A stretch of 64,000 nucleotides of DNA from the NCBI GenBank assembly GCA_015478665.1, contig JADMII010000002.1:62001-126000 (forward strand), given 5' to 3'. The position numbers and the translations under genes are program-made. Below are positions 1-64,000 of the stretch, one piece after another; position 1 is the stretch's first letter, and each line of letters begins with the position of its first letter. The DNA comes from Dehalococcoidia bacterium (GTDB lineage: Bacteria > Chloroflexota > Dehalococcoidia > DSTF01 > JACRBR01). The notes under the pieces were generated by a model. The model saw nothing but the letters and a program-made list of their open reading frames with translations. It did no database searches and was not told the DNA's origin.

Positions 1-111
1 CGTCCTGCTCAAATGCGAGGCCGCCAGCATTTCCGCAGAACCGTTCTCATCGTCGTACAGCTTCGGCCCTGGACAATTGCGCCGTTCACGCGCACACGTC
101 CGCCATGCGTC

Positions 112-1515
112 CTACCCCCGGTACTGCGCCTTCCCGCCGACGCGGTCCTTGTTCAGGCGCTTGTTCAGGTGCAGCCCTTCGAGGATAAACTCGACTGCGC
201 TCGCGATCTGCGCCGGCTGCTCGCCCGGGTCCAGCTTCGCCACGGAGCGGTTGAAGCCGTCGATCGAATGCATCAGCTTCACGTACCCCTCCGAGGGCAT
301 CGTGTCGCTCACCTCCGCGTTCAGCCCCGCCTTGAACCGGGTGACGACGTCCTCGAGGTCGACGACGTTGAAGTAGCGGTTGAACACCGCCACCACCGCG
401 CCCTGGATCAGCTTTTCGATGATCTGTTCTTCCTTGCCGTCCTCGACCGTCTCAAACTCGACCTTGCCGCTGATCGTCGGGATCACGTACGGCAGGTCGC
501 TGATCCGCGGTACGACGTCCCGCTCGTGCAGGCGGATCGCCCGGCGAAGCGCGTTCGCCAGCAGGCTCTCGTAGTCGGCGATCGACGCCCGCACGGACAC
601 GCCAGACCGCTGGTTGACGTCCGGGCTCCGCCGCGCCAGCCGCGTGATCTCGGCGACGATCTCCTTCATGTACGCCGGCACGTGCACTTCGTAGTCCGTG
701 TCCTGGAACGACGAGTGCTCCTGCTCCATGATGCCGATCTCGTGCTCGACGTTGCGCGGGTAGTGCGTGCGGATCTGTGCGCCGTAGCGGTCCTTGAGCG
801 GCGTGATGATCCGCCCGCGGTTCGTGTAGTCTTCCGGGTTCGCGGACGCCACGACGAGCACGTCGAGCGGCATGCGAATGTGGTAGCCGCGGATCTGGAC
901 GTCGCGCTCTTCCATGATGTTCAGCAGGCCGACCTGGATCCGCTCTGCCAAGTCGGGCAGCTCGTTGATGCAGAAGATGCCCCGATTCGTCCGCGCGATG
1001 AGCCCGTAGTGGATCGTCAGCTCGTCGGAGAGGTAGCGGCCCTCTGCCACCTTGATCGGGTCGACTTCACCAATCAGGTCGGCGATGGTGATGTCCGGCG
1101 TCGCCAGCTTCTCGCCGTATCGGCGGTCGCGGCCGATCCAGTCGACCTCGAGGTTGTCACCTTCCTGCTCGATGCGCGTCCGGCTGGCGCGCGTGATCGG
1201 CTCGTAGGGGTTTTCGTTCAGCTCGCTGCCGGCGATCACGGGGATCGCGTCATCGAGGAGCGCCGTGAGACCGCGGATCATCCGGGACTTCGCCTGTCCC
1301 CGTTCCCCGAGGAAGATGATGTCCTGGCCGGAGAGGATCGCGTTCTCGAGCTGTGGCACGACGGACTCCTCGTAGCCGAAGATGCCGTCGAACAACGGCC
1401 GTCCCTCGCGGATGCGCGCGATCAGGTTCCGGCGCATCTCTTCCTTCACGGACTGCACCTTATACCCCGACTGCCTCAGCTCGCCCAGTGTCCGTGGTCT
1501 GTGTTCTGACGTCAT
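112..1515 (-). CDS. MoxR/ChlI-type AAA+ ATPase (magnesium chelatase subunit I-like)
   Basis: ORF with Walker A-like GERGQAKSRMIRG, INELPDLAERIQVGLLNIMEERDVQIRG and ASANPEDYTNRGRI motifs; start placed at MTSEHRPR. Confidence 0.8.
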   Translation of the reverse strand: MTSEHRPRTLGELRQSGYKVQSVKEEMRRNLIARIREGRPLFDGIFGYEESVVPQLENAILSGQDIIFLGERGQAKSRMIRGLTALLDDAIPVIAGSELNENPYEPITRASRTRIEQEGDNLEVDWIGRDRRYGEKLATPDITIADLIGEVDPIKVAEGRYLSDELTIHYGLIARTNRGIFCINELPDLAERIQVGLLNIMEERDVQIRGYHIRMPLDVLVVASANPEDYTNRGRIITPLKDRYGAQIRTHYPRNVEHEIGIMEQEHSSFQDTDYEVHVPAYMKEIVAEITRLARRSPDVNQRSGVSVRASIADYESLLANALRRAIRLHERDVVPRISDLPYVIPTISGKVEFETVEDGKEEQIIEKLIQGAVVAVFNRYFNVVDLEDVVTRFKAGLNAEVSDTMPSEGYVKLMHSIDGFNRSVAKLDPGEQPAQIASAVEFILEGLHLNKRLNKDRVGGKAQYRG

Positions 1516-1998
1516 GGAGCGCGATCCTTCCGGGTGATTCGCCTGTCGTCCGGCCATACTCGCGCGGCGTCGCCGCGCTGGTGCGCCGTCGCCTTCGCCG
1601 CGTGTCCGCCGCTCAGTATAGCGCTGCTCTCAACACACTCTGCCCCACCCGAACGCTTCGGGTCATCGATCGTCACACCCACGCAGTGCCCGTCCAGCCA
1701 TGTGCAACTGTCGATCATACGCTGCCGGCCGTGCGGCGGGCGCGCGGGCGTGGCGGACTGGCGGCCCCGCGCGCACGGCGGAGGGTGCGCCGGAGCCGCG
1801 CGCACGCCGCAGCTTGCGGCAGGGCGCCGTTCCTGGCGATGCGCCGCCGCGGCCCGTCGTGCTCGGGCGGACCCGGAACGAACGACGCGGAGTTCGGGTG
1901 CGAATGGGCGGGCGGATACGGGAAGTGCGAGCACGAACGCGCGTGTCGCGGCGGGCGCGGCGACACGCAGGGCGGCCCGCACGCGGCCGCAGGCCCGC

Positions 1999-2895
1999 TT
2001 ACGCCGGCACGCCCTCAGGCAGCTTGTCGAGCAGCTTCTTCGTCGAGACCACGTGGTGATCCATGCGCATCTCCTGGGGCGGCACGCCCAGCGCCAGCCC
2101 GATCATCTGCGGCAGGTGGATGATCGGCAGGTCGATGTCGTAGTGCGTCACCGACTTCGCGGCCGGCTGCTGGGCGTCGAGGTTCAGGTGGCAGAGCGGG
2201 CAGGGCGACACCAGGGCGTCCGCGCCCAGATCCTGCGCCTCGTGAATGTGATTGCCCGCCTGCTTCAGCGAGTTCTCGCGGTTGATCGTGAGGATCGGGA
2301 AGCCGCAGCACTTCTTCGCACCTTCGTACTGCACGGGAGTCGCACCGACCGCTTCGATCGCCTGTTCCAGGTAGGTGTTGCGGCCCGGGTGCTCGTCGAT
2401 GCCGAGGATGTCGCTGGGTCGAAGGATGTAGCAGCCGTAGAACGGGCCGATGCGCACGCCGTTGAGCGGCCGCTTGATCATCGCCTTCAGCCGGTCGAGC
2501 CCGAAGTCCTCGACCAGCACCCAGAGGAAGTTCTTGATCGCCAGATCGGGAGTGTAGTGCAGCCCCTCTTCGGCGAGGATGTCGTTGATCTTCGCCAGGT
2601 AGTCGGGGTTCTTCGCCAGCTTGTCCTGCACCATGCTCTCGATGCCCTGGCAGGTCGAGCAGATGTTCATCAGGGGCAGGCCGAGCTGCTGCGCCATCGC
2701 GAACGTGCGCGCGTTCAGCGCGTCGGCGAGCTCCGGCGCCTGCTCCTGGATCACGCCGGCGCCGGTGCATGTCGCCAGGTCCAGCTCCACCAGCTCGATG
2801 CCGAGCTCGCGCGCGACGCGGTTCGTCGCCATGTACAGCTCGGGCGCCGCCCCCTTCGAGACGCAACCCGGCCAGAACGCATATCTCATCGCCAT
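1999..2895 (-). CDS. CoB-CoM heterodisulfide reductase HdrB-like / SdhE-type CCG-domain subunit
   Basis: MRYAFWPGC..., ICSTCQG, KKCCGFP, SPCPLCHLNLD; start overlaps upstream stop (ATGA). Confidence 0.85.
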   Translation of the reverse strand: MAMRYAFWPGCVSKGAAPELYMATNRVARELGIELVELDLATCTGAGVIQEQAPELADALNARTFAMAQQLGLPLMNICSTCQGIESMVQDKLAKNPDYLAKINDILAEEGLHYTPDLAIKNFLWVLVEDFGLDRLKAMIKRPLNGVRIGPFYGCYILRPSDILGIDEHPGRNTYLEQAIEAVGATPVQYEGAKKCCGFPILTINRENSLKQAGNHIHEAQDLGADALVSPCPLCHLNLDAQQPAAKSVTHYDIDLPIIHLPQMIGLALGVPPQEMRMDHHVVSTKKLLDKLPEGVPA

Positions 2896-3896
2896 CAGTC
2901 CGTCACCTCGGCCCTCTTCGGCTTCAACAGCGCTGCCTTTTTCACGACGTTTCGCACCCGGTCCATGCCCTGCATCTTGTGCGACCCGGGCGCGCCCGGC
3001 GGGATCGCCTGCGCCAGCGGCAGCTTGCCGACGCGCAGCATCCTCAAAGCGCCCGGCGCCTCCACCAGCAGCCGCGGCACGTTGAACATGCCGACGGATC
3101 CCGGCAGCATCCACACCTCGTTCAGGCGGCCGCCATCGATGATCGACTTGGTGAAGATGTTGGTATGGCGGGCGCCGGCGTTGTTCTGGATCCCGGCCTC
3201 CATCGCCATCTCGCGCAGTTGCAGGATGCGGTTCATCGGCGCGACGCCCTTCGGGCACACCTCGACGCACATGTTGCAGCGCGTGCAGTCCCAGATGCCG
3301 CTGTACTCGCTGAGCTTCTCCAGCCGCTCGTGCGTGTGCCCGTCGCGCGGGTCCGCGGCGAAGCGGTACGCCTTCGCCAGCGCGGCCGGCGCGATGAAGT
3401 TCTTGTCCACTTCGAGCACCGTGCAGTCGCTGACGCAGGCGCCGCACATGATGCAGTTCATCGTGTGCGTCAGGTCGATCATCGCCTCGTTGGGCACGCG
3501 GTACTCGCGCTCCGGCACCGGTCCGAGCGGCTGCAGATACGGGTCGACCTGGCGGATCTTCGAGAAGAACAGCTCCTGGTCGACGATCAGGTCCTTGATC
3601 ACGGGCATGTTTGTCATCGGCTCGACGAGGATCTCGTGCTCCTCGTCGCCGCCGGTGACGGTGATGATCTTCGCCCGGCAGGCGAGCCGCGCGCGCCTGT
3701 CGACGCGCATCGAGCAGGAGCCGCAAATCGCGCTGCGGCAGGAGCAGCGCAGGGCCAGCGTGCCGTCCTCGTACTCGCGTACCTGGATCAGCGCGTCGAG
3801 CAGCGTCGAGCTCTCCGGCATGTCGATGGCGTACTGGCTGTAGCCCGCCGCGCCGTGCTCCGGGTCGGTCCGCCTGACCTTCAACTTGACCTTCAT
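2895..3896 (-). CDS. sdhB: succinate dehydrogenase/fumarate reductase iron-sulfur subunit
   Basis: CRSAICGSCSMRV plant-type ferredoxin motif, CIMCGACVSDC and CTRCNMCVEVCPKG. Confidence 0.9.
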   Translation of the reverse strand: MKVKLKVRRTDPEHGAAGYSQYAIDMPESSTLLDALIQVREYEDGTLALRCSCRSAICGSCSMRVDRRARLACRAKIITVTGGDEEHEILVEPMTNMPVIKDLIVDQELFFSKIRQVDPYLQPLGPVPEREYRVPNEAMIDLTHTMNCIMCGACVSDCTVLEVDKNFIAPAALAKAYRFAADPRDGHTHERLEKLSEYSGIWDCTRCNMCVEVCPKGVAPMNRILQLREMAMEAGIQNNAGARHTNIFTKSIIDGGRLNEVWMLPGSVGMFNVPRLLVEAPGALRMLRVGKLPLAQAIPPGAPGSHKMQGMDRVRNVVKKAALLKPKRAEVTD

Positions 3897-4013
3897 CCGC
3901 CGCTCCGTTCGTCCTGTATCATCCGCGCTCACGACACCGGCCAGGAGTGCCGCGTCCGCCGGCCCCGGCCACAGTCCCGACAGTCAGACACCCGTCACCA
4001 GCACACACCGGGA

Positions 4014-5714
4014 TCAATATTTGCGCTCCTGCGGCTGCCACTCGGTGATCGTCACCGGCAGGTAGCTCATCTTCTCGCTGCCGTCCTGTTGCCGCGTCAG
4101 CACGATGTGCTTGAGCCACTCGGCATCGTTGCGCTCCGGATAGTCGAGCCGCGTGTGTGCGCCGCGGCTTTCCGTCCGCTCGATCGCGCTCCTGGTGATC
4201 ATCTCGGCGCAGTCCAGCATGCACCCCAGTTCGATGTGGAAGAGCAGATCCGTGTTGAACACGCACCCTTTGTCGTCGATGCCGACGGCGTCGTATCGGG
4301 CCCGCAGCTCCGTGAGGTTCTGCACCTGCTGGTTGAGCTTGTCGGGGGAGCGGAAGATGCCCACGTTCGCGCTCATCGATGTCCCCATGTCGCGCCGGAT
4401 CTTCGCGACGCGGTCGCCGTTCTGCGACCGGTCGAGGATGCCGCGGATCATCCTGCGGTCGTCCTCGACGACGCTATCGGGCACGCGCGCGAACTTCTGG
4501 TCACGCAGCCACGGCACGGCGTGCTCCGCCGCGCGGCGTCCGAACACCAGCGTATCGAGCAGCGAGTTGGCGCCGACGCGGTTGGCGCCGTGCACGCTGA
4601 CGCACGCCGCTTCGCCCGCCGAGTACAGTCCCGGCAGCGGCGTCAGGCCGTCGATGTCCGTCTTGATCCCGCCCATGATGTAGTGCACACCCGGCAGGAT
4701 CGGCAGCAGCTCCTTCGTCAGGTCGACGTTCACGAGATCGCGCGCGATCTCGTAGATCTCCTCGAGCCGTTCCTTGATGAGCTGCTCGCCGAGGTGCCGC
4801 AGGTCCAGGAACACGCAGCCATCGACGCCGCGCCCTTCGTCGATCTCGGTCTGCTCCGCGCGCGTCACGACGTCGCGCGATGCCAGCTCCATCATGTTCG
4901 GCGCGTACTTCGTCATGAAGCGCTCGCCGTCCTTGTTCAGCAGGTACGCACCCTCGCCGCGCGCCCCCTCCGTGATCAGCACACCCGACCCCTTCAGCGA
5001 TGTCGGGTGGATCTGCACCATCTCCATGTCCATGATCGGCGCGCCGGCGCGATATGCCTGCGCGATGCCGTCGCCGGTGCAAATCAGCGCGTTCGTCGAA
5101 GGCTCGTACACCCGGCCGAGCCCGCCCGTGCAGATGATCGTCGCCTTCGCCGTGATCGCGTGCAGCTCGCCCGTACGGATGTTCAGGGCCACGCAGCCGC
5201 GGCACTGGCCGTCGACGACGATCAGGCTGGTGACGAACCACTCTTCGTACATGCGCATCGCCTGGAAGCGCGCCGGGTGCATGAGCTGCTCGTAGAGCAC
5301 GTGGAGGATCGCCTGGCCGGTAATCGCGCCGACGAAGAACGTGCGCGCCTTCCCCATCCCCCCGAAGCGTCGCACCGCCAGATGGCCGTCCGGCTTGCGG
5401 CTGAAGACGACGCCCCAGTGCTCGGCCTGCAGCACCTCGCGCCCGCCCTCTTGCGCCAGGATCGTGATCGCGTCCTGGTCGCCGAGGTAGTCCGAAGCCT
5501 TCGTCGTCTCGTACGCGTGCTCTTCCCAGGGCCCGCCGTCCTCGCCGACGCCCGGGCCGTTGATCCCGCCCTGGGCCGCGTTCGAGTGGGAGCGCACGGG
5601 GTGCACCTTCGAGACCATCGCGACGTCCGCCCCCAGCTGCTGCGCCGCGATCGCCGCGCGCATGCCGGCGAGACCACCGCCGACGACGAGGACGTCGTGT
5701 TCGTACACGGCCAT
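4014..5714 (-). CDS. sdhA: succinate dehydrogenase/fumarate reductase flavoprotein subunit
   Basis: N-terminal VVGGGLAGMRAA FAD motif, HSNAAQGGING, GLYSAGEAACVSVHGANRVGANSLLD. Confidence 0.93.
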   Translation of the reverse strand: MAVYEHDVLVVGGGLAGMRAAIAAQQLGADVAMVSKVHPVRSHSNAAQGGINGPGVGEDGGPWEEHAYETTKASDYLGDQDAITILAQEGGREVLQAEHWGVVFSRKPDGHLAVRRFGGMGKARTFFVGAITGQAILHVLYEQLMHPARFQAMRMYEEWFVTSLIVVDGQCRGCVALNIRTGELHAITAKATIICTGGLGRVYEPSTNALICTGDGIAQAYRAGAPIMDMEMVQIHPTSLKGSGVLITEGARGEGAYLLNKDGERFMTKYAPNMMELASRDVVTRAEQTEIDEGRGVDGCVFLDLRHLGEQLIKERLEEIYEIARDLVNVDLTKELLPILPGVHYIMGGIKTDIDGLTPLPGLYSAGEAACVSVHGANRVGANSLLDTLVFGRRAAEHAVPWLRDQKFARVPDSVVEDDRRMIRGILDRSQNGDRVAKIRRDMGTSMSANVGIFRSPDKLNQQVQNLTELRARYDAVGIDDKGCVFNTDLLFHIELGCMLDCAEMITRSAIERTESRGAHTRLDYPERNDAEWLKHIVLTRQQDGSEKMSYLPVTITEWQPQERKY

Positions 5715-6063
5715 GCCGGGCTACACCTTCCTTCGCGGCAGCCGGTGCGTCGCCCGGCGCCCGCTCGCGGCGCGCTGACGCCGGGTTCGGTTGAGGAATG
5801 TCGATGGCCTGCCGGCCGGATGGAGGGGGCGGGCGCGGCGCGTCGATGCGTCAGGATCGTGCCGGACAGAGTCCATCATCGAATCTCCCGTGGCATGTGA
5901 AGCCTATCACGGAGCTTTCGTTACGCTCAAGAATCACCCGCGGCGCGCGCGACGGCCGACTCGTCGCGCGTCCGCCAGCGCATCCAGCGTACGGGCGACG
6001 CCGCTGCAACGCCGGCGCTGTTACATTCGATCACAATCGTCGTGTTTCCGGAGGAGGGTTCGC

Positions 6064-6648
6064 ATGCCGAAGGTCAAGCAATCGATCACCGTGGCGGCGC
6101 CGGTCGATGTCGTGTATCGCGCCTGGCACAACTTCCAGAACTTTCCGCGCTTCATGGACAACATCGAGGACGTGCGCGTTGCCTCCGGCGGCCGCTCGCA
6201 TTGGCGTGCGAAGGGGCCGCTGGGCACGGCGCCTGAATGGGATGCCGAGGTCACGCTCGACGAACCGGAGCGCGCCATCGGCTGGCGCTCCGTCCACGGC
6301 AGCGCCACGACCACGGCCGGCCGCGTGAACTTCGCGTCGCACGGCGGCGAGACCGAGATCAAGGTCACGATCGAGTACGAGCCGCCGGCGGGCGTGGTCG
6401 GGGGTGCCGTCTCGAAGATCTTCGCCGACCCCGAGCGCCAGGTTGACCACGACCTGCACGCGTTCAAGCAGATCATCGAAGACAGCGCGCGCCTGGCGCG
6501 GCTCGATCTGGGCGAACGTCTCGATGACGATGAAGCGCTCGGCGCGTCGATGGGCAACAACTCCGAGTCAGAGCTCGAGGCGATCGCCGACACCAACAGC
6601 GGCATCAGCCCGCGGGGCGTGGACGATCCGGCGACGCGCCCGGGATAG
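6064..6648 (+). CDS. SRPBCC/cyclase-dehydrase (START-like) family protein
   Basis: MPKVKQSITVAAPVDVVYRAWHNFQNFPRFMDNIEDV typical N-terminus. Confidence 0.8.
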   Translation: MPKVKQSITVAAPVDVVYRAWHNFQNFPRFMDNIEDVRVASGGRSHWRAKGPLGTAPEWDAEVTLDEPERAIGWRSVHGSATTTAGRVNFASHGGETEIKVTIEYEPPAGVVGGAVSKIFADPERQVDHDLHAFKQIIEDSARLARLDLGERLDDDEALGASMGNNSESELEAIADTNSGISPRGVDDPATRPG

Positions 6649-6671
6649 GGCCGGAGCTCTCCGCACCAGCG

Positions 6672-6779
6672 GGCGGAGCGCCGCCGCTTCGCGGTCCGTC
6701 GATGCCACTGGCGGTGCATGGAACACTGTCGAGGTGCATGTCGGCGGAGCGCCGCCGTTTCGCGGTCCGTCGATGCCAC
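6672..6779. repeat. Two copies of a 37-bp direct repeat, 71-bp period
   Basis: GGCGGAGCGCCGCCG[C/T]TTCGCGGTCCGTCGATGCCAC at 6672-6708 and 6743-6779 with one mismatch. Confidence 0.9.
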
Positions 6780-6821
6780 CCCCGACGAAGATCCGTGCGC
6801 GCTGGCCTTGCGATACGCGCC

Positions 6822-8012
6822 TTACTCCAGTCGGCCGCGCCTCAGCCGGAACGCGGACGCGCCGGCGAACATCAGCCCGGACAGCGCCGCAGTGACGGCG
6901 ACGCCCTGCGCCGGCCCCGCGCCGACGAGGATCTTCCCCTGCAGCCACGGCACGGCCAGCCCGCCGGCGTTCCCCATCGTCACCGCCGCCGCCGTGTCGT
7001 GCGGTCCTCCCGACTCGGATGCGATCGCGACCGTCGTCGGCCACATCGGCCCCATGAACAGGCCGGCGCCGAGCGCGCAGGCCGCACTCACGGCGATGTT
7101 GCCGGATGTCAGCGCGAGCGCCAGGCTGGCGATGCCGGCGCCCGCCGCCGATGCGATGAGGAGCGGCAGGCCGTCGCGGCGGCGGCGGAAGTAGGCGCCG
7201 GTGAGCAGCCGGCCGATCGCCAGCGCCAGCCAGAAGCCCGATGTCAGGAGCGCCGCGACCAACACGCCGGCGTGCGCCGACTGCTTGGCGTACGTCGAGA
7301 CCCAGGAGCCGAGGCCGAACTCCGCGCCCACATAGAGGAAGAGCAGTCCGCCCATGACGAACGTCACCGGGTTATCGGGCAGCCGGAATTGCTCCGCCGC
7401 ATCCGCCGGCGCGCCGGCCGGCGCCACCGGCTCGTCGGCGAGCAGCAGTCCCAGCATCGCCGCCAACGCCACCGCGGCGATGCCGGCGTATACGGCGCCG
7501 CGCTCGTCGGTGGCGCTCAGGACGCCGCCGGCCCAAATCGGCCCGGCGACGGCGCCCAACGCGAAATAGAGGTTGAGGTCGTTGACCGCCTTCGGCACGT
7601 CGCGCGAGCTGCGCGCCATGAGGATGTGCAGGCCGGCGATGATCAGGCCGTCGCCGGTGCCCAGCACGACGCCGCCAGCGAGCGCGAGGGCCCAGGACGG
7701 CGCCCAGCCCAGCAGCAGCGAGCCCGCCGCCACGGCGGCCAACCCGCTGGCGCCAAGCAGCCGGCTGCTCCGCGCGTGCAGCGCCACGGCGACGGCTGCC
7801 GATGCGCTGATCGACCCGGCGAAGAACACCGTCAGCAGCAGCCCCGCCGTATCGAGCGAGACGCCGAGGCCGCCGGCGATGAACGGGATCGCCGGGCCGA
7901 ACGCCGAGGCGTAGAGACCGACGCAGAAGAGCGCGAGGAAGGCGGCGCCGTGCAGCAGGCGCTGAGGCGCAGCTGCGGGGGCTGCTCCGGCGGTCGCGCT
8001 GCCCTGCATCAC
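6822..8012 (-). CDS. MFS transporter
   Basis: ~12 hydrophobic segments, MFS-like architecture. Confidence 0.8.
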   Translation of the reverse strand: MMQGSATAGAAPAAAPQRLLHGAAFLALFCVGLYASAFGPAIPFIAGGLGVSLDTAGLLLTVFFAGSISASAAVAVALHARSSRLLGASGLAAVAAGSLLLGWAPSWALALAGGVVLGTGDGLIIAGLHILMARSSRDVPKAVNDLNLYFALGAVAGPIWAGGVLSATDERGAVYAGIAAVALAAMLGLLLADEPVAPAGAPADAAEQFRLPDNPVTFVMGGLLFLYVGAEFGLGSWVSTYAKQSAHAGVLVAALLTSGFWLALAIGRLLTGAYFRRRRDGLPLLIASAAGAGIASLALALTSGNIAVSAACALGAGLFMGPMWPTTVAIASESGGPHDTAAAVTMGNAGGLAVPWLQGKILVGAGPAQGVAVTAALSGLMFAGASAFRLRRGRLE

Positions 8013-8145
8013 TCACAGTATCGAGCCGCCGCCACTGCCGATAGCAGCACATCGAGCTACGGCGCGAGCTTGATACCCCGTCCCGGCTGCCGCGTCCGTA
8101 TGCGGAGGACCGGGCGGCGCGTGCGCGTTTCGATATGCTGGCATC

Positions 8146-9075
8146 ATGCCCGAACTTCCCGAAGTCGAAACCGTGCGGCGTGACCTGGAAGCGCGCGTGC
8201 TCGGGCGCACGATCGTCGGCTGCTGCGTCTCGCCCGACGCACCGCGGCTGGTGCAGCTGGTGCCGGTCGCCGAGTTCTGCCGCGAGCTGTCGGGGCGGCG
8301 CATCGCCGGGCTGCGACGCCGCGGCAAGTACCTGATCGTCGACCTCGATGACGGCCGCGCCTGGGTGATCCACCGCCGGATGTCCGGCAACGTCCTCTAT
8401 CGTCCGCGCGGCGCCCCACCGGACGACTACACGCGCGCCGTCTTCACGCTCGACGACGCCCACGAGCTGCGCTGGACCGACCTGCGCAAGTTCGGGACGA
8501 TGTGGCTCGTCGAAGACGCGACGATGGTCATGGAATCGCTCGGCCCGGAGCCGCTCGATGCGGCGTTCACGCCCGACGTCCTGCGGCAGCGGGCCGGCGG
8601 GCGTTCGGCACCGATCAAGTCCGTCCTCCTCGACCAGACGGTGCTCGCCGGAATGGGCAACCTCTACACCGACGAGGCGCTGCACGACGCCGGCATCCAC
8701 CCGCTGCGTCGGGCCAATACGCTGAAGCGCGCCGACTACGCCCGCCTGCACGACGGCATCGTCCGCGCCCTGCGCACCGGCATCGCGGCGCGCGGCAGCA
8801 GCTTGGGGACGACGCTGCGAGACCACATCAACGTCGATGGCGCGCCCGGCGAGAACCAGCATGCCGTGCAGGCGTACGGCCGTGAGGGCCAACCGTGCTA
8901 CCGCTGCGGCGGCGTCATGCGGCGCCTGAAGGTCGGCGGCCGCAGCAGCGTCTTCTGCCCGACGTGCCAGCGGCCGCCCCGACGGACGCATCCGGCGCCG
9001 GGCCGCCGCACGACGCCGACGCGCGCGCCCGCCGCCCGCCGGCGCGCCGCGACGGCCGTCGCTCGCCGGACGTAG
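8146..9075 (+). CDS. mutM: formamidopyrimidine-DNA glycosylase
   Basis: MPELPEVETVRRDL N-terminus, CYRCGGVMRR...CPTCQ zinc finger. Confidence 0.95.
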   Translation: MPELPEVETVRRDLEARVLGRTIVGCCVSPDAPRLVQLVPVAEFCRELSGRRIAGLRRRGKYLIVDLDDGRAWVIHRRMSGNVLYRPRGAPPDDYTRAVFTLDDAHELRWTDLRKFGTMWLVEDATMVMESLGPEPLDAAFTPDVLRQRAGGRSAPIKSVLLDQTVLAGMGNLYTDEALHDAGIHPLRRANTLKRADYARLHDGIVRALRTGIAARGSSLGTTLRDHINVDGAPGENQHAVQAYGREGQPCYRCGGVMRRLKVGGRSSVFCPTCQRPPRRTHPAPGRRTTPTRAPAARRRAATAVARRT

Positions 9076-9202
9076 CGGCGCCGACGAGCGGGTGGCCGCG
9101 GTTCGGCGCCACCGTCGCCTGCTCGCCGACGGCGGCGCTTGACAGCCGATGGGAGCCGATCGACGCTGATCGCGCAGTTCCGCAGGAAGTCGCGGGTGTC
9201 GG

Positions 9203-10066
9203 ATGGATGAGCGTCGACTCGAGTCAGTTTGCCGGGAGTGCGGGAAGCCGCTCTCGTTCCATGCCGGCGAGACCGCGCCCGCCCGTTGCCCCGACTGCTT
9301 CGACGGCTTCCTCCGCCTCCGCGATGCCGACTTCCTCAGCAGCTACGCGGAGCTCGGCGTCGCCAGCCGGCGGATCATTGCTGAGACGAGCCTGCGCGCG
9401 CTCGTGATGGAGTCGCCGCCGCATCGCAAGGTGCTGGCGATGCACATCATGGAGCAGTACGTGCAGGCGGCCTCCGACCTCGTCGGCCTCTACCATGCGC
9501 TGCAAGGCCGGCTGCACACGCCGGTCATGCGCGCCTTTCTCGACTTCCAGCTCGACCGCACGTCGGCGCTGGCGTTCTTCCACGAGATCCGCGAGACGCC
9601 GGGGCCGGAGCTGCTCGACCGGCTGCTCATCCCCCAGCAGGCCCACCTTGCCCGCAGCCTGCCGTCGTTGTCGAAGCGTGACGTCAAGGACCTCGACCGC
9701 GCGATCCACCAGATGCTCATCGACCTGCGCAAGACCGTCGACATGGGCGAGACCGCGGCGCTCGCGCTCGCACAGATGGCCGGCGAGCGCCGCACGGGCG
9801 CGGCACTGACGAACCAGTCGGCATGGCTGGACATCACGGGCCTGCGCGCCGACCAAGTGGCGGCGATCGCGCTCGACGAGCGGCGCCGCACCGTGAGCGT
9901 CACGGCGATCAGCGTCGACGAGAAGCGCCTGCAGACGGTCGTCGGCGCCATCGACGCCATGACGCGCGCGGCGCAGAACATGATCTACGCCGTGCTCAGC
10001 GTCTATCAGGAGGAAGCCCGCTCGAAGGCGCTCAATACCCCCTCCAGGGCGCGGCGCCGGCCGTAG
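9203..10066 (+). CDS. hypothetical protein with N-terminal zinc ribbon and helical body
   Basis: CRECGKPLSFHAGETAPARCPDCF; no family recognised for the rest. Confidence 0.7.
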   Translation: MDERRLESVCRECGKPLSFHAGETAPARCPDCFDGFLRLRDADFLSSYAELGVASRRIIAETSLRALVMESPPHRKVLAMHIMEQYVQAASDLVGLYHALQGRLHTPVMRAFLDFQLDRTSALAFFHEIRETPGPELLDRLLIPQQAHLARSLPSLSKRDVKDLDRAIHQMLIDLRKTVDMGETAALALAQMAGERRTGAALTNQSAWLDITGLRADQVAAIALDERRRTVSVTAISVDEKRLQTVVGAIDAMTRAAQNMIYAVLSVYQEEARSKALNTPSRARRRP

Positions 10067-10189
10067 CGCATGGCGGCAGCGGCTCGCAGATCCAGCATCA
10101 CGCCTCAGGGCGCGGCATGGGATCGACGAAGCCGCTGGAGCGCCGTTCGCCGGCCTGCGCCGGCTCGACCGCCGGTTATGGCTGGGCGA

Positions 10190-11173
10190 TCACGGACAGG
10201 GCGACGGCTGGGCGAAGGCCCAGTCGAGCAGGCGCTCCGAGTCCGCGTATCTGTCCTGGCTCTTCATCAGCGAAGCGATGATGCTGCGCCCGTCGCGCGT
10301 CGCCGAGGCGACGATGGTCTGCGCGGACTGCTCGGTGTAGCCGATCTTCACGCCATCGGCGCCGGCGTATTCGGAGAGGAAGCGATTGCCGTTCCAGACG
10401 GCGGGACCGTCCCAGTTGGGCTGGTACTGCTCGGTGCCGACGATCTGGCGGAGCGTGGGGTTCTGCATGACATAACGTGAGAGCATCGCGATGTCGTAGG
10501 CGCTCGAATACAGGTTCGGGTCGTTGAGGCCGTGGGGGTTGGTGAAGTGTGTGTCTTCGAGCGCCAGCGACTGCGCCTTCGCGTTCATCATGTCGACGAA
10601 CTTTGCCTGCGTGCCGCCGATGCCCTCGGCGATGGCGATGGCGGCGTCGTTGCCGGACGGCAGCAGGAGGCCGTACAGCAGGTCGAGGAGCGAGAGCTGC
10701 ATACCGGGCTTCAGCCCCATGATCGTCGAGCCGGTGTCGGTGTAGAGCTGCGCGCCGTCGACGTTGGTGGTGATCATCGTGCTCGCATCGGCCTGGTCGA
10801 GCGCGACCGCGGCGGTCATCAGCTTCGTCAGGCTTGCCGGCGGCAGGCGGGCGTGCTCGTCGCGGCCGTAGATGAGGCGCCCGCACGACGTTTCGACGAC
10901 GGCGATCGATCGTGCGCTGACGAACGGCAGCCCGGCCGGAGGCGTTGCTTCAGGCGTGGCGGTGGGACGAGCGACCAGCGACGCGGCGGCTTCCGTCGGA
11001 CGCGCTTCTGCCGCCGCGACGGACGAGGTGCAGCCGCGGCAGCCCGTGGCGTCGAGCTGGCGGCTGTACAGCGAACCGGAGAACCAGCCGGCCGCCACTG
11101 CCGACGCGGCCAGCGCCAGTCCGATGATCACCGCACCCACCCCGCCACGGGTTGCACGGCCGAAGTCTTCCAT
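10190..11173 (-). CDS. D-alanyl-D-alanine carboxypeptidase (S11 family)
   Basis: PPASLTKLMTA (SxxK), LLPSGNDAA (SxN), DGVKIGYTEQSAQTIV (KTG-box position), N-terminal TM. Confidence 0.88.
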   Translation of the reverse strand: MEDFGRATRGGVGAVIIGLALAASAVAAGWFSGSLYSRQLDATGCRGCTSSVAAAEARPTEAAASLVARPTATPEATPPAGLPFVSARSIAVVETSCGRLIYGRDEHARLPPASLTKLMTAAVALDQADASTMITTNVDGAQLYTDTGSTIMGLKPGMQLSLLDLLYGLLLPSGNDAAIAIAEGIGGTQAKFVDMMNAKAQSLALEDTHFTNPHGLNDPNLYSSAYDIAMLSRYVMQNPTLRQIVGTEQYQPNWDGPAVWNGNRFLSEYAGADGVKIGYTEQSAQTIVASATRDGRSIIASLMKSQDRYADSERLLDWAFAQPSPCP

Positions 11174-11275
11174 TCGAACGCGAGTATAGCCGTCCCGATC
11201 CGTCTTCGCCACCATCTCGATCAGGCTGATGATCAGATCACGCGACGAACGGCGGACGTGGCACGTGACAGCCGA

Positions 11276-11303
11276 TTGACAGCCTCGGATGCGTGCCTAT
11301 ACT
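11276..11303 (+). promoter_or_regulatory. sigma70-type promoter for panD operon
   Basis: TTGACA (11276-11281), 16-bp spacer, TATACT (11298-11303). Confidence 0.75.
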
Positions 11304-11422
11304 GGGAGGCGCCGTCGATCCGCCTGGCGGACGGCGAGCGTGATGGAGACGTGGGCGAAGAACACCGGCTGCTTGGATCCGAGGGACCGAGACGGCAGAG
11401 AGCGCGGCGCACGCGCATCGAT

Positions 11423-11455
11423 ATGCCTCTCCGGTCCGCCGGAGCAGGCATTTTT
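11423..11455 (+). terminator. intrinsic terminator inside the panD 5' leader (attenuator candidate)
   Basis: ATGCCTCTCCGG-tccg-CCGGAGcAGGCAT followed by TTTTT, 54 nt before panD ATG. Confidence 0.75.
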
Positions 11456-11508
11456 CGTGAGACGGAGGCGCGGCCGGCCGCGCGAGTTGCCGGGAGGCAG
11501 GGGACACG

Positions 11509-11901
11509 ATGCGGACGATTCTGAAGAGCAAGATCCATCGTGCGACGGTCACACAGGCGGACCTGCATTACGAAGGCAGCATCACCGTCGACCCGGTGCT
11601 GCTCGAGGCGGCGGACATCCTGCCGTTCGAGCAGGTGCACGTGCTCGACGTGGACAACGGCGCCCGCCTGCAGACGTATGCCATCGAAGGCGCGCGGGGC
11701 AGCGGACAGGTCTGCATCAACGGCGCCGCCGCACGCCTCGTCAGCCCCGGCGACGTCGTCATCATCCTCAGCTACGAGACGGCGACCGACGTCGAGGCGC
11801 GCCGGGCGCGGCCGTCGCTGGTGTACGTCGATGGCAGCAATCAGATCGTCCGCACGGGAAGCCACATCGAGGCGGCGGCGCCGGAGCCGGCGCAAGTCTG
11901 A
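11509..11901 (+). CDS. panD: aspartate 1-decarboxylase
   Basis: [46 protein letters not shown]. Confidence 0.96.
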
Positions 11902-11936
11902 CCGAGGGGCCATGTGACACGGCGCGGGAGGCCACC

Positions 11937-12809
11937 ATGACGCGCATCAGCACTACTGACATCCGCCAGATGAAGCAGCGCGGCGAGAAGATCGTCATGA
12001 TGACGGCGTACGACTGCCCGACGGCGCGCCTCGTCGAGCAGGGCGGCGCGGACGTCGTGCTCGTCGGCGACACGCTCGGCATGGTGGTGCTCGGCTACGA
12101 CTCGACGCTGCCGGTGACGATGGACGACATGGTGCATCACACGAAGGCCGCCGTCCGCGGCACGGAGCGCGCGCTCGTCGTCGGCGACATGCCGTTCATG
12201 AGCTATCAGACGGGCTGGCAGGACGCGATGCGCAACGCCGCGCGACTGATGCAGGAGGCAGGCTGCGGCGCCGTCAAGCTCGAAGGCGGCACACGCTCGG
12301 CGGAGACCGTCCAGAGGCTGGTCGAGGCGGGCATCCCCGTCATGGGGCACATCGGCTTGACGCCGCAGTCGGTGAACCAGTTCGGCGGCTTCAAGGTGCA
12401 GGGCAAGACGCCTGCCGCCGCCGTGCAGCTGATGCACGATGCCCAGGCGCTCGAACAGGCTGGCGCGTTCGCCATCGTCCTCGAAACGATCCCCGCGCCT
12501 CTCGCGGAGCTCCTCACAGGGCGGCTCAGCGTGCCGACGATCGGCATCGGCGCCGGCGCCGGCTGCGACGGCCAGGTGCAGGTCTTCCACGACATGCTCG
12601 GCATGTTCGACGCCTTCATGCCGAAGCACGCCAAGCGCTTCGGCGAGATCGGCGAGGCCATACGTGAGGCCGTCCGCGCCTACGCGCGCGACGTGCGCGC
12701 CGGGGACTTCCCGACGGCGAAGGAGAGCTTCCGCATGGATCCGGCGGCGCTCGCCGAGCTGCGCCCCGACGGCGCGAAGCTCGGCCGCCGTCACGCCCTC
12801 GGGATGTGA
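11937..12809 (+). CDS. panB: 3-methyl-2-oxobutanoate hydroxymethyltransferase
   Basis: MMTAYDCPTARLVEQGGADVVLVGDTLGMVVLGYDSTLPVTMDDM, IGIGAGAGCDGQVQVFHDMLGM. Confidence 0.97.
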   Translation: MTRISTTDIRQMKQRGEKIVMMTAYDCPTARLVEQGGADVVLVGDTLGMVVLGYDSTLPVTMDDMVHHTKAAVRGTERALVVGDMPFMSYQTGWQDAMRNAARLMQEAGCGAVKLEGGTRSAETVQRLVEAGIPVMGHIGLTPQSVNQFGGFKVQGKTPAAAVQLMHDAQALEQAGAFAIVLETIPAPLAELLTGRLSVPTIGIGAGAGCDGQVQVFHDMLGMFDAFMPKHAKRFGEIGEAIREAVRAYARDVRAGDFPTAKESFRMDPAALAELRPDGAKLGRRHALGM

Positions 12810-12901
12810 GCCCGGTGCCTCGCCCGCCCGCAGCGCCACCCGCGAACGGTCCGGCGCCGTCGGTCTGGCTGACCCGCCGCCGCCGGCCGCAGGAGGCGTG
12901 A

Positions 12902-13738
12902 GTGGACGTCTTCCGGACAATCGCAGACCTCCGGACGTGGCGTCGTGCGCAGACGGGCGATGTCGGCCTCGTGCCGACGATGGGCTATCTGCACGAGGGC
13001 CACCGCTCGCTCGTGCGCGCGGCCCACACGTCGGACGACCGGACGGTCGTGTCCATCTTCGTGAATCCCACGCAGTTCGCGCCGGGCGAGGACTTGGCGC
13101 GCTACCCGCGTGACGAGGCGCGCGACCTCGCGCTGCTCGACGCCGAGCGCGTCGACGCCGTCTTTGCGCCGAATGCCGGCGAGATCTACCCCGACGGCTA
13201 CTGCACCTACGTCGACGTCGGGCGCCTCACCGCACGGCTCGAAGGCGCGTCGCGGCCGGCGCACTTTCGCGGCGTCACGACGGTCGTGCTCAAGCTGCTG
13301 CACATCGTCCAGCCGCGTCGCGTCTACTTCGGGCAGAAGGACGCGCAGCAGCTGGCTGTCGTCCGCACGCTGGTGCGTGACCTCGACGTCGACGTCGAGG
13401 TCGTCGGCCGGCCGATCGTCCGCGAGGCCGACGGCCTGGCGCTGAGCAGCCGTAACGTCTACCTCTGCGGCGACGACCGTGCGGCGGCGCTCGTGCTCAG
13501 CCGCTCCCTCGCGCTTGCGGCGGAACTCTTCGACGCCGGAGAGCGCGACGCCGGCGTGCTACGCGCCCGCATGCGAAGCCTGATCGCCGCGGAACCGCGC
13601 GCCGAGATCGACTACATCAGTGTCGCCGACGCCGAGACGCTCGACGAACTGGAGGTGGTCGCAGCGCCGGCGCTCGTCTCGCTCGCGGTGCGCATCGGCG
13701 GCACGCGGCTCATCGATAACACCGTCCTGACGCCGTAG
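12902..13738 (+). CDS. panC: pantothenate synthetase
   Basis: VPTMGYLHEGHRSLVRAA, VNPTQFAPGEDLARYPR, YFGQKDAQQLAVV, ALSSRNVYL; GTG start. Confidence 0.97.
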   Translation: MDVFRTIADLRTWRRAQTGDVGLVPTMGYLHEGHRSLVRAAHTSDDRTVVSIFVNPTQFAPGEDLARYPRDEARDLALLDAERVDAVFAPNAGEIYPDGYCTYVDVGRLTARLEGASRPAHFRGVTTVVLKLLHIVQPRRVYFGQKDAQQLAVVRTLVRDLDVDVEVVGRPIVREADGLALSSRNVYLCGDDRAAALVLSRSLALAAELFDAGERDAGVLRARMRSLIAAEPRAEIDYISVADAETLDELEVVAAPALVSLAVRIGGTRLIDNTVLTP

Positions 13739-13891
13739 CCGGCACGCCGCCCTGCATCGGCGCCACTCGGGCGCTCCCTCTTCCATGCAGACGACGGCCG
13801 GCGATCGTCGCGGCCGCAGCGCGAACGTCCGTGGTCCCGCCTCCAGCGGCGGAGGGCGGTTGGCGGTGAGGGTCGCGGGCGCGCCGATCGG

Positions 13892-14551
13892 TCATCTCCG
13901 CTGCACCGGGTTCCGGTCCTGGTCGCCGGCAGCCGCCGTCGCCGGCACGAGCGCGCCGAGTGCGCGCCAATCGCCCTCCTGCGCCGCCTGCGGGCGGTGC
14001 AGCGTCGACTGCCGGCCCGGATGGTACAGCGGGACGAGCGTGCGGCCCCGCCATGACACGGGCGTGGCGACATCACGCGCCAGCTCCGCTTCGTGCGGCT
14101 CGACGGCGCGCGTCGCTTCGAGCGCGACGCGGCCCAGCGTCACGAGGAGCGGCGCCCGCACCAACTCCAGCGTGCGCGCGAGGAACGGCCGGCAGCGTGC
14201 GCACTCCGATGCCGTCGGCGGCCGATTGCGGCCGCGTGCGTCGGTGGGGTTGCAGAGCACGGCGTTCGTCACGAAGACATCGGCGCGGGAGATGCCGGCG
14301 AGCGCGAGGAACGCGCTGAAGCGCCGCCCCGACTCGTCGCGCGTCAGCGGCACGCCCGTCACGGCGCCGCCGCGTCGCCCAACCGCCTCCGCGACGAACA
14401 GCACCGGCGCATCGAGCCGGCCGTTGTCGGCGCCGAGGACATGGCTGTGCGTCATCGCGTCGCATGCCTCGCAGGCGCGCACGTCGCGCACCAGCCGGGT
14501 GAAGCGGCGCCGATCGCGCGGTGGTATCGTGATCTCCCGGAGTGGCATCAT
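13892..14551 (-). CDS. uracil-DNA glycosylase superfamily protein (Fe-S, family 4/5-like)
   Basis: CEAC...CARC cysteines, VLFVAEAVGRRGG, VFVTNAVLCNP, LYHPGRQ. Confidence 0.75.
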   Translation of the reverse strand: MMPLREITIPPRDRRRFTRLVRDVRACEACDAMTHSHVLGADNGRLDAPVLFVAEAVGRRGGAVTGVPLTRDESGRRFSAFLALAGISRADVFVTNAVLCNPTDARGRNRPPTASECARCRPFLARTLELVRAPLLVTLGRVALEATRAVEPHEAELARDVATPVSWRGRTLVPLYHPGRQSTLHRPQAAQEGDWRALGALVPATAAAGDQDRNPVQRR

Positions 14552-14703
14552 GGTGGTGTGCGCCGATCGGCGTTCGCGGCATCGTCGGAACAGAGTGTAT
14601 CGCGGGTACCACTTGAATGCGCACCAGGATGGGCGTACGATCGCGATCGATCGATCACGCGAACCGGCACTCGTCCGGTGCAAACCCGGCAGCGAGAAAC
14701 GCG

Positions 14704-15210
14704 ATGCGTCCCGTCCCTGAATACGACGCGAAGGCCTGGCTCCTGAAAGCGCTGCGCGAGACCGCGCACGCGATGGAATCGCTGCTCTGGAACGTCGAAG
14801 ACGACGTGCTCGACCGTCGCCCCGACGACGACGAGTGGTCGTGCCGTGAGCTCGCCTCGCATATGACGGAGATGGAGCGCCTCTACATCGAGCGGCTCGA
14901 ACGCATCGTCCGCCTGGACGAGCCGCGCGTGGCGGCCTTCGACGGCGACTCCATCGAGCAGCGCCCGCTCGCCGACGCGGACGGCGTCTTCGAGCTGATG
15001 GACGAGTTCTCGGTGCTGCGCCGCCAGTCCGTCTACCTGCTCTGGTCGCTCGATGACGGCGACTGGGAGCGCCGCGGCATCCACCCCTACCTCGGGCCGA
15101 TGACAATCATGCAGGTCGCGCGCGAGATGAACGAGCACGACCTCGCTCATCTCTGGCAGCTGCGCCGGCTGTGTGACCGCTTCGCCCCTGCCGGGGCACA
15201 GGCGCTGTAG
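14704..15210 (+). CDS. DinB family protein
   Basis: four-helix pattern with HMTEMERLY and EHDLAHLWQL metal-binding histidines. Confidence 0.85.
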   Translation: MRPVPEYDAKAWLLKALRETAHAMESLLWNVEDDVLDRRPDDDEWSCRELASHMTEMERLYIERLERIVRLDEPRVAAFDGDSIEQRPLADADGVFELMDEFSVLRRQSVYLLWSLDDGDWERRGIHPYLGPMTIMQVAREMNEHDLAHLWQLRRLCDRFAPAGAQAL

Positions 15211-15255
15211 CCGCAGGGCCGCAGCCTGTATGCTTCCGATGTGAGGTGAAGGCCC

Positions 15256-15774
15256 ATGGGCATCCTGCCGATTCGCATCGCGGGCGACCCCTCGCTCCGC
15301 GAGAAGGCGAAGCGGGTGCGGACGATCGACGCGTCGGTCCAGAAGCTGATCGACGACATGATCGACACGATGCGGGCGGCGCCGGGAGTGGGGCTGGCGG
15401 CGCCGCAGGTCGGGCGGTCGCTGCGCGCCGTCGTCATCGAGACGCCCGACGACGGCCTGCTGACGCTGATCAACCCGGAAGTCGTGAAGGCGTCGGGCGA
15501 GCGGCGGCTGATGGAGGGCTGCCTCTCGGTGCCCGGCTACCAGGCCGAGGTGACGCGCCACCGCCAGGTCACGGTCAAGGCGCTCGACCGCGACGGCAAG
15601 GAGATCCGCCTCAAGGCAGTGGACAACCTGCTGGCGCAGGCACTCGAGCACGAGATCGACCACATCAACGGCATCCTCTACATCGACTACCTGCAAAGCG
15701 CCGACGAGCTGATCCCGGTGCGGCCATCGGTCGACGACGAGGAGGAGACGGAAGCGGAAGTCAGTCTCGCCTGA
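15256..15774 (+). CDS. def: peptide deformylase
   Basis: GVGLAAPQVG, EGCLSVPGY, LEHEIDHING. Confidence 0.97.
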   Translation: MGILPIRIAGDPSLREKAKRVRTIDASVQKLIDDMIDTMRAAPGVGLAAPQVGRSLRAVVIETPDDGLLTLINPEVVKASGERRLMEGCLSVPGYQAEVTRHRQVTVKALDRDGKEIRLKAVDNLLAQALEHEIDHINGILYIDYLQSADELIPVRPSVDDEEETEAEVSLA

Positions 15775-16035
15775 GGCCGCCCTTCGGTCCACAATGCGCC
15801 CGCCGCGGAAGCGGCAACGTGGGCGATGAACAGAGCGGTTTCGGGCGGGTTCCCCCTCCCCGGCCGTGCACACTGCGGTGCAGAGGGTGCGAGCCGGCGA
15901 AGCGATGTTCCAGGGCACGCACGCAGACCGGCACAGGTGCGCGTTGAAGCGACATCGAGGCGAGGGTGCTCGGATCATCCACGCAGCGGTTCCTTCACCG
16001 CTCGCTGCGCCAGCCACTGCCCTGACGAGCGACCG

Positions 16036-17526
16036 ATGAGCCAGTTCCATCCACCGCCCGCGCTCGTTGAACTGCTGCAGCGCGTCTCCGCGCGGGCGCT
16101 CCCCGTCGAGACCTACATCGTCGGCGGCGCGGTGCGCGACGCCCTGCTCGGAGTGCCGGCGCACGACCTTGACCTGGCGGTCGCCGGCGCGGCGCGGGAG
16201 CGGGCGCGGGGGCTCGCAGACGCGCTCGGCGGCCACTTCGTCGCGCTCGATGACGAACGCGACGTCGCCCGCATCGTGCTCGATGCCGGCGACGTGCGGC
16301 AGATCGACGTGGCGGCGCTCCCGGACGGTATCGACGCCGACCTCTGCCGCCGCGACTACACCATCGACGCGATGGCCGTCCGCCTCAGCGACGACGCGAT
16401 CATCGACCCCTGCGGCGGCCTTGCCGACCTCGACGCCCGGCTCGTGCGCATGACGTCCGCGAGCGCGCTCGACGCCGACCCACTGCGCCTGGTGCGCGGG
16501 ATCCGCATCGCCGCGGAGCTCGGCTTCACGCTCGAAGCGGCGACGGCAGCCGCCATCCGCGCCCGCGCCGCGGCGGTGCTCGCTTCGGCGCCGGAGCGCA
16601 GGCGCGACGAGTTGTGCCGGATCTTCGCGCTCGAGCGCGCGGCCACCGGCCTGCTGCTGCTCGACGAGGCCGGCCTGCTCGACGTCCTGCTGCCCGAGGT
16701 TGCGCTCGGGAAGGGCGTCGAGCAGCCGCAGGAGCACGCCTATGACGTGTTCGAGCACAACATGCGCACGGTCGCGGCGCTCGACGTGATGCTCGCGGCG
16801 GAGCGCCCGGCGGCCGACGCGCAGTGGATGTGGGAGATGGTGTGGGAGGTCTTCGGCTGGTGCGAGGCGCGGCTGCGGGCGTACTTCGCCGAGGAGATGA
16901 GCGAGGGCCGGACGCGCGCCGGCCTGCTGCGGTGGGCGGGCCTGCTGCACGACGTGGCGAAGCCGCAGACGCGCGCACGCCAGCCCGATGGCCGGATCCG
17001 GTTCTTCGGGCATGCCGAGGAGGGTGCCCGCGTCGCCGGGTCAGTGCTGCGCCGGTTCCGCTTCTCCGCGCGGGAGAGACGGTGGGTAGCGCTGCTCGTC
17101 GGGGAGCACCTGCGGCCCGTGCAGCTGGCGCAGCTCGGCGAGGCGCCGACGCGGCGCGCGCTGCACCGATTCTTCAAGGACCTGGGCGACGCTGCGGCGG
17201 CTGTGCTCTTCCTCTCGCTGGCCGATGCCGCGGCCGCGCGCGGGCCGGAGATGACGCCGGAGGGCTGGAGGCGGCAGGCGGCGTACATGAACAGCCTGAT
17301 CGTGCGTTCTTTTGAGGATGAAGGTATAGTGCAGCCGCCGCGGCTGCTGACCGGTTATGACATAATGTCAGAACTGGGCCTCACGGAGGGCCCGCTGGTC
17401 GGCCGGCTGCTCGGTGTGTTGGAAGAGGCGCAGGCAGCCGGCGACGTACGCGACCGCGAGGAAGCGCTGGCGTTTATCAGGCAGCAGGAGCGTGCGGGAC
17501 CCGACAGGGCCGGTCAGGGCGGATGA
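16036..17526 (+). CDS. CCA tRNA nucleotidyltransferase / poly(A) polymerase family with HD domain
   Basis: YIVGGAVRDALLGVPAHDLDLAV, RRDYTIDAMA, LLHDVAKPQ. Confidence 0.9.
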   Translation: MSQFHPPPALVELLQRVSARALPVETYIVGGAVRDALLGVPAHDLDLAVAGAARERARGLADALGGHFVALDDERDVARIVLDAGDVRQIDVAALPDGIDADLCRRDYTIDAMAVRLSDDAIIDPCGGLADLDARLVRMTSASALDADPLRLVRGIRIAAELGFTLEAATAAAIRARAAAVLASAPERRRDELCRIFALERAATGLLLLDEAGLLDVLLPEVALGKGVEQPQEHAYDVFEHNMRTVAALDVMLAAERPAADAQWMWEMVWEVFGWCEARLRAYFAEEMSEGRTRAGLLRWAGLLHDVAKPQTRARQPDGRIRFFGHAEEGARVAGSVLRRFRFSARERRWVALLVGEHLRPVQLAQLGEAPTRRALHRFFKDLGDAAAAVLFLSLADAAAARGPEMTPEGWRRQAAYMNSLIVRSFEDEGIVQPPRLLTGYDIMSELGLTEGPLVGRLLGVLEEAQAAGDVRDREEALAFIRQQERAGPDRAGQGG

Positions 17527-17852
17527 ACGCAGCAGAACTCAGTTTCGTCGTCGTCATCGGCATCATCGTCGCGTTCTACCTCATCGTGCTGCGGCCGCAG
17601 CAGCAGGAGCAGAAGCGCCAGCAGAAGGACATCCAGGACCTGCAGGTCGGCGATGAGGTGCTGACGACGGGAGGCCTGCTCGGCACCGTCAAGGAAGTGC
17701 ACATTCCGGACACGGGGCCGGTGCAGATCGTGATCGACTTTGGGAACGGCGTCGTCGTCAACGGCCTGGCGAGCGCGATCGCGCAGCGCGTGGCCGCGGG
17801 CCAGACCGTGCATTCGAGGCAGCAGTCAGGTATCGAGGAGAAGCACGGCTGA
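17523..17852 (+). CDS. yajC: preprotein translocase subunit YajC
   Basis: FYLIVLRPQQQEQKRQQKDIQDLQVGDEVLTTGGLLGTV; upstream of secD. Confidence 0.95.
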   Translation: MNAAELSFVVVIGIIVAFYLIVLRPQQQEQKRQQKDIQDLQVGDEVLTTGGLLGTVKEVHIPDTGPVQIVIDFGNGVVVNGLASAIAQRVAAGQTVHSRQQSGIEEKHG

Positions 17853-19567
17853 TGTTCGCGAAGTGGTGGAACCGGCTTTCGATCCTGCTGATCATCGCCG
17901 TCGCGGCGGGGGCGATTTACGCCGTATGGCCGAACGAGCCCGAGCGCTATCTGCCCTCGGCGATCCCGTGGCCGCACGGGCAGGGCGTCCCGAGCAGCGT
18001 CGCATCGAAGCTGCCGTGCCGCTCGACGCAGACGAAGGAGCAGAGCCCCTCGGCGAACTGCCGCGGCATGACGCTCGGGCTCGACCTCAAGGGCGGTTCG
18101 CGCGTGACCTTGCAGGCGGCGCCGCCCGCCGGGCTTACGGCGGCCGACATCAAGGAGAGCATCCGGGCGAACAAGGACATCATCGACAGCCGGCTGAACC
18201 CGTTCGGCGTGTCGGAGTCGTCGGTGCAGGTGTCCGGCAACGACAAGCTGATCGTCGAAGCGCCTGGCCTCAGCGCATCGCAGCTCAGGGATCTGACCCG
18301 GCCTGCGGTGCTGATGTGGTGTGAAGGCCTGCAGCAGGGCGGCCAGGGCCGCGCCGGCAGCCCGATCGGCACCGTGCCGGACGGCTTGAAGGTCTACTAC
18401 CAGCCGGGGACGTGCCAGCCTGACGTCGATTCCACCGGCGCTGTCGCGCTCAAGGATCCGGCGACGGGACAGATCGCCAAGAACGCCGATGGCACGATTC
18501 AGCGCGTGGCGCCGACGTACACGTCCGGGCCGGTCGCGAACAACATCGTCTGGACGCCGGCGAAGGGCAAGCTAAACGGCGCCGAGACGATCATGACCGG
18601 CTCGTATCTGAAGCGAAACACGCAGATCAGCTTCGACCAGCTCGGTCAGCCGATCCTCACGTTCAACCTGACGAGCGACGGCGCCAAGATCTTCGGCGAC
18701 ATCACGCGTCGCATCGGCGGCCAGAACGGCCTGCCGCTGGCGAACTTCCTCGACGGCGAGCCGATCCGCGACAAGAGCGGCACTGTCATCGCACCCAGCG
18801 TGCGGAGCGAGATCACGAATACAGGCCAGACGACGGGCCTGACGCTCGATGCGGCGCGGAAGCTGAAGACCTTCCTCAACAATGGCGCCTTCCCGATTCC
18901 GATGAACGTGATCCAGCAGCAAGACGTCGATGCGACGCTGGGCGACCAGGCCGTGCTCCACTCCGTGCAGGCGGGCCTCATCGCCATGCTGCTGATTATG
19001 GCCTTCATGACGCTCTACTACCGGCTGCCCGGCCTGCTGGCGAGCCTCGCGCTCGTCATCTACACCGCCGTCGTGCTGGCCATCTTCAAGATCGGCATCC
19101 CCGGCTCCGGCCCCGTGACGTTGACGCTCGCCGGCATCGCGGCGTTCGTCTTATCCGTCGGCATGGCGGTCGATGCGAATATCCTGATCTTCGAGCGCAC
19201 CAAGGAAGAGCTGCGGAGCGGCCGCAGCCTGATCCCCGCCGTCAACGCCGGCTTCGACCGCGCCTGGCCATCGATCCGCGACAGCAACAGCTCGACCCTG
19301 ATCACCACGGCGATCCTGTACTGGATGGGCAACGCCTTCTCGTCGACCTTGATCAAGGGCTTCGCGCTGACCCTGGCGATCGGCGTCGTGATCAGCCTCT
19401 TCTCGGCGATCACGGTGACGCGCGGCTTCCTGCGCCTGGCGATCGCGACGCCGCTGGCGCGCCGGCTCTGGCTGTGGACCGACGACCACCCGGACATCGA
19501 CGAACGGACGGCAGGAGCCCTGGGGCCGGTGGGCCCGACGGGCGTGGAGGGCGCGGACGGTGCTTAA
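17852..19567 (+). CDS. secD: protein translocase subunit SecD
   Basis: GLDLKGGSRVTLQ, VDANILIFERTKEELRSGRS. Confidence 0.96.
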   Translation: MFAKWWNRLSILLIIAVAAGAIYAVWPNEPERYLPSAIPWPHGQGVPSSVASKLPCRSTQTKEQSPSANCRGMTLGLDLKGGSRVTLQAAPPAGLTAADIKESIRANKDIIDSRLNPFGVSESSVQVSGNDKLIVEAPGLSASQLRDLTRPAVLMWCEGLQQGGQGRAGSPIGTVPDGLKVYYQPGTCQPDVDSTGAVALKDPATGQIAKNADGTIQRVAPTYTSGPVANNIVWTPAKGKLNGAETIMTGSYLKRNTQISFDQLGQPILTFNLTSDGAKIFGDITRRIGGQNGLPLANFLDGEPIRDKSGTVIAPSVRSEITNTGQTTGLTLDAARKLKTFLNNGAFPIPMNVIQQQDVDATLGDQAVLHSVQAGLIAMLLIMAFMTLYYRLPGLLASLALVIYTAVVLAIFKIGIPGSGPVTLTLAGIAAFVLSVGMAVDANILIFERTKEELRSGRSLIPAVNAGFDRAWPSIRDSNSSTLITTAILYWMGNAFSSTLIKGFALTLAIGVVISLFSAITVTRGFLRLAIATPLARRLWLWTDDHPDIDERTAGALGPVGPTGVEGADGA

Positions 19568-20567
19568 CCTCGTCGCGAAGCGCAACTGGTTCTATCTCTT
19601 CTCGTTCCTCGTGATCATCCCCGGTGTCATCTCGCTGATGATCCCGCCGCGGCTGCAGCCAGGCATCGAGTTCACCAGTGGCACGACGTTCTCGTTCCGC
19701 TACGCCCAGCCGACGACGCAGGGCGCGGTGAAGTCGCTGTTGTCATCGATCGGCTACCCGGAGGCGCAGGTGCAGACGGCGGGGAACAACGAGTTCCTCG
19801 TCCAGACGAAGGAGATCGAAGGCTCGGCCGGGACGGCGCCGGTCGGACCCTCGCTGCCGTCGGAGCGCGACAAGATCGAGACGGCGCTGGCGAATGCGCA
19901 CGGCGGCTTCCTCGATACCAAGGGCAACAAGACGTCGCAGTTCATCGAGTTCTCCTCGGTGTCGGCTTCGGTGTCGAAACAGATCGGCCGGGACGCGGCG
20001 ATCGCCGTGCTGCTGGCGTCGGTCGCCATCACGCTCTACATCACGTGGTCGTTCAGCAACGTGCCCAACTCGCTGCGCTACGGCGTCTCAGCGATCGTCG
20101 CGCTGCTGCACGATGTGCTGCTCGTCGTCGGCGTCTTCTCGATCCTCGGGAAGTTCTTCAACGTGCAGGTCGACACGTTCTTCGTCACCGCCGTGTTGAC
20201 CGTCGTCGGCTTCAGCGTGCACGACTCGATCGTCGTCTTCGACCGGGTGCGAGAGAACGTGGCGCGTGGGCTGATCCGTAACTTCCCGGACGCCGTCAAC
20301 CACAGCTTGCTGCAGACGATGGGCCGGTCGTTCAACACGTCGCTGACGCTCATCTTCTCGGTGCTGGCGCTGTTGCTGCTGGGCGGCAGCAGCATCCGCG
20401 ACTTTCTGCTCGCGCTGCTCATCGGCGTCGCGACGGGGACCTACAGCTCGGTGTTCATCGCCAGCATGTTCCTCGTGACGTGGCAGCAGGGCGACATCCC
20501 GCGGCTCTGGCGCCGTCTCAGCGGCCGCCAGGCGCGTTCCCGCGCGGCGGAGGCGGCCGCCGAATAA
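19560..20567 (+). CDS. secF: protein translocase subunit SecF
   Basis: GIEFTSGTTFSFRY, HDSIVVFDRVREN. Confidence 0.96.
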   Translation: MLNLVAKRNWFYLFSFLVIIPGVISLMIPPRLQPGIEFTSGTTFSFRYAQPTTQGAVKSLLSSIGYPEAQVQTAGNNEFLVQTKEIEGSAGTAPVGPSLPSERDKIETALANAHGGFLDTKGNKTSQFIEFSSVSASVSKQIGRDAAIAVLLASVAITLYITWSFSNVPNSLRYGVSAIVALLHDVLLVVGVFSILGKFFNVQVDTFFVTAVLTVVGFSVHDSIVVFDRVRENVARGLIRNFPDAVNHSLLQTMGRSFNTSLTLIFSVLALLLLGGSSIRDFLLALLIGVATGTYSSVFIASMFLVTWQQGDIPRLWRRLSGRQARSRAAEAAAE

Positions 20568-20613
20568 CGGCTGCTGCCCCCGGCCACGCGCCGTTCGTTA
20601 TCTGCTCCTGACG

Positions 20614-20631
20614 GGCGGCCAGCTGGCCGCC
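20614..20631. terminator. GC-rich palindrome downstream of secF, putative terminator hairpin
   Basis: GGCGGCCAG|CTGGCCGCC perfect; extends GACG/CGTC with a bulge; no T-tract. Confidence 0.4.
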
Positions 20632-20973
20632 GTCATCGCGCACCAGCACGCGACGACGATTGCGGGAGCCGGTGCATGCTCTCGCAGGCCAGCGGGCCTG
20701 CGCGTCATGACCCAAGCGATGCGGCGACGTGCGGCGTGTCCCCGACCACTGTCGCCGACACTGGGGCGTGGTTGCGCCGCAGCGGGTCCCCCAGCCGCCG
20801 CCACGCGGCCTGCCGGTGGCGCATCGCGCGATGATCGCTGGCGGCCGACAGTCTGCTCTCACGCTTCAGCTTCGGTCCTTCGTCGTTGGGGTCGACGGGT
20901 TTCGGTGCTCGCCGGCTGCCGTCGGCTCTCCGCGAAGTGCAGGCATCGCACTGCCGATGCGCTCCGTCCGCGC

Positions 20974-22818
<1,845 letters not shown>

Positions 22819-23000
22819 AGCGTGCTGATCCGGCGGCGTCGCGAGCGAGGGACGGCGGTGCTTCGACGATAGCGCACGCCGTCGCGCCGCGCGATCGCCG
22901 GATGTGCTGCCAGACCGGCCCGTCGTGCCGGACGCGACGCTCCCGCGGGCCGTCGCCGCTCTCCGCACGACCCGCATCACACGGTCATGCGCGTCCTGCG

Positions 23001-23561
23001 TTACGCGCGGCCGGTGCCGTCGCCCCGGCGGACGTACATCATGAGTGCGGCGATGCTCTTCGCGTCGCGGATCTCCTCGTGGTCGATGGCGGCGAGCGCC
23101 TCGTCGAGCGTGAGCGGCTGCAGACGCAGGTCTTCGTCTTCGTCGGCGTCCAGCGAGTCTTCGACGAGCCCGGTGGCCACGTAGACGTGCTGGTACTCCG
23201 TCGAGTAGCCGGGCGCCAGGAACATGCCGCCGATGCGGCGCAGCCGGCCGCGCCGTCCCGTCTCCTCACGCAGCTCGCGCTGCGCCGCGTCCTCGGGCGA
23301 GGTATCGCGATCGTCGATGCCGCCGGCGGGCAGCTCGAGCAGCCAAGCGCCTGCCGGGTGCCGATACTGGCGGACGAAGAGCAGGCGCCCGTGCGGGTCC
23401 ACGGGCACGACGACGACGGCGCCCGCGTACTCGACGACCTCGCGGCTGTATTCCGTGCCGTCGGCCTGGCGCAGCGTATCGACCCGCACGCCGATCACCT
23501 TGCCTTCGAAGATCCGGCGCGTTGCGATGACCGCGGGCATCTCCTCTTCGAGGTCTCGCAT
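23001..23561 (-). CDS. NUDIX hydrolase (ADP-ribose pyrophosphatase-like)
   Basis: GGIDDRDTSPEDAAQRELREETG Nudix box. Confidence 0.9.
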   Translation of the reverse strand: MRDLEEEMPAVIATRRIFEGKVIGVRVDTLRQADGTEYSREVVEYAGAVVVVPVDPHGRLLFVRQYRHPAGAWLLELPAGGIDDRDTSPEDAAQRELREETGRRGRLRRIGGMFLAPGYSTEYQHVYVATGLVEDSLDADEDEDLRLQPLTLDEALAAIDHEEIRDAKSIAALMMYVRRGDGTGRA

Positions 23562-23597
23562 CGTTACCTCATCTCGCATTGCGCGCGAGTTCTCTTG

Positions 23598-23667
23598 CGT
23601 CCAATCCACGAATCACCGGTCGCCAGAAACCAGCCGCCAACACCAGTCGCCATGGACCAGAAGCGAG
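23598..23667 (-). repeat. CTGGTRACC-type degenerate repeat island A (3' of GNAT gene)
   Basis: minus strand: cgcttCTGGTCCATGGCGACTGGTGttggCGGCTGGTTTCTGGCGACCGGTGATTcgtgg directly after stop. Confidence 0.6.
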
Positions 23668-24147
23668 TCACCGCACGCCCAGATCCCGCACCATGGCGAT
23701 CTCGTTGCAGGTCGGGAATTTGGGACAGCGATAGCACTCGCCCCATACCTTGCGCGGCAGCGTCATCACGTCCGCCTGCACGAAGCCGAGGCGCTCGAAG
23801 AAGCCCGGTCGGTACGTCAGCGCGAACGCTGTCGTCAGCCCGATCGCGCGCGCCTCCTCGATGCATGCTTCGACGATACGGCCGCCGAGGCCAGATCCAT
23901 GGAGGTCTTCGCGCACCGCCAGCGACTTGATCTCGCCGAGGTCGGCCCAGAGGATGTGCAGCCCGCCGCACGCCACCGCCTCGCCGCGCTCGTCGTGGAC
24001 GACGTAGAAGTCGCGGAGGTTCTGGTACACCTCGGACATCGTCCGCGGCAGCATCTCGCCGCGCCGCGCGAAGGCGTTCACCAGGTCGTGGATCGCCTGC
24101 GCGTCGCCGACTGAAGCGCGGCGCAGCTGATGTTGTGTCGTCGTCAT
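23668..24147 (-). CDS. GNAT N-acetyltransferase (short ArgA-like)
   Basis: GEIKSLAVREDLHGSGLGGRIVEACIEEAR, GECYRCPKFPTCNE. Confidence 0.85.
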   Translation of the reverse strand: MTTTQHQLRRASVGDAQAIHDLVNAFARRGEMLPRTMSEVYQNLRDFYVVHDERGEAVACGGLHILWADLGEIKSLAVREDLHGSGLGGRIVEACIEEARAIGLTTAFALTYRPGFFERLGFVQADVMTLPRKVWGECYRCPKFPTCNEIAMVRDLGVR

Positions 24148-24248
24148 CTCCTCGCCTTCAACGCGCTCCGGTCAGCCATCTGCCATCCTCTTGCCGGGCT
24201 CCTACTCCCGGAGCGGGAGAGCGCCGGCGGTGGCGGCCGTCCGGCGCG

Positions 24249-25085
24249 CTACTCAGGCAGCCAGTTCAGCCGCCGCCCGACGCGCTCGAAGAACTCCCCG
24301 GATGGGCCGAGGCGCAGGAAGCGCGCGACGTGGTTGCTCGTCCGCACGCGGACAATGTCGCCGCCCGCAAGGTCCATGTCCGGCTCGCCGTCGATGCTCA
24401 GGATCGCCTTCTGCCCGGGCCAGATCTCCACCTCGACGCGCGACCCTTCGGCCAGCACGACGGTGTTCGCCGGCGCCAGGTGCGGCGCCACCGGCGTGAT
24501 GATGATCTCGCGCGACTCCGGGTGCAGGATCGGCCCACCGACGCTCAGTGAGTAGGCCGTGCTCCCCGTCGCCGTCGCGACGATGACGCCGTCTGCACGA
24601 TACGTGCCGATCATCGTGTCGTCGGTTCGCACGGCGAACTGCACCGTGCGGCCGATGGCGGCGCGGCCGATGACGACGTCGTTGAGCGCGTGGAAGTGCT
24701 CGCGCAGCTCCTCGCCCGCGCGGATCGTCTCCGTCTCCACCATCGCCCGCGTCTCGATGCGGCCGGCGCCGCCGACGATCTCGCCGAGCCGCTCGAAGAG
24801 CTCGGCCGGGGCGATCTCCGTGAGGAAGCCGACGCGCCCGAGGTTGACGCCGAGCAGCGCCGTCGGATGCGGGATGACGGCGCGCGCCGCCCGAAGCACC
24901 GTGCCGTCGCCGCCGCAGCAGAGCACGAGTTGCGTTCCGGCGATGTGGTCGCGGCTCGCCGCCTCGTCCCACGCCGATGCCAGCCAGACCTCGTGTACGC
25001 GCGCGACGAGGCGCGCGCGCAGCTCCTCGGCGACGCGCCGCGCGGCGTCGGACTTCGGATGATACGTGATGCCGACCTTGTCCAT
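24249..25085 (-). CDS. nadK: NAD(+)/NADH kinase
   Basis: LCCGGDGTVLRAAR, LGVNLGRVGFLTE, DGVIVATATGSTAYSLSVGGPI. Confidence 0.96.
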   Translation of the reverse strand: MDKVGITYHPKSDAARRVAEELRARLVARVHEVWLASAWDEAASRDHIAGTQLVLCCGGDGTVLRAARAVIPHPTALLGVNLGRVGFLTEIAPAELFERLGEIVGGAGRIETRAMVETETIRAGEELREHFHALNDVVIGRAAIGRTVQFAVRTDDTMIGTYRADGVIVATATGSTAYSLSVGGPILHPESREIIITPVAPHLAPANTVVLAEGSRVEVEIWPGQKAILSIDGEPDMDLAGGDIVRVRTSNHVARFLRLGPSGEFFERVGRRLNWLPE

Positions 25086-25283
25086 CGCGCTTCGGTTAGC
25101 CTGCCTCCCGCAGAGTCATTCGCCGAAACGATATCACGCCCGCTGTTCAGCTACAGGATCACACGTCGCCTGCCGTGCGCGGGTCAGGCCGTCACCTCTC
25201 CGAGCGACGCGTACGTCAGGAGAGCGCCGCCGCGTGGTGTGCGTCGGCAGGATCACTCGTCCCACCGTTCGCTCTCGAGCGAC

Positions 25284-26018
25284 TCACCCACCACCAACCC
25301 GCAGCCACAAGAAGAACTCCCGGTTCCCCGCCGGACCGGCGAGCGGCGACATGGCGACACCGCGCACGCGCATTCCGCGCTGCAGGCACCACCAGGCGAC
25401 CCGCCCGATGACCGTCGCCCGCACGAGCGGGTCCCGCACGACGCCGTCGCGGCCGACCTCGTCGCGAACGGCCTCGAATTGAGGCTTCACCAGCGGTACG
25501 ATGTCGGCGCCCGGCGCGACGAGCGCGTGCACCGCCGGCAGCACAGTCGTCAGCGAGATGAACGAGGCATCGACGACCGCCACCGACGGCGCCTCCGGCA
25601 GGGCCGCGAGCGTGCGGATGTTCGTGCGCTCCATCGCAACCACGCGCCGGTCGGCGCGCAGCCGCTGGTGCAGCTGCCCGTAGCCCACGTCGACGGCGTA
25701 CACGCGCGCCGCGCCGCGCTGCAGCAGGCAATCGGTGAAGCCGCCCGTCGACGAGCCGGCGTCGAGCGCCACGCGGCCGGCGACGTCGATCGCGAACACC
25801 GCGAGCGCGTGGTCGAGCTTTTCGCCGCCGCGGCTCACAAAACGCGCCGGCTGTGCGACCTCGATGCCCGTGTCGTCGAGCACTCCGGCGCCCGCGCGCA
25901 CCTCGGTCTGCCCGTCGACGCGCACCTCGCCGGCGAGGATCAGCGCCCGCGCCTTCTCGCACGACTCCGCGAGCCCGCGCTCCACCAGCGCCACGTCGAG
26001 GCGTTGCTTCTTCAGCAT
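25284..26018 (-). CDS. tlyA: TlyA family rRNA methyltransferase/hemolysin
   Basis: KQRLDVALVERGLAESCEKARALILAGEVRVDG, SRGGEKLDHALAVF, LDAGSSTGGFTDCLLQRGA. Confidence 0.94.
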   Translation of the reverse strand: MLKKQRLDVALVERGLAESCEKARALILAGEVRVDGQTEVRAGAGVLDDTGIEVAQPARFVSRGGEKLDHALAVFAIDVAGRVALDAGSSTGGFTDCLLQRGAARVYAVDVGYGQLHQRLRADRRVVAMERTNIRTLAALPEAPSVAVVDASFISLTTVLPAVHALVAPGADIVPLVKPQFEAVRDEVGRDGVVRDPLVRATVIGRVAWWCLQRGMRVRGVAMSPLAGPAGNREFFLWLRVGGG

Positions 26019-26099
26019 CTGGTTCGAGTGTACCGGCGAGCGCCGCGCGCGAGCGCCATTGCCCGGCGAGGCGTCGTGCCTTCGTCTGTCATGGGGCGC

Positions 26100-26786
26100 T
26101 CAGGGCACGCGCCCAGCCCAGTCGTCAAGCACCTCCTCCAGCTCCTCCGCGTTCGTGACCCGCGCCAACACGTTGCCGACCTCGCGCTCCGATCCCGTGC
26201 CTCCGGGGGCGAACAATACGACCTCGAGACCTGCCGCCTGCGCCGAGGCGACACCGCGCGGCGAGTCCTCGACGGCCAGACAGCGATCCGCTGGCAGGCC
26301 GATCCGGTAGAGCGCCTCCAGATACCCATCGGGATGCGGCTTGCCCAAACGGTAATCCTCGCGCACGACGTGGAACTCGAAGTGGCGCATCAACCCGGAT
26401 CGCGCATGAATGACCTCGAAATGCTTGCGACGCGACGAGGTCACGACCACCATGCGGAAGCGCGGCGCCAGGCGCTCGAGCAGATCGCCCATCCCGGCCA
26501 TGACGATCTCGCCACTGCTCAAGAGCTCGCTGTACAACGCGTCGCGCCGCGTGAAGAGCGCGCCCAAGTCATCGCCGTGGAGGCCAGATAGCGACAACAG
26601 GCTCTCGCCGCGACGCAGGCTGATCTCCTCAAAATCTGCCCAGCTTGCCGCGACCCCCACGACCGCCAGCTCCCGGCGGTTGGCTTCGAAGAACACCGGT
26701 TCCGTGTCGACGAGGACGCCATCGTTGTCCCAGAGGATCGCCCGGTCAGCGCCCGCCTCGCCTTGCAACGGTTCGCACCCGCTCAC
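26100..26786 (-). CDS. HAD superfamily hydrolase
   Basis: ILWDNDGVLVDTEPVFFEANR, CLAVEDSPRGVASAQAAG. Confidence 0.9.
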   Translation of the reverse strand: MSGCEPLQGEAGADRAILWDNDGVLVDTEPVFFEANRRELAVVGVAASWADFEEISLRRGESLLSLSGLHGDDLGALFTRRDALYSELLSSGEIVMAGMGDLLERLAPRFRMVVVTSSRRKHFEVIHARSGLMRHFEFHVVREDYRLGKPHPDGYLEALYRIGLPADRCLAVEDSPRGVASAQAAGLEVVLFAPGGTGSEREVGNVLARVTNAEELEEVLDDWAGRVP

Positions 26787-26877
26787 CTATGGCACGCCCG
26801 CTCGTCCACGGCGGGAGCCGGGCATCGTCGCTGCTCAGGCGCGCTGGGGGATATGCGGGGCGGCGGCGGGCTCGTCG

Positions 26878-28557
26878 TCACCAGCGCGGCGTCGTGATCG
26901 CGCCGGTACTCGCGCTCGAGACGATGGCGGCGTACTTGGCCATGACGCCCGTCGTGAAGCGCGGCGCCGGCGCCCGCCAGTGGCGCAGCCGCGCCGCGAT
27001 CTCGTGTTCGCTCAACTCGAGGTCGAGCCGCCGGTTCGGGATGTCGAAGCTGATCGGGTCGCCGTCGCGCACGGCGGCGATCGGCCCGCCGACGCAGGCT
27101 TCCGGGGCGACGTGGCCCGCCATCAGCCCGCGCGTGGCGCCGCTGAAGCGGCCGTCCGTCAGCAGCGCCACCGTGTCGCCCAGCCCCTCGCCGACGAGCG
27201 CCGACGTAACGCCGAGCATTTCGCGCATGCCCGGCCCGCCCTTCGGCCCTTCATAGCGGATGACGACGACGTCGCCCGGCCGGATCGCGTGTGCGAGGAC
27301 CGCCGCCATCGCGTCCTGCTCGTGGTCGAAGACGCGCGCCGGCCCGCGATGCGTCAGGCGCTCGTGGCCGGCGACCTTGATCACGCAGCCTTCCGGCGCC
27401 AGATTGCCGTGCAGGATCACCAGCCCGCCCGTCGCCTTGAGCGGGTTGGCCAGCGGCCGCACGACGTCCTGCCCCGGCGTCTCGACGGCCGTCGCCGACG
27501 CCTCGGCGAAGGTCCCGGTCGGCGTCGCCTGCGCGCCGTCGGCGAATCCGCCGTCGACGAGCCTGCGCGCGACGAGTTGGACGCCGCCGGCGCGGTCGAG
27601 ATCCGCCGCCACGTAGCGTCCGCCGGGCTTGAGGTCGGCGAGCAGCGGCGTGCGCGCGCTGACCGCGTCGAAGTCATCGATGGTCAGCGGCACGCCGGCC
27701 TCGTGGGCGATGGCGAGCAGGTGCAGCACGGCGTTCGTCGAGCCGCCGGTCGCCGCGACGCCGGCGATCGCGTTCTCGAACGCCTGCCGCGTGAGGACCT
27801 CGCGCGGGCGCTGGTTGCGGCGCAGCACCTCCATCACCACCTCGCCGGCGCGCACGCCGACGTCGTCCTTGCGAGGGTCAACCGCGGGTACGCTCGCGCT
27901 CCCCATCGGCGAGAGGCCGAGGAACTCCATCGCCAGCGCCATCGTGTTCGCGGTGAACTGGCCGCCGCACGCGCCCGGGCCGGGGCAGGCCGCCTGCTCG
28001 AGCCGCTCGAGGTCCGCATCGGAGAGCGTGCCGGCGGCGTTTTGGCCGACGCCCTCGAAGACGTCCTGGATGTTCACGTCGCGGCCGTCGAAGCGCCCGG
28101 GCAGGATCGAGCCGCCGTACAGCACGATGCCCGGCGTATCGAGCCGCGCCAGCGCCATCGCCGCCGCCGGAATCGTCTTGTCGCAGCCGACGAGGCACAC
28201 CAGCGCGTCGAACATGTAGCCGCGCGCGCAGAGCTCGATCGAGTCGGCGATCAGGTCGCGCGAAACGAGCGACGTCTTCATGCCTTCGGTGCCCATCGTG
28301 ATGCCGTCGCTGATGGCGATCGTGTTGAACTCGAGCGGCGTCCCGCCAGCGCGCCGCACGCCGTCGGCCACCTTCTCCGCCAGCGCGCGCAGGTTGAAGT
28401 TGCACGGCATCGTCCCCACCCAGGTGTTGGCGATGCCGACGAACGGCCTGCCCATGTCCTCCTTCGTGAGACCGATGCTGTAGAGATACGAGCGTGCCGC
28501 GGCGCGGTCGCGGCCGTCCGTGATCGTGCGGGAGTTCCACTTGGCGTCGAAGCTCAT
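26878..28557 (-). CDS. ilvD: dihydroxy-acid dehydratase
   Basis: [46 protein letters not shown]. Confidence 0.97.
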
Positions 28558-28785
28558 GCCCTGCCTCCACGGACATCGTATCGGGCACAGTGGCCTGGAA
28601 CGAGCAGCAGCGCTGCCGATCCTCTCGTTCCGCTGCCTCGGCCCATCCGACGCCGGAGGTGCGCAATCACGGCCGCGGCGTCGACCTCGGCCGAGCGCGC
28701 TGCCTCGGTTGACAGCCATCCCGCCGTGCGCGATGCTCCCCGCTGAACGGCATTCATCGCGCGGGCGACACGCCGCGGAGGTCCG

Positions 28786-29532
28786 ATGCGACGATTCCTG
28801 TGGGTGCTCCCGGTCGTACTCGTCGCGTTCGTCGTCGCCTGCGCCGGCGGTGCGAACGGTGCGGCGACGCGGACGCGTGGACCGGCGGCGACCAGCACCC
28901 CGGTGCCCGAAGGCACCCCGTTCACGGCCGAGGCGGCGCCAGCGCTCCTCGACGCAGTAGTGCTGAAGCCCGCGGACCTGCCGCGGCCGGCGCTCGGCTG
29001 GAAGCTGGCGGCCGACGCGTCGCAGGACAACGCCGCCGCCAACACCGAGCCCACCGTCGCCGCCTCGAACACGCGGTGTGGCCGGCTGCTCGCCCGCACC
29101 ACCACGGCCCAGCCGGCCGATGTCACCGGCAGGTACGTCGCCGGCGAGACCGTCTCGTTCTTCTCAGCCGTGACGGTGTACGCGACGTCGCGCGGCGCCG
29201 CTGACTGTGCGGCCCAGGCGGCTGCGGCGTACCAGCGCGACCCATCGACGCTCATCAAGGCGTTCGGGAGCCTGTTCATGGACCCGGCAGCGGTGAAGGT
29301 GACGCCGGTGAACTTCCCGACGATCGGCGATGGCTCTGCAGCGTTCAACCTCGCGGGCAAGGTGCAGACCGGCGGCTTCACGGTCGACATCACGCTGCTC
29401 GTCGTGGCGTTCCGCCTGGGCGCCGTGAGCGCCGTCGTCGGCTCGGCGGCGAGTGTCGCGCCTTCGACGGATGAGCTCGTGCCGCTCGTCGGCCTCGTCC
29501 TGCGACGCATCGCCGTCGCCGAAGGCCGCTAG
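28786..29532 (+). CDS. hypothetical lipoprotein
   Basis: signal peptide with lipobox-like FVVAC; no recognised domain. Confidence 0.6.
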
Positions 29533-29539
29533 GCCGGGC

Positions 29540-30190
29540 GTGGACGGACGGCGCCTGCGCATCGATGTCCCCGCTGTGGGCGCGGTGACCGCCGTGCGGA
29601 CGCGGGCCGCGCGGCCACGCTGGCTATTCATCTACGCGCCGGGCGCCGGAGCGGGCATCGACGATGGCTTCGGCGCCTTCCTCGCCGCGCGCCTGCCGGA
29701 AGCCGGCGTCACGCTCGTGCGCTTCCAGTTCCCGTACAGGGAGGCCGGCCGCCGCGCACCCGACCGGCCGCCGCTGCTCGAAGCGACGTGGCGCGCGGTC
29801 ATCGCCGCGGCGTCCGAGCCCGGCATGAAGCTCTGCATCGGCGGCCGGTCGATGGGCGGCCGCATCGCCTCGCAGGTCGTCGGTCAGGGCGAGCGCGTCG
29901 ATGCGCTGGCGCTTTTCGCCTACCCGCTGCATCCGCCCGGGCGGCCGGCGCAGCGGCGCGACGCACACCTGCCTTCGGTGCGGGCGCGCACGCTGTTGTG
30001 CAGCGGCACGCGCGACGCTTTCGCCTCGCCGGAGGAGCTGACCGCTGTCGCCGGCACGATGCCGCGTGCGCGCGTCCACCTGCTCGAAGACGTCGACCAC
30101 GGCTTCGCGGTCGCGCGATCCAGCGGCCGTACCCGGGACGACGTCTGGCGGGAGGCGTCCGACGCCTTCCTCCGTTGGCTGCGCCCGTAA
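29540..30190 (+). CDS. alpha/beta-hydrolase (KANL3/TEX30-like)
   Basis: IYAPGAGAGIDD, GGRSMGGRIASQV, LEDVDHGFAV; GTG start. Confidence 0.8.
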   Translation: MDGRRLRIDVPAVGAVTAVRTRAARPRWLFIYAPGAGAGIDDGFGAFLAARLPEAGVTLVRFQFPYREAGRRAPDRPPLLEATWRAVIAAASEPGMKLCIGGRSMGGRIASQVVGQGERVDALALFAYPLHPPGRPAQRRDAHLPSVRARTLLCSGTRDAFASPEELTAVAGTMPRARVHLLEDVDHGFAVARSSGRTRDDVWREASDAFLRWLRP

Positions 30191-30329
30191 CATCGCGCCG
30201 CACGTCGGCGCCGAGCGCCGCTCGATCACCGCCGCTGCTGGTCAGAGGGATCGTCGTCCTGCGATGCTCGAACGCCGGTCGCGCGATATCATCGATGGGG
30301 CGAGTCGCCGAAGCGGTCGAGGAGGCAGC

Positions 30330-31100
30330 GTGGTCAGTGGCGTGTTGCTCGTCGGGTCGTCGTTCCTCGCCTCCTGCGTCGAGATGGTCGAGGCGCTGAC
30401 GATCGTCCTGGCTGTCGGCCTCACGCAGAACTGGCGGACGGCGCTCCTCGGCGTGGTCGCCGCGCTCGTCGCGCTGGCCGTCGTCGTTGGGCTGCTCGGC
30501 CCCTCGCTGGTGCACTACGTCCCGCTCGATGCGCTGCGCGTGTTCGTGGGCGCCCTCCTCCTGGTCTTCGGGCTGCAATGGCTGCGCAAGGCGATCCAGC
30601 GTGCTTCGGGGCTGAAGGCGCTGCACGACGAAGAGAAGATCTTCGAGCGTGAAGTCGCCGGCTTGCGTGCCGCCACGCCGATCGCCCCTCACGAGCTCGA
30701 CTGGAGCGGCTTCGTCGTCTCGTTCAAGGGCGTCTTCCTCGAAGGCCTCGAGGTCGCATTCATCGTCCTCACGTTCGGCGCCAACAGCGGCGGCCGCTTC
30801 GACCTGGCGATCAGCGGCGCGCTGCTCGCCGCCCTGCTCGTCGGCGCCATCGGCGTCGCCGTGCACCGGCCGCTGACTGCCGTACCGGAGAACGGGATCA
30901 AGTTCGTCGTCGGCACCGCCCTCGTGTCGTTCGGCACCTTCTGGGGCGGCGAAGGTATCGGCGTCGACTGGATGCTCGGCGACGTGACGCTGCTCGTGCT
31001 GGCGGCCGTCTACGGCGGCACGGCGTGGCTGCTGACGACGCTGCTCCAGCGCCGCGCGGCGGCGTCACCGCTGTCGGCGCTGGGTGGGGGCAGCCGCTGA
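30330..31100 (+). CDS. COG4280-like integral membrane protein
   Basis: multiple TMs, SCVEMVEALTIVLAVG and FLEGLEVAFIVLTFG paired acidic TM motifs. Confidence 0.7.
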   Translation: MVSGVLLVGSSFLASCVEMVEALTIVLAVGLTQNWRTALLGVVAALVALAVVVGLLGPSLVHYVPLDALRVFVGALLLVFGLQWLRKAIQRASGLKALHDEEKIFEREVAGLRAATPIAPHELDWSGFVVSFKGVFLEGLEVAFIVLTFGANSGGRFDLAISGALLAALLVGAIGVAVHRPLTAVPENGIKFVVGTALVSFGTFWGGEGIGVDWMLGDVTLLVLAAVYGGTAWLLTTLLQRRAAASPLSALGGGSR

Positions 31101-31294
31101 TGCGCTGGATCGCCGGCTTCGGTCAGTTCTGGTACGACTTCATCGTCGGCGACTCGATCGTCCTGGCGATCGGCGGCGTCGCCGTCCTCGTCGTCGGCTA
31201 TGCGCTGGCCCGCGCCGACTACGCACGGCTCGCCGAAGTTGTTCTGCCCGCGCTCGTCATCGCCACGCTCGCCTTCAGCCTCCGCCGGAAGTAG
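31100..31294 (+). CDS. small membrane protein
   Basis: 64 aa, one or two TM; TGATG overlap with preceding gene. Confidence 0.6.
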   Translation: MRWIAGFGQFWYDFIVGDSIVLAIGGVAVLVVGYALARADYARLAEVVLPALVIATLAFSLRRK

Positions 31295-31316
31295 ATCCTG
31301 GCCCTTCGGGTGACAC

Positions 31317-32717
31317 TCACAGCAGCAGGCGGAGCGGCTGCTCCAGCAGCGCCTTGATCTCGGCGAGGAACTGCGCTCCCTGCGCACCGTCCGTCACGCG
31401 ATGATCCGCCGAGAGCGCCACCTTCATCAGCTGCTTCACACCGACGACGCCCTCGCGTACCGCCGGCTGGTCGAGCACGCTGCCGACGCCGAGGATCGCC
31501 GTCTGCGGCGGCTGGATGATGCCGATCAGCGTTTCGATGCCGTAGGCGCCGAGGTTCGTGACGGTGAACGTGCCCTCGCTCAGCTCCTCCGCCCGCAGCG
31601 CCCCGCCCTTCGCGCGGAGCACCAGGTCCTTGGTGTCCCGCGCGACCTCCGTGAGCGTCTTGCGGCCGGCATCGATGACCGCCGGCGCGATCAGCCCGTC
31701 GTCGAGCGCGATCGCCATGCAGACGTGCTGATCCGCATGCTGCCGCACCTCGTCGCCGCTGATCGTCGTGTTGAAGCGCGGGTGCCGCTGCAGCGCGATC
31801 GCGCAGGACTTCACGATCAGGTCGTTGATGCTGATCCGGAGCTCATCGGTGTTCTGCGCGTCGTTGAGCTGGCGGCGCAGCGCCAGCGCCCCGGTCATAT
31901 CGACGTCGACGAGCAGGTAGTAGTGCGGCGCCTCGCGCTTGCTCTGCGCCATCCGCCGGGCGATCGCCTGGCGCATGCGGCTCATCGGCACGACGTCGCC
32001 TGCCGCCCCGCCCTGCCGGTGCGCGCGCACGGTCTCTGTCGCCGGCTGCTCACGCTGCCCCGCGCCCGCCGGCTCCGTCCGCATCGGCGGCGACGGCGGG
32101 CCACCCCCCTGCGCGTACTCCTCGACGTCGTGCCGGAGGATGCGACCGCCGGGGCCGCTTCCACGCACCTGTCCCAAGTCGATCCCGCGGTCGCCGGCGA
32201 TGCGCCGCGCCAGCGGCGACGCGTGCACGCGTCCGTTCGTCCGCTGTCCGTCGCCATCGTCGGTTCGGCGCAGGTGCTCCGGCTGCGATTGCTGCGTCGT
32301 CGGCTGCGGATGATGCACGCCGGCCGGTGGCGGCGGCGTCGGCGGCTGTTCGGCCGTCGGCTGGGCGTGCACCGTGGGCGATGCCTCCGTCGGCGCGCTG
32401 GTGATCGCCGCCGGCTCCGCCACCGCCGCCGCGGCCGCGGCGTCTGCCGGCGTGCCGTCGTATTTCGCGATGTCGTCGGCCGGCGCGGCGATCACGGCGA
32501 TCACTTCGCCGACCTTCACGACGTCGCCTTCACCGGCGAGCGTCTTGCGGAACGTACCGCCCTCGAACGCCTCGATCTCGACGTTGGCCTTGTCGGTCTC
32601 GATCTCGGCGATGATCTCGCCGCGCTCCACCTCGTCGCCCTCGTGCTTGAGCCAGCGCAGCACGGTGCCTTCGGTCATATCGGCGCCCATCTGCGGCATC
32701 ACGACTTCCGAGATCAC
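31317..32717 (-). CDS. pyruvate dehydrogenase E2 (dihydrolipoamide acyltransferase)
   Basis: lipoyl motif EIETDKANVEIEAFEGG, peripheral subunit-binding domain, LSADHRVTDGAQGAQFL. Confidence 0.94.
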   Translation of the reverse strand: MISEVVMPQMGADMTEGTVLRWLKHEGDEVERGEIIAEIETDKANVEIEAFEGGTFRKTLAGEGDVVKVGEVIAVIAAPADDIAKYDGTPADAAAAAAVAEPAAITSAPTEASPTVHAQPTAEQPPTPPPPAGVHHPQPTTQQSQPEHLRRTDDGDGQRTNGRVHASPLARRIAGDRGIDLGQVRGSGPGGRILRHDVEEYAQGGGPPSPPMRTEPAGAGQREQPATETVRAHRQGGAAGDVVPMSRMRQAIARRMAQSKREAPHYYLLVDVDMTGALALRRQLNDAQNTDELRISINDLIVKSCAIALQRHPRFNTTISGDEVRQHADQHVCMAIALDDGLIAPAVIDAGRKTLTEVARDTKDLVLRAKGGALRAEELSEGTFTVTNLGAYGIETLIGIIQPPQTAILGVGSVLDQPAVREGVVGVKQLMKVALSADHRVTDGAQGAQFLAEIKALLEQPLRLLL

Positions 32718-33700
32718 GGGGTCACCCCCTCACACAGGTTGAGCGCGAGCTCGACGATGCCCGCCTCCTGCGGCAGCGCCGCCTGCTCGAGCGCCATCGA
32801 ATACGGCATCGGCACGTCGGAGCCGGAGCAGCGCAGCACGGGCGCGTCGAGGTAGTCGAAGGCGTGCTCCTGGATCAGGGCGACGATCTCGCCGCCGAAA
32901 CCACCGAACTTCCAGTCGTCCTCGATGACGATCGCGCGGCTCGTCTTCCGCACGGACGCGACGATCCCCTCGACGTCGAGCGGCCGGAGCGTGCGCAGGT
33001 TGAGCACCTCGGCGTCGATGCCCTCCTCCTCGAGCTGCTGCGCGGCGCGGAACGCCTGGTGCACGCTGCCGGAATAGCCGATGAGCGTCACGTCCGTGCC
33101 GGCGCGGAACACCTCGGCGGCGCCGAAGGGCAGCCGGTAGACGTCCTCCGGCACCTCGCCCTTCGAGGCGTACAGCGCCGTGTGCTCGATGAAGACGACG
33201 GGGTTCTCCTCCTCGAACGCCGTCATCAGCAGACCTTTGGCGTCGTACGGCGTCGCCGGCACGACGACCTTCAGGCCCGGCACGTGCGCGTACCAGCTTT
33301 CGAGGCTGTGCGAGTGCTGCGCTCCCAGCTGGCTGCCGGCGCCGCCCGCCATCCGCATCACCAGCGGCACGCGGATCTGCCCGTTCGACATGTAGTGCAG
33401 CTTCGAGGCGTTGTTCACAATTTGGTCGATCGCCAGCAAGCTGAAGTTGATCGTCATCAGCTCGACCATCGGCTTCAGCCCGGCCATCGCCGCGCCGATG
33501 CCGGCGCCGACGACCACCGACTCCGAGATGGGCGTGTCCTTCACACGGCGCTCGCCGAACTCCTCGAGGAAGCCCTTCGTCACGGCGTACGAGCCGCCGT
33601 AGGCGCCGATGTCCTCCCCCATCAGGAAGACGCGCTCGTCGTGTTCGAGCTGGTAGCGCAGCGCCTGCCGCAGCGCCTCGCGATAGGTGATGTCAGGCAT
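32714..33700 (-). CDS. pyruvate dehydrogenase E1 beta
   Basis: TYREALRQALRYQLEHDERVFLMGEDIGAYGG. Confidence 0.94.
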   Translation of the reverse strand: MPDITYREALRQALRYQLEHDERVFLMGEDIGAYGGSYAVTKGFLEEFGERRVKDTPISESVVVGAGIGAAMAGLKPMVELMTINFSLLAIDQIVNNASKLHYMSNGQIRVPLVMRMAGGAGSQLGAQHSHSLESWYAHVPGLKVVVPATPYDAKGLLMTAFEEENPVVFIEHTALYASKGEVPEDVYRLPFGAAEVFRAGTDVTLIGYSGSVHQAFRAAQQLEEEGIDAEVLNLRTLRPLDVEGIVASVRKTSRAIVIEDDWKFGGFGGEIVALIQEHAFDYLDAPVLRCSGSDVPMPYSMALEQAALPQEAGIVELALNLCEGVTP

Positions 33701-34733
33701 GCGGCGCCTCCTCCCCGCGCGCGCCGTCGGCGTAGACGTCGCGCATCAGGCTCTCTCGTGATGGGAAGGCGCTCTGTTCGGCGAACTCCGCCGCCTCCGT
33801 CGCCGTCCGGTCGACCTCCGCCTGCATGCGCGCGACATCGTCGCCGGAGATCAGGCCGTCGGCGAGCAGACGGCGCTTCATCTGCTCGATCGGGTCGAGC
33901 GCGCGCCAGCGTTCGATCTCTTCCTTCTTCCGGTAGAACTCGGGGTCGGCCATCGAGTGGCCGCGGAAGCGGTAGCAGATCGCCTCGAGGAACGCCGGCC
34001 CGTCGCCGGAGCGCACGCGCTGGGCGAGCCGCGCGACGGCCTCGTGCGTGGCCAGCACGTCCATGCCGTCGACCTGCTCGGAGTGGATGCCGTACGCAGC
34101 CGCGCGCTTGTACACCTCGACCGTCGCCGAGACGCGCTGGACGGCCGTGCCCATGCCGTAGAAGTTGTTCTCGACGACGAACAGCACCGGCAGCTTCCAG
34201 ACCGAGGCGAGGTTCAGCGCCTCGTGGAACTCGCCCTCGTTCACCGCGCCGTCGCCCAGGAAGTTGGCCGCGATGCGCTCCGTGCCCTTGTACTGCTCGG
34301 CGAGCGCAAGGCCGCAGGCGAGCGGCATGTGGCCGGCGACGATCGCATAACCTCCCATGAACGACTTGCTGACGTCGAACAGGTGCATCGAGCCGCCGCG
34401 GCCGCCGGTGACGCCCGTCTCCTTGCCGAACAGCTCCGCCATGATGCGCTTCGGGTCAAGGCCGCGGGCGAGCGCGTGGCCGTGCTCGCGGTAGTGGCTG
34501 ACGATATAGTCGTCGGGACGGAGCGCCGAGATCGCGCCCGTCGCGACGCCTTCCTGGCCGATGTAGAGGTGCAGGAAACCGTGAATCTTCCCGCGCGCGT
34601 ACATCTCGGCCGCCTTCTCCTCGAAGCGCCGAATCTCCATCATCTTGTGGAGCAGGCCGATGACCTGCTCGTCGCTCAGCCCGGTGCCGTCGTGGCGTTG
34701 TGTCAGTGTGCCGCTCTTGCCCTGTCTCATCAT
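33693..34733 (-). CDS. pyruvate dehydrogenase E1 alpha
   Basis: EEKAAEMYARGKIHGFLHLYIGQEGVATG, GDGAVNEGEFHEALNLASVWKLPVLFVVENN. Confidence 0.95.
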   Translation of the reverse strand: MMRQGKSGTLTQRHDGTGLSDEQVIGLLHKMMEIRRFEEKAAEMYARGKIHGFLHLYIGQEGVATGAISALRPDDYIVSHYREHGHALARGLDPKRIMAELFGKETGVTGGRGGSMHLFDVSKSFMGGYAIVAGHMPLACGLALAEQYKGTERIAANFLGDGAVNEGEFHEALNLASVWKLPVLFVVENNFYGMGTAVQRVSATVEVYKRAAAYGIHSEQVDGMDVLATHEAVARLAQRVRSGDGPAFLEAICYRFRGHSMADPEFYRKKEEIERWRALDPIEQMKRRLLADGLISGDDVARMQAEVDRTATEAAEFAEQSAFPSRESLMRDVYADGARGEEAPHA

Positions 34734-34734
34734 C

Positions 34735-36126
34735 TCATTCCGTCCAGAAGTGGATCGCTTCGCCCGCGACAGCCAGCGCTGCTTCCTTCACCGTCTCGCC
34801 CAGCGTCGGGTGCGCCGCGACGGTCCAGCCGAGCTCGCGCGGCGTCGCCTCGAGCGTCATCGCCAGCGACGCCTCCGTCAGCAGCTCCGTCACCATCGGC
34901 CCCACCATATGGATGCCGAGCGTCTCGCCCGTCGCCGCATCCGAGACGATCTTGATCAGACCGTCGTTCTGGTTGATCGCCTTCGCCCGGCCGTTCGCCC
35001 GCACCGGGAACTTGCCCACCTTGACCTCGTAGCCCGCCTCGCGCGCCTGCCTCTCCGTCAGACCGGCGCTGCCGACCTCCGGCTGGCTGTACGTCGCGCG
35101 CGGCATGTGCTGGTACTGCAGCGCCGGCGGCGTCTGCCCCGCCAGCCGCTCGACGACGCTCACCCCCTGCGCCGACGCGACGTGCGCCAGGTTCAGCAGG
35201 CCCGTCACGTCGCCAATCGCGTACACGCCGGGCGCCGTCGTCTGCAGCTCCGGGCCCGTCTTCACGTACCCGCGCTCGACCTGCACGCCGATGCGGTCGA
35301 GCGCCAGCGCCTCGACGTTCGCCTCGAAGCCGATGCCGATGAGCACGCGGTCTGCGTCGAGCTCCTGTTCGGCGCCCTTCGCTGTGAAGCGGACGGTGGC
35401 GCGGCCGTTGCGCGCCTCCGCGCCCGCCACCTGGGCGCCGGTGACGAACTTGATCCCTTGCTTCCTGTACGCCCGCTCCAGCTGCAGGCTCACCTCTTCG
35501 TCTTCGAGCGGCAGCAGATGGTCGAGCAGCTCGAGGATCGTCACATCGACGCCGTACGCCCGCCAGAACTGTGCGAACTCGACGCCGATCGGGCCGCCGC
35601 CGATGATCACGACCTTCTCCGGCCGCTCGCGCAGCGACAACGCCTCGCGGCTGCCGAAGATCACCTCGCCGTCCGGCGCCAGCCCCGGCAGCTGTCGCGG
35701 CCGCGCGCCGGTCGCGATGATCACCGCCTTCGCGTCGATCGGCTCGTCGAGCCCGCGCACCCGCAGCTGTCGCGGCGACGCGAACGCCGCTTCACCCTGC
35801 ACCGTCCGCACGCCGTTCTTCGCCAGCAGGAACTCGACGCCCTTCACCATTTGGTCGACGACGCCGCGGCTGCGGTCGATCGCCGCGCCCATATCGAGCC
35901 GGAGGTTGTCGAAGGAGATGCCATACGTCGCGGCGTCCCGCACGAGATTCACGACCTCGGCGTTCCACAGCAGGCTCTTGCTCGGGATGCAGCCCCAGTT
36001 CAGGCACAGCCCGCCGACGCGCTCCTTCTCGACGAGCACGGCCGTCATGCCGAGCTGCGCGGCGCGGATCGCCGCCACGTAGCCGCCCGGGCCGCCGCCG
36101 ACGATCGCGACGTCGTACTCAGGCAT
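34735..36126 (-). CDS. lpdA: dihydrolipoyl dehydrogenase
   Basis: [32 protein letters not shown]-terminal HPTLGE. Confidence 0.96.
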
Positions 36127-37033
36127 CTCGCGCCTCCAGCGGGATGATTTCGGTGCCGCGCGGACGGCCGCCGCCCGTCTGCCGTTCGGCGTGGTACGAC
36201 GAGCGCACGAGCGGCCCCGCCTCGATGTGGGTGAAGCCGAGCGCGGCGCCGTAGTCGCGGAACGCCTGGTACTCCGACGGGTCGTAGTAGCGCTCCACCG
36301 GCAGGTGCCGCAGCGTCGGGCGCAGGTACTGGCCGATGGTGACGATGTCGCAGGCGTGGGCGCGCAGGTCGCGCATGACGGCGAACAGTTCGTCGCGCGT
36401 CTCGCCGAGCCCTACCATGAAGCCGGACTTCGTCAGCATCTCCGGCGCCATCGCCTTCGCGCGCCGCAGCAGCTCGAGCGACTGCTCGTAGCGCGCCTGC
36501 GGGCGCACGCGCCGGTAGAGCCGCGGCGCCGTCTCGATGTTGTGGTTCAGTACAAACGGCCGCGCGTCGACGACCTGCGCCAGAGCCTCGCGGTTGCCCT
36601 TGAAGTCCGGGATCAGCACCTCGACGCGCACGCCGGGGTCGTCGTGCCGGATCGCGCGGATGCAGGCGGCGAAGATCTCGGCGCCGCCGCTCGCCACATC
36701 GTCGCGGTTCACCGACGTGATCACGACGTAGTCGAGACCGAGCGCGCGCACGGCACGCGCGACGCGCAGCGGCTCGACGGCGTCCACCACGCCCGGCCGG
36801 CCGGTGGTCACGGCACAGAATCCGCAGGACCGCGTGCAGACGTCGCCGAGGATCATGAAGGTCGCCGTGCCGGCGTTCCAGCACTCGCCGACGTTCGGGC
36901 AATGGGCCTCTTCGCAGACGGTGTGCAGGTCCTGCTCACGCATCAGCGACTTGAGCTGCTGGTAGCGCTCGCCGCCGGGGAAGCGCACCTTGAGCCATTC
37001 CGGCTTGCGTTCGCGGCGTGCCTCAGCGACCAA
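36119..37033 (-). CDS. lipA: lipoyl synthase
   Basis: [43 protein letters not shown]-terminus. Confidence 0.97.
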
Positions 37034-37796
37034 CCGTCACCTCGATCGCTTCGTCACGAACCGCCGGCCGGGGATCGCAGGGAGGAAGCTCGGGCTGCCT
37101 CCCCGTCGTCTCGACTGCCACAGCCGGCGCATCCTCGACGAACGCCAACCCGAACTCCGCCGCGAAGGCCGCGATCAGCGCGTCCTCGACCGCCGCCATC
37201 CCGGCCGGTGCGCCCGTCGTCTCGCGCAGCGACGTCACACCCGCATCGCGGATCCCGCACGGCACGATGTGATCGAACCAGCGCAGGTCGGTGTTGACGT
37301 TCAGCGCGAAGCCGTGCGTCGTCACACCACGCGAGACGCGCACGCCGATGGCCGCGATCTTGGCGTCCGGGCGTCCGCCTGTGCCGCGTACCCAGACGCC
37401 GGGCCGGCCCGCGACGCGCCCGGCGACGACGCCGAAGCACCCGACCGTCGCGATGCAGACGGCTTCGAGGCCGCGCACATACGAGACGGGCCCGAGGCCG
37501 AAGCGGCGCAGGTCGAAGATCGGGTAGGCCACGAGCTGTCCGGGGCCGTGAAACGTCACGTCACCGCCGCGGTCGCTCTCGATGACGCTGGCGCCGCCCG
37601 CCGCCAATGCTTCGCGCGAGAGCAGCAGATGCTCGCCCGCGCCGCGAGCGCCGAGCGTGTACGTCGGTGGGTGTTCGAGGAGGATCAGCGCTGGTTCGCC
37701 GCCCGCGCGCACCGCGTCGGCCAAGCGCCGCTGCAGCCGCCAGGCGCGCTGGTAGTCGGTGAGTCCGGGCCGGAGGAGGGTACAGCGGGTTCCCAA
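37023..37796 (-). CDS. lipB: octanoyltransferase
   Basis: [34 protein letters not shown]; putative TTG start. Confidence 0.94.
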
Positions 37797-38115
37797 AACG
37801 GCCTGTTCTTTCCGGTTCGGAGGCGTAACCCCCGTACTTCGAGGATATCACAGCGTTCCGACCGTACGGAGTATCGACGCGCGCCAGCGGCATGGCGCTC
37901 GGGACTCTCCCTTACGACGAGCGCCGCGCTGGCGCCTCGCCGTCGACTCTCGCCCACCGGCGAGAGGCGAGCGGTGCGGGGGTGGATCGCGCGGGATTCG
38001 CATTCGGGGCCTGGTCACGACGCCGGCTGAAGCGCTTGGGCGAGGGGCGCCGAGTCGGGTACGGACCGCCGGCGGGACGCGGGCTGCCGGACACACCGCC
38101 GTCATCACAAGCAGA

Positions 38116-38143
38116 AGAGGCCCGGACAGCTGTCCGGGCCTCT
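38116..38143. terminator. 28-bp perfect palindrome; terminator hairpin candidate
   Basis: AGAGGCCCGGACAG|CTGTCCGGGCCTCT just 3' of the minus-strand gene ending at 38165. Confidence 0.65.
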
Positions 38144-38164
38144 GGCGCTCCCCTGCGGCGATGG

Positions 38165-38677
38165 TCAGTCGTCCGGCGTCTCCGTGGCGTCGCCGGCGCC
38201 CGGCGTCTTGTCTTTCCCCGTTAGCTTGCCGTCGTTGCCGCGCTGCACCGCCTGGCACGGCACGTTCACGCGCTCGCCGCTCGGCGTCGTCTTGATCGCC
38301 GTCTCCCCGGGCTCGCACTCGCCGTCGCCGTCGCCCGGTCGATGCGCCGGATTGGTCGTCGGGATGCCGTGGACGTCGCGTTGGCCGCCGCCGGGCCCCT
38401 CGGTCTCGTCGGCCCCCGGGGTCTTCGTCGCCCCTGGCGTGCCGGTGGCCGTCGCGGTGGCTGTGGCTGTCGCCGTGGCCTGCGGCGTCCCGGTCGCCGT
38501 GCCCTCGGCCGTGCTGGTCGACGTCGGCGGATCGGCCGCCGGGGCGGTGTTCGTCGCGGTCACCGTCACATCGACCTGGGTGCGCACGGCGTCCTGCGCC
38601 GCGAACGCCCCGACGGCCGCCAGGCCGACAAGCGCCGCGCCGAGCACCGCCGCAATCAACTTCGTCCGCATGTTCAC
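38165..38677 (-). CDS. secreted/anchored Thr-Ala-Pro-rich low-complexity protein
   Basis: N-terminal signal/TM segment, (AT)n run, C-terminal CEPGETAIKTTPSGERVNVPC. Confidence 0.65.
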   Translation of the reverse strand: MNMRTKLIAAVLGAALVGLAAVGAFAAQDAVRTQVDVTVTATNTAPAADPPTSTSTAEGTATGTPQATATATATATATGTPGATKTPGADETEGPGGGQRDVHGIPTTNPAHRPGDGDGECEPGETAIKTTPSGERVNVPCQAVQRGNDGKLTGKDKTPGAGDATETPDD

Positions 38678-38882
38678 TCCTCGCGTCGCTCCCCGCGCCT
38701 CCGGCGGAGAGGGACCGCGCCTCCGAGATGCCTAACCGCGGGAGCCGCGAAAAGGTGACGGCGCGCGCGGCGAGATCGGAGGGCGAAGCGCATCCCGTCG
38801 CGTCGGCATGCGCGCGCCCGTCGCCGGCACGACGGCAGGGTGCCGCCTCGGCCGGAGGGCGAAGCTCGGGGAGAGGGGACAG

Positions 38883-39004
38883 CGCTAGCAGGGTGCTGAA
38901 AAACTCGGTTCTGGACGCGTTATGGCTCGCGCTCGATCCGATTCTGATCCTGGCTTGACGGAGTGTTATTCAGTGCATACCCCTTTATCAGCACCCTGCT
39001 AGCG
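38883..39004. mobile_element. MITE-like element
   Basis: 17-bp perfect terminal inverted repeats CGCTAGCAGGGTGCTGA / TCAGCACCCTGCTAGCG around an AT-richer ~88-bp core; candidate CTAG target duplication; no transposase. Confidence 0.7.
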
Positions 39005-39008
39005 TCGC

Positions 39009-39905
39009 CTACTTGCTGCCGACCCAGTGCGCCGGTTCGAGGCCGTAAATCTCGGCGCCGTTCAGCCACCACATACGCTCGCGGCAGTCCTCCGGCACGT
39101 CGAGCAGCTGGAAGATCGCATCCCAGCGCCTGATGTGATCGGCGATGCTATCGGGCTGGCAATCGGAGCCGAAGATCAGCTTCTCGTAGCCGATCTCGCG
39201 GCCGATCAGCCCGCGTTCGACGGCGTGCCGCTCGATCGTCGTGCCACCGCTGAAGTCGAAGAAGACGTTGTGCCGCCAGCGGGCGACGGACGCCGCCTCG
39301 TCGTAGTTGCCGGTGCCGCCGAGGTGGGCGCCGATCAGCCGCAGCCGCGGGAAGTTGTTGGCGATCGTATCGAGGTGAAACGGCCGCATGCGCATGGCCG
39401 ACATGTTTCGGCCCTGCGCCATCTGCGGCGACGACGTCCAGCGATTGTACGACTCCGCCGCCTGCGGGTCTCGCCGCGGATGCGTGATCGCGTAGTCGAT
39501 GCCGCCGCCGATCACGCCCATGTGCAGCAGGATCGGCAGGTTCAGCTCCTGCGCCTTCTCGTACATGGGGAAGTAGTCGGGGCAGTCGTAGTCGCGCAGC
39601 ACGCCGATCATCTTCAGGCCCTGGTAGCCCATCTCGACGAGCTCCACCAGGCGCGCGGGCGTCGTCGTCTCGGGGTCGATCATCGCCGTCGGGATCCAGA
39701 GGTCCGGGTGGCGCTGCGCGTGCCTCATCGCCTCTTCGTGCGAGATGCCCCAGCGGCCGCCGCAGAGGAAGTTCGCCTTCGTGATGCCGGCGGCGACCGC
39801 CTTCTCGTAGAGGTTCTCGACGAGCGGCGCCGGGTCTTCCTCCGGCTTCTCCCAGTTGCGGGGGAAGTGCATGTGGATGTCGAAGATCTTCCGCGTCGCC
39901 CTCAT
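39009..39905 (-). CDS. amidohydrolase family protein (TIM barrel)
   Basis: IFDIHMHFP, LILLHMGV, LIGAHLGG, KLIFGSDCQPDS. Confidence 0.88.
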   Translation of the reverse strand: MRATRKIFDIHMHFPRNWEKPEEDPAPLVENLYEKAVAAGITKANFLCGGRWGISHEEAMRHAQRHPDLWIPTAMIDPETTTPARLVELVEMGYQGLKMIGVLRDYDCPDYFPMYEKAQELNLPILLHMGVIGGGIDYAITHPRRDPQAAESYNRWTSSPQMAQGRNMSAMRMRPFHLDTIANNFPRLRLIGAHLGGTGNYDEAASVARWRHNVFFDFSGGTTIERHAVERGLIGREIGYEKLIFGSDCQPDSIADHIRRWDAIFQLLDVPEDCRERMWWLNGAEIYGLEPAHWVGSK

Positions 39906-39969
39906 CTCCTGCTCCTCGCGCCTGACCGCCGTCGACGCCCGATCCGCCGTCCGGTCGCCTGTTTCGACG

Positions 39970-40296
39970 CTACTCGGGAATGAGCCCCTTGCTGCCCGAT
40001 TCCCTGAACTTCTTGCGCTCCTCCGGCGTCGACATCGGCCGGTCGAGCCTGTACTTCTTCACCAGATTGTCGAACGAGAGCTCGGGGCTCGACGCATCGA
40101 TCATCTTGTCATACTTCGGGTCGAGCTGCTCGAGCTTCGACTGCAACGACAGGTGGAAGGCGAAGCTGCTGACCATGCGGCTCAACCGGGCGCCGCCGCA
40201 CTCCGGGCAGCGCGCCTCGAAGTCATCCGACACGCGCCGCGTGATCACCTCGACGAAGCGCTTGCAGTCGTAACAGGCGTACTCGTAGATCGGCAT
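39970..40296 (-). CDS. FmdB-type zinc ribbon protein
   Basis: MPIYEYACYDCKRFVEV...CPECGG. Confidence 0.88.
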   Translation of the reverse strand: MPIYEYACYDCKRFVEVITRRVSDDFEARCPECGGARLSRMVSSFAFHLSLQSKLEQLDPKYDKMIDASSPELSFDNLVKKYRLDRPMSTPEERKKFRESGSKGLIPE

Positions 40297-40343
40297 CGCC
40301 GTTCATGATAGCAACGCCGGCGCAGGACGTGCGCCTGCGGCGG

Positions 40344-41324
40344 TCAGGTCCGGCGCTCAATCGTCCAGTCGGCGATCGCCTCCAGCGACGCCCGCGCATC
40401 GTCCGCTGGCAGCCCGCGCACAGACGCCAGCGCGCGCTCGCGGAAGTCGCGGGCGACCGCGTACGACTCGTTGAGGATGTCGGAGTTGCGCACCATGGAC
40501 ACCGCCTCGGCGACGTGCTGCTCCTTCGGCTTGCGCGTGCGGAACGCCCTCTTGATGGGGTTGTCCTTCGGGTAGCGGTCCATCAGCAGCAGCGACGGCA
40601 GCGTCAGCGTCCCCTGCATCAGGTCGCTGCCGATCGGCTTGCCCATCTCCGCCTCGTCGCCGGCGAAGTCCAGGATGTCATCGACGACCTGGAACGCCAT
40701 GCCGACGTTGAGCCCGTACTGGCGCAGCGCCTCGCGCCGATCCGGCGCGCAGCCGGCGACCATCGCGCCGCCCTCCGCCGAGGTGGCGAAGAGCGACGCC
40801 GTCTTGCCTTCGATGCGCCCGAAGTAGGTCAGCGTGTCCTGCCCGTACTCGTAGGCGCTCATGTCCTGGTGCAGCTCGCCGCCGGCGATCGCCAGCAGCG
40901 TGCGCGCGAACAGCCGCACGACGTCCGTATTATCCGTCCGCGCGATGAGCTCGGCGGAGTGCGCGAACATGAAGTCGCCCAGCATGACGGAAGCGGCGTT
41001 GTTGAACAGTGCGTTCGCCGTGTCGCGCCCGCGCCGCGACGGCGACGCGTCGATGACGTCGTCGTGCACCAGGGTCGCCGTGTGCAGCAGTTCGATCGAC
41101 GCCGCCAGCGGCACGAGCAGCCCGCCGTCGTAGGCGCCGAACTTGCCGGCGAGCAGGGCGATCGCCGGGCGGATCCGCTTGCCGCCGCCCGCCAGCACGT
41201 GCGCCAGCATCTTCGCCAGCATCGGGAAGCCATCGACCTGTTTCACGCGCTCAAGCGCGTCCTCGACGCGCTGGAGGTCCTCCTGCACGGGGCCGTAGAT
41301 CGAAGTGGCGACCTTCGCGTTCAA
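40344..41324 (-). CDS. polyprenyl synthetase
   Basis: GGGKRIRPAIALLAG, LLHTATLVHDDVID, FQVVDDILDFAGDEAEMGKPIGSD; TTG start overlapping upstream stop (TTGA). Confidence 0.92.
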   Translation of the reverse strand: MNAKVATSIYGPVQEDLQRVEDALERVKQVDGFPMLAKMLAHVLAGGGKRIRPAIALLAGKFGAYDGGLLVPLAASIELLHTATLVHDDVIDASPSRRGRDTANALFNNAASVMLGDFMFAHSAELIARTDNTDVVRLFARTLLAIAGGELHQDMSAYEYGQDTLTYFGRIEGKTASLFATSAEGGAMVAGCAPDRREALRQYGLNVGMAFQVVDDILDFAGDEAEMGKPIGSDLMQGTLTLPSLLLMDRYPKDNPIKRAFRTRKPKEQHVAEAVSMVRNSDILNESYAVARDFRERALASVRGLPADDARASLEAIADWTIERRT

Positions 41325-42160
41325 GTTCCGCTCCCCGATGCTGCCGGTACCGCCGCGCAGAGCAGGCGCTCGGCGGTGCCCGTCGTCGCCTCGGCGACGG
41401 CCTCGATGCTCATCCCCTTGATCTCGGCGATGCGCGCTGCCGCCTCCCGCAGATACGCCGGTTCGTTCCGCCTCCCGCGATACCTCTGCGGCGCCCCGTA
41501 CGGACTGTCCGTCTCGACGACGAGATGCTCGAGAGGCGTCGTGCGCACGACGTCGACAAGTTGCACGGCTTTCGGGTGCGTCACAGACGTGTGGACGGAG
41601 ATCACGAAGCCGAGTTCGATGTAGCGGCGCGCGAGCGCCGCATCGCCGCTGAAGTAGTGCATCACCCCCGGCGGCCGGCCGTCGGGCAGGCGGCCACCGA
41701 TCGCCCGCGACCACTCCGCGAGCAGCGGCAGCACGTCCTCGTGCGCCTCGCGCGCATGCACGGCGACCGGCTTCGAGACGCGCCGCGCCGTCTCCAGCTG
41801 ACGCGCGAAGACGCGCCGCTGCTCGGCTCGCGGCGACAACAGGCGATAGTAGTCGAGCCCGATCTCGCCGACGAGCGCCACCCGCGGGTCCGAGGCGAGC
41901 GCTTCGAGCGCATCGAGGTCGCCGTCGCTCGCGTCCTTCGCGTTGTGCGGATGCACACCCGCAGCCGCCAGGACGCCCTGCGGGTGCGCGTCGGCGCAGG
42001 CGACGGCCGCTTCGCTGTCCCGCAGATTCTGCCCGAGCGTGACGATCAGCGTCACGCCGGCGTCGCGCGCCCGCTCGATCGCGGCGTCGACCTCCGGCCG
42101 ATCGCGTGCGAAATCCGGGTCGTGGATGTGGCTGTGGGTATCGACGAGACGCGTGGTCAT
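41321..42160 (-). CDS. TatD family DNase
   Basis: LVDTHSHIHDPDF, VGEIGLDYYR, VVETDSPYGAPQRYRGRRNEPAYL. Confidence 0.95.
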   Translation of the reverse strand: MTTRLVDTHSHIHDPDFARDRPEVDAAIERARDAGVTLIVTLGQNLRDSEAAVACADAHPQGVLAAAGVHPHNAKDASDGDLDALEALASDPRVALVGEIGLDYYRLLSPRAEQRRVFARQLETARRVSKPVAVHAREAHEDVLPLLAEWSRAIGGRLPDGRPPGVMHYFSGDAALARRYIELGFVISVHTSVTHPKAVQLVDVVRTTPLEHLVVETDSPYGAPQRYRGRRNEPAYLREAAARIAEIKGMSIEAVAEATTGTAERLLCAAVPAASGSGT

Positions 42161-43833
42161 GCCGACAGGCGCGCCTTCCCCTCAGCGGTCTCGATCTTCC
42201 TGAACAGCGGCTCTGCCGGCCCGAGCGCCGTCCCCGACGCGGGGCGGCTCGCGCGCCATCCCGTCTCATCGATGCTTCCCGGCAGCCCGAGCGAGCGGTA
42301 TACGAGCTCGCTGGAGAACGGCAGGAACGGGTACAGCGCCACATCCAGCGCGGTTATAGCACAGAGGGCGACGTAGAGGGACGTTGCCGTCCGCTCGCGG
42401 TCGCTCTTCGCCGTCTTCCATGGCTCTCTCTCGCTCAGATAGCCGTTGACTTCCTGCGCGAACCCCATCGCCGTCGCCAGCGCCGCCTTCAGGTGCACCG
42501 CCTCGATCAACTGACCGACCTGGTGGACGACCGTCCGCGCGCCGTCGAGGACCGCCTCGTCGCGGCGGTCCAGCGGGCCGGGTTGCGGCACGCGCCCCTC
42601 GAACGTGCGATGCGTCATCGCCAGCACGCGGTTCACGAGGTTCCCCCATGTCGCTACCAACTCGTCGTTGTTGCGACGGACGATCTCCGCCTCGGTCATG
42701 TCCGTGTCGGACTGTTCCGGCAGGTTGGCTGCGAGCGCGTAGCGGATCGCATCGGCCTGGTAGCGTTCGAGATAGGACAGGGCGGAATCGCCGACCGCCT
42801 GGCTCTTCGAAGCCTTCTCGCCCTTGAATGTGACGTACTGGTTCGCCGGTACGTCGGTGGGCAGGTTGAGGCCGCCGTACGCGATTAGCACCGCCGGCCA
42901 GAAGATTGTGTGGAAGAAAATGTTGTCCTTGCCGATGAAGTAGTACGTGCCTGCGTCCGCGTCCTCCCACCACGCTCGCCACGCCTCCGGCTCGCCCTCG
43001 CGCTCCGCCCACTCCTTCGACGCGGACAGGTAGCCGATGAACGCCTCGAACCAGACGTAGATCCGCTTTCCCGGGCCGAGGTCTTCGACGGGGACCGAGA
43101 CTCCCCAGTCGAGGTCGCGCGTGATCGCCCGGTCGTGCAGCCCCTCTTCGACCCAGCCGATGCTGAAGTTCTGCACGTGCTTGCGCCAGCCGCTGCGTCC
43201 GCGCAGCCATTCCAGCAGCGGCTCCTGGAAGCGGCTCAGGCGGAAGAAGAAGTGCTCCGTGTCGCGCATGTCCGGTGTCGTGCCGGTGAGCTTGCTCCTC
43301 GGATTGACGAGCTGGCCGGGGTCGAGCGTGCGGCCGCAGTTGTCACACTGGTCGCCGCGCGCGCGCTCGAAGCCGCAGTGCGGGCAGGTGCCCTCGACAT
43401 ACCGGTCCGGCAGGAAGCGCCCCGCCTGTGGGTCGAAGAACTGCTGCGTCGTCTGACGGTAGATGTCGCCGCGCTCGAGCAGCCGGCGAAACATGTCGTG
43501 TACGACCTCTGCGTGCGTCTGCGTGCCGGTCGTCGTGAAGAGGTCGAACGTGATGCCGAGCTTCTCCCACAGCTCGAGGAACTGTGGGTGGAAGCGGTCG
43601 ACGATCTCCTGCGGCGCGACGCCTTCGTTGTCGGCGCGCACGGTCACGGGCGTGCCGTGCTGGTCGCTGCCGGAGACCATCAGCACGCGGTTGCCGGCCA
43701 TCCGGTGATAGCGCGCGAAGATATCCGCCGGCAGATAGGCGCCGGCGACGTGGCCGAGGTGGAGCGGGCCGTTGGCGTACGGCCAAGCCACCGCGACGAG
43801 AATGTTGCGGCCCGATTGTGATTCTCGACTCAA
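42157..43833 (-). CDS. metG: methionyl-tRNA synthetase
   Basis: VAWPYANGPLHLGHVAGAYLPADI, CPHCGFERARGDQCDNCG, KASKSQ (KMSKS position). Confidence 0.96.
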   Translation of the reverse strand: MSRESQSGRNILVAVAWPYANGPLHLGHVAGAYLPADIFARYHRMAGNRVLMVSGSDQHGTPVTVRADNEGVAPQEIVDRFHPQFLELWEKLGITFDLFTTTGTQTHAEVVHDMFRRLLERGDIYRQTTQQFFDPQAGRFLPDRYVEGTCPHCGFERARGDQCDNCGRTLDPGQLVNPRSKLTGTTPDMRDTEHFFFRLSRFQEPLLEWLRGRSGWRKHVQNFSIGWVEEGLHDRAITRDLDWGVSVPVEDLGPGKRIYVWFEAFIGYLSASKEWAEREGEPEAWRAWWEDADAGTYYFIGKDNIFFHTIFWPAVLIAYGGLNLPTDVPANQYVTFKGEKASKSQAVGDSALSYLERYQADAIRYALAANLPEQSDTDMTEAEIVRRNNDELVATWGNLVNRVLAMTHRTFEGRVPQPGPLDRRDEAVLDGARTVVHQVGQLIEAVHLKAALATAMGFAQEVNGYLSEREPWKTAKSDRERTATSLYVALCAITALDVALYPFLPFSSELVYRSLGLPGSIDETGWRASRPASGTALGPAEPLFRKIETAEGKARLSA

Positions 43834-43957
43834 TGCATCGGCATTCTATCATCAAGCCGTTCCGGCTGAAGCGGTTTCACGGCCGATAACAGTTCTCACG
43901 CGCGCCCATCGGCTCTCGGCAGCCGCGGCCGCGCCGACGCCACGCGAGGACCCGACG

Positions 43958-44782
43958 TCAATCTTCGGGCGCTCCGGCGTGCCAGGCGCGGTACGCCTCG
44001 CGTCGCGGCACGGCACAGCGTCGCGCGACCTCGGCGACGGCCGTCCGGGCGCTGGTTCCCGACTCGCGCAGCTCACGCACCACGTCTTCGACGCGCTCAC
44101 CCTCCCGCTCGCTGGCGGCGCCGCCGCCTTCCACGACGATCGTGAACTCGCCGCGCGGTTCCGCGAAGTGCGCGAGCGCCGCCGATACGCTGCCGCGCCA
44201 GATCTCCTCGTGCAGCTTCGTCAGCTCGCGGCAGATGGCGATGCGCCGGTCGCCGAGCGCCGCCTGCAGGTCGGCGAGCGTCCCCCGAAGGCGATGCGGC
44301 GATTCGAAGATGACGAGCGTGTCGCCGCCCTGCGCCGCTGACCGCAACGCCGCGCGTCGCGGACCGCCCTGGCGTGGCAGGAAGCCCAGGTAGTGGAAGC
44401 GCCGCGATGGCAGGCCGCTTGCCGCCACCGCCGCAACCACTGCCGATGCCCCGGGGATCGGTACCACGACGTGTCCGGCGGCGACCGCCGCGACGACGAG
44501 GTCGTGGCCGGGGTCGCTGATCCCCGGCATGCCGGCGTCGCTGACAACGGCCACGTCGCCGTCGTTGAGAGCGGCGAGCAGCGTCGGCAGACGCGCGCGC
44601 TTGCTGTGATCGTTGTAGCTGACGAGGCGCGCCGCGCGGACGCCAAAGTGGTCGAGCAGCCGGCGCGCCGACCGCGTGTCCTCCGCCGCGATCAGTGGCA
44701 CGTCGGCCAGGGTGCGCAGGGCCCGCACACTGATGTCGTCGAGGTTCCCGATCGGCGTCGCCACGAGGTAGAGCGTGCCCAT
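43958..44782 (-). CDS. rsmI: 16S rRNA (cytidine1402-2'-O)-methyltransferase
   Basis: MGTLYLVATPIGNLDDISVRALRTL, AEDTRSARRLLDHFG, VSDAGMPGISDPG. Confidence 0.96.
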   Translation of the reverse strand: MGTLYLVATPIGNLDDISVRALRTLADVPLIAAEDTRSARRLLDHFGVRAARLVSYNDHSKRARLPTLLAALNDGDVAVVSDAGMPGISDPGHDLVVAAVAAGHVVVPIPGASAVVAAVAASGLPSRRFHYLGFLPRQGGPRRAALRSAAQGGDTLVIFESPHRLRGTLADLQAALGDRRIAICRELTKLHEEIWRGSVSAALAHFAEPRGEFTIVVEGGGAASEREGERVEDVVRELRESGTSARTAVAEVARRCAVPRREAYRAWHAGAPED

Positions 44783-44964
44783 GGCTACGGACGCGACACG
44801 CGCGGATTCGACCAGCGGCCCGCGTGCCCGCCGCCGAATGGTGGATCGACAGCCGAAGAGTGGACGTGAGAAGTCCGCGCGCGGCGACCGCTGCGACGGC
44901 GCGACCGGGCGGCAAGCCAACCAGTTAAGTGACTATGCGTTTTTCTAAAAATCGTCGAAATTCC

Positions 44965-44994
44965 TTGACTGTCGCCTGCGGGCGGGGTTAGACT
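44965..44994 (+). promoter_or_regulatory. sigma70-type promoter for guaB3
   Basis: TTGACT (44965-44970), 18-bp spacer, TAGACT (44989-44994); A/T-rich upstream tract. Confidence 0.65.
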
Positions 44995-45180
44995 TCATGA
45001 AATCATACCCCCGAAGCCCGCCGGGCGGGCGTCAGCGAAAGCAAGCAGCAGTATGGATCGGTGATCCGGCAGGAACCTCCGCCGGCCTCGATTGTGCTAT
45101 CCGCGAGCGATGGCGCGACGAGGACCAACGCGAAGCCTCAAGGCGGGCAGGCCCGGCGGCAGAGTAGGAGGTACCCGAAG

Positions 45181-46326
45181 ATGTCCCAGCCGCAGTTCAA
45201 GCAGATGCGCCGCGCCTATGGGTTCGATGAGGTGGCCATCGTCCCGGGTGGTCACCACACCATCAACCCGGAGCTCGTCGAGCTCTCCTTCAAGCTCAAC
45301 CATCTTGACTTCGCGCTGCCGTTTGTCGCCGCCGCCATGGACGGCGTCGTCGATGTGCGCCTGGCCGTCGAGTTCTCGCAGCACGGGGGCCTGGCGGTCC
45401 TCAACCTCGAAGGCGTCCAAACCCGCTACGGCGACCCGGCGCCCGTCCTCGCGGAGATCGCCGCCGCCCCGAAATCCGCGGTCACTGCGCTCATGCAAAA
45501 GGTGTACTCGGCGCCGATCAAGCCGGAGCTCATCGGCGAGCGCATCCGCCAGATCAAGGCTGCCGGCGGCATCTCGGCCGTCTCGGCGACACCCACCAAC
45601 ACGAAGAAGTTCGCGCCGATCGCGCGCGATGCCGGCGTCGATGTCTTCGTCGTCCAATCGACGGTGACCAGCGCCCGGCACATTTCGCGCAGCGAGAAGG
45701 GGCTGATCTTCGACGAGCTGGTGCGCAACATGCGCGAGACGCCGGTGATCGTCGGCAACACGGTGACGTTCGCCGCTACCAAGGAGCTGATGGAGACCGG
45801 CATCGCCGCCGTGCTCGTCGGCGTCGGCCCGGGCGCCGCCTGCACGAGCCGCGAGGTGCTCGGCATCGGCGTCCCGCAGGTCACCGCGACGATCGACGCC
45901 GCCGCCGCGCGCGACACCTACTACCGCGAGAGCGGGCGCTACGTCCCGGTCATCACCGACGGCGGCATCACGAACGGCGGCGCGATGTGCAAGGCGTTCG
46001 CTGCCGGCGCGGACGCGGTGATGCTCGGTTCGATCCTGGCGGCGACGGAAGAGGCGCCGGGGCGCGGCCACCACTGGGGTATGGCGACGCCGCACGGCGA
46101 GCTGCCGCGCGGCACACGGGTGAAGGTGGCGATCGATACCACCCTGCGCCAGACGCTGTTCGGCCCGACGTCGCGCACGGACGGGCGGGAGAACCTCGTC
46201 GGTGCGCTGCGCACGGCGATGGGCACCTGCGGCGCCCGCACGATCCGCGATTTCCAGAAGACGGAGATGGTGATCGCGCCGGCGATCAAGACCGAGGGCA
46301 AGTCCTACCAGATCGAACAGAGCTGA
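45181..46326 (+). CDS. guaB3: GuaB3 family IMP dehydrogenase-related protein
   Basis: RRAYGFDEVAIVPG N-terminus, GVGPGAACTSREVLGIGVPQ catalytic loop, DGGITNGGAMCKAFAAGADAVMLGS. Confidence 0.9.
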   Translation: MSQPQFKQMRRAYGFDEVAIVPGGHHTINPELVELSFKLNHLDFALPFVAAAMDGVVDVRLAVEFSQHGGLAVLNLEGVQTRYGDPAPVLAEIAAAPKSAVTALMQKVYSAPIKPELIGERIRQIKAAGGISAVSATPTNTKKFAPIARDAGVDVFVVQSTVTSARHISRSEKGLIFDELVRNMRETPVIVGNTVTFAATKELMETGIAAVLVGVGPGAACTSREVLGIGVPQVTATIDAAAARDTYYRESGRYVPVITDGGITNGGAMCKAFAAGADAVMLGSILAATEEAPGRGHHWGMATPHGELPRGTRVKVAIDTTLRQTLFGPTSRTDGRENLVGALRTAMGTCGARTIRDFQKTEMVIAPAIKTEGKSYQIEQS

Positions 46327-46397
46327 TGACCGGTGATTGGTGTTGGTAACCGGTGAGCTCCCGGTGACCTGTTCCCAGTCACGGTAACCGGTCAGCA
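46327..46397 (+). repeat. CTGGTRACC-type degenerate repeat island B (3' of guaB3)
   Basis: TGACCGGTGATTGGTGTTGGTAACCGGTGAGCTCCCGGTGACC...GGTAACCGGTCAGC; exact GGTAACCGGT at 46345 and 46383. Confidence 0.65.
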
Positions 46398-46409
46398 AAA
46401 CACCTGAAC

Positions 46410-46706
46410 TCAGTCGGGGCGAAACGCCTTCCCCAGCAGATTGACGAACGACTGCAGCATCCCCGGTCGCGCGCGGCCGTCGCCTCCCTCGTCGTGCTGA
46501 CGCCAGCGCGCATCGTATGCCGCCCGCTTCTGCGGCGATGAAAGCGTCTCGTACGCCTCGTTGAGCGTCTTCAGGCGCTGCGCCGCCTTGCGTGTCGGCT
46601 GCAGCCGGAGCGCGTGCGCCTGCTCCCAGTAGCTCTCCTCGATATCGCGGAAATGCGAGCGTGGCGGCACGCCGAGCACACGATACAGGTCCTTGAACTT
46701 CGCCAC
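46410..46706 (-). CDS. J-domain (DnaJ-like) protein
   Basis: DLYRVLGVPPRSHFRDIEESYWEQAHALRLQP...LNEAYETLSSPQKRAAYDARW; HPD replaced. Confidence 0.75.
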   Translation of the reverse strand: MAKFKDLYRVLGVPPRSHFRDIEESYWEQAHALRLQPTRKAAQRLKTLNEAYETLSSPQKRAAYDARWRQHDEGGDGRARPGMLQSFVNLLGKAFRPD

Positions 46707-47124
46707 GCGCCACTCCTCGCATCGGCACGGCTTCATATCCGGGAGGGCGTCCCCGGCGGGTCGCCGGACCCCCGTCAGGGGAAGCATCGGCAGATCGGAG
46801 CGGCGATTGTAGGCCGCCGACCCGCAGCGGCGCGCGCATCCCACGCATCCAGGGCGGGAACCGGGCCGGGCGGGAATCGGGGCGGATCAACGACCGACCC
46901 AGTTCCCGGAGTCCCAGGAAGCTGTCGGCGGCTACGATCGCCGGGTGGAACCACCCACGCCGGACTGCCGCCGGACGCGCCTTCCTCCGGGTGTCGCTGT
47001 TCCCCGGCTGGCCGTCAGGCATCCTCGGTGTGAGTTGCGCGCGGCCGCTACGGAAGCGCGCTCCCGCTTCGCCGCCGCGTGCGTTGTCCGGCATCGGGCG
47101 CGGAGGCTATACTGCGCGTACCGC

Positions 47125-47199
<75 letters not shown>

Positions 47200-47293
47200 C
47201 CCTCCTTTGACTCACGTCGCTGTCGCTGCATCCGCGATGACCCGCCGCCGCGCCGGTTGGCGCGCGCCGGCGCTGATCGCCCGAGTGGGTACT

Positions 47294-47590
47294 CCCGGGG
47301 ACGGCGAAGGGTTGACTCAGCACCTCGCCCCCCAGCGTTTTCGCCTGATCGAGCGACGCCCGCAGGTCGCCCACCTGGATGTACAGCGAGATGCCGGAGC
47401 GTCCTTCGTACTTGAAGATATTGCCCGCAAGCGCCTCCGGCGGCGGGCCGCCGACGCCCGGCGCGACCGACATCAGCGGCGCATCGCCGATCGTCCAGTT
47501 GAACATCTGCGCGTAGAACTGACGGATGCGCTCCGGGTCGCGCGCCTCGATGTCCCAGTGGACGACGGGCCGCGCCCACTCCTCGGGCAT
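47294..47590 (-). pseudogene. VOC-family protein lacking its C-terminal strand (probably truncated)
   Basis: aligns by eye with the neighbouring VOC protein up to ...SQPFAVPG, then diverges; no DPxGN-xxGL in any frame; ORF runs antisense through tRNA-Gly. Confidence 0.55.
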
Positions 47591-47749
47591 GGATCTGCCT
47601 CCTGTTCCGTTGATCGCCTGCGGCCTGCGGCCCTCACGCCCGGCGCTTCTCGGGCGAGGGCAGCCGCGAGCGCGGCATGGATGGCCTGCCCGCCGATTCG
47701 TCCTCATGGAACCGATGGCGCAGACCCCTGCCCGCGATGCTGGCCGCGG

Positions 47750-48103
47750 TTACATGCTACCGGCTTGCATCAGGCCGATGACGTTGCCGTCGGGGTCGGC
47801 GAAGTGCGCGAGCGTCGGGCCGCCGGGAACCTCCATCGGCTCGCTGATCTTCTTGCCGCCGAGGCTTTCGGCCTTCGTCAGCGCCGCCGCCAGGTCCGGC
47901 ACTTCGACGTAGAACGTGACCTGCGGGCCGCCGTCCTGCGTGCCGCCGATGCCGCCGCCCAAGCCGGCGTCGCCCGGATTCACCAGGCCGTACTGCATGG
48001 GGTTGTTCGCATCGACGTTCCAGTCGAACATCGAGCCATAGAACTGCTGCAGCTTCTTCCCGTCCTTGCCGAGGACCTCGAAGTGGACCACCTTGGCACC
48101 CAT
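47750..48103 (-). CDS. VOC family protein
   Basis: VHFEVLGKDGKKLQQFYGSMFDWNV, FADPDGNVIGLMQ. Confidence 0.88.
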   Translation of the reverse strand: MGAKVVHFEVLGKDGKKLQQFYGSMFDWNVDANNPMQYGLVNPGDAGLGGGIGGTQDGGPQVTFYVEVPDLAAALTKAESLGGKKISEPMEVPGGPTLAHFADPDGNVIGLMQAGSM

Positions 48104-48297
48104 CGTCGCCTCCTTCCTGCCTGCCGCGTGAGATGCGAGCGTAACGCATCCGGTCTCGCCGCGAAATACCGCCCGCCGCGGCGGGCAGCCCGGCTGGCGC
48201 TGCCCGTCGTGGCGACAGGCGATCCGTCATGGCAGATCAGCGCCCGAAGATCATCGCGGACCGGACGCAGCGGAGCGCATGTTCGATGGCGCCCGGC

Positions 48298-48738
48298 TCA
48301 GTGCGTCGCGGCTTGCTTCGCCAACTGTGTCTCGACGTCGCGCAGGCGGCGGCTGAGGATCGGCAGCATGGCGACGGCGATGTGCGGGTTCGTGCGCAAC
48401 TCCGCGAGGAAGTCCCAGCGCGAGAGCACGAGGCACGTCGTGTCCTCGATCGCCTTCACCGTCGCCGCGCGGGGGCCGCCGTCGAGCAGCGCCATCTCGC
48501 CGAAGGCTTCGCCAGGGCCGAGGTCGTTGAGCTTCGACGCGCTGCGGCCGGCGGTGTGCGACACTTCGACCTTGCCCTCGACGATGACGAAGAAGGCGAC
48601 CGCCTGCTCGCCCTCCTTGACGATCGTCTCGCCCTTCTTGTACGAGCGCTCGATCACCGCGCGGTTCAGCCGCGAGAGGTCCTTGCGGCTGAACTGCGAG
48701 AACAGCGGCACCGCCGCGAGTGCTTCTTCGTGGCCCAT
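48298..48738 (-). CDS. stand-alone cyclic nucleotide-binding domain protein
   Basis: PLFSQFSRKDL...GETIVKEGEQAVAFFVIVEGKVEV...LGPGEAFGEMALLDGGPRAATV; no HTH. Confidence 0.88.
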   Translation of the reverse strand: MGHEEALAAVPLFSQFSRKDLSRLNRAVIERSYKKGETIVKEGEQAVAFFVIVEGKVEVSHTAGRSASKLNDLGPGEAFGEMALLDGGPRAATVKAIEDTTCLVLSRWDFLAELRTNPHIAVAMLPILSRRLRDVETQLAKQAATH

Positions 48739-48968
48739 GCATCGTCCTCCTCGCTGCGCCGCACTGCGATGACGGATTGGGCGCATTCTACGTTCGGCTC
48801 CGGCTCATGGCAACGGATGCACGTTGCACCGGACGCCGGCGGAGCGCCGCCGCGGGTGGGATGGCGCACGACGCGCTCACGCCCGGGCCTCTCTCCCTGC
48901 GGCGAACGAACCATCGGTTGGGCGTCGGCGCCACGGTCGCGCGGCGCCGGGCGGCGTGTCGAGCGTCG

Positions 48969-49643
48969 TCAGGCGGCGCGGGCGCGCCCGTAGCGGTCGA
49001 TGAACTGGCGGACGACGGCGTCGTCGACCGGCTCGAAGTGGTCGTAGTACAGCCCGACCGCCCGGAACGGCTCCGGGCGATAGAGGCAGACGACCTCGTC
49101 GGCGTCGTCGCGCAGCTCGGCGCATGCCTGCTGCGACCCGACCGGCACGACGACGACGAGCAGGCTCGGCCGCTCGGTGCGGACGGAGCGGGCCGCGGCG
49201 CGCATCGTCGCACCGGTCGCGAGACCGTCGTCGACGAGCATGACCACGCGGCCTTCGAGCCTGGGCGCGGACCGCACGCCACGCAGGCGGTCGGCCTGGC
49301 GCCGTGCCTCGGCGACCTCGCTCGCGGCGGTCGCTTCGACATAGTCCGCCGGCACGTCCATCTCGCCGATCAGCGCCTCGTTGAGGTAACGCCCGCCGCG
49401 CGCGGTGACGGCGCCGATGGCCAGCTCGGGCGAGCCGGGCGCGCCGATCTTGCGCGCGACGATGGCGTCGAGGTCCGCGTGCAGCCGCCCGGCGATCTGT
49501 GCGGCGACCGGGACGCCGCCCCGCGCGAGCCCCAGCACCAGCAGGTTCGGACTCGCGTAGGCGGCGACGCGCGCGGAGAGCTGGCGGCCGGCATCGCTGC
49601 GGTCGGCGAAGAGGCGCTGCTCGAAGATGCGGCGTTTGATCAT
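48969..49643 (-). CDS. phosphoribosyltransferase family protein
   Basis: VLGLARGGVPVAAQIAGRLHADLDAIVARKIG, VMLVDDGLATGATM PRPP loop. Confidence 0.9.
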   Translation of the reverse strand: MIKRRIFEQRLFADRSDAGRQLSARVAAYASPNLLVLGLARGGVPVAAQIAGRLHADLDAIVARKIGAPGSPELAIGAVTARGGRYLNEALIGEMDVPADYVEATAASEVAEARRQADRLRGVRSAPRLEGRVVMLVDDGLATGATMRAAARSVRTERPSLLVVVVPVGSQQACAELRDDADEVVCLYRPEPFRAVGLYYDHFEPVDDAVVRQFIDRYGRARAA

Positions 49644-49912
49644 CACGATGCCTGGTTTCAGGCTACGGCGGCCGATCTTGCGCTGCCGTAACACACGGCG
49701 GCCAGCGATTGCAGCTTGTTACCAATGACAGTGCCTGCGGCGAGGGGGCGGCAATGCCATCGCCCGGAAGTGTAGCGTGAGAAGGGAGATGCGCGCGGGT
49801 CGACGCGGCCGGCGCCGGCTGCGATCGCCGAGCCGGCATCGCGTTGCCGATGCCCGCGGCCCGCGGCTGCGCACGATGGGCGTGCATTCCGATCTGGCCG
49901 AAGGAGCACGAT

Positions 49913-50584
49913 ATGACGACGCATCGAGCGAGCGAGCAGTCGGTCACGATCCCGGTCGATGGTGGCGCCATCTTCGGCGACCGGACGCTGCCGGAGGGGG
50001 CGAAGGCGATGGTCCTCGTCGCACACGGCAGCGGCAGCAGCCGCCGCAGCCCACGCAACCGCTCGGTCGCGGCGGTGTTGCAGTCGGCCGGCTTGGCGAC
50101 GATGCTCATCGACCTGCTGACGCCGGCCGAGGAAGCGGAGGACGAACGGACGATGCGGCTGCGCTTCGACATCGACCTCCTCGCCGGGCGGACGCGCGCG
50201 GCGCTGCGCCGTCTGCACGAAGACGACGCGACGAAGGCGCTCTGCGTCGGTGTCTTCGGCGCCAGCACGGGCGCGGCGGCGGCGCTGATGGCGGCTGCGC
50301 AGGAGCCCGACTACGTCGATGCCGTCGTTTCGCGTGGCGGCCGGCCTGACCTGGCGTCGGCATACCTGGGACGCGTTCGCGCGCCGACGCTGCTCATCGT
50401 CGGCGGCGCCGACGCGGAGGTGCTGGAACTCAACCGGCGCGCCCTGGCGCTCCTGGGGTTCGAGAAGGAGCTCCACGTCGTGCGGGGCGCGACGCACCTG
50501 TTCGAGGAGCCGGGCGCGCTCGACGGAGTCGCACGCGTGGCGTGCGGCTGGTTCACGGAGCATCTCATCGGCAAGCTGCCCTGA
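49913..50584 (+). CDS. dienelactone hydrolase-like alpha/beta-hydrolase
   Basis: VLVAHGSGSSRRSPRN, GVFGASTGAAAAL, GATHLFEEPG. Confidence 0.85.
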   Translation: MTTHRASEQSVTIPVDGGAIFGDRTLPEGAKAMVLVAHGSGSSRRSPRNRSVAAVLQSAGLATMLIDLLTPAEEAEDERTMRLRFDIDLLAGRTRAALRRLHEDDATKALCVGVFGASTGAAAALMAAAQEPDYVDAVVSRGGRPDLASAYLGRVRAPTLLIVGGADAEVLELNRRALALLGFEKELHVVRGATHLFEEPGALDGVARVACGWFTEHLIGKLP

Positions 50585-50633
50585 TCGCGCCGGCGCGCCG
50601 CGATGGCTTCGAAGCGGCGGTGCGCGGCGCGAT

Positions 50634-51686
50634 CTACGCCGCCGGCTCGAGCAGGCGGCGAAGATTCGGATCCATGCGCTCGCGTCGCTCGCCGAGGCCG
50701 GCGACGGTGAGCCGATGCAGATACTCGTTCGCCTGGCGCTTCTGCAGCGCGAGGAAGCGGTTGGAGCCCTCGTCCATGTCGCCTTTGCCGAGGAGGATGA
50801 TCAGCGCCTCGGCGACCGTCTGGCCGAAGGTGCCGTGGCCGGGCTCCGTGCGCTCCGCGGTATCGAAGTAGGCGTGGATCTCCTCGCGTCGCTCCGGCTC
50901 CGTCTCGAGCACGTACTTGAGGTGCATGACGCCGAAGCCGAGATGGCGCGACTCGTCCTGCGCGCACATGCGGAACATGCGCTTCTCGACGTCGTTGTTG
51001 GCGACGAGCTCGCCCATGCGGAACATGCTCTGGACAAAGCCCTCCGCCTGCACATGCATGATCGACGACATCTCCGTGAAGTCGCGCGCGTTGATGATCG
51101 TGCGCAGGTTCGTCGAGGGGCTCGACCGCAGCAGGCCGCCGCCGTTCACGAGCGCGCGCTTGCGGAAGACGTCGAGATGGCGCGCTTCGTCCATGATCTG
51201 CGTGGCGAGAAAGAGCTTCGTCTCGAAATGGTCGTTGGAGATCTTCGGCAGCCACTGGGCTGGCGTATCGCCGGCGATGAACTCGACCTCTGTGAGGAAG
51301 GTGCAGAGCTGGCACATCGCGCGCTCGACGTCGTCGGCGAGAGGGGCGATCTGCCCCCAGGGGATGTCGGTGGCGCTGCTCCACTGGCGCTGCACGGCCT
51401 CCTCGTACAGCATCGTCGCGTTGGCGGACCAGACGCTGGCGGCGTCGCGGATCCGGTAGCCCGTACGCGGGACGCCGGCGCGAGCGGCGGCGCCGCGCGG
51501 GCGGGCGTCGCTGCTGTCGCTCTGCTCGGGCACGCGGCCGTAGGAGCCGACGTTCACTTCGTCCAGCGTGAGACCGCGCTTGCCGGGGCGGCCGCGCACC
51601 CCCCACTCGGTCGGCGCATCGAGCCACGAGAGGTCGAGCGCCTGTGCTGCGGGCGCTATCTGCCGGAGGTCAGTCTCGATCGTCAT
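50634..51686 (-). CDS. ferritin-like / ribonucleotide reductase R2-like diiron protein
   Basis: TEVEFIAGD, QIMDEARHLDVF, MHVQAEGF, AQDESRHLGFG diiron ligand pattern. Confidence 0.8.
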   Translation of the reverse strand: MTIETDLRQIAPAAQALDLSWLDAPTEWGVRGRPGKRGLTLDEVNVGSYGRVPEQSDSSDARPRGAAARAGVPRTGYRIRDAASVWSANATMLYEEAVQRQWSSATDIPWGQIAPLADDVERAMCQLCTFLTEVEFIAGDTPAQWLPKISNDHFETKLFLATQIMDEARHLDVFRKRALVNGGGLLRSSPSTNLRTIINARDFTEMSSIMHVQAEGFVQSMFRMGELVANNDVEKRMFRMCAQDESRHLGFGVMHLKYVLETEPERREEIHAYFDTAERTEPGHGTFGQTVAEALIILLGKGDMDEGSNRFLALQKRQANEYLHRLTVAGLGERRERMDPNLRRLLEPAA

Positions 51687-51903
51687 GCCGCGCCTCCTGC
51701 TCTCACCATCGGCCGCCAGATCGAGTATAGGGAGCGCCGGCGCAGGAGAGAGGTATCGGCGGACGAACAATGCATAACAGGAGCGCATCAAACCGACGGT
51801 TCGGTGCAGCGAGGCGATACACGGCGGGCGCGCGTGGACGATACTATCTGCAGGGTCGCCGGACCCGCGGCGAGGGCGCGGGGCGGCCCGAGGACGCCGA
51901 GCG

Positions 51904-52908
51904 TTGGTGCGCGTCAACGAACCCCGGCCGCGTACCGCACCCGAGAAGCTGCATCGGGCGATGTACCGCGACATGCTCCTCTCGCGCGAACTGAGCGACC
52001 GCATGTTCGCCCTCAACCGCCAGGGGCGCGCCGCATTCGCCGTCACGGGGCAGGGTCACGAGGCGGCGCAGGTGGGCTCGGCGCACGCGTTGCGACGCGG
52101 CACCGACTGGGTGCTGCCGTACTACCGCGATGTCGGCGTGCTCGTCGCGCTCGGGATGACGCCGCGCGACATCCTGCTCGGGCTCTTCGCGAAGGCCGGC
52201 GACCCCGCTTCCGGCGGGCGGCAGATGCCGTGCCACTGGTCGTGGCCCGAGATGCGCGTGGTGACGCGCTCCAGCGTCATCGCGGCGAATCTCCCGCACG
52301 CCGCCGGCATCGCCTACGCGTCGAAGCTGCGCGGGCTCAAGGAGGTCTCGGTCGTCTATTTCGGCGAGGGGGCGACGAGCGAGGGTGACTTCCACGAGGC
52401 GGTGAACTTCGCGGCGATCCACAAGCTCCCCGTCGTCTTCTTCTGCGAGAACAACGGCTATGCGATCTCGGAATCGAGCGAGAAGCAGATGTCGGTGCTG
52501 CACGTCGCAGATCGCGCGAAGGGCTACGGCATCACCGGTTCGACCGTCGATGGCAACGATGTCCTGGCCGTCCACCAGCTCAGCCGCTGGAGCATCGACG
52601 AGTGCCGCCGCGGTCGCGGGCCGAAGCTCATCGAGGCGAAGACGTACCGCCTGGTGCCGCACACGTCATCGGACGACGACCGTCGCTATCGGACGCGCGC
52701 CGAGCTCGACGAGTGGATCAAGCGCGACCCGATCGACCGCTTCCGCGCACGGTTGCTCGACGAAGGCACGATGACCCCTGACGAGGACGCCGCGCTGCGC
52801 GAGCAGATCAAGCGCCAGGTCGCCGAAGCCGTAGAGAGCGCCGAGAGGGCGCCGGAGCCGGCGCCCGAGGATGCGCTGCGCCACGTCTTCGCGGAGGACG
52901 GCGGATGA
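51904..52908 (+). CDS. 2-oxoacid (probably branched-chain) dehydrogenase E1 alpha
   Basis: YRDMLLSRELSDRMFALNRQGRAAF, FGEGATSEGDFHEAVNFAAIHKLPVVFFCENNGYAIS. Confidence 0.93.
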   Translation: MVRVNEPRPRTAPEKLHRAMYRDMLLSRELSDRMFALNRQGRAAFAVTGQGHEAAQVGSAHALRRGTDWVLPYYRDVGVLVALGMTPRDILLGLFAKAGDPASGGRQMPCHWSWPEMRVVTRSSVIAANLPHAAGIAYASKLRGLKEVSVVYFGEGATSEGDFHEAVNFAAIHKLPVVFFCENNGYAISESSEKQMSVLHVADRAKGYGITGSTVDGNDVLAVHQLSRWSIDECRRGRGPKLIEAKTYRLVPHTSSDDDRRYRTRAELDEWIKRDPIDRFRARLLDEGTMTPDEDAALREQIKRQVAEAVESAERAPEPAPEDALRHVFAEDGG

Positions 52909-53882
52909 CCGAGCGCACGTACATCGATGCGATTCACGACGCGCTGCTCGAGGAGATGGAGCGGCGCGAGACGATGGTCGTGCTCGGCGAGGACATCCAG
53001 GAGGGCGGCGTCTTCCGGGCGACGGACGGCCTGCTCGAGCGCTTCGGCCCCCGGCGCGTGCTCGACACGCCGCTCGCCGAGTCGAGCATCGTCGGCGTCG
53101 CGATCGGCCTGGCGCAGAACGGCTGCCTGCCCGTCGCCGAGATCCAGTTCGCGGACTTCGCCTATCCCGCGTTCAACCAGCTGGTCAGCGAGGCGGCGAA
53201 GTGGCGCTACCGCTCGAACGGCACCTGCGGCTGCGCGATCGTCGTGCGCATGCCGTACGGCGCCGGCATCCGCGGCGCGCTGTACCACTCGCAGTCGATC
53301 GAAGCGCTGCTGGCGCACGTTCCCGGCCTGAAGGTCGTCGCGCCGTCGACGCCGGCTGATGCGCAGGGGCTGTTGAAGGCGGCGATCGCCGATCCCGACC
53401 CGGTGGTGTACTTCGAGCACAAGAAGGCGTACCGGATGCTGAAGGAGGACGTTGACGGCGGCGTCGTCCGCATCGGCGAAGCGGCGCTCCGGCGGACCGG
53501 CGACGACATCACGGTGATCAGCTACGGGCTGATGGCGCACGAGTGCCTGGAGGCTGCCGGGGAGCTGGCGGAGGCGGGCGAGGTCGATGCGACCGTGCTC
53601 GATCTGCGCACGCTGGCGCCGCTCGACCGGACGGCGATCCTCGCCGCCGCCGCGCGTACCGGGAAGGTGCTGATCGTCCACGAGGACAACATCAGCGGCG
53701 GCATCGGCGCGGAGGTGGCGGCGCTGATCGCTGAGCACGCATTCGACGCACTCGACGCGCCGGTGCGCCGCCTGGCGTCGCCGGACGTGCCGGCGATGCC
53801 CTTCAACGCCGGCATGGAGGAGTTCTGCCTGCCGTCGCGCGCGAAGATCGCCGGCGCGATGCGCGAGCTGGCGCGGTACTAG
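52905..53882 (+). CDS. 2-oxoacid dehydrogenase E1 beta
   Basis: MVVLGEDIQEGGVFRATDGL, EIQFADFAYPAFNQLVSEAAK. Confidence 0.93.
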   Translation: MTERTYIDAIHDALLEEMERRETMVVLGEDIQEGGVFRATDGLLERFGPRRVLDTPLAESSIVGVAIGLAQNGCLPVAEIQFADFAYPAFNQLVSEAAKWRYRSNGTCGCAIVVRMPYGAGIRGALYHSQSIEALLAHVPGLKVVAPSTPADAQGLLKAAIADPDPVVYFEHKKAYRMLKEDVDGGVVRIGEAALRRTGDDITVISYGLMAHECLEAAGELAEAGEVDATVLDLRTLAPLDRTAILAAAARTGKVLIVHEDNISGGIGAEVAALIAEHAFDALDAPVRRLASPDVPAMPFNAGMEEFCLPSRAKIAGAMRELARY

Positions 53883-53894
53883 GAGCCGGGGACG

Positions 53895-55325
53895 ATGCCG
53901 CAGCTGACGATGCCGAACGTGGGTGAGGGCGTGACCGAGGGGACGGTCACCCGCTGGCTCAAGCACGCCGGCGACGACGTCGCGCTCGACGAGCCCGTGG
54001 TGGAAGTGGAGACGGACAAGGCGGTCGTCGAGATCCCGTCGCCGTTCGCCGGACGGCTGACGAAGATCGCGGCCGAAGAGGGCGCCGTCGTGCCCATCGG
54101 CGCCACGCTCGCCGAGTTCGACGCGACGGGCGAGGCGGCCGCGGCCGTGACAGCCGCTACCACCGAAGGCAGCACGACGAGGACAACGCACGATGCGGCA
54201 GTCGCGCGCCCGAACGGCCAACGCGCGGCGACTACCGGCGCAACCACGGCGGCCGCGTCGCCGCCGGGGCTGGCGGGCGTGGACCGCCGCGGCGCGTTCC
54301 GGCCCCGGCGCCAGTACTCGCCCGTCGTGCTGCGCCTGGCGGCCGACCACGACATCGACCTGGCGCTCGTCCAGGGCAGCGGCATCGAAGGGCGCGTCAC
54401 GCGGCAAGACGTGATGGCGTACATCGACAATCCGGTGATGCACACCGTGCCTCCGGGCGCGGAATCCGGCGTCGTCGGCGTCTCGGGGCAGCAGGCGCAG
54501 GTCACGCCGGGCGCGTCGGCGGCCGGCACTGCGCCGTCAGCTGCGGCCGTGCCGCCGGCCGCGCCGCCGCTCGAGCGTACGGCGGCGCCCGAACGCGCGC
54601 CCGAGCCGGACGACGGCAGGCCCGGCCCGATCGGCGACGGCGACGAGCTGGTGCCGCTGACGCCGACGCGGCGGACGATCGCCGCCCGCATGCTCGAGTC
54701 GCAGCGTACGGTGCCGCCGGCGTGGATGATGATCGAGGCCGATGTCAGCGGCCTGGTGGCCCTGCGTGCGGGCGCGAAGACTGCCTTCGAGCGGCGGGAA
54801 GGCATCGCGCTGACCTACATGCCCTACTTCGTGGAGGCGATCGTCGCGGCGCTGAAGGAGCACCCGCAGGTCAACAGCACGTACGAAGGCCGTGGGCTCG
54901 TGCTGCACCGGCGCTACGACATCGGCGTCGCCGTCGCCGTCGAGTCGGGCCTCGTAGTGCCGGTGCTGCGCGACGCCGACCGGAAGTCGATCGTCGGACT
55001 GGCGCACGAGCTGCACGAGTTGGGGACGAAGGCGCGTGCGCGGCGCCTCAGCATCGCCGAGATGCGCGCTCCGACGTTCACCGTCGACAACACCGGCGCC
55101 TTCGGCTCCATCGTCTCACAGCCGATCGTGCCGCCGGGACAGGCGGCGATCATCACGACGGAGGCTGTACGCCGCGAGTTGCGCGTCGCCAGCGACGGCT
55201 CGTTCTCCGTGCGGTCGGTGATGAACCTCTGCATCAGCTTCGACCATCGCGCGCTCGACGGGGCGCAAGCCGGCGCCTTCATGCAGTCCGTGCGGACGCG
55301 GCTCGAAGCCTACCGGTCGGGGTGA
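53895..55325 (+). CDS. 2-oxoacid dehydrogenase E2
   Basis: VVEVETDKAVVEIPSPFAG lipoyl motif, Ala/Thr linker, ISFDHRALDGAQAGAFM. Confidence 0.94.
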   Translation: MPQLTMPNVGEGVTEGTVTRWLKHAGDDVALDEPVVEVETDKAVVEIPSPFAGRLTKIAAEEGAVVPIGATLAEFDATGEAAAAVTAATTEGSTTRTTHDAAVARPNGQRAATTGATTAAASPPGLAGVDRRGAFRPRRQYSPVVLRLAADHDIDLALVQGSGIEGRVTRQDVMAYIDNPVMHTVPPGAESGVVGVSGQQAQVTPGASAAGTAPSAAAVPPAAPPLERTAAPERAPEPDDGRPGPIGDGDELVPLTPTRRTIAARMLESQRTVPPAWMMIEADVSGLVALRAGAKTAFERREGIALTYMPYFVEAIVAALKEHPQVNSTYEGRGLVLHRRYDIGVAVAVESGLVVPVLRDADRKSIVGLAHELHELGTKARARRLSIAEMRAPTFTVDNTGAFGSIVSQPIVPPGQAAIITTEAVRRELRVASDGSFSVRSVMNLCISFDHRALDGAQAGAFMQSVRTRLEAYRSG

Positions 55326-55400
55326 GCTGGTGACTGGTTCGTCGGTACTGGTGACCATGGACTGGTAACCGGACTGGATACTGGCGACTTGAGACCGGGC
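55326..55400 (+). repeat. CTGGTRACC-type degenerate repeat island C (3' of E2)
   Basis: gCTGGTGACTGGTTCGTCGGTACTGGTGACCATGGACTGGTAACCGGACTGGATACTGGCGAC directly after stop. Confidence 0.7.
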
Positions 55401-55426
55401 GACATGGGTCGTCCAGCCCCCGCCGA

Positions 55427-56176
55427 TCAGCTGCGCGCTTCACCCGACGGGCGGGCGTCGACGGCGCGCCGCACGACGTCCGGCAGATTGCTGCAGATGC
55501 TGTCGACGCCGGCATCGATCATGCGCTCGATGTCCCGCGCGTCGTCGACCGTCCACGTCATGAAGGTGAGGGAGCGCCGCTGGCCCTGGCGGACGAGCTC
55601 CGGCGTCACCGCCACGTGCTGGACGCTGACGCCCTGCGCATTCAGTGATAGCGCGAAGCCGAAGAACTCTGCCCAGTCGCGGACGCGACGCGGGTCGGTG
55701 AGCAGCGCCGCCGCCATGCGCGGCTCGACCGAGCGCAGGCGGGCGACGACCTGGGGGTAGAACGAGTGCACCTCACACGTGGCGATCGCGCCGGCATCGC
55801 GGACGCAGGCCGCGACCTCCTCCTCGATCCCCGCCTGCTTGACTTCGATCTGCAGCAGCACGCGCGCCTTCGTCATCTCGATGACCTCGGCGAGCAGTGG
55901 TACGCGCTGGCCGGCGAAGCGCGGCACGAACTGGCGGGCGCCCGCGTCGAGCGCCCGGACTTCAGCGAGGGTCATCTCGTGCACGTTGCCGCTGCCGTCC
56001 GTCGTCCGGTCGACCGTCTCGTCGTGCAGCAGCACCGGCACGCGGTCGGTGGTGCAGTGGACGTCGATCTCGATGGCGTCGGCGCCGAGCGCGATCGCCC
56101 GTTCGATGCCGGCGAGCGTATTCTCGGGCGCGTGGCCCTTGCAGGCGGCGTGCGATGTGACGAGAGGCAGTCTCAT
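55427..56176 (-). CDS. glycerophosphodiester phosphodiesterase
   Basis: HAACKGHAPENTLAGIERAIALGADAIEIDVHCTTDRVPVLLHDETVDRTTDG. Confidence 0.94.
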   Translation of the reverse strand: MRLPLVTSHAACKGHAPENTLAGIERAIALGADAIEIDVHCTTDRVPVLLHDETVDRTTDGSGNVHEMTLAEVRALDAGARQFVPRFAGQRVPLLAEVIEMTKARVLLQIEVKQAGIEEEVAACVRDAGAIATCEVHSFYPQVVARLRSVEPRMAAALLTDPRRVRDWAEFFGFALSLNAQGVSVQHVAVTPELVRQGQRRSLTFMTWTVDDARDIERMIDAGVDSICSNLPDVVRRAVDARPSGEARS

Positions 56177-56520
56177 CGGCCGGCCGGTCCGTCGCTACGA
56201 AGATGCTCCAACCCGATGTACCGGCTCTGGCGGATGCGGCCGCGCGAGCAGCCCGGGAAGGCGCGCCACGCCCGGCGCGCAGCGATCGCTGCGGGGACGA
56301 TAGCGAATCGCCGCGCCGGCCTCAATCGCCGCCGTCGAGCCGCCGGTGTAACCGCGGGCAAGTGGGCAGGCTGGTGCCTCAGCCTGGGCGGGCTACACTG
56401 CGCGTGTCGCCCCAATACCCGCTCACCTGGCGGAATCCGCCATCTCGCCCGACGGGCCACGAGGAAAGGACGCGACGAGCTGAGCGCAGCGAGCCAGAGG
56501 CTGCCAGCCAGCTTCGCACG

Positions 56521-57771
56521 ATGAAGGCAGAGATCCTCTCCATCGGTACCGAGATTCTGCTGGGCGAGATCGTCGACACGAATGCCCAGTACCTCGCCTC
56601 GCGGCTACCGGCGCTCGGCATCGACCTCTACTTCAAGGCCGTCGTCGGCGACAACATGGAGCGCCTGACCGAGACCATCGGCCGCGCCCGCGAGCGCTCC
56701 GACATCGTCATCTGCACCGGCGGCCTCGGGCCGACGGAGGACGACCTCACGCGCGAAGCGATCTGCGCCGTGCTCGGCGAGGAGCCGCTGGTCGACCATG
56801 AGCTCGAGGCCACCCTGCGCGGCTTCTTCGTGCGGCGCGGCTACGCGATGCCCGAGCGCAACGTGAAGCAGTGCTGGCTGATCCCGTCCTGCCGGGCGAT
56901 CCCCAACCCGCGTGGCACCGCGCCCGGCTGGTGGGTCGAGCGCGACGGCAAGATCATCGTCGCCATGCCCGGGCCGCCGAGCGAGATGACGCGCATGTGG
57001 GAGAACGAGGTCGCGCCGGAGCTGGTGCGGCGCCACGCAGGCTCCGTGCTGATCACGCGCACGCTGAAGACGACCGGCATCGGCGAGGGCAACGTCGACG
57101 AGATGGTGAGCCCGCTGCTGAAGACCCGGAACCCCAGCATCGGCATCTACGCGCGCGCCGATGGCGTGCAGCTCCGCATCGCCGCCAAGGCGCCCACCGA
57201 GGCGCAGGCGCGCGACCTCATCGCGCCTGTCGAGGACGAGGCGCGCCGGATCCTCGGTCCGGCGGTCTGGGGCGCCGACGAGGACACGTTCGAGAGCGTC
57301 GTCGGCGACATGGCCCGCGTCGCCGGCGTGACGATCGCGACGATGGAGTCGTGCACGGGCGGCCTGCTCGCCAGCACGCTGACCGACGTGCCGGGGGCGT
57401 CGGTGTACTTCAGGGGCGGCCTCGTCTCGTACCAGACGGAGCTGAAGGTCGGGTGGGGCGTGCCGGCGTCGGTCGTCGAGGAGTTCGGCGTGATCAGCCC
57501 CGAGTGCGCGCGCGCAATGGCGCAGGCGGCGCGCGAGCGGCTCGAAGCGAGCGTCGGCGTCGGCATCACCGGCGTCGCGGGGCCCGACGAACAGGAAGGG
57601 AAGCCGGTCGGCACCGTGCACGTGGCGGTCGACGCCATCTGGGCGGCGCCGCAGGTGATGAGCTACGTCTTCCCGTCCGGTCGCACGGCGATCAAGCGCC
57701 GCGCCGTCACGGTGGCGCTCGGATTGCTGCGCCAGTCTCTGCTCGGCCATCGCAACGAAGCGCTCGTCTGA
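56521..57771 (+). CDS. cinA: competence/damage-inducible protein CinA
   Basis: MKAEILSIGTEILLGEIVDTNAQYLA, CTGGLGPTEDDLTRE, ESCTGGLLASTLTDVPGASVYFRGGLVSY. Confidence 0.96.
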   Translation: MKAEILSIGTEILLGEIVDTNAQYLASRLPALGIDLYFKAVVGDNMERLTETIGRARERSDIVICTGGLGPTEDDLTREAICAVLGEEPLVDHELEATLRGFFVRRGYAMPERNVKQCWLIPSCRAIPNPRGTAPGWWVERDGKIIVAMPGPPSEMTRMWENEVAPELVRRHAGSVLITRTLKTTGIGEGNVDEMVSPLLKTRNPSIGIYARADGVQLRIAAKAPTEAQARDLIAPVEDEARRILGPAVWGADEDTFESVVGDMARVAGVTIATMESCTGGLLASTLTDVPGASVYFRGGLVSYQTELKVGWGVPASVVEEFGVISPECARAMAQAARERLEASVGVGITGVAGPDEQEGKPVGTVHVAVDAIWAAPQVMSYVFPSGRTAIKRRAVTVALGLLRQSLLGHRNEALV

Positions 57772-57960
57772 GCTGGCGCCGCCGCCTGCGGCGACCCGGG
57801 CGCCGGACGGCGACGCATCCGCCGGGACTGCGGTTGACCGCGGCCGCCCGGTGTGCCGCACGGCCGTCGCCGATCTCACCACACCTCCTGTCTCCTATCC
57901 CCGCGGCCCCGCTATGCTGCCCTGTGCCAGTACTGCAGCCAGCACGAGAGGAGGCCGGCG

Positions 57961-58815
57961 ATGGGTAAGCTCGATGGCAAGACGGTGATCGTGACCGGCG
58001 CCAGCCGCGGCATCGGTGCGGAGATCGCCCGCGTCTTCGCCGCGGAGGGTGGCCGCGTCATCTGCGCCGCGCGCACGCTGCACGACGGTGACCACCCGCT
58101 CGAAGGCTCGCTCGACCAGACGGTCGCGGCGATCCGGGCCGCCGGCGGCGAGGCGACCGCCGTCGTATCGAACATCTCCGAGCCGGAAGACTGCGAGAAA
58201 CTGGTTCAGACTGCGCGCGAGATCTATGGGCCCTGCGACGTGCTCGTGAACAACGCCGCCCTCACGTACTTCATGCCCGTGAAGGACTATCCCCGCAACC
58301 GCTGGATGCGCTCGTGGGCGGTGAACTTCCACGCCCCGTTCATCCTCAGCCAGCTCGTCCTCCCCGACATGATCGAGCGCAAGGGCGGCGCCATCGTCAA
58401 CATCTCCTCGAGCGCGGCCGTCGGCCCGGGGCGCGGGCCGTACACCGACAGTCGCTGGCGCGTCGGCGGCACTTGCTATGGCAGCGAGAAGGCGGCCCTC
58501 GAGCGCTTCAGCCAGGGCCTCGCCGCCGAGGTCTACCAGTACGGCATCTCGGTGACATGCGTGTCGCCATCCCAGGTCGTGCCGACCGCCGGCACCGTAC
58601 ACCACCACCTCGTCACCGGCCTCGACGACCCGCGCGGCGAGCCGCCGGAGTACATGGCGAAGGCAGCGCTGCTGCTCGCCTCGGAGCCGATCGACCGCGT
58701 CGCCGGTCGCGTCACCTACAGTCAGCAGATCCTCAAGGAGTTCGGCTGGATCGCCGATGGCAAAGGCGTCGGCGTCGACGCCGGCATGCCCGGCACCGGC
58801 TACAGCCGGATCTAG
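57961..58815 (+). CDS. SDR family NAD(P)-dependent oxidoreductase
   Basis: KTVIVTGASRGIGAEIARVFA, NNAAL; SS.. YGSEKAAL active site. Confidence 0.92.
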   Translation: MGKLDGKTVIVTGASRGIGAEIARVFAAEGGRVICAARTLHDGDHPLEGSLDQTVAAIRAAGGEATAVVSNISEPEDCEKLVQTAREIYGPCDVLVNNAALTYFMPVKDYPRNRWMRSWAVNFHAPFILSQLVLPDMIERKGGAIVNISSSAAVGPGRGPYTDSRWRVGGTCYGSEKAALERFSQGLAAEVYQYGISVTCVSPSQVVPTAGTVHHHLVTGLDDPRGEPPEYMAKAALLLASEPIDRVAGRVTYSQQILKEFGWIADGKGVGVDAGMPGTGYSRI

Positions 58816-59081
58816 CGCCGCTCGCTGATCCGCGCACCTTGGGCGCCCGATCCCGGCAGCGGCCGGCGGCGAGCTGGCCGACGCCGCCCCATGTAGGCGC
58901 CGGCCGCTGATCCTCCGCTTCAACTTTCCCAATACGGGCTGCGTAGTAACGTTCTGGCAACGAATCACCAGCGCCCGCGAGCGTACACTCGACCCGGCGG
59001 CACTGCGGCCGCGACCCGATCACGCCGGCCGGCGTGGCGTCCCCGGCGCCGGCGCGCGACCTCAGCGGGGGATGTGGATGC

Positions 59082-61202
59082 ATGATGGACGACCTCGACG
59101 ATCTCTCGCCGGAAGGCGGCGCGCGGTGGCGGAAGCGCCTGATCGCCGGCGGCGTCGTCGTCGCCGTCGTCGCCGCTGGCGCCTACGCGCTCTGGACGAC
59201 GACCCTCAAGGGCTCTGCCTCGATGCAGCTGAAGACGCAGACCCAGGCGGTGACCCGCGGCACCATCCGCCAGACCGTCTCCACCACTGGCACCGTCTCG
59301 GCACGCTCCTCGACGAACCTCTCGTTCCAGCAGTCCGGCCGTGTCACGGCGGTCAACGTGAAGCCCGGCGACGCCGTGACCCAGGGCGAAGTGCTCGCGC
59401 AGGTCGATACGTCGGACTTGCAGACGGCGCTGAAGACGGCGCAGGCAAACCTCGCGAGCGCCGGGATCAAGCTCCATCAGCTGCAGCAGGGCGCGCTCGC
59501 CTCCGACCTCGCGGCCGCCGACCAGTCCGTCGTCCAGGCGCAGTCGGCGAACGACAAGGCGCAGAACGACCTCGCCGCGCTCAACAACCCGCCGGCCGCC
59601 GCCGATGACGCCGCCGCCCGCGCCGCCGTGACGGCGGCACAATCCCAGCTCAGCCAGGCGCAGGCCGCCCTCGCGACGCTCCTCGCCGGCCCGTCGGCGA
59701 GCGACCTCGCGTCGGCGCAGGCGGTCGTCACGTCGGCGCAGACCGCGCTCACCGCCGCGCAGAACAGCGCGCAGAACGCGCAGAACGCGCTCGGCTCGGC
59801 GCAGGCGTCGCTGTTCGCGTCCGAGACGGGCTACTGCAGCAGCGATCAGACGCCGCAGTTCTGCGCCGTGCGTTCGGCGCCCCTCTCCGAAGCTGACCGC
59901 GCGCTGCTGCTCGGCGTCACGCAGACGCCGGCCGCCCAGCCGACGGGCACGCCGCAGGCCGGCGCCGGCCAGCAGTCCGCGGCGACGCTCGCCGCCGCCG
60001 TCCTCGGCTCGAACAGCTCGTACCTTGCGGCGGCGAACAGCGCCGCGAACGCCGGCGGCTCGGTGACCTCTGCGCAGGCGGCGCTCACGTCGGCGCAGGC
60101 GAAGCTCGCCGCGGTGCAGGCGCCGCCCACGGCGAGCGCGGTGGCGGCGGCGCAGGCGGCGGTGAGCGTCGCGCAGGATAACCTCGACGCCGCGAACGCC
60201 AAGCTCGCGACGCTGGAAGGGGGTCCGACGCAGGCGGCGCTGCAGGCGGCGCAGGATGCCGTCGCCAGCGCCGGCGCCGGCTTGCAGGCGGCCCAGGCGA
60301 AGCGCGACCTCGTCGCCCAAGGCTCGACGGCCGACGACATCCGCCTGCAGCAGACCGCCGTGCAGCTGGCGCAACTGAGCGTCGACAGCGCGCAGGCGAA
60401 CATCAAGAAGGCACAGATCATCGCCCCCTACAACGGTACGGTGGCAGCCGTCAACGTGCGCGTCGGCGACATGGCCAGCGGCGGCGCCGGCAGCGCCAGC
60501 AGCGCCAGCAGCAGCAGCGCCTCGTCGGCGGCGCCGATCGTCGTCAACACGCCGGACGCCGTGCAGATCGACCTGACGATCGGTGAGGCCGACATCGCCC
60601 AGGTGAAGGTCGGCGAGCGCGGCGTGGCGACGTTCAGCGCCCTTCCCGGCGGCGCCTATCCCTTCACCATCGACTCGATCAGCGGCGTGCCGACGGTCAG
60701 CCAGGGCGTCGTCACCTACGCCGCCCAGGCGACGCTGCTCACCGGCGCCGCCGCCTCGACGCCCGGTGCCGGCCTCAGCGCGCCCGGCGGCGGCGGCTTC
60801 GGCCAGAGCACGCAGCCCGATGCCGGCGCCACGCCCACGGGCAAGCCGATGCCTGGCATGAGCGCGTCGGCCATCATCCAGGTGCAGCAGGCGACGAACG
60901 TGCTGATGGTGCCGGCGACCGCCATCAAGCGCCAGGCCGGCAACGCCGTCCTCGATGTCAGCCAGGCCGACGGCAGCACGAAGACGGTCGTCGTCCGCAC
61001 CGGCCTCAGCGACGGCACGAACATCGAGGTATTGGAGGGAGTCAGCGAAGGCGACAAGGTAGTGCTGCCGTCGCTCGCGGTCGGCGGCCGAACGACCAAC
61101 GTCTCGACCACCACCGGCGCTGCGCCGGGCGGCCACGCCGGCGGCGGCGGCGAAGGCGGCATCGCTCCGCCGTCAAACGGCGTCCCCGGCGGCGTCCGCT
61201 GA
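59082..61202 (+). CDS. MacA/HlyD-type efflux adaptor with very long coiled-coil
   Basis: N-terminal TM, VKPGDAVTQGEVLAQVDTSDLQTALKTAQANLASA, long A/Q/S-rich hairpin, C-terminal MPATAI-like region. Confidence 0.88.
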   Translation: MMDDLDDLSPEGGARWRKRLIAGGVVVAVVAAGAYALWTTTLKGSASMQLKTQTQAVTRGTIRQTVSTTGTVSARSSTNLSFQQSGRVTAVNVKPGDAVTQGEVLAQVDTSDLQTALKTAQANLASAGIKLHQLQQGALASDLAAADQSVVQAQSANDKAQNDLAALNNPPAAADDAAARAAVTAAQSQLSQAQAALATLLAGPSASDLASAQAVVTSAQTALTAAQNSAQNAQNALGSAQASLFASETGYCSSDQTPQFCAVRSAPLSEADRALLLGVTQTPAAQPTGTPQAGAGQQSAATLAAAVLGSNSSYLAAANSAANAGGSVTSAQAALTSAQAKLAAVQAPPTASAVAAAQAAVSVAQDNLDAANAKLATLEGGPTQAALQAAQDAVASAGAGLQAAQAKRDLVAQGSTADDIRLQQTAVQLAQLSVDSAQANIKKAQIIAPYNGTVAAVNVRVGDMASGGAGSASSASSSSASSAAPIVVNTPDAVQIDLTIGEADIAQVKVGERGVATFSALPGGAYPFTIDSISGVPTVSQGVVTYAAQATLLTGAAASTPGAGLSAPGGGGFGQSTQPDAGATPTGKPMPGMSASAIIQVQQATNVLMVPATAIKRQAGNAVLDVSQADGSTKTVVVRTGLSDGTNIEVLEGVSEGDKVVLPSLAVGGRTTNVSTTTGAAPGGHAGGGGEGGIAPPSNGVPGGVR

Positions 61203-61268
61203 CGCCGAAGCCGCGCCGCCGCCACGTCCCGCGCGCGTCGATGGACGCCCGACGATGGGAGGAGCACG

Positions 61269-62015
61269 ATGATCCGTCTCCGAGGCATCTCGAAGATCTA
61301 CCGCGCCGGGGACGTCGCCGTGCCGGCCCTGCTCGATGTCGACCTGGATATCGAAGATGGTGAGTTCCTCGCCATCATGGGGCCGTCCGGCTCCGGCAAG
61401 TCGACGCTCATGAACATTCTCGGCTGCCTCGACCGGCCGACGCGCGGCACCTACGAGCTCGATGGCCACTTCGTGCACACGATGAGCGACGACCATCTGG
61501 CGCGCGTGCGCAACCGGCGCATCGGCTTCGTCTTCCAGTCCTTCAATCTCCTGCCGCGACTCCCCGCCATCGACCAGGTCGAGCTGCCGCTGATCTACCG
61601 CGGCGCCCGCAACCGCCGCCGGCTCGCCATCCGCGCGCTCGAAGCCGTCGGCGTCGCCGACCGCATGCAGCACCGGCCGACGCAACTCTCCGGCGGGCAG
61701 CAGCAGCGCGTCGCCATCGCCCGCGCGCTCGTCACCAACCCGACGATGATCATGGCCGACGAGCCGACCGGCGCCCTCGATACGAAGACCAGCGGCGATG
61801 TCATGCGGACGTTCGACCAGCTCAACCGCGAGCGCAACATCACCATCGTCTTCGTCACCCACGAGCCGGAGGTCGCCGCCTATACCCGCCGCATCATCCA
61901 CATCCGCGACGGCCGCATCACCGACGACAGCCCGCCGGGCCAGACCGCCCCCGCCGCCACGCCGCGGCAGGCCGTCGACTGGGCTCCGCTGCCACCGGAC
62001 ACCGCACCCGCATGA
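61269..62015 (+). CDS. ABC transporter ATP-binding protein (MacB/LolD type)
   Basis: GPSGSGKSTLMNILGCLDRPTRG, LSGGQQQRVAIARALVTNP, DEPTGALDTKTS. Confidence 0.96.
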   Translation: MIRLRGISKIYRAGDVAVPALLDVDLDIEDGEFLAIMGPSGSGKSTLMNILGCLDRPTRGTYELDGHFVHTMSDDHLARVRNRRIGFVFQSFNLLPRLPAIDQVELPLIYRGARNRRRLAIRALEAVGVADRMQHRPTQLSGGQQQRVAIARALVTNPTMIMADEPTGALDTKTSGDVMRTFDQLNRERNITIVFVTHEPEVAAYTRRIIHIRDGRITDDSPPGQTAPAATPRQAVDWAPLPPDTAPA

Positions 62016-63268
62016 TCCTCGTCGACACGCTCCGCACGGCCGTGCGCGCGCTCGGCACGAACAAGCTCCGCACCAGCCTGACGATGCTCGGCATCGTCAT
62101 CGGCGTCGGCGCCGTCATCGCGCTGATCGCCGCCGGCCGGGGCGCGCAGAAGGGCGTGACGGACAAGGTGCGCGGCCTCGGCAGCAACCTCATCTTCGTC
62201 CGCCCCGCGCAGACCTCGCAGGCTGGCGTGCAGAACGTGCTCGCCACGTCGCTCACGTCCGCCGATGGCGATGCCCTGAACAACCCGCAACAGTTCCCGC
62301 AGATCGTCGGCGTTACGTCGCAGTCCGCCGCGGCGACGCAGGCCATCGCCAACGGAGTCAACGTCAGCACGACGCTCACCGCCGCCGACCCCAACTACCC
62401 GGCCGTGCGCAACTTCCTGCCCGCCGTCGGGCGCTTCGTCGACTATCAGGACGGCTCGACCAACGCCCTCGTCACCGTGCTCGGCGCGACCGTCGCCACG
62501 GAGCTCTTCGGCGACGCCCAGAGCGCCATGGGACAGACCGTGCGACTCGCGTTCGCGGGTGGTGAGATCGGCTTCAACTTCCGGGTGGTCGGCGTCATGC
62601 AGACGCTCGGGTCGTCGAGCAGCACCAACCAGGACGATCAGGTCTTCGTGCCGCTGACGACGCTCCAGTCGCGCATCCGCTTCCTCCGCAACCCGCTCGG
62701 CCAGACGAACGTGCAGCAGATCACGATCAAGGTCAACAAGAGCAGCCAGCTCGGCTCGACCAAGACCGCAGTCACGCAACTCCTCCTCCAGCGTCACAAC
62801 GGCGCCCAGGACTTCACCGTCCAGACGCAGGACGATCTGCTCTCCGCCGCCAACGACGTCAGCCGCACCCTGACGCTGCTGCTCGCCGCCATCGCCGGCA
62901 TCTCCCTCGTCGTCGGCGGCATCGGCATCATGAACATCATGCTCGTCTCCGTCACCGAGCGCACGCGCGAGATCGGCATCCGCAAGGCCGTCGGCGCCCG
63001 CCGCGGCGACATCCTCCTCCAGTTCGTCGTCGAAGCCCTGATCGTCACCGTGGCCGGCGGCGTCATCGGCATCGTCACCGGCATCCTCGCCGCGCGCCTC
63101 GCCAGCGGCCAGAACTTCGGCGGCAGCACGCCGGTCCAGACCGTCGTCACGCCGGTCAGCATCGTCGCCGCATTCGGCGTCTCCGCCGCGATCGGCCTCT
63201 TCTTCGGCATCTATCCGGCCTTCCGCGCCTCCCGCCTCGACCCCATCGAGGCGCTCCGCACCGAATAG
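62012..63268 (+). CDS. ABC transporter permease (MacB type)
   Basis: KLRTSLTMLGIVIGVGAVIAL, GGIGIMNIMLVSVTERTREIGIRKAVGARRGDI. Confidence 0.96.
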   Translation: MILVDTLRTAVRALGTNKLRTSLTMLGIVIGVGAVIALIAAGRGAQKGVTDKVRGLGSNLIFVRPAQTSQAGVQNVLATSLTSADGDALNNPQQFPQIVGVTSQSAAATQAIANGVNVSTTLTAADPNYPAVRNFLPAVGRFVDYQDGSTNALVTVLGATVATELFGDAQSAMGQTVRLAFAGGEIGFNFRVVGVMQTLGSSSSTNQDDQVFVPLTTLQSRIRFLRNPLGQTNVQQITIKVNKSSQLGSTKTAVTQLLLQRHNGAQDFTVQTQDDLLSAANDVSRTLTLLLAAIAGISLVVGGIGIMNIMLVSVTERTREIGIRKAVGARRGDILLQFVVEALIVTVAGGVIGIVTGILAARLASGQNFGGSTPVQTVVTPVSIVAAFGVSAAIGLFFGIYPAFRASRLDPIEALRTE

Positions 63269-63369
63269 CGCCCGCCGCGCCGGCCCCGGCTCTGCCGGCG
63301 CGAACCGCACACCGGCCGGCCCGGATCCGCGCGCCGAACGACGGATGGCGCCGCCTCACGCACCGCGGG

Positions 63370-64000
63370 ATGCTACGGATGATGACGGCGCAGCGACGAC
63401 CCACCACGCAGCAGCACGTCCCTTCGCCGCCGCGCCGGGTGCCGCGCGACCATTGGCCCGACGCCACGCTCGCGCTCGTGCGCACCGGCTATCCGTTCAT
63501 CCAGCGGCGCTGTCGCAGCTTCGGCAGCGACGTCTTCTCGACGCGCCTGCTGCTGCAGCCGGCGATCTGCCTCACCGGAGCGGATGCCGCCCGTCTCTTC
63601 TACGACCGCGAGCTCTTCCAGCGCGCCGGCGCCGCGCCCGCGCGGATGACGCGCACGCTGACCGGTGCCGGCGGCGTCCAGGGCCTCGACGGCGCCCGCC
63701 ACGCCGCCCGAAAGGCGATGCTCCTGTCGCTGATGACGCCCGCGCGCATCGACGCGCTCGCCGAAGCGACGGCTCGTCTCTGGGAGTCGTGCGGCGAGCG
63801 CTGGCAGCGCGCGGAGGCGATCGTCCTGCTCGACGAAGCGCGCCTGCTGCTCGCCCGCGCCGTCTGCGACTGGGCGGGCGTGCCGCTGCCGGCGGCCGAC
63901 GCCGCCGCGCGCACCGGCGACCTCGGCGAGCTCATCGAGTCCGGCGCCGCGCTCGGCCTCCGCCACTGGCGCGGCGTGCTGGCGCGCCGGCGGGCCGAGC
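63370..64000 (+). CDS. cytochrome P450, CYP152 fatty-acid peroxygenase-like (partial, runs off window)
   Basis: hand translation (not in ORF track because open at the edge): PRDHWPDATLALVRTGYPFIQRRCRSFGSDVFSTRLL...TGADAARLFYDRELFQRAGAAP...GVQGLDGARHAARKAMLLSLMTPARI...ACDWAGVPL. Confidence 0.85.
   Translation, partial: MLRMMTAQRRPTTQQHVPSPPRRVPRDHWPDATLALVRTGYPFIQRRCRSFGSDVFSTRLLLQPAICLTGADAARLFYDRELFQRAGAAPARMTRTLTGAGGVQGLDGARHAARKAMLLSLMTPARIDALAEATARLWESCGERWQRAEAIVLLDEARLLLARAVCDWAGVPLPAADAAARTGDLGELIESGAALGLRHWRGVLARRRAE

Follow-up and report, generated by a model that had tools for sequence, protein, structure and literature searches.

Results

Genes and promoter of the pan locus

The window, by which we mean the whole 64-kb stretch of DNA analysed here, carries the genes for three steps of pantothenate supply, and their order, panD-panB-panC, was confirmed with Pfam and NCBIfam signatures (Table 1). 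A first-pass annotation of this DNA had proposed that gene order and had also placed a near-consensus promoter about 205 nt before the panD ATG, and the promoter was borne out as well. It matches the sigma-70 consensus at 11 of 12 positions, and 205 nt separate the end of its -10 box from the ATG at 11509. No other site of at least 11/12 occurs on either strand of the window, and first-order Markov resamples of the window contained 0.0 such sites on average. The divergent gene beside this promoter (10190-11215, minus strand) resembles that of a D-alanyl-D-alanine carboxypeptidase, with an SLTKLM-type motif.

Table 1. Features of the panD-panB-panC locus, in window positions.
Feature	Position	Strand	Details	Basis
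Sigma-70 promoter, TTGACA-16-TATACT	11276..11303	+	11/12 consensus; -35 TTGACA 11276-11281, 16-nt spacer, -10 TATACT 11298-11303	sequence, relatives' leaders
Pan hairpin 1	11310..11340	+	arms 11310-11320 / 11330-11340; bulged A 11318, 11337	RF01749 alignment, covariation
Inter-hairpin linker, unconserved	11341..11368	+		RF01749 alignment, relatives' leaders
Pan hairpin 2	11369..11395	+	arms 11369-11380 / 11384-11395; bulged A 11377, 11392	RF01749, fold, covariation
Proposed antiterminator, 5' strand	11384..11397	+	GGACCGAGA + GGCA; overlaps 3' strand of hairpin 2	leader MFE, comparisons
Intrinsic terminator	11423..11455	+	12-bp one-bulge hairpin, then TTTT(T); stem 11423-11434 / 11439-11451, one bulged C, loop 11435-11438, -19.1 kcal/mol; T run 11451-11455	sequence, fold, relatives
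Proposed antiterminator, 3' strand	11424..11437	+	TGCC + TCT-C-CGGTCC; overlaps terminator 5' arm and loop	leader MFE, swaps
Likely panD Shine-Dalgarno	11499..11503	+	AGGGG	sequence
panD, aspartate 1-decarboxylase	11509..11901	+		TIGR00223, PF02261
panB, ketopantoate hydroxymethyltransferase	11937..12809	+		TIGR00222, PF02548
panC, pantoate-beta-alanine ligase	12902..13738	+	GTG start as listed	TIGR00018, PF02569

Leaders of related genomes are similarly equipped. A promoter matching at least 9 of 12 positions lies within 70 nt upstream in 109 of 122 related leaders, compared with 9% of shuffled sequences, and in most cases 4-9 nt separate the end of the -10 box from the first of two hairpins; the corresponding distance in the window is 6 nt. 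Because the -10 box is so close to this hairpin in the window and in its relatives, the transcript is expected to start at about 11309-11311, almost at the hairpin itself.

The leader carries a divergent pan RNA

A scan of 361 bases against all 4227 Rfam families matched the pan model (RF01749) to positions 11310-11399, with model positions 1-92 complete, a score of 31.9 bits and an E-value of 0.0008. In the alignment all pairs are standard and each of the four bulged A residues is present. The two hairpins repeat one geometry, in which each strand contributes one bulged A residue and five pairs separate the two, and the RNA lies upstream of panD-panB-panC, a setting characteristic of the pan motif. 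The pan RNA described by Weinberg et al. (2010, PMC2864571) has the same tandem hairpins with two bulged A residues each, the same conserved sequence around the bulges of hairpin 2, and the same placement directly upstream of panD-panB-panC; the window copy differs in being GC-rich and in scoring below the cut-off. That cut-off, a gathering threshold of 36.2 bits, is a database threshold for inclusion and not a biological feature, and a copy scoring below the curated value would therefore be missed by standard automatic annotation.

On its sequence, the window leader is a divergent copy of this known RNA. Membership in the pan motif had been raised as a possibility in the first-pass annotation, and the model now matches the leader from end to end. 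A pairing of GCCGTCG with CGGC that had been noted there is real and corresponds to pan hairpin 1, but its stem is imperfect, interrupted by the bulged A residues at 11318 and 11337. The match is the single RF01749 match in the 2.67-Mb genome. The only Rfam match above cut-off in the window is a tRNA gene at 47125-47196 on the plus strand.

Conservation and covariation among relatives

We compared the leader with those of relatives. Rfam gave a pan match in 12 of 18 genomes of the window's order, and when direct reading of the leaders was combined with Rfam, a pan leader was found in all 15 panD-bearing genomes of the order. In G005, G009 and G011 the Rfam score is too low, yet both hairpins and the terminator are readable; in G016 the leader precedes a DUF2520 gene, and panD follows about 1 kb downstream. 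One member of the order, G013, passes the 36.2 cut-off with 37.7. Across the class, 168 of 393 sampled genomes have a pan match, 76 above the cut-off. This class is most likely Dehalococcoidia, given 19-28 reductive dehalogenase matches in each of the genomes G065, G111, G030 and G083.

Over 42 distinct sequences, 96.9% of the cells of the pan pairing scheme were paired, and 10 pairs had double changes. Pairing as high as the real value was reached by none of 500 shuffles, and sliding the partner strand reduced it to 24-49%. Most of the covariation sits in hairpin 1 (8 of 10 pairs), whose pair counts lean to the model, as its parse demanded both A residues and took the largest possible number of pairs; 9 of its 10 pairs were formed in 85% of real leaders compared with 3.8% of shuffles. 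Hairpin 2 is nearly invariant across the 42 sequences. The comparison thus supports both hairpins.

Some leaders have a different layout. In family f5 (L122, L075) hairpin 1 has apparently been lost, and hairpin 2 stands directly before the panB start with no terminator, an arrangement that suggests a translational version of the leader. In family f7 (L059, L077, L103) no terminator was found after the pan motif; in L059 a TTG within hairpin 2 may serve as start codon for a DUF2520-like protein.

An intrinsic terminator follows the pan motif

The terminator predicted in the first-pass annotation, a 12-bp, one-bulge hairpin followed directly by TTTTT, was recovered as a hairpin of that length with a single bulge; its T run is shorter than was supposed, as the first T is paired and only TTTT is free. 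The bulge hides the hairpin from a simple terminator scan, and it was located by a fold-based one. It begins after a spacer of 23 nt from the pan motif. By composition, 1.5 hairpins of this kind are expected per 64 kb on both strands, which makes it unremarkable; its weight comes from conservation in relatives and not from composition. Among 122 related leaders, 115 have a hairpin that folds with -10 kcal/mol or better and leads into T; its distance from the pan motif is 3-40 nt, with a median of 16. Few T residues are left unpaired both here and in the sister genome G005, where TTT is followed by CC, and termination may therefore be leaky.

Together with the covariation of both hairpins, the terminator kept in these 115 leaders supports the earlier proposal of an attenuator-like leader upstream of panD. 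Homologous leaders devoid of the hairpin, the T-tract or the covariation would have spoken against the proposal, and the leaders compared here did not refute it. Sequence and comparison give a conserved order of promoter, two pan hairpins, terminator and gene.

Hairpin 2 is complementary to the terminator arm

The terminator's 5' arm, which typically reads CCTTCTCGG(T), has its complement in (G)ACCGAGACGG, the 3' strand of hairpin 2. Folded with no constraint, the leader of the window adopts the antiterminator as its minimum free energy (MFE) fold, in which 11384-11392 and 11394-11397 pair with 11424-11437. With the 3' arm of the terminator not yet made, this fold is 8.0 kcal/mol better than one in which hairpin 2 is forced (-64.5 vs -56.5 kcal/mol), and over the whole leader it is 4.1 kcal/mol better (-75.9 vs -71.8 kcal/mol).

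The same complementarity is enriched in relatives. We searched the terminator arm and loop for a complement of CCGAGA, allowing G-U pairs. Of 115 pan terminators, 62 had one, compared with 3 of 150 control terminators drawn from 400 kb of genomes belonging to that class. The mean duplex between the hairpin 2 strand and the terminator was -15.4 kcal/mol for pan terminators, compared with -10.0 kcal/mol for the controls. When leaders were folded up to the terminator loop, the MFE structure contained 5.7 antiterminator pairs with the leader's own terminator and 2.3 with control terminators grafted in its place; at least six such pairs form in about half of the class leaders, not in all.

Within the order, leaders paired better on average with their own terminators than with swapped ones from relatives (-20.6 vs -18.9, permutation p 0.003), a comparison from which kinship is only partly removed. 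The variable outer part of the strand also matches its own terminator better in the order (p 0.006), as illustrated by GGCA/TGCC in the window, GGCGCGCA/GTGCGCC in G013, GCAGA/TCTGC in G012 and GCAAG/CTTGC in G009. With one sequence per family (42 families), matched pairs were again better (z about -2.7), kinship being only partly removed here too. The entropies of the terminator's 5' and 3' arms, compared as a test of extra constraint on the 5' arm, were only weakly asymmetric, and the argument does not draw on them.

The hairpin 2 and antiterminator states are close in energy across the class, as a switch would require. Without ligand, the computed optimum is native hairpin 2 in 59 of 114 class leaders; a default-on state is therefore a prediction and not universal in silico. 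We infer that in pan leaders formation of the antiterminator would exclude the terminator. The comparison with about 150 relatives suggests a stop/go switch between pan hairpin and terminator, and we consider it likely that the divergent pan leader controls panDBC by transcription attenuation, with hairpin 2 competing with the terminator.

Other uses of the leader can be envisaged. Translational control, in which the ribosome binding site of panD would be masked by hairpin 2 or an alternative pairing and the hairpin preceding T4 would be incidental, could draw on the terminator 5' arm GCCTCTCCGG, which might also pair close to the start codon, with CCGGGAGGC at 11490-11498, and on the terminator-less f5 leader of L122, where hairpin 2 abuts the panB start. 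We regard it as distinctly unlikely, given a T-tract hairpin kept in 115 of 122 leaders and a terminator 5' arm specifically matched to hairpin 2 across relatives. Least probable of all is that the leader either acts through a leader peptide or is unregulated, its terminator being leaky. Open frames do cross the leader in this GC-rich DNA; however, the frame at 11289-12809 crosses panD in a reading frame other than the gene's own, reaches into panB and lacks any run of regulatory codons, and the linkers between the hairpins vary in length, with no fixed frame. Leader-peptide attenuation was rejected, as no frame is conserved. An unregulated leader would not be expected to have conserved bulges, covariation and arm complementarity.

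Pan leaders of Bacillales

Pan scored above the cut-off in 37 of 40 scanned Bacillales-type panBCD (PanD) loci. In these leaders the complementarity is displaced onward by a few bases compared with the Dehalococcoidia class: ACAGAGGGAU, which comprises the last (3') bases of hairpin 2 together with its tail, lies opposite AUCCUUCUGU of the terminator arm. The duplex was -14.7 kcal/mol, compared with -9.8 kcal/mol for shuffled sequences. Own and swapped terminators did not differ in Bacillales (p 0.23), where the swap and covariation test is uninformative because both strands are near-invariant. Pairing through the tail of hairpin 2 could explain why the Rfam consensus ends in a conserved GAaGG tail that is left single-stranded. 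Judged by these sequences, Bacillales pan leaders appear to share the switch design in another register.

Genes behind pan leaders

We assigned the first gene behind each of the 122 leaders by sequence signatures. DUF2520 Rossmann proteins were the most frequent (65), followed by S58 peptidases (at least 30), PanD (13) and PanB (5). Many operons of the class run from the pan leader through an S58 peptidase (PF03576, DmpA/BapA-type) and DUF2520 to panD, panB and panC, an order seen in L239, L241, L245, L246 and others of the L032-L135 series. From this gene context, the S58 enzyme may release beta-alanine, and the DUF2520 protein may be a ketopantoate reductase. No DUF2520 gene was found in the whole genome to which the window belongs (G000), where the ketopantoate reductase is therefore presumably another protein. 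In a single case (G021:C245:15187-15271; L127/L244) a type III pantothenate kinase gene (PF03309) stands behind a pan leader and terminator. All of the genes behind pan leaders fit a role in pantothenate/CoA supply. The window's own genome has a type III pantothenate kinase gene at G000:C14:1352-1963.

Discussion

In the mechanism that we propose, a free hairpin 2 would release its 3' strand (11384-11397) to pair with 11424-11437, the terminator would be blocked, and transcription would enter panD; read-through would thus be the default. An effector holding hairpin 2, and probably hairpin 1 too, in the closed form would allow the terminator to form, and a product of about 147 nt would be released. 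Less certainly, such an effector would report a sufficiency of pantothenate or CoA, and the outcome would be feedback repression. We infer both this direction, in which presence of the effector means off, and the type of effector.

This design is familiar from the purine- and SAM-type attenuation riboswitches of Bacillota, in which the 3' strand of a sensor helix likewise doubles as part of an antiterminator, and the antiterminator keeps an intrinsic terminator from forming; as in SAM-type leaders, the pan leader would be off when the sensor fold is stabilised. The pan RNA differs from these riboswitches in that two bulged hairpins are seen and no complex aptamer core. The PyrR leader of Bacillus pyr operons also combines a small bulged hairpin with a choice between terminator and antiterminator ahead of a biosynthetic operon, and its hairpin is a protein site; the pan RNA differs from it in sequence and hairpin geometry and in having two hairpins in tandem. 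Neither a terminator nor an antiterminator is mentioned in the passage on pan of the 2010 description (PMC2864571). No pan ligand or mechanism (panB antiterminator) was found in the open literature searched, where only that description and two Bacillus transcriptomes listing the motif turned up.

For the effector, a protein-gated attenuator is a serious contender, to which we give slightly less than an even chance: a dimeric RNA-binding protein would grip the tandem hairpins via their bulged A residues and would itself sense pantothenate or CoA. In their passage on pan, the discoverers took its simple tandem structure to suggest binding by a dimeric protein, not a metabolite (PMC2864571), and the repetition of one bulged-A geometry in hairpins 1 and 2 points the same way. 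However, the pan operons read include no gene that is an evident candidate for such a regulatory protein, and as Dehalococcoidia and Bacillota both carry the motif, the same protein would be needed in both.

We find it rather less likely that the leader is a metabolite riboswitch whose two pan hairpins bind pantothenate, CoA, a CoA intermediate or beta-alanine. Small-molecule aptamers are usually more complex than single-bulge hairpins without a junction or pseudoknot. No junction or pseudoknot was detected here, so the pan hairpins would make an unusually simple aptamer, and no ligand is reported in the literature searched. Yet the regulated genes do supply pantothenate (panD, panB, panC, DUF2520, S58 peptidase and once a type III pantothenate kinase), and the expression platform is one that riboswitches commonly use. 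CoA is, moreover, a cofactor that as of a 2022 review was surprisingly without a riboswitch, and that review expects some of the missing classes among orphan candidates (PMC9971707). The narrower idea that pan RNA is the missing CoA-type riboswitch, with CoA or one of its precursors as the directly bound ligand, strikes us as improbable; the window copy and its relatives would then be the off-switch form, with the ligand closing hairpin 2 and so freeing the terminator.

Attenuation through competition between hairpin 2 and the terminator does not depend on a choice between these effectors. The pan RNA family itself has been known since 2010; new here are a divergent member and a proposed expression platform. 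With this platform, the pan family would gain a concrete means of gene control common to Dehalococcoidia and Bacillales. The proposal names exact base pairs and a predicted direction, off when the effector is present, and is directly testable. Termination in a purified transcription reaction would provide a simple read-out for ligand or protein screens.
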